Source: Actinomycetota bacterium (lineage in GTDB: Bacteria; Actinomycetota; Thermoleophilia; Gaiellales; Gaiellaceae). Taken from it: a stretch of DNA of 16,258 nt. The notes under the pieces were generated by a model, which was not told the DNA's origin, searched no databases, and saw only the letters and a program-made list of their open reading frames with translations. Numbering within the stretch: position 1 is the first letter of the stretch; every line of letters starts with the position of its first letter. The stretch spans positions 1 to 16,258 of the forward strand of contig VAYE01000148.1 in NCBI GenBank assembly GCA_005883235.1, in the 5' to 3' direction. This document shows, piece by piece, positions 1 through 16,258 of this stretch. A program made the position numbers and the translations under genes.

Positions 1-427
1 GCTGGTCGAACACGATCTCGCCGGGGCGGAGCCCGCCGCGGAGGAACCGGAAGGTGTGGATGTGGCTGAGGTAGCCTGGCGGCACCGCGAGGATCGCTCC
101 CGCTCCGGAGCGGATCGTGCCGACCGTCGCCCGGTGCTCGGCGCCGGCGAACGGCGCGGTGGCCGCGGGCGCCGCCTCGAGCACGCCCGGCTCGTGCGTC
201 ACGGCGGAAGCGACGCGGAGCGCGGAGCGGTACGACGCCACCGGCCCCTGCCAGTCCACGGGCACGCTCCGGGCGGCGCTGCCCGTCATCGTCCGCAGCG
301 AGTGCCCGACGAAGAGCAGCATGGCGCCGAGCAACGCGACGGCAGCCGCCAGTGCGAGCGCGCGCACCGCCGTCCGCCCGGGCGCCCGCAAGAGTCCCGA
401 CACCGCGAGCGGCGCGAGAACGGTCAC
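1..427 (-). CDS. ABC transporter permease, FtsX/MacB type (N-terminal part, cut by window edge)
   Basis: The frame opens at a GTG (427-425) that overlaps the stop of the upstream ATPase gene as GTGA, and stays open to position 1, so only about 142 N-terminal residues are seen. The protein starts with a short basic cytoplasmic stretch (VTVLAPLAVSGLLRAPGR), followed by one clear hydrophobic segment at about residues 21-42, then a non-cytoplasmic region with no further membrane segment. A single N-terminal TM helix followed by a large extracytoplasmic domain is the layout of MacB/FtsX-family permeases, whose remaining three helices would be at the missing C-terminus. It is the last visible gene of the lipoprotein-ATPase-ATPase-permease operon, so it is presumably the membrane partner of the two ATPases. 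The substrate cannot be told from the sequence. The family call rests on context plus topology, because no diagnostic C-terminal helices are present. Confidence 0.75.
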   Translation of the reverse strand, partial: MTVLAPLAVSGLLRAPGRTAVRALALAAAVALLGAMLLFVGHSLRTMTGSAARSVPVDWQGPVASYRSALRVASAVTHEPGVLEAAPAATAPFAGAEHRATVGTIRSGAGAILAVPPGYLSHIHTFRFLRGGLRPGEIVFDQ

Positions 428-1065
428 GCGGCGACCTCCGCCGCCACGACGCGTCCATCCTCGAGCTCGATCGCCCGTCCGAGCCGCGCCGCGACGTCCG
501 GGTCGTGGGTCGCGACGACGAGTGCGAACCCGAACTCGCGCTGAAGCGCCTCGATCAGCTCGAGAACCCGCTCGCCCGTGTCGCTGTCGAGGTGGCCGGT
601 GGGCTCGTCGCAGAGGAGGAGCTCGGGCGCCTGCGCGAGCGCGCGGGCGATCGCGACGCGCTGCGCCTCGCCGCCGGAGAGCTCGGAGGGGAGGTGGTCG
701 AGCTTCCGCTCCAGGCCGACGAGCGTGAGCAGCGCGAGCGGCTCGAGGCCCGGATCGGTCTCTCCGGGCGTGACGCGGGCGGCGAACGAGACGTTCTCGA
801 AAGCCGTGAAGAAGGGGAGGAGGTTGGAGCCCTGGAAGACGTAGCCGATCCGATCCGTCCGGTCCTCGACGGTTCCGGCGGTGGGCGTGACGAGTCCACC
901 GAGAACGTGCAACAGCGTCGTCTTGCCCGAGCCGGAGCGGCCGAGCAGCGCGACGCTGTCGTGCGGCGCGATCGTCAGGTCGACGCCGTCGAGGGCCGCG
1001 ACCGCCGCGGGCCCTCGCCCGTGGACGACCCGGACACCCCGGCAGGCGACGAGGACGTCGGTCAC
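424..1065 (-). CDS. ABC transporter ATP-binding protein (LolD/MacB-like), second of a pair
   Basis: This is a 213-residue nucleotide-binding domain, the normal size for a LolD-type ATPase. The GTG start at 1065-1063 overlaps the stop of the preceding ATPase as GTGA; upstream in-frame sequence is antisense-like and basic, so I did not extend. All motifs are present: Walker A GRSGSGKTT (about residues 42-50), Q-loop in YVFQGSNLLPF (about 75-85), signature LSGGEAQR (about 129-136), Walker B LLLCDEPTGHLD (about 149-160) and H-loop THD (about 186-188). It should hydrolyse ATP at the cytoplasmic face to drive the FtsX/MacB-like permease encoded directly downstream with a 4-nt overlap. It differs clearly in sequence from the neighbouring ATPase, so the pair could work as a heterodimer or serve as two alternative subunits. 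The family assignment is secure and the substrate is unknown. Confidence 0.93.
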   Translation of the reverse strand: MTDVLVACRGVRVVHGRGPAAVAALDGVDLTIAPHDSVALLGRSGSGKTTLLHVLGGLVTPTAGTVEDRTDRIGYVFQGSNLLPFFTAFENVSFAARVTPGETDPGLEPLALLTLVGLERKLDHLPSELSGGEAQRVAIARALAQAPELLLCDEPTGHLDSDTGERVLELIEALQREFGFALVVATHDPDVAARLGRAIELEDGRVVAAEVAA

Positions 1066-1775
1066 ATTAGCCTGCCGTCGCGGAGCTCGACGACCCGGTC
1101 GGCCGCCTCGGCCACCTTCGAGGAGTGTGTGACGAGAACGACGGTGCTCCCGAACTCCTCGCGGAGGCGCTGCAGCGCCTCCAGGACGAGCTCCTCGTTG
1201 CGGGCGTCGAGCTCGGCGGTCGGCTCGTCGGCGAGGACGAGCGGCGCCTCGCGCGCGGCCGCGGCCGCGATCGCCGTCCGTTGCTGCTCGCCGCCCGAGA
1301 GCGTCGCGGCACGCTGCCGCTCGCGCTTCTGGAGGTCGAAGGCGTCGAGGGCGCGATCGACCCGCTCGCTCGTCCGGCGGGTTCCGGCGAGCCGCAGCGC
1401 GAGCGCGACGTTCTCCCTGGCCGTCAGCTCGGGCCACAGATTGCCGCTCTGGAAGACGATCGCGACCTCGCGCGCCCGGTACGCTGCGAGCTCGGTCTCG
1501 TCGAGCCGGCCGAGCGAATGCCCGAGGGCCCGCACCTCCCCTGCGGAAGGCTCGTCGAGGGCCGCGGCGAGGTGGAGCGCCGTGCTCTTCCCCGACCCGG
1601 ACGGGCCGAGCAGCGCCACGAGCTCACCCTGCTCGATCCGGAGCTCGAGGCCTCGCAGCGCCACCGTCTCCGCAGGCCCCGAGCGGAAGATCTTGAAGAC
1701 GTCGTGGAACTCGAGCGTGCCGAACGAGACCTCCTCGCGCTCGCTCGGCTCGCGGTAGAGGCTCCTTACCTCCAC
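1062..1775 (-). CDS. ABC transporter ATP-binding protein (LolD/MacB-like), first of a pair
   Basis: This is a 237-residue ATPase with an N-terminal extension of about 17 residues before the domain. The only sensible in-frame start is GTG at 1775-1773, overlapping the end of the lipoprotein gene by 10 nt; the ribosome binding site is weak, which suggests translational coupling. Motifs seen are Walker A GPSGSGKST (57-65), Q-loop in VFQSGNLWP, signature LSGGEQQR (about 159-166), Walker B LVLADEPTAELD (about 179-190) and H-loop THSS (about 216-219). All catalytic positions are intact. The stop overlaps the GTG of the next ATPase gene (ATGTGA context), so the two ATPases are made together. Known relatives (LolD, MacB, FtsE) power export or extraction machines that do mechanical work rather than classical import. 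Here the partners would be the permease and the lipoprotein of the same operon. Confidence 0.93.
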   Translation of the reverse strand: MEVRSLYREPSEREEVSFGTLEFHDVFKIFRSGPAETVALRGLELRIEQGELVALLGPSGSGKSTALHLAAALDEPSAGEVRALGHSLGRLDETELAAYRAREVAIVFQSGNLWPELTARENVALALRLAGTRRTSERVDRALDAFDLQKRERQRAATLSGGEQQRTAIAAAAAREAPLVLADEPTAELDARNEELVLEALQRLREEFGSTVVLVTHSSKVAEAADRVVELRDGRLM

Positions 1776-2392
1776 CGGAAGCTCTCGATCATCAACCGGT
1801 ACGCGTCGACGTTGTCGACGCCCTTCGGCGTGCCGAGATCGACGATCGCCTCCTTGCCTCCCCGAGCCACGTAGTAGCGGTCGACGAGCAGCGTGACGCG
1901 CTTGCCCGTGACGGGGTTCGGCGCGCTCTGGGTCGAGTAGCTCACCTTCCATCCCGGGGCTCCGGCGAGCGTGAGCCGCTTCGGCGGAGCGACGACCTGC
2001 GCGCCGGCGAGGCGGCTGCGGACGCTCGCGAGCGTCGGGGGCGCCGCGTGGAGGACGACGACGCGGACGACGTTGTTCTTGTCCCGGAAGGCGATCTTCG
2101 AGCCGGATCCCTGCTGCGCCCAGCCCTCCGGGTACTTCATGGAGTAGCCGGCGCCCGCGTCCCGGAACGTGAGGAAGACCTGGTTGTCGGGGATGTCGCC
2201 GGTCGCGGCCGATTTGGCCTCGGCCTGCAGGGCCGAGGGGGCCGACGGCGACGCCGAGGCCGTCTTGGTGCTGGCCGTCGGCGCCGCCGCCGGGGGTGAG
2301 GGATTCGTCGCCGTCGCCGGTCTCGATGTATGCGACGAGCCGCAGCCGGCGAGGCCGACCGCGACGAGCACGACGACGGCGAACGGTTTCAT
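1766..2392 (-). CDS. Secreted lipoprotein with PsbP/DUF1795-like domain
   Basis: This is a 208-residue protein. A hydrophobic signal sequence ends in the lipobox LAGC, so Cys17 is the predicted lipidated residue and the mature protein would be anchored on the outer face of the cytoplasmic membrane. Residues of about 18-60 are a low-complexity Ser/Thr/Pro/Ala linker. From about residue 68 a folded domain begins with FRDAGAGYSMKYPEGW and ends in DAYRLMIESFRW. That pattern (a Y-S-x-x-Y-P-x-x-W opening and a final helix with FRW) is characteristic of PsbP-like/DUF1795 lipoproteins in Gram-positive bacteria, which have no generally established function. It is the first gene of the ABC operon. The ATG has no clear Shine-Dalgarno sequence, and an 11-bp-period direct repeat lies 22-42 nt upstream. 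It may be an accessory or substrate-presenting subunit of the transporter (inference). Confidence 0.85.
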   Translation of the reverse strand: MKPFAVVVLVAVGLAGCGSSHTSRPATATNPSPPAAAPTASTKTASASPSAPSALQAEAKSAATGDIPDNQVFLTFRDAGAGYSMKYPEGWAQQGSGSKIAFRDKNNVVRVVVLHAAPPTLASVRSRLAGAQVVAPPKRLTLAGAPGWKVSYSTQSAPNPVTGKRVTLLVDRYYVARGGKEAIVDLGTPKGVDNVDAYRLMIESFRWR

Positions 2393-2413
2393 CGCGCCCA
2401 GGCTGCCGAGGCC

Positions 2414-2434
2414 CGCCTGAACGTCGCCTGAACG
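2414..2434 (-). promoter_or_regulatory. Tandem direct repeat, candidate OmpR/PhoP-type operator
   Basis: On the plus strand CGCCTGAACG occurs twice (2414-2423 and 2425-2434) separated by one base, a perfect 10-bp repeat with 11-bp period. Read on the minus strand toward the lipoprotein gene it is CGTTCAGGCGA followed by CGTTCAGGCG. Direct repeats one helical turn apart are the typical binding site of OmpR-family response regulators, and the GTTCA core recalls actinobacterial PHO-box units. A further near-copy (CTTGAACGGCT, 2476-2486) lies upstream of the divergent operon. No regulator gene is in the window, so the assignment is a hypothesis. Confidence 0.4.
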
Positions 2435-2532
2435 GCTCCGCGCCTTGGCACGTGTAAGCCGACGTGCGAACGCGGCTTGAACGGCTGTCGAGAGCGCTAA
2501 AGCCCCCGGCTTCTGCGGTCGATGTCTTGGCG

Positions 2533-3825
2533 ATGAGCGCGCGACGCCGGGGCGGCCCCCGGTCCTCTGTCGGTTCTGTGCCGTGGATCGACCGGTGGCT
2601 TGCGGCCTGCCATGATCTCGCCGAGCTGGAGCGATCGCACCCGATGACGGATGCCGTCATCGACGCGATCGACGGCCGCCGGATCCGCATCGGCGAACGC
2701 TGGCTCGCCGATTTCGCCTCGTGCAACTACCTCGGCTTCGACCTCGACCCGGAGATCATCGGCGTCGTCCCGGAGTACCTGGCGAAGTGGGGGACGCACC
2801 CGAGCTGGTCGCGCCTGCTCGGCAGCCCCGTCCTCTACGAGCAGATCGAGGAGCGTCTGGCCGACCTGCTCGGCTGCGAGGACACGCTCGTCCTGCCCAC
2901 GATCACGCTCATCCACATGTCGGTGATTCCCGTGCTCGCGGGGAGCGGGACGATCTTCCTCGAGAGCCGCGCGCACAAGACGATCTACGACGGGTGCCTG
3001 GTCGCGCAGGCGCACGGCGCCAAGCTCAAGCGGTTCGCGTTCGAGGACCCGGAGGATCTCGAGCGGTTGCTCCAGGAGGCGCACCCGTCGCCGCGGCTCG
3101 TCTGCCTCGACGGGATCAACAGCATGACCGGGAACCCGCCCGACCTCCACGCCTTCGCCCGGATCGCCCGTGACTACGACGCCGTGCTCTACGTGGACGA
3201 CGCCCACGGCTTCGGCGTCATCGGGGAGCGCGGCCCGGAAGAGCCGAGCCCCTACGGGCTCCGCGGGAACAGCATCGTGCGTCACTTCGGCGAGAGCTAC
3301 GAGAACGTCGTCCTCGTCGGGGGCTTCTCGAAGGCGTACTCGTCGCTCGCCGCCTTCGTCGCCTGTCCGACAGAGCTGAAGCGCCTGCTCAAGACGGCCG
3401 CGCCGCCCTACCTCTACTCGGGTCCGTCGCCGGTCGCATCCCTCGCGACTGTCATCGCGGGCTTCGACGTGAACGACGCACGGGGCGACGCGATCCGTGC
3501 CGACCTGTGGCGCAAGGCCGAGCAGGTGCTCGATTGCCTCGACCGCCTCGGCGCTCACACGCCGAACCGGTCCGGCTTCCCGCTGATCGAGGTGCCCCTC
3601 GTGGACCACGAGGAGATCGCCGACGCGGGCCGCTTCCTGTTCGACCACGGCATCTACGTGACCCTCGCGGCCTACCCGCTCGTCCCCAAGAGCGAGGTCG
3701 GGTTCCGCATCCAGATGACCGCAGCCAACACGCAGGCCGAGGTCGAGCAGCTCGTCGACGTGCTCGGCAGGCTCGCCGAGCGCTTCGAGCTGCAGCCGGT
3801 CGGGACGGCCGAGGTGGCCGCATGA
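2533..3825 (+). CDS. PLP-dependent alpha-oxoamine synthase-like enzyme (KBL/BioF/SPT/CqsA superfamily)
   Basis: A fold-type I aminotransferase-like protein of 430 residues if it starts at ATG 2533. In-frame GTGs at 2464 and 2578 are alternatives and none has a strong ribosome binding site. Family marks are CNYLGFD (about 64-70), a His in SRAHKTIYDG (H148) at the usual HASxxDG position, VDDAHGFGVIG (221-231) carrying the PLP-nitrogen Asp222 and His225, and the Schiff-base lysine in GGFSKAY (K267). Near the C-terminus, GFRIQMTAANT holds the substrate-carboxylate Arg typical of the family. Known members condense an amino acid with an acyl-CoA, releasing CO2 and CoA. Which amino acid and acyl group are used here cannot be read. 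The usual E-G-x-x-S-M-x-G-D loop is altered to DGINSMTGNPPD (about 193-204). The stop overlaps the start of the GGDEF/EAL gene as ATGA, which points to a signalling rather than a biotin or glycine role (inference). Confidence 0.85.
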   Translation: MSARRRGGPRSSVGSVPWIDRWLAACHDLAELERSHPMTDAVIDAIDGRRIRIGERWLADFASCNYLGFDLDPEIIGVVPEYLAKWGTHPSWSRLLGSPVLYEQIEERLADLLGCEDTLVLPTITLIHMSVIPVLAGSGTIFLESRAHKTIYDGCLVAQAHGAKLKRFAFEDPEDLERLLQEAHPSPRLVCLDGINSMTGNPPDLHAFARIARDYDAVLYVDDAHGFGVIGERGPEEPSPYGLRGNSIVRHFGESYENVVLVGGFSKAYSSLAAFVACPTELKRLLKTAAPPYLYSGPSPVASLATVIAGFDVNDARGDAIRADLWRKAEQVLDCLDRLGAHTPNRSGFPLIEVPLVDHEEIADAGRFLFDHGIYVTLAAYPLVPKSEVGFRIQMTAANTQAEVEQLVDVLGRLAERFELQPVGTAEVAA

Positions 3826-6800
3826 GCTGGCGCAACCGGGTGTGGGCCGTCTATCTGGCCGTCGCGGGCGCTCTGATGCTGACCTACCTCTTCTTCCCGC
3901 CGCTCGCCGGGAACGGGCCGCTGATCAACGTGCTCGGGCTCTCGGGCGTGGTCGCGATCGTCGTCGGCATCCGAATGCACCGGCCGCGGGCTCGCGCCGC
4001 CTGGTGGCTCTTCGTCGTCGGGCAGTTCCTGTTCTGGGCCGGCGACATCTATACGTACAGCTACCGGATCCTGTTCGGCGCCGACGTGCCCTTCCCGTCC
4101 GTCGGCGACGCGCTCTACCTCGCCGTGTATCCGGCGCTGATGGTCGGACTCGTCTTGCTCGTCAAGCGCCGGAACCCGAAGCGCGATCGCTCGGCGCTCA
4201 TCGACGCGGCCATCCTCACCGTCGGCGTCGGACTGCTCTCGTGGGTCTTCCTCATCGCCCCGAACATCCACCTCACGGGACTGACGTGGCTCCAGCAGGC
4301 GGTGTCCGTCGCCTACCCGCTCGGCGACGTCCTCCTGCTCGCAGCGGTGATCCGCCTGGCCGTCGACATGGGCAAGCGCGCGCCTGCCTTCTACCTGCTC
4401 GTCAGCAGCATCGTCTGCCTGCTCGCCACGGACTCGGCGTACAACTACGCGCTCCTGAAGGGCACGTACAGCCACAAGCAGCTCGGCTACGACGCCGGCT
4501 GGATCCTCTACTACCTCCTCTGGGGCGCGGCCGCGCTCCATCCCTCCATGCGGACCCTCGACGAGGAGCCTGCGCACGATGTCCGCACCCGGCTCACGCC
4601 GCTCCGGCTCACGCTGCTCGGCGGCGCGTGCCTGATCGCGCCGGGGATTCGCTTCGTCGAGGAGCTCGGTAATCCCGACGTCGTCGTCGTCATCGTCTCT
4701 TCCGCCGTGCTCTTCCTGCTCGTCGTGGCACGCATGGCCGGTCTGGTTCGCCAGGAAGAGCGCGCGGTGTCGAGAGAGCTCGCGCTGCGGGGCGCCGGCG
4801 CGGAGCTCGTCGCCGCCGCCGGGCGCGAGCAGGTGCACGGTGCCGCCATCTCCGCCGTCTCGGCTCTGCTCGGCGACGACACACGCGCCCGGGTCGTGCT
4901 CTTCGAGAACGGCGGCGGCGCGGTCGCGGCCTCCAGCGAGGGTGAGGCGTGGTTGCTGACGAAGACCGGAACCGACTGGCTCCATGTCGCGTCGAGGAAT
5001 GGGCACGTGCCGCTGTCGAACGTCGCCGACCGCGTGCGGAGCGAGCTCCGCCTCTTCGAGGGCCAGTCCGTCCTCGTCTTCCCGCTCTCCGTCCGCGACG
5101 AGACGCGCGGCGTGCTCGCGATCTGCTCGTCCGACTCGGTGCAACGGGAGCAGGTGGACTCGCTCGAGGCGCTCGCGACGCAGGTCTCGCTTGCCGTGGA
5201 AGGCGCCTCGCTCGCCGAGGACCTCCACCGCCGCCAGAGCGAGGCCCGGTTCCGCTCGCTCGTCGCGCACTCGAGCGACCTGATCACCGTCCTCGATGCC
5301 GAGGGCCTCGTCACCTACCAGAGCCCGTCCGTCGAGCGGGTGCTCGGCTACAAGGCGGGTGAGCTCGAGGGGACGCGGTTCGACCGGCTCGTCGCCGAGG
5401 CCGACCAGCCGCGGCTCGCCCAGGTCGTGTCGAAGGGCGGTCAAGAGCGCGCCGAGACGCACGCCATCGAGTGCGCGCTCCGTCATCGCGACGGCACCTG
5501 GCTCCAGTTCGAGGTGCAGCACACGGATCTGCTCCAGGACGAGCACGTGAGCGGGATCGTCCTGAACAGCCGCGACGTCAGCGAGCGCAAGGCCTTCGAG
5601 GACCAGCTGGCGCACCAGGCCTTCCACGACCCGGTCACGAACCTCGCCAACCGCGCCCTCTTCGCCGACCGTGTGCAGCACGCGTTGATGCGCGCTCAGC
5701 GCGAGGGCCAGTCCGTCGGCGTGATGTTCATCGACCTCGACGACTTCAAGACCGTCAACGACAGCCTCGGCCACGCCGCCGGCGACCTCGTGCTCCAGGA
5801 GGTGGCCCGCCGCCTCTCCCTGACGGTCCGCCCTGCCGACACGGTCGCGCGCTTCGGCGGGGACGAGTTCGCGATCCTGCTCGACGGCGTGGGCAACCTC
5901 CAAGAGGCCGCGGACGTCGCGGACCGGATGCTCGAGGAGCTGGAGCGCCAGTTCGAGATCGACGCGAAGCAGGTCTTCCCGCGCGCGAGCGTCGGGATCT
6001 GCCTGGCGGACGGCGAGGTTCCGGCGCACGACGCCGAGGAGCTCCTCCGCAACGCGGACGTCGCCATGTACATGGCGAAGCGCGACAGCAAGGGCAGCTA
6101 CCGCGTCTTCGAGCCGGCGATGCACGAGCGCGTGCTCGCGCGGCTCGAGCTCCGAGCCGATCTGCAGCGCGCGATCGACGAGGACGAGCTCGAGGTCCAC
6201 TACCAGCCGGTCGTGCGTCTCGACGGACGGGTCATGTACGGCGTGGAGGCACTCCTCCGCTGGACCCACCCGACGCGCGGGAACATCCCGCCGCTCCAGT
6301 TCATCCCGCTCGCCGAGGAGACCGGCCTGATCATCCCGATCGGTCGCTGGGTCCTCGGAGCCGCGTGCCGCGAGGGCGTCGTCATCCACGAGCGGTTCGC
6401 GCGCGAGGATCCGTTGACGATCAGCGTCAACCTGTCGGTCAGGCAGCTCCAGTCGGACACGATCGTCGCCGACGTACGCGACGCGCTCGAGACGAGCGGC
6501 CTGCCTCCGTCGGCGCTCGTGCTCGAGATCACGGAGTCGGTCATGATGGCCGACACCGACCTCGCGGTGCAGCGGCTGAACGACCTGAAGGCGCTCGGCG
6601 TCCGGCTCGCGATGGACGACTTCGGGACGGGGTACTCCTCGCTGAGCTACCTCGGCCGGTTCCCGGTCGACATCCTCAAGATGGACCGCTCGTTCCTCGC
6701 CTCCGGCGAGAACGACTCGCTCGCCGCCGCGGTGATCGCCCTCGGCGCCAGCCTCGCGCTCGACGTCGTCGCCGAGGGAATCGAGTACCCGGAGCAGGCC

Positions 6801-6947
6801 AGCTCGCTGCGGGAGCTCGGCTGCGAGCTCGGACAGGGCTTCCTCTTCGCCCGCCCGATGGCGCACGACGCGCTCCACGAATACCTCGAGGTCGACGACG
6901 CGTCGCGGGCCGGGCTCGACGAGCAGCCCGAGCCGCATGCAGCATAG
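3822..6947 (+). CDS. Multi-TM GAF-PAS-GGDEF-EAL membrane protein (c-di-GMP synthesis/degradation)
   Basis: A 1041-residue protein; the ATG at 3822 overlaps the upstream stop (ATGA). About ten hydrophobic segments fill residues 8-305. That region has the pattern PSVGDALYLAVYP (92-104), a second YPLGDVLLLA (165-174) and LWGAAALHPSM (233-243); I cannot match it to a named MASE or 7TM family. A GAF-like region follows (about 325-465), then PAS (about 475-590: FRSLVAHSSDLITVLD, with an SPSVERVLGY helix), GGDEF (about 600-760) and EAL (about 775-1030). The cyclase motif FGGDEF (678-683) is intact and is preceded by an RxxD inhibitory site (RPAD, five residues before GGDEF). The EAL domain keeps EALLRW (809-814), NLSVRQ, LEITES, DDFGTG, the Lys of ILKMDRSF, AEGIE and the QGF glutamine. 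Both activities are therefore possible. It is coupled to the synthase before it and the MFS gene after it (11-nt overlap), so the TM part may sense a molecule made by this operon (inference). Confidence 0.95.
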   Translation: MSWRNRVWAVYLAVAGALMLTYLFFPPLAGNGPLINVLGLSGVVAIVVGIRMHRPRARAAWWLFVVGQFLFWAGDIYTYSYRILFGADVPFPSVGDALYLAVYPALMVGLVLLVKRRNPKRDRSALIDAAILTVGVGLLSWVFLIAPNIHLTGLTWLQQAVSVAYPLGDVLLLAAVIRLAVDMGKRAPAFYLLVSSIVCLLATDSAYNYALLKGTYSHKQLGYDAGWILYYLLWGAAALHPSMRTLDEEPAHDVRTRLTPLRLTLLGGACLIAPGIRFVEELGNPDVVVVIVSSAVLFLLVVARMAGLVRQEERAVSRELALRGAGAELVAAAGREQVHGAAISAVSALLGDDTRARVVLFENGGGAVAASSEGEAWLLTKTGTDWLHVASRNGHVPLSNVADRVRSELRLFEGQSVLVFPLSVRDETRGVLAICSSDSVQREQVDSLEALATQVSLAVEGASLAEDLHRRQSEARFRSLVAHSSDLITVLDAEGLVTYQSPSVERVLGYKAGELEGTRFDRLVAEADQPRLAQVVSKGGQERAETHAIECALRHRDGTWLQFEVQHTDLLQDEHVSGIVLNSRDVSERKAFEDQLAHQAFHDPVTNLANRALFADRVQHALMRAQREGQSVGVMFIDLDDFKTVNDSLGHAAGDLVLQEVARRLSLTVRPADTVARFGGDEFAILLDGVGNLQEAADVADRMLEELERQFEIDAKQVFPRASVGICLADGEVPAHDAEELLRNADVAMYMAKRDSKGSYRVFEPAMHERVLARLELRADLQRAIDEDELEVHYQPVVRLDGRVMYGVEALLRWTHPTRGNIPPLQFIPLAEETGLIIPIGRWVLGAACREGVVIHERFAREDPLTISVNLSVRQLQSDTIVADVRDALETSGLPPSALVLEITESVMMADTDLAVQRLNDLKALGVRLAMDDFGTGYSSLSYLGRFPVDILKMDRSFLASGENDSLAAAVIALGASLALDVVAEGIEYPEQASSLRELGCELGQGFLFARPMAHDALHEYLEVDDASRAGLDEQPEPHAA

Positions 6948-8244
6948 TCACGAGGCGCTCGACCGCCCCGGGGGCCTCGCCGCACTCACCACCCTCGCAC
7001 CGCTCCGGCACCGCGACTTCCGGCTGCTCTGGGCAGGCATGACCGTCTCGCTCCTCGGCGACGGCATCTTCCTCGTCGCGATCGCCTGGGAGGCCTACGT
7101 CCTCTGGAACGCGCCGGCGGCCCTCTCGATCGTCGGGATCGGGATGACGGTGCCGATGATCGCGTTCCTCCTCCCGGGCGGAGTGCTCACCGACAGGCTC
7201 GACCGGCGCCGCGTGATGCTGGCGGCCGACGCGGTGCGCGCCCTGGCGGTCGCGGGGCTGGCGGCGCTTGCGTTCGCCGGTCTGCTGCGCTTCTGGGAGC
7301 TCGTCGCGCTCGTCGCGCTCTACAGCGTCGGGACCGCCTTCTTCACGCCTGCGTTCGACGCGATCGTCCCCGACCTCCTCCCGGCGGAGGACCTCGCCGC
7401 CGCGAACTCGCTCGACCAGTTCGTCCGGCCGATCGCGCTCCGGCTGGCGGGGCCCGCGGTCGGGGGCTCGCTCGTGGCCGTCGCGGCGGGCGCCGCGTTC
7501 GCCGTCGACGTCGTGACGTTCGCGGCGTCCTGGATCGCTGTGCTGGCGATGCGCCCGCCGGCGCACCCCCGGCACGAGGCGCACGAGCCCGCGTTCGCGG
7601 CGCTCATGGCCGGCCTGCGCTTCGTGCGGCGTCGCGTCTGGCTGTGGGGCACGCTCCTCTCGGCCGCTGTGGCGTACCTCGCGTTCCTCGGCCCGACCGA
7701 GGTACTGCTTCCGTACGTGGTGAAGAACGACCTGCACGCCTCGGCCCGCGACCTCGGTCTCGTGTTCGCCGCGGGCGGGCTGGGGGCCGTCGGCGCGGCG
7801 CTGCTCATGGGGCAGCGCGGCCATCCGCGCCGGGACGTCACGTTCATCTACGGCACGTGGACGCTGGCCACGCTCGCCGTCGCCGGGTACGGGCTCGCGA
7901 CGGCGGCCTGGCAGCTCGCGCTCGCCTGCCTCGTCTTCAACGCGCTCGAGGCCGCCGGCACGATCGTCTGGGCGACGCTCAAGCAGCGGCACGTGCCGGC
8001 CTCGATGCTCGGCCGGGTCTCGAGCCTCGACTGGCTGATCTCGATCGGGCTCCTGCCGCTCTCGTTCGCGCTGACCGCGCCGGTCGCTGCGGCCGTCGGC
8101 GCTCGCGCCACGCTGATCGGAGCCGCGGCGATCGGCGGTGCCGTGACGCTCGGTGCGCTCTTCCTGCCGGGGATGCGCGACGTCGAGGGAGCGGCCGGCG
8201 AGGCTGCGATCTCTCGTGCCGCGGCGCCGAGCGCGACGTTCTGA
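6937..8244 (+). CDS. MFS transporter (MFS_3/EntS-like exporter)
   Basis: A 435-residue, about 12-helix major facilitator protein. The ATG at 6937 lies 11 nt inside the end of the GGDEF/EAL gene, so translation is probably coupled. The N-terminus (LRHRDFRLLWAGMTVSLLGD) and the loop 2-3 motif GGVLTDRLDRRRVM (about 81-94) are typical of the MFS_3 group, which includes the enterobactin exporter EntS and many actinobacterial drug or siderophore exporters. A central basic loop (MRPPAHPRHEAHEP) divides the two six-helix halves, and the C-terminal tail is about 25 residues. The direction of transport is inferred from the family, and the substrate is unknown. As the third gene after an acyl-condensing PLP enzyme and a membrane sensor, it could export the enzyme's product. 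The 3' 266 nt are also open on the opposite strand as the tail of the deacetylase gene. Confidence 0.92.
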   Translation: MQHSHEALDRPGGLAALTTLAPLRHRDFRLLWAGMTVSLLGDGIFLVAIAWEAYVLWNAPAALSIVGIGMTVPMIAFLLPGGVLTDRLDRRRVMLAADAVRALAVAGLAALAFAGLLRFWELVALVALYSVGTAFFTPAFDAIVPDLLPAEDLAAANSLDQFVRPIALRLAGPAVGGSLVAVAAGAAFAVDVVTFAASWIAVLAMRPPAHPRHEAHEPAFAALMAGLRFVRRRVWLWGTLLSAAVAYLAFLGPTEVLLPYVVKNDLHASARDLGLVFAAGGLGAVGAALLMGQRGHPRRDVTFIYGTWTLATLAVAGYGLATAAWQLALACLVFNALEAAGTIVWATLKQRHVPASMLGRVSSLDWLISIGLLPLSFALTAPVAAAVGARATLIGAAAIGGAVTLGALFLPGMRDVEGAAGEAAISRAAAPSATF

Positions 8245-9013
8245 CGTCTCTGCGGGGCACGGCTCGATTCGAGTTCGAGCCAACCTGCTCGAGCGGCGGC
8301 GGGTCCAGGCGGAGCAGCTGCGGCACCGTCACGGCCTTGAACCCTTTCTGCTGCATGTAGGGCAGGAACAGCTTGAGCGCGTTCAGCGTCGCCGGGACGG
8401 TCTCGTCCTCGTGCATGAGCACGATCGCGCCGGCTCGGACGCGGTCGACGAGGTGCTGGTAGATCTCCTCTGACGGCGGCGTCGAGGCCTCCGAGCCGTC
8501 CCCCGAGTCGGCGTCCCACATCACCTCGAGCATCCCGAGGCTGCGGGCGATCTGCAGGATCGACGACGCGTTGTCGCCGAACGGCGGCCTGAACAGGATC
8601 GGCCTCCGCTTCGTGATCCGCTTGATCGCGCGCTGCGTCCGCAGGAGCTCGCTGCGGATCTGCGCCGGTGGGAGCGTGATCAGGTTCGGGTGCGTGAAGC
8701 TGTGGTCGCCGATCGCGCCGACGCTCGCCTCCATGCGCACGCGGCCCGGGTGGCCGACGACCTTCTGGCCGATCTCGAAGAAGGTAGCGCGCGCGCCGTA
8801 CTGCTTGAGGAGCGCAACGAGCTGCGCCGTGTAGGGACCGGGGCCGTCGTCAAAGGTGAGCGCGACGTACGGGCCGGTGCCGCCGCCGCAATAGATCGGG
8901 ATTCCAGCGTCGAGCAGCTGACGGAAGGTCGGGCTCGGCGCGGCGCCCGAGCTAGCGACGACCACGGTCGACGCGACTGCGGCCACGAGAACGGCGAGCC
9001 GCGCGGGGCTCAA
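7979..9013 (-). CDS. Secreted polysaccharide deacetylase (NodB domain, CE4)
   Basis: Translation most likely starts at TTG 9013-9011, overlapping the sigma-factor stop as TTGA. This start gives a clean signal peptide ([20 protein letters not shown], cleavage near SSGAA), so the enzyme acts outside the membrane. The NodB domain spans about residues 48-236 with all five motifs: TFDDGP (53-58), HSFTH (104-108), RPPFG (142-146), WDAD (166-169) and LMHE (199-202). Asp56, His104 and His108 would bind the metal. Family members remove N- or O-acetyl groups from peptidoglycan, chitin-like or other surface glycans; the substrate is not evident here. The domain ends near 8293, but no in-frame stop occurs until 7979, giving an Arg/Pro/Ser-rich tail of about 100 residues antisense to the MFS gene. 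That tail looks like an out-of-frame shadow, so the true C-terminus is uncertain. The product is 344 aa if the tail is real. Confidence 0.88.
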
Positions 9014-10050
9014 GTCGGAAGCAGCGACTCGATCTCGCGCTGGACGGACAACCGCTCGAGCGCCTGCGCCTCGATCTGGCGCACCCGCTCGCGCGTCAGC
9101 CCGAGTGTCCGGCCGATCTCCTCGAGCGACTTGGGGTCGGGATCGCCGTCGAGGCCGTACCGCAGCTTGAGGATGTCGCGCTCCCGCTCGGGCAGCTCGT
9201 CGAGGGCGCGGTGCAGGGTCTCCTCCTGGAGGCTGACGTGCACCTCCTCCTCGAGGCTCTCTCCGGGGGTCGCGATCAGCTCGCCGAGCTGCGTCCCGCT
9301 GTCCTCGCCGACCGGCTTGTCGAGGCTCGCGACCGCGCGCGCGGCCTGGCGCACCTCGCGCACCTGCTTCACCGGCAGCTTGGCGGCCTTCGCCACCTCC
9401 TCGTCGGTGGGATCGCGCTCGAGCCTCGCCATGAGACCGCGCGTCGCTCGGCCGATCTTCTGCTCGCGCTCGACGATGTGCACGGGAATCCGGATCGTGC
9501 GCGACTTGTTCGCGACGCCGCGCTGGACGGCCTGGCGGATCCACCACGTCGCGTACGTCGAGAACTTGTAGCCGCGGCGCCAGTCGAACTTCTCGACCGC
9601 GCGGATCAGCCCGATGATGCCCTCTTGGATCAGGTCGAGGAGCGACAGGCCGTGGCCCTGGTACTTCTTGGCGATCGAGACGACGAGGCGGAGGTTCGAG
9701 TTCACCATCCGGTCCTTCGCGGCCTTGTCTCCGCGCTCGATCCGCTTGGCCAGCGCGACCTCCTCCTGCGCCGTGAGCAGCGGGTAGCGCCCGGCCTCGT
9801 TGAGGAAGAGCTGGAGGGCGTCGGTCGTGTGGACCGCGAGGTCGCCGTTCACGTACGTGCTCTCGCGGGCCTGCGCGTTGCCGCAGTCGTCCGTGAGCTC
9901 GATGCCGCGCTCGTCGAGCTCGGCGTAGAGCGCCTCGAGGGCATCGTCCTCGAGCTCGAGCTCCTGCGTCAGCTCGTTCAGCGCCGAGAGGTTGACGCAG
10001 CCGTGCTCCTCCCCTTGCTCGATGAGCGCCGTCAGCTGGTCGTGGGTCAT
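9010..10050 (-). CDS. rpoD: RNA polymerase sigma factor, sigma-70 group 1/2 (RpoD/SigA-like)
   Basis: A 346-residue sigma factor starting at ATG 10050 ([17 protein letters not shown]); an in-frame extension to 10080 adds ten residues without family character. Residues of about 5-52 resemble region 1.1 of primary sigma factors (L-x-x-L-I-E-x-G, then an acidic stretch ending in LDERGIEL). Region 1.2 is at about 77-108 ([19 protein letters not shown]). Region 2 is at about 113-185 with [30 protein letters not shown] and [15 protein letters not shown], the 2.4 segment that reads the -10 box. Region 3 is at about 190-270. Region 4 is at about 280-340 with [20 protein letters not shown] as the -35 helix-turn-helix. 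It lacks the long non-conserved insert of proteobacterial RpoD. Region 1.1 favours the housekeeping factor, but a group 2 paralogue is possible. Its stop overlaps the start of the deacetylase gene. Confidence 0.88.
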
Positions 10051-10090
10051 GGACAGAGTTTGCCATGGGCCGCGATGCAAACGACGGAGC

Positions 10091-10096
10091 TAGACT
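10091..10096 (+). promoter_or_regulatory. Candidate -10 box (TAGACT), possibly leaderless transcript
   Basis: TAGACT fits the actinobacterial TANNNT consensus and ends six bases before the GTG at 10103, so transcription could begin at the start codon. No convincing -35 hexamer is found at 16-19 bp. The 52-nt gap to the divergent sigma gene must hold promoters for both directions. Confidence 0.35.
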
Positions 10097-10102
10097 CCCC
10101 GC

Positions 10103-10366
10103 GTGGTCTGGGAGCTGATCTTCATGCTCGTGATCCTGAAGATCCCGATCGTGTACCTCTGCCTCGTCGTCTGGTGGGCCGTCAAGTCAGAGCCCCGGCC
10201 GCTCGAGGGCGCGGCGCTGCCGGCGTCCCTGCCCGAGGATCCCTCCGGGCGCGGCTGGCGCTTCAGCCCCGATCGGCCGCGCCGCCGCGGCCCGCACGGC
10301 GGCCCGGCCCGCTCCTATCAACGCACCGCGCGCGCGGGTCTCGCGCCTGTCGAGTCGCCGCGGTGA
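10103..10366 (+). CDS. Small single-TM membrane protein, unknown function
   Basis: An 87-residue protein starting at GTG 10103. The first 27 residues (WELIFMLVILKIPIVYLCLVV) form one hydrophobic helix. The rest is a basic, Pro/Gly/Arg-rich tail (SPDRPRRRGPHGGPARSY) that probably stays in the cytoplasm. Evidence that it is real is the strong start-proximal membrane helix, G/C-ending codons, and the GTGA overlap of its stop with the next small gene. It has no motif I recognise. It sits divergent from the sigma factor and upstream of sucA; nothing in the sequence ties it functionally to either. Confidence 0.7.
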   Translation: MVWELIFMLVILKIPIVYLCLVVWWAVKSEPRPLEGAALPASLPEDPSGRGWRFSPDRPRRRGPHGGPARSYQRTARAGLAPVESPR

Positions 10367-10626
10367 GCGTTCCGCCGGCCGCCGGCCGGGAGCGACCGGC
10401 CGACGCGATCTCCGGCTTCCTCGCGGCGGCCGCCATCTTCGTCAGCCTGATGGGGATCGCCTACCGACCGGCCCGGGTCGTCCCGGTCGCGATCCTGCTC
10501 GCGCTCGTCGCGGCGGGAATCGGAGGCCGAAACGCGCGCCTCGCGGCGCTGGCCGTGGGCGTCGCGGCGGCGTCGTTCGCCGTCGGCATGGCCGTCGCGG
10601 TCCTGACCGGGCATCCCCTGTACTGA
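10363..10626 (+). CDS. Small hydrophobic membrane protein, unknown function
   Basis: An 87-residue protein whose GTG start (10363-10365) overlaps the previous stop as GTGA, so the two are co-translated. After a short polar N-terminus it has about three hydrophobic segments: ISGFLAAAAIFVSLMGIAY, VVPVAILLALVAAGIG, and LAALAVGVAAASFAVGMAVAVLTG. It is almost wholly membrane-embedded. No family was recognised. The sucA start lies 25 nt downstream, close enough for a shared transcript, although sucA also has its own possible -10 box. Confidence 0.65.
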   Translation: MSVPPAAGRERPADAISGFLAAAAIFVSLMGIAYRPARVVPVAILLALVAAGIGGRNARLAALAVGVAAASFAVGMAVAVLTGHPLY

Positions 10627-10638
10627 GGGTCTCCCTGC

Positions 10639-10644
10639 TACAAC
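10639..10644 (+). promoter_or_regulatory. Candidate -10 box (TACAAC) before sucA
   Basis: TACAAC lies seven bases before the GTG start of sucA, in a 25-nt gap with no Shine-Dalgarno sequence, which suits a leaderless start. Similar TACAAC and TACAAT boxes occur at 14199 and 16022. No -35 box is evident, so this is only suggestive. Confidence 0.3.
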
Positions 10645-10651
10645 AAGAGTC

Positions 10652-11980
10652 GTGATCGAAAGCGACGTCGACGGGCTCAACGCCGGGTACGCCCGGCTGC
10701 TCCTCGAGGAGTACCTCGAGAACCCGGAGGCGGTCCCGAGCGAGTGGCGCGCCCTCTTCGAGAGCGGCTCGAGCGAGCTCGTCGCGACACACCCCGGCCT
10801 GGCCCGCCTGCTGGAGACGCTGGCCGCCGACGGAAACGGCCACGTCGCCGCTCCCGCGCCACCGCAGCCCGCACCCCCGCCGCCCGCGCCTGCGGCTGCG
10901 CCTGCCCCCGCCGCCGCACCGCCCGACGAGACGCTTCTCGGGGCCGTCGCGGCGGGAATGGCGCTCGTCAAGGCGCACCGCACGCACGGCCACCTCGCGG
11001 CGCATCTCGATCCGCTCGGCTCCGAGCCGCCGGGCGACCCGGCGCTCGAGGCAGAGCGCCTCGTCCCGAAGCTGACCCCCGAGCTCCAGGCCCAGGTTCC
11101 GGCCCGCCTCCTGCGCACGTACGTGCCCGGTGAGACGCTCGCCGAGGTGCTGCCGAAGCTGCGCGAGACCTACTGCGGCACGAGCGCGTACGAGCTCGAG
11201 CACATCTCCGACCACGAGGAGCGCGTCTGGCTCCGGCAGGCGATCGAGTCCGGCCGCTACCGCACGCCGCTCTCCGCGGACGAGAAGCGCCGCCTGCTGG
11301 CGCAGCTGACCGAGGTCGAGGGCTTCGAGCGCTTCCTCCGCCGCGCGTTCCTGGGTCAGAAGCAGTTCTCGATCGAGGGCCTCGACGTGATGGTGCCGAT
11401 GCTCGACGAGACGATCGGTCTCGCTGCCGAGGCCGGGGCGCACGAGGTCGTGATCGGGATGGCCCACCGCGGGCGCCTCAGCGTCCTCGCCCATACGCTC
11501 GGCCGGCCCTACGAGACGATCCTGCGCGAGTTCGAGGGCGAGCGGACGATCGACGCCGTCGCGGCCGACCCCGAGGGCGGGACGGGCGACGTCAAGTACC
11601 ACCTCGGCGCCGCGGGCGTGCGCTCGACCCCCACCGGCGAGGTGACCGTGACCCTCGCCGCGAACCCGAGCCACCTCGAGGCGGTCGATCCCGTGGTCGA
11701 GGGGCGGACACGGGCCGAGCAAACCGACCGCGGCACGCGCGAGGGGCTCCACGACCCGCGGGTGGCGATGCCGATCCTCATCCACGGCGACGCGTCGTTC
11801 CCGGGCCAGGGGATCGTCGCTGAGACGCTGAACCTCGCCAATCTCGCCGGCTACTCGACCGGCGGCACGCTCCACCTGATCGCGAACAACCAGATCGGCT
11901 TCACGACCGACCCGGTCGAGGGCCGCTCGACCCGCTACTCGAGCGACCTCGCCAAGGGCTTCGACGTGCCGATCATCCGC
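10652..11980 (+). CDS. sucA: 2-oxoglutarate dehydrogenase E1 component, 5' part of a disrupted gene
   Basis: The E1 subunit of the 2-oxoglutarate dehydrogenase complex decarboxylates 2-oxoglutarate with thiamine diphosphate in the TCA cycle. From GTG 10652, residues 1-40 carry the short N-terminal E1 motif (NAGYARLLLEEYLENPEAVPSEW). An Ala/Pro linker (66-90) follows, and then the E1 core directly, without the E2 domain fused in mycobacterial Kgd. Seen in the core are FLGQKQFSIEGLDVMVPMLD (234-253), GMAHRGRLSVL (269-279), GDVKYHLGA (312-320), and the thiamine-diphosphate motif from GDASFPGQG (379-387) to NNQIGFTT (412-419). Homology stops after KGFDVPII (435-442). The frame then runs out of register to 13012 with Arg-rich nonsense that overlaps the true 3' half in another frame. 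The expected HVN...HGHNExDEP segment of the family is absent. This is either a real deletion or an assembly error. Confidence 0.9.
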
Positions 11981-11981
11981 T

Positions 11982-13292
11982 TATACACAGCCGCTGATGG
12001 CGGAGAAGATCGCCCGCCACCCGAGCGTGCGACAGCTTTTCGCCGAACGGCTCGCCGAGGAGGGCGTCGTGAGCGCCGACGGGGCGGAGCGCCTGCTCCA
12101 GGAGGTCGAGACCAGACTCCGCGCCGCGCACGAGAGCCTCCGCTCCTCCTTCGGCGGCCAGGGCTCCCCGAGCCCGGTCCGGGAAGGGCACATTCCGCGC
12201 TCGTCGGGCACGGAGGTCGTGACTGCCGTCGCCGCCGATCGGCTCCGGGCTCTCAACGAGGAGCTCCTCACGGTCCCGGAGGGCTTCACCGTGCATCCGA
12301 AGCTCGCGAAGCAGCTCGAGCGGCGGGTCGCCGCCCTCGACGAGGGAACGATCGACTGGGGTCAGGCCGAGGCGCTCGCCTTCGGGTCGCTCCTCGTCGA
12401 GGGGATTCCGATCCGACTGACCGGCCAGGACACCGAGCGCGGCACGTTCTCGCACCGGCACATGGCGCTCCACGACGCGCGCACGGGCGAGGTCTACAAG
12501 CCGATCCAGCACCTCGCCGAGGCCTCCGCCTCGTTCGAGGTCCACAACTCGCCGCTCTCCGAGCTCGCCGCCGTCGGCTTCGAGTACGGGTACTCGATCG
12601 CGGCGCCCGAGACGCTCGTCCTCTGGGAGGCGCAGTTCGGCGACTTCGTGAACGGCGCGCAGATCGTCGTCGACCAGTTCCTCGTCTCGGGCCTCTCGAA
12701 GTGGCGGCAGACGTCGCGGTTGACGCTCCTCCACCCGCACGGCTACGAGGGCAACGGGCCGGAGCACTCGAGCGCGCGGCTCGAGCGGTTCCTCCAGCTC
12801 GCCGCGCAGGAGAACATCCGGATTGCGAACTGCACGACGGCCGCGCAGCTCTTCCACCTGCTGCGGCGGCAGGCGCTGGACGCCTCGGCGCGGCCGCTCG
12901 TCGTGATGACGCCGAAGGGCCTGCTGCGGCTGCGCCAGGCGGCCTCGACGCTCCAGAAGCTCTCGGACGAAGCGTTCCGGCCCTTGCTCGACGATCCGGA
13001 GGCGCAGCGTGAGCAAGTGCGCCGCCTCGTCCCGTTCCCGGTCGCCGCGGCGGCCGAGCTCGCGCGCTCGTATCCGGCGCTCGAGGAGGTCGTGTGGGCC
13101 CAAGAGGAGCCGCAGAACATGGGCGCGTGGCGCGCGATCCGGCACCGCCTCGAGGAGGCGCTTCCGGAGACGGTTCCGCTCGACTACGTCGGCCACCCGT
13201 GGCGCGCCAGCCCGTGCGAGGGGTATCCGACGGCCCACCTGCGCGAGCAGGACCGGATCGTCCGCGAGGCCTTCGGCGTTAGCGTCGCCTGA
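11982..13292 (+). CDS. sucA: 2-oxoglutarate dehydrogenase E1 component, 3' part of a disrupted gene
   Basis: Homology resumes with YTQPLMAEKIARHPSVR, coded from 11982 in the +1 frame relative to the 5' half. If translated separately, the first ATG is 11997 (431 aa). Family marks are RGTFSHRHMALHD (about 144-156), NSPLSELAAVGFEYGYSIA (about 184-202), WEAQFGDFVNGAQ, HGYEGNGPEHSSARLERFLQ (about 244-263) and VVMTPKGLLR. It ends normally with ...EAFGVSVA. The two halves plus about 48 missing residues give about 927 residues, close to E. coli SucA (933). Alone this half lacks the thiamine-binding motif and would be inactive. The 3' end overlaps the convergent small gene by 14 nt. Confidence 0.9.
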   Translation, partial: YTQPLMAEKIARHPSVRQLFAERLAEEGVVSADGAERLLQEVETRLRAAHESLRSSFGGQGSPSPVREGHIPRSSGTEVVTAVAADRLRALNEELLTVPEGFTVHPKLAKQLERRVAALDEGTIDWGQAEALAFGSLLVEGIPIRLTGQDTERGTFSHRHMALHDARTGEVYKPIQHLAEASASFEVHNSPLSELAAVGFEYGYSIAAPETLVLWEAQFGDFVNGAQIVVDQFLVSGLSKWRQTSRLTLLHPHGYEGNGPEHSSARLERFLQLAAQENIRIANCTTAAQLFHLLRRQALDASARPLVVMTPKGLLRLRQAASTLQKLSDEAFRPLLDDPEAQREQVRRLVPFPVAAAAELARSYPALEEVVWAQEEPQNMGAWRAIRHRLEEALPETVPLDYVGHPWRASPCEGYPTAHLREQDRIVREAFGVSVA

Positions 13293-13464
13293 GGCGGCGG
13301 CGCTGCTCGATCAGCTGCGCCGCGACGCGCGGGCCGTGCTTGCGCGTGGCCGCGACGATCTGCCGCCTCTGCCGCTTCGGGATCCGGCGCCAGATGTCGA
13401 AGGCCGTCAGCGCGACGCCGATCGGACCGGCGCGGCGGGTGAGGAGACGCAGCGGGCGAGGCAC
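13279..13464 (-). CDS. Small basic protein, unknown function
   Basis: About 61 residues from GTG 13464, chosen because GAGGA lies seven bases upstream; an upstream GTG at 13482 would add six residues. The sequence has a weakly hydrophobic stretch (GPIGVALTAFDIW) and then a very basic C-terminal half (RRIPKRQRRQIVAATRKHG and RRRLRRR), suggesting a membrane-peripheral or nucleic-acid-binding peptide. No family is recognised. It lies 39 nt after the secreted Pro/Ala-rich gene on the same strand and overlaps the sucA 3' end tail to tail. Confidence 0.5.
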   Translation of the reverse strand: MPRPLRLLTRRAGPIGVALTAFDIWRRIPKRQRRQIVAATRKHGPRVAAQLIEQRRRLRRR

Positions 13465-13503
13465 GCCCCCATCCTCGCACACGCGGTCGATCGCTAAACG
13501 GGG

Positions 13504-14168
13504 CTAGCGGCCCTTGTCGCGGCCGTTGCCGTTCCCGTTGCCGTCGCCACCGCCGCCCTTGCTCTTCCCCCTGTCCTTCCCGCCGCCGTCGCTGCGGTTG
13601 TCGGGAGGGCAGCCTCCGTTCTGGTCTGCACTCTGAGCCTGCTCGGCGTCGCCGCCACCTTGCGGCCCCGCCGGCTCGTCGCTCGCAGAGGAGGACTGCC
13701 GGCTTTGATCGCCGCCCGAGTCCTGCTTGTCGTCCTTGCCCTTGCCGCGCTTCTTGTCGCTCTCGTTCGAGGCGAGGGCCCGGGCCGGCTGAGCCGCGGG
13801 CGCCGCGTCGCCGGAGCGGGAGCGGGAGCCGGCGGGGGAGCGGGAGCCGGCGCAGGAGCAGGAGCAGGAGCGGGGGCCGGCGCGGGCAGTGCGGGGCGCG
13901 GCGCAGGTGCGACCGGCGGCCGGACCGAGACCACGGCTGGAACCGCCGGCCGGGGCGCCGCGACGCGGCCGCGAGAACGAATGACCGGAACGGCCGGCGC
14001 CGGCAGTGTCGTCGCGTGGACGATCGTCCGGATCACGGCCGGCGGCGCGGCGATGCCGACCGAGCGCTCGACCTTTCGCCTGACCAGCGTGCCCGGCAAT
14101 CCAACCGCCGCGGCGAGCGCCGCCAGGGCGCAAATCGTTGCGACGATCCGCGGCCACCTTGCCCTCAT
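13504..14168 (-). pseudogene. Secreted Pro/Ala-rich protein, frameshifted inside its Ala-Pro repeat
   Basis: The start is ATG 14168 with an AAGGGGG ribosome binding site seven bases upstream. The first part encodes a basic N-terminus and one hydrophobic segment (WPRIVATICALAALAAAVGL), a signal peptide or anchor, followed by a Pro/Ala/Val-rich region and a run of Ala-Pro dipeptides. After the repeat this frame turns into Arg/Thr-rich nonsense with poor G/C-ending codons and ends at 13494. The other frame becomes convincing there instead: DAAPAAQPARALASNESDKK, a hydrophilic Asp/Lys/Ser/Gln/Gly tail with G/C-ending codons and a TAG stop at 13504. One base missing between about 13810 and 13890 explains both halves; restoring it gives about 221 residues. 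A slip in the C run at 13834-13838 (plus-strand G5) is one possible site. The restored protein would be an anchored or secreted wall-spanning protein of unknown role. A sequencing error is equally possible. Confidence 0.7.
13813..13887 (-). repeat. Degenerate 6-bp tandem repeat encoding Ala-Pro
   Basis: On the plus strand this is a run of GGAGCG/GGAGCA/GGAGCC units with short GGCGGG interruptions. In the minus-strand gene it codes for roughly twelve Ala-Pro pairs. Such low-complexity DNA is prone to replication slippage and is where the two coding frames of the surrounding gene change over. Confidence 0.75.
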
Positions 14169-14174
14169 GCTCCA

Positions 14175-14223
14175 GCCCCCTTCTGCCGAACTACCTCGTA
14201 CAACCGTCATCGGCAGAGGGGGC
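14175..14223. repeat. Imperfect inverted repeat between divergent genes
   Basis: The left arm GCCCCCTTCTGCCGA (14175-14189) pairs with the right arm TCGGCAGAGGGGGC (14210-14223): 14 base pairs with one bulged base, around a 20-nt loop. It lies between the Pro/Ala-rich gene (minus) and the HAMP-GGDEF gene (plus). In the minus-strand mRNA the arm nearest the start codon contains the AAGGGGG ribosome binding site of ATG 14168, so folding would hide it. The loop holds a TACAAC (14199-14204) that could be a -10 box for the plus-strand gene. It could be an operator or an RNA hairpin. Confidence 0.65.
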
Positions 14224-14232
14224 CGAATCTTG

Positions 14233-14238
14233 AAGGAG
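14233..14238 (+). promoter_or_regulatory. Ribosome binding site that fixes a CTG start
   Basis: AAGGAG lies five bases before CTG 14244. No ATG, GTG or TTG is available in that frame near the conserved start of the protein, so this site is the main argument for CTG initiation. Confidence 0.6.
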
Positions 14239-14243
14239 AATCG

Positions 14244-16013
14244 CTGACCAGCTTCCGCCTCAAGCTGGTGGTCTACTTCCTACTGCTGTCGCTGCTGCCG
14301 CTTGCCGCTGCTTTCTCCGGCTTCGCGGCGGTGGCGAAACGAAGCGAGACGAGGCTCGTCGACGCGCGCCTGCAGGCAGGGCTGCGCGCTGCGCTCGCCG
14401 CCTACGAGGAGCGGCTGTCCGCGGCCGACGCGTCGGCGCGCGCGCTCGCGCGGAGCCCCTCGTTCCAGCGTGCCCTCGCCGAGCGGGACACGTATGCGCT
14501 CGAGCGGGCCGTCCGGAGCTCGGCGAACATCGTGGTCGAGGCCCGGAACGGGTTCCGGGTCGGCTCGGAGCCGCCCCTCGCCGCCGAGCGCCGAGCCGAC
14601 GTCGTCGGCCGGCGCGGCCTCGTCGGCACCGTCATCGCCTGGGTTCCGCTCGGCTCCTCCTTCCTCCAGCAGCTCCGGACCCGCTCGGGCCTCAAGTCGA
14701 GCGACGCGATCGTCCTGCTGCGAGGCGGCCGGATCGTCGCGGGCCCGCCCGGCCTGCGCGGCCCGGTCGCTGCTCCGCCGGGGATGATGCGCACCGTCTC
14801 GGTCGGCCGTGTCCGCTACCGGGCTCTGGTGGCAGGGAGCCTGCGGGAGAACCCCGCCTCGACCTTCGCCGTCCTCAGCCTGCAGTCGAAGATCGACGCC
14901 GCGTCCTCGGCGGTCGAGCACCGCCTCCTGCTCGCGCTCGTCGCGCTGCTCGGATTGGTCGGCGTCGTCGCCTACTTCGAAGGCCGGACGATCGTCCGGA
15001 CCGTCGCCGACCTGTCCGCCGCAGCCCGCGCGATCGCCCGCGGAAAGCTCGACGAGCGGGTGCGCGTTCGCGGTCGTGACGAGCTCGCCGTCCTCGGCAG
15101 GTCGTTCAACGAGATGGCCTCCGAGCTCCAGGCCCGCCTCGAGGAGCTCGAGGCCGAGCGGGCGCGCCTCCGGGAAGCGTTCTCCCGCTTCGGTGAGGCG
15201 CTCGCGGCGACCCACGATCCCAGCCAGCTCCTGCGCGTGATCGTCGAGACGGCCGTCGAGGCGACCCGCGCCGCCGGCGGCATGCTCGTCGGCCCGAGCG
15301 GCGAGGTCGCCCGTGTCGGATCGCGGGAACCACGGCACGAGCTGCTCGAGGTTCCGCTCGCTGCCGGCCGCTCGAGCTTCGGCACGCTGACGCTCTTCGG
15401 CGACCAGTTCGGCGAGGAAGAGAGGATGACGGCCGCGACGCTCGCCGCCCACGCGGTCGTGGCGCTCGACAACGAGCGCCTGCACCGGTTCGTCGAGCGC
15501 CAGGCCCTCGTGGACGGCCTGACCGGTCTCGCCAACCGGCGGCACGGCGAGGAGGTGCTCGCCGCCGAGGTGGCGCGGGCCCAGCGCTTCGGCGGCCCGG
15601 TCGCGCTCGTGCTGGCCGACCTCGACGGCTTCAAGGACGTGAACGACCGGCACGGGCATCCGACCGGCGACATGGCGCTCCGCGAGTTCGCCGAGGTGCT
15701 GCGAGCAACGGTGCGCGACCTCGACCTCGTCTGCCGCTGGGGCGGCGAGGAGTTCGTGCTCGTGCTCCCCGGCACCGACGCCGACGGGGCCGAGCAGCTC
15801 GCCGAGCGAATGCGCAAGACGCTCCGCGAGCGCGTGCTCGGCGGCCCGGACGGCGCCCGGTTCGTGCTCACGGCGAGCTTCGGCGTCGCATCCTTCCCCG
15901 AGGCCTCGTCGCCGGACGAGCTCGTCGCCCAGGCCGACGGGGCGCTCTACGACGCGAAGCGGAACGGCAAGGACCGCGTCGAGCGCGCCTCACGTGTGAC
16001 GTCGACGTCGTAG
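14244..16013 (+). CDS. Membrane diguanylate cyclase: sensor-HAMP-GAF-like-GGDEF
   Basis: A 589-residue inner-membrane protein predicted to make c-di-GMP from two GTP. The start is inferred as CTG 14244, placed after AAGGAG and immediately before the TM1 region (TSFRLKLVVYFLLLSLLPLA). TM1 is at about residues 8-27. An extracytoplasmic sensor domain (about 30-225), rich in Arg/Ala helices and not assigned to a named family, follows. TM2 is at about 228-245 (LLLALVALLGLVGVVAYF). HAMP is at about 247-300 (DELAVLGRSFNEMASEL), followed by a coiled segment (LEELEAERARLREAF) and a GAF-like region (about 315-410). The GGDEF domain is at about 420-583 with DGLTGLANRR, DLDGFKDVND and WGGEEF (499-504). 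A product-inhibition RxxD site (RDLD) sits five residues before GGEEF. All active-site residues appear intact. It is transcribed away from the Pro/Ala-rich secreted protein gene, with a shared inverted repeat between them. Confidence 0.92.
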   Translation: MTSFRLKLVVYFLLLSLLPLAAAFSGFAAVAKRSETRLVDARLQAGLRAALAAYEERLSAADASARALARSPSFQRALAERDTYALERAVRSSANIVVEARNGFRVGSEPPLAAERRADVVGRRGLVGTVIAWVPLGSSFLQQLRTRSGLKSSDAIVLLRGGRIVAGPPGLRGPVAAPPGMMRTVSVGRVRYRALVAGSLRENPASTFAVLSLQSKIDAASSAVEHRLLLALVALLGLVGVVAYFEGRTIVRTVADLSAAARAIARGKLDERVRVRGRDELAVLGRSFNEMASELQARLEELEAERARLREAFSRFGEALAATHDPSQLLRVIVETAVEATRAAGGMLVGPSGEVARVGSREPRHELLEVPLAAGRSSFGTLTLFGDQFGEEERMTAATLAAHAVVALDNERLHRFVERQALVDGLTGLANRRHGEEVLAAEVARAQRFGGPVALVLADLDGFKDVNDRHGHPTGDMALREFAEVLRATVRDLDLVCRWGGEEFVLVLPGTDADGAEQLAERMRKTLRERVLGGPDGARFVLTASFGVASFPEASSPDELVAQADGALYDAKRNGKDRVERASRVTSTS

Positions 16014-16021
16014 AAAACCTC

Positions 16022-16027
16022 TACAAT
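16022..16027 (+). promoter_or_regulatory. Candidate -10 box (TACAAT) with upstream palindrome
   Basis: TACAAT is close to the sigma-70 -10 consensus and lies 37 nt before the next ATG. A clear -35 is not seen. At the -35 distance there is a perfect 12-bp palindrome GACGTCGACGTC (15998-16009), and the 5-bp inverted repeat GTAGA/TCTAC (16010-16024) runs into the -10. The palindrome is also the end of the GGDEF coding sequence, so it may be a coincidence of Thr-Ser codons. Confidence 0.45.
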
Positions 16028-16053
16028 CCGCCGCCAAGCCCGGCCCCCGACCC

Positions 16054-16060
16054 AGGAGAA
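16054..16060 (+). promoter_or_regulatory. Ribosome binding site
   Basis: AGGAGAA ends four bases before ATG 16065. It is one of the few strong Shine-Dalgarno sequences in the window and supports the start of the last gene. Confidence 0.6.
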
Positions 16061-16064
16061 GCGC

Positions 16065-16258
16065 ATGCCGGTTGAGACACCGTCGATCTTCACGCAGATC
16101 ATCCAGGACCATCTCGAGCTGAAGGAGCGGAACGCAGAGCTCGAGTCGTCGATGCCGATCGGTCGCTACAAGGACGACGATCCGTTCCACAACCACCCGC
16201 TCTTCAAGACCGAAGAGCAGGCCCGTCTCGAGGAGACGATGGACGGCGAGGAGCCTGC
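16065..16258 (+). CDS. Unrecognised protein, N-terminal part (cut by window edge)
   Basis: ATG 16065 has AGGAGAA just upstream and a TACAAT box 37 nt upstream. The frame is open for 64 codons to the window end. The visible part is acidic and mostly helical: IFTQIIQDHLELKERNAELE, then PIGRYKDDDPFHNHPLFK and a second acidic helix (EEQARLEETMDGEEP). There is no signal peptide or membrane segment, so it is probably cytoplasmic. I do not recognise the family. The His/Asp/Phe-rich DDPFHNHPLF segment is the most distinctive feature. It is 51 nt after the diguanylate cyclase gene and has its own possible promoter. Confidence 0.75.
   Translation, partial: MPVETPSIFTQIIQDHLELKERNAELESSMPIGRYKDDDPFHNHPLFKTEEQARLEETMDGEEP

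What the first reader, a model, noticed from the sequence alone, without database searches (positions are those of the whole stretch)
2533..8244. Synthase-sensor-exporter operon: alpha-oxoamine synthase, 10-TM GGDEF/EAL protein and MFS exporter in overlapping genes
Seen: three plus-strand genes overlap by 4 nt (ATGA) and 11 nt. They encode a PLP-dependent acyl-condensing-type enzyme, a polytopic membrane protein with intact GGDEF and EAL domains, and an MFS_3-type transporter. Known: CqsA/LqsA, members of the same PLP superfamily, make alpha-hydroxyketone/aminoketone autoinducers and sit beside polytopic sensor kinases (CqsS/LqsS). Inference: here the sensor output would be c-di-GMP turnover instead of phosphorelay, with a dedicated exporter. 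This would be a cell-cell signalling or lipid-sensing module not described to my knowledge.
Basis: partly seen in the sequence, partly recalled or inferred. Interest (0 to 1): 0.75.

Follow-up and report, generated by a model that had tools for sequence, protein, structure and literature searches.

The report
Synthase coupled to c-di-GMP membrane sensor
A family of small-molecule-making enzymes in soil actinobacteria is nearly always encoded beside, and in Streptomyces fused to, a membrane sensor that turns over the second messenger c-di-GMP, which suggests a cell-signalling system not found described in the papers searched.

Summary
The window carries an alpha-oxoamine-synthase-fold enzyme (2533-3825), a 10-TM/GAF/PAS/GGDEF/EAL protein (3822-6947) and an MFS_3 transporter (6937-8244), overlapping by 4 and 11 nt. 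In an even draw of 299 Thermoleophilia genomes, 26 have the synthase, and in 26 of 26 a protein with the same membrane domain lies beside it. The pairing survives changes of gene order. In Streptomyces both are one polypeptide, mostly about 1430-1600 aa. One such protein is named S. venezuelae; its architecture fits CdgF, listed in print as 10TM-PAS-PAC-GGDEF-EAL without a synthase, function still undefined in 2026. The synthase is a separate clade, keeps its catalytic residues in 35 of 36 aligned members, and coexists with higher-scoring BioF/KBL-type enzymes in 6 of 6 genomes examined. It is not a CqsA-family member. Shown: a conserved synthase/sensor module. Inferred: the product is sensed by the 10-TM domain (RpfF/RpfR-like logic). 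Product and direction of control are unknown.

The parts
2533..3825 (+). alpha-oxoamine-synthase-fold PLP enzyme (SYN); Schiff-base lysine K267 in GGFSKAYSS at 3331-3333, D222 and H225 in DDAHG
3822..6947 (+). membrane-bound GAF-PAS-GGDEF-EAL protein, 1041 aa, overlaps SYN by 4 nt
3822..4790 (+). N-terminal 10-TM domain (NTD), conserved beside the synthase and found on other output domains too
4890..5198 (+). GAF domain (residues 357-459)
5247..5591 (+). PAS domain (about residues 476-590)
5619..6092 (+). GGDEF domain (residues 600-757); the five GGDEF codons at 5856-5870
6156..6857 (+). EAL domain (residues 779-1012), EALLRW and DDFGTG present
6937..8244 (+). MFS_3 (EntS-like) transporter, 435 aa, overlaps the sensor by 11 nt

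Best explanation
A conserved signalling module of Actinomycetota. The PLP enzyme condenses an amino acid with an acyl thioester to an amphiphilic alpha-aminoketone. The product acts as a signal, is released (MFS_3 transporter where present), and is perceived in the membrane by the 10-TM domain of the partner protein, which shifts the balance of its GGDEF and EAL domains and so c-di-GMP. Synthase and receptor are held together, by operon or by fusion, so that the receptor may also restrain the synthase, as RpfR does RpfF. Shown: the genes, their conserved pairing, the fusions, the conserved catalytic residues and the separate clade. Inferred: acyl and amino substrates, export, ligand binding, direction of output.
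For: 26 of 26 synthase-bearing Thermoleophilia genomes (of 299 drawn) have an NTD protein beside the synthase, same contig and strand, 17-265 nt between the profile matches. In the 38 genome-contig loci it is the immediate neighbour gene in 33 of the 34 where both flanks could be judged or the partner was seen. Five arrangements occur: syn>sensor>MFS; divergent (L026); sensor>syn (L029-L032, L125); fused (L119-L124); separated by a third gene family in Frankia-type loci. Fusions: 6 of 30 Actinomycetes loci read; the 120 listed of 472 hits are fusions (NTD profile in 113 of 120, synthase profile in 120 of 120, the letters GGDEF in 119 of 120). Chance adjacency to a GGDEF gene is about 0.3-2% (10-53 GGDEF hits per genome in 8 genomes, at about one gene per kb). 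K267, D222, H225, H148 and R392 are kept in 35 of 36 aligned members. In 24 partner proteins over 1000 aa among L001-L038 and the window, 24 have GGDEF/Y, 22 an E-x-[LVIM]-[LVIM]-RW and 23 a DDFGxG pattern. In L018 the next gene carries the same NTD on a histidine kinase, followed by the MFS and then an NTD-GGDEF-EAL protein: two receptors with one sensor domain at one synthase. A relative of the window's MFS (over 45% identity) is present in 20 of 25 of the L001-L038 loci with room to see it. RpfF/RpfR is the published precedent.
Against: No product, ligand or c-di-GMP measurement is known to me for any member. The MFS gene is missing in 5 of 25 loci with room, and no relative of it was labelled among the genes printed around the six fusions. 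The NTD is much commoner than the synthase (121 of 299 genomes at E 1e-15 against 26 of 299 at E 1e-60), so it can sense something without a synthase nearby. Solirubrobacter phytolaccae (L036) has the synthase without the neighbour. In Frankia-type loci the GGDEF-EAL gene is two to four genes off and often on the other strand, and its membrane part is only distantly related (E 1e-8 to 1e-18, found in 19 of 21). S. venezuelae cdgF deletion had no developmental phenotype in the conditions tested. One degenerate synthase (L147) lacks K267 yet still sits beside the sensor, which a pure signal-synthase reading does not predict.
Confidence: 0.45

Rival explanations
1. Reverse direction: the 10-TM/GAF/PAS part senses an unrelated membrane or redox cue, and the sensor protein (by c-di-GMP level or direct contact) switches the synthase on and off. 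The product is a metabolite or membrane amino-lipid, not a signal.
For: Fusion places the synthase at the C-terminus, where an output domain normally lies. The NTD occurs without a synthase on other proteins and on a histidine kinase (L018), so it has a sensing role independent of the product. A methyltransferase-family gene follows the fusion in 6 of 6 loci (cluster; one member checked by Pfam), as in a biosynthetic route.
Against: GGDEF and EAL motifs are kept in nearly all full-length partners, more than a mere scaffold would need. L018 carries two NTD receptors with different outputs at one synthase locus.
Confidence: 0.35
2. Serine-palmitoyltransferase-like first step of a sphingolipid or related membrane lipid, co-regulated with envelope c-di-GMP signalling.
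Against: Far below every SPT cut-off (174/500, 158/640, 127/670 bits). I recognised no later sphingolipid gene by eye in the neighbourhoods printed; no genome-wide search was made.
Confidence: 0.1
3. It is the biotin enzyme BioF or the threonine-catabolic KBL, placed by chance beside a GGDEF/EAL gene.
For: The BioF model is the best-scoring NCBIfam hit (191 bits), and JGI annotation names many members BioF. In 4 of 9 genomes the synthase was the only match to profile A1 at E 1e-5.
Against: 191 against a cut-off of 426 bits. In 6 of 6 genomes searched with the BioF model another locus scores 378-460 bits (best per genome; over the cut-off in 2 of 6) while the synthase scores 170-195. The 36 synthases are one side of a branch with 100% SH-aLRT. 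Chance neighbours would not stay paired across arrangements.
Confidence: 0.03
4. The synthase is a moonlighting or pseudoenzyme regulatory partner whose main role is to bind and control the sensor.
For: L147: a degenerate synthase (S, Q, A and G at the positions of K267, D222, H225 and H148) still sits next to a sensor with intact motifs. 2 of 120 listed fusions have Q at 267.
Against: 118 of 120 listed fusions and 35 of 36 aligned members keep the lysine.
Confidence: 0.05

Closest known systems
RpfF/RpfR (BDSF) system of Burkholderia and Cronobacter
   Same: Signal synthase partnered with a PAS-GGDEF-EAL receptor that converts the signal into c-di-GMP turnover; the receptor directly restrains the synthase (abstract and one Discussion section of PMC6361424 read).
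   Different: There the synthase works on acyl-ACP to make fatty-acid signals and the receptor uses an FI domain plus a DSF-binding PAS. Here the synthase is a PLP alpha-oxoamine synthase, the receptor has a 10-TM domain, and the two are fused in Streptomyces.
CqsA/CqsS and LqsA/LqsS
   Different: The synthase is far from CqsA (73.5 bits against cut-off 428; 18% identity in the structural alignment). CqsS/LqsS have six TM helices and a kinase; here ten TM helices and, L018 apart, GGDEF/EAL.
CdgF (and CdgC) of Streptomyces venezuelae
   Same: CdgF is listed as 10TM-PAS-PAC-GGDEF-EAL with all key residues of both domains, found in the membrane fraction (PMC6205966, passages). The fused protein P0231, named S. 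venezuelae, has NTD, PAS, GGDEF and EAL with both motif sets. G478 and G521 each hold one such fusion plus one NTD protein with GGDEF but no EAL motif found, like CdgC.
   Different: The passages read do not mention a synthase domain on CdgF. Identity of P0231 with vnz02140/sven0451 is inferred, not checked by sequence.
BioF, KBL, SPT, ALAS (alpha-oxoamine synthases)
   Same: Fold and catalytic residues.
   Different: Separate from the BioF, KBL-type and SPT rows of the tree (no ALAS or CqsA row in it); own features (SKAYSS, N399 where the solved relatives shown have His, an insert of about 11 residues) and a different neighbourhood.

Membership tests
Alpha-oxoamine synthase superfamily | fold type I PLP enzyme with Schiff-base Lys, PLP-ring His, Asp/His pair and substrate-carboxylate Arg (roles recalled) | tested here: met
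Alpha-oxoamine synthase superfamily | acyl-thioester plus amino acid condensation | not testable with these tools
   needs an assay
BioF (biotin) | score above NCBIfam TIGR00858 cut-off 426 bits | tested here: not met
   191 bits
CqsA/LqsA alpha-hydroxyketone synthases | score above NF005526 cut-off 428 bits | tested here: not met
   73.5 bits
CqsA/LqsA alpha-hydroxyketone synthases | adjacent polytopic sensor histidine kinase | tested here: not met
   GGDEF/EAL partner in the window; a histidine kinase neighbour identified only in L018
Serine palmitoyltransferase | score above an SPT equivalog cut-off | tested here: not met
   174 of 500, 158 of 640, 127 of 670 bits
RpfF/RpfR system | synthase of the RpfF family (crotonase fold, recalled) | tested here: not met
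   synthase is a fold-type-I PLP enzyme
RpfF/RpfR system | PAS-GGDEF-EAL receptor encoded with the synthase | tested here: met
   PAS, GGDEF and EAL domains, preceded by a 10-TM domain that makes it a different receptor
GGDEF/EAL c-di-GMP enzymes | catalytic motifs present | tested here: met
   RFGGDEF, EALLRW, DDFGTG in the window protein
MFS_3 transporters | Pfam MFS_3 above gathering score | tested here: met
   154 against 27 bits
CdgF of Streptomyces | 10TM-PAS-PAC-GGDEF-EAL with both motif sets, one such protein per genome | tested here: inconclusive
   architecture met for the fusions in G478 and G521 and for P0231; the locus tag vnz02140 itself was not compared by sequence

The most novel reading that the evidence does not exclude
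A widespread actinobacterial cell-cell signalling class in which an alpha-oxoamine synthase and its 10-TM receptor/c-di-GMP enzyme form one unit, and in Streptomyces one chain (CdgF): autoinducer synthase, receptor and second-messenger enzyme in a single polypeptide.
Probability: 0.35. Interest if true: 0.9.

Novelty: new variant of a known kind. Interest (0 to 1): 0.72.

Why it matters
c-di-GMP controls development and antibiotic production in Streptomyces, but the signals perceived by the sensory parts of its turnover enzymes are stated to be unknown (PMC6205966, passage). This finding attaches a small-molecule-making enzyme to one of them (most likely CdgF, function undefined as of 2026) and shows the same pairing across several actinobacterial lineages. 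The question 'what do 10-TM GGDEF/EAL proteins sense?' becomes testable with one mutant, one enzyme assay and one metabolite comparison in a laboratory strain. If the signal reading holds, it would be a new kind of actinobacterial cell-cell signal.

Tried and rejected

Literature: 10 searches in the held library; no listed paper was seen to describe an alpha-oxoamine synthase or aminotransferase joined to GGDEF/EAL. Searches asked this most directly: one search had no hit; the single hits (PMC3382624, PMC7652997) were judged unrelated from their listing alone; one search listed 10 of 93, all with zero occurrences of 'oxoamine synthase'. Most subscription papers are not held, so this is not proof of absence. 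Papers seen beyond search listings: PMC6205966 (passages and section 9), PMC6361424 (abstract and section 18), PMC13232838, PMC7911125 and PMC3376566 (passages).

Not done: a search outside Actinomycetota (the single genome-contig scan returned actinobacterial records and one record titled only 'bacterium', but its two patterns also missed the Streptomyces members); a genome-wide search for sphingolipid genes; a co-evolution test of synthase and NTD trees; wider loci for 5 of the 36 Actinomycetes genomes.

Full report
OBSERVATION. The three plus-strand genes are real and as described. Pfam places Aminotran_1_2 on the first, GAF, PAS, GGDEF and EAL on the second and MFS_3 on the third. GGDEF and EAL motifs are present.

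CONSERVATION, THERMOLEOPHILIA. A scan of genome contigs with a 14-row synthase alignment gave 38 loci. In one (L038) the synthase fragment was too short to be called, and in three (L034, L035, L037) the contig ends inside the gene, so the downstream side is unseen. In 33 of the remaining 34 the immediate neighbour encodes a protein with the homologous membrane domain; the exception is Solirubrobacter phytolaccae L036. In L018 that neighbour is a histidine kinase. Flanking genes otherwise differ. In 299 genomes drawn evenly from the class of G001, 26 have the synthase at E <= 1e-60. The class is not named by the tool; I take it to be Thermoleophilia because the G220 hit has nearly the coordinates of L012, a record titled Thermoleophilia. 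The NTD profile A2 hits 121 of the same draw of 299 (E <= 1e-15). All 26 synthases have an NTD hit directly downstream on the same contig and strand, 17-265 nt from it. 25 of those NTDs are the 25 best-scoring in the list (372-488 bits); the 26th is G285 (250 bits), whose synthase (L147) is degenerate. A relative of the window's MFS (over 45% identity) is there in 20 of the 25 loci where the contig runs far enough; L017, L025, L029, L032 and L036 lack it, and 13 could not be judged.

CONSERVATION, OTHER ACTINOBACTERIA. 36 of 394 genomes of the class of G008 (the genome of L030, Kineosporia) have the synthase at E <= 1e-50; 1 of 66, the query genome itself, in the class of G006 (L026, Euzebyaceae). 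I read wider loci for 30 of the 36, plus Kineosporia in L030. In 6 of 30 synthase and sensor are a single ORF of 1425-1602 aa (L119-L124). In L125 the order is sensor>synthase>MFS. In 21 a GGDEF-EAL gene lies two to four genes away, in 21 of 21 with a member of one gene family between; the member checked, in L133, is a leucyl/phenylalanyl-tRNA transferase. In 19 of these 21 the NTD profile finds the membrane part at E <= 1e-3; all 21 carry GGDEF and DD[FY]GxG, 16 the EAL-type pattern. In 2 (L129, L148) the contig ends too early. GGDEF hits per genome range from 10 to 53 in eight genomes, so at about one gene per kb a chance immediate neighbour is expected in roughly 0.3-2% of cases, and one within four genes in about 2% for the Frankia-type genomes. 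Loci within one lineage share ancestry and are not independent; the five different arrangements are the better argument.

FUSIONS. A protein search with the synthase part of the L119 protein, in which only proteins of 0.55 to 1.75 times its 1602 aa could match, gave 472 hits, of which 120 are listed. The listed ones carry the synthase domain with GGDEF and/or EAL, and those whose organism is given are Streptomyces. All 120 match the synthase profile; 113 match the NTD profile (six of the seven others are shorter predictions of 1050-1138 aa); 119 contain the letters GGDEF; 118 keep K267 and 2 have Q. One, P0231, is named S. venezuelae. In S. venezuelae the published list has one 10TM-PAS-PAC-GGDEF-EAL protein with all key residues, CdgF, and one with a degenerate EAL, CdgC (PMC6205966, passages). 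I infer that CdgF is the fusion and that its synthase domain went unlisted. [quoted passage not shown] CdgF was judged not involved in developmental control from the mutant phenotype.

THE SENSOR DOMAIN. The 10-TM domain has invariant acidic and aromatic residues in its 21-row alignment (D75, D96, D128, D169, D204, W61, W141, W227, PSM at 241-243). It also occurs without the synthase nearby (121 against 26 genomes; examples). In L018 the gene next to the synthase is NTD-PAS-HisKA-HATPase, and after the MFS comes an NTD-GGDEF-EAL protein. No known fold is claimed.

MECHANISM. What is shown is a conserved, sometimes fused, synthase/c-di-GMP-sensor unit, with a transporter in most of the non-fused, non-Frankia loci that could be judged. 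What I infer as most likely (0.45) is a signal made by the synthase and read in the membrane by the NTD, as in RpfF/RpfR, where synthase and PAS-GGDEF-EAL receptor act together and the receptor restrains the synthase. The main rival (0.35) is that the sensor controls the synthase and the product is an effector. The C-terminal place of the synthase in the fusions, and the methyltransferase-family gene after the fusion in 6 of 6 loci, favour the rival somewhat; the two NTD receptors of L018 favour the first.

NOVELTY. The parts are known kinds; the combination, and a single-chain form, I could not find in the held library. I rate it a new variant of a known kind, with a bolder reading kept open.

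Noticed in passing
window 10652-13292: A 2-oxoglutarate dehydrogenase E1-like gene (my reading, no family search) is interrupted near 11976-12007: against the 934-aa ORF of L001 about 37 codons are unmatched and the frame changes. Could be a real lesion or an assembly fault.
   Followed up: partly
L147:7056-8105 (minus): Degenerate synthase lacking K267, D222, H225 and H148, still next to a 10-TM GGDEF-EAL protein with intact motifs: possible pseudoenzyme partner.
   Followed up: partly
L018:2104-4221 (plus): Same 10-TM domain on a PAS histidine kinase between synthase and MFS, with an NTD-GGDEF-EAL protein after them.
   Followed up: partly
L119:8957-9856 and counterparts in L120-L124: A methyltransferase-family gene directly after the fused gene in 6 of 6 loci; the L119 member matches NNMT_PNMT_TEMT. 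It may modify an amine product.
   Followed up: partly
L126-L128, L130-L144, L149, L150, L157 (Frankia-type loci): A gene family (L133 member: leucyl/phenylalanyl-tRNA protein transferase) lies between the synthase and the GGDEF-EAL gene in 21 of 21; a Methyltransf_11-type gene is often divergent from the synthase.
   Followed up: partly
121 of 299 Thermoleophilia genomes: The 10-TM domain, above no Pfam cut-off, is a widespread input domain.
   Followed up: partly
window 14268-16013: A second GGDEF-type protein with membrane segments (my reading of the sequence, no family search) near the window's end.
   Followed up: no
window 1766-2392 (minus): Small lipoprotein-like gene with a weak PsbP match divergent from the synthase operon, next to two ABC-transporter ATPases.
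   Followed up: no
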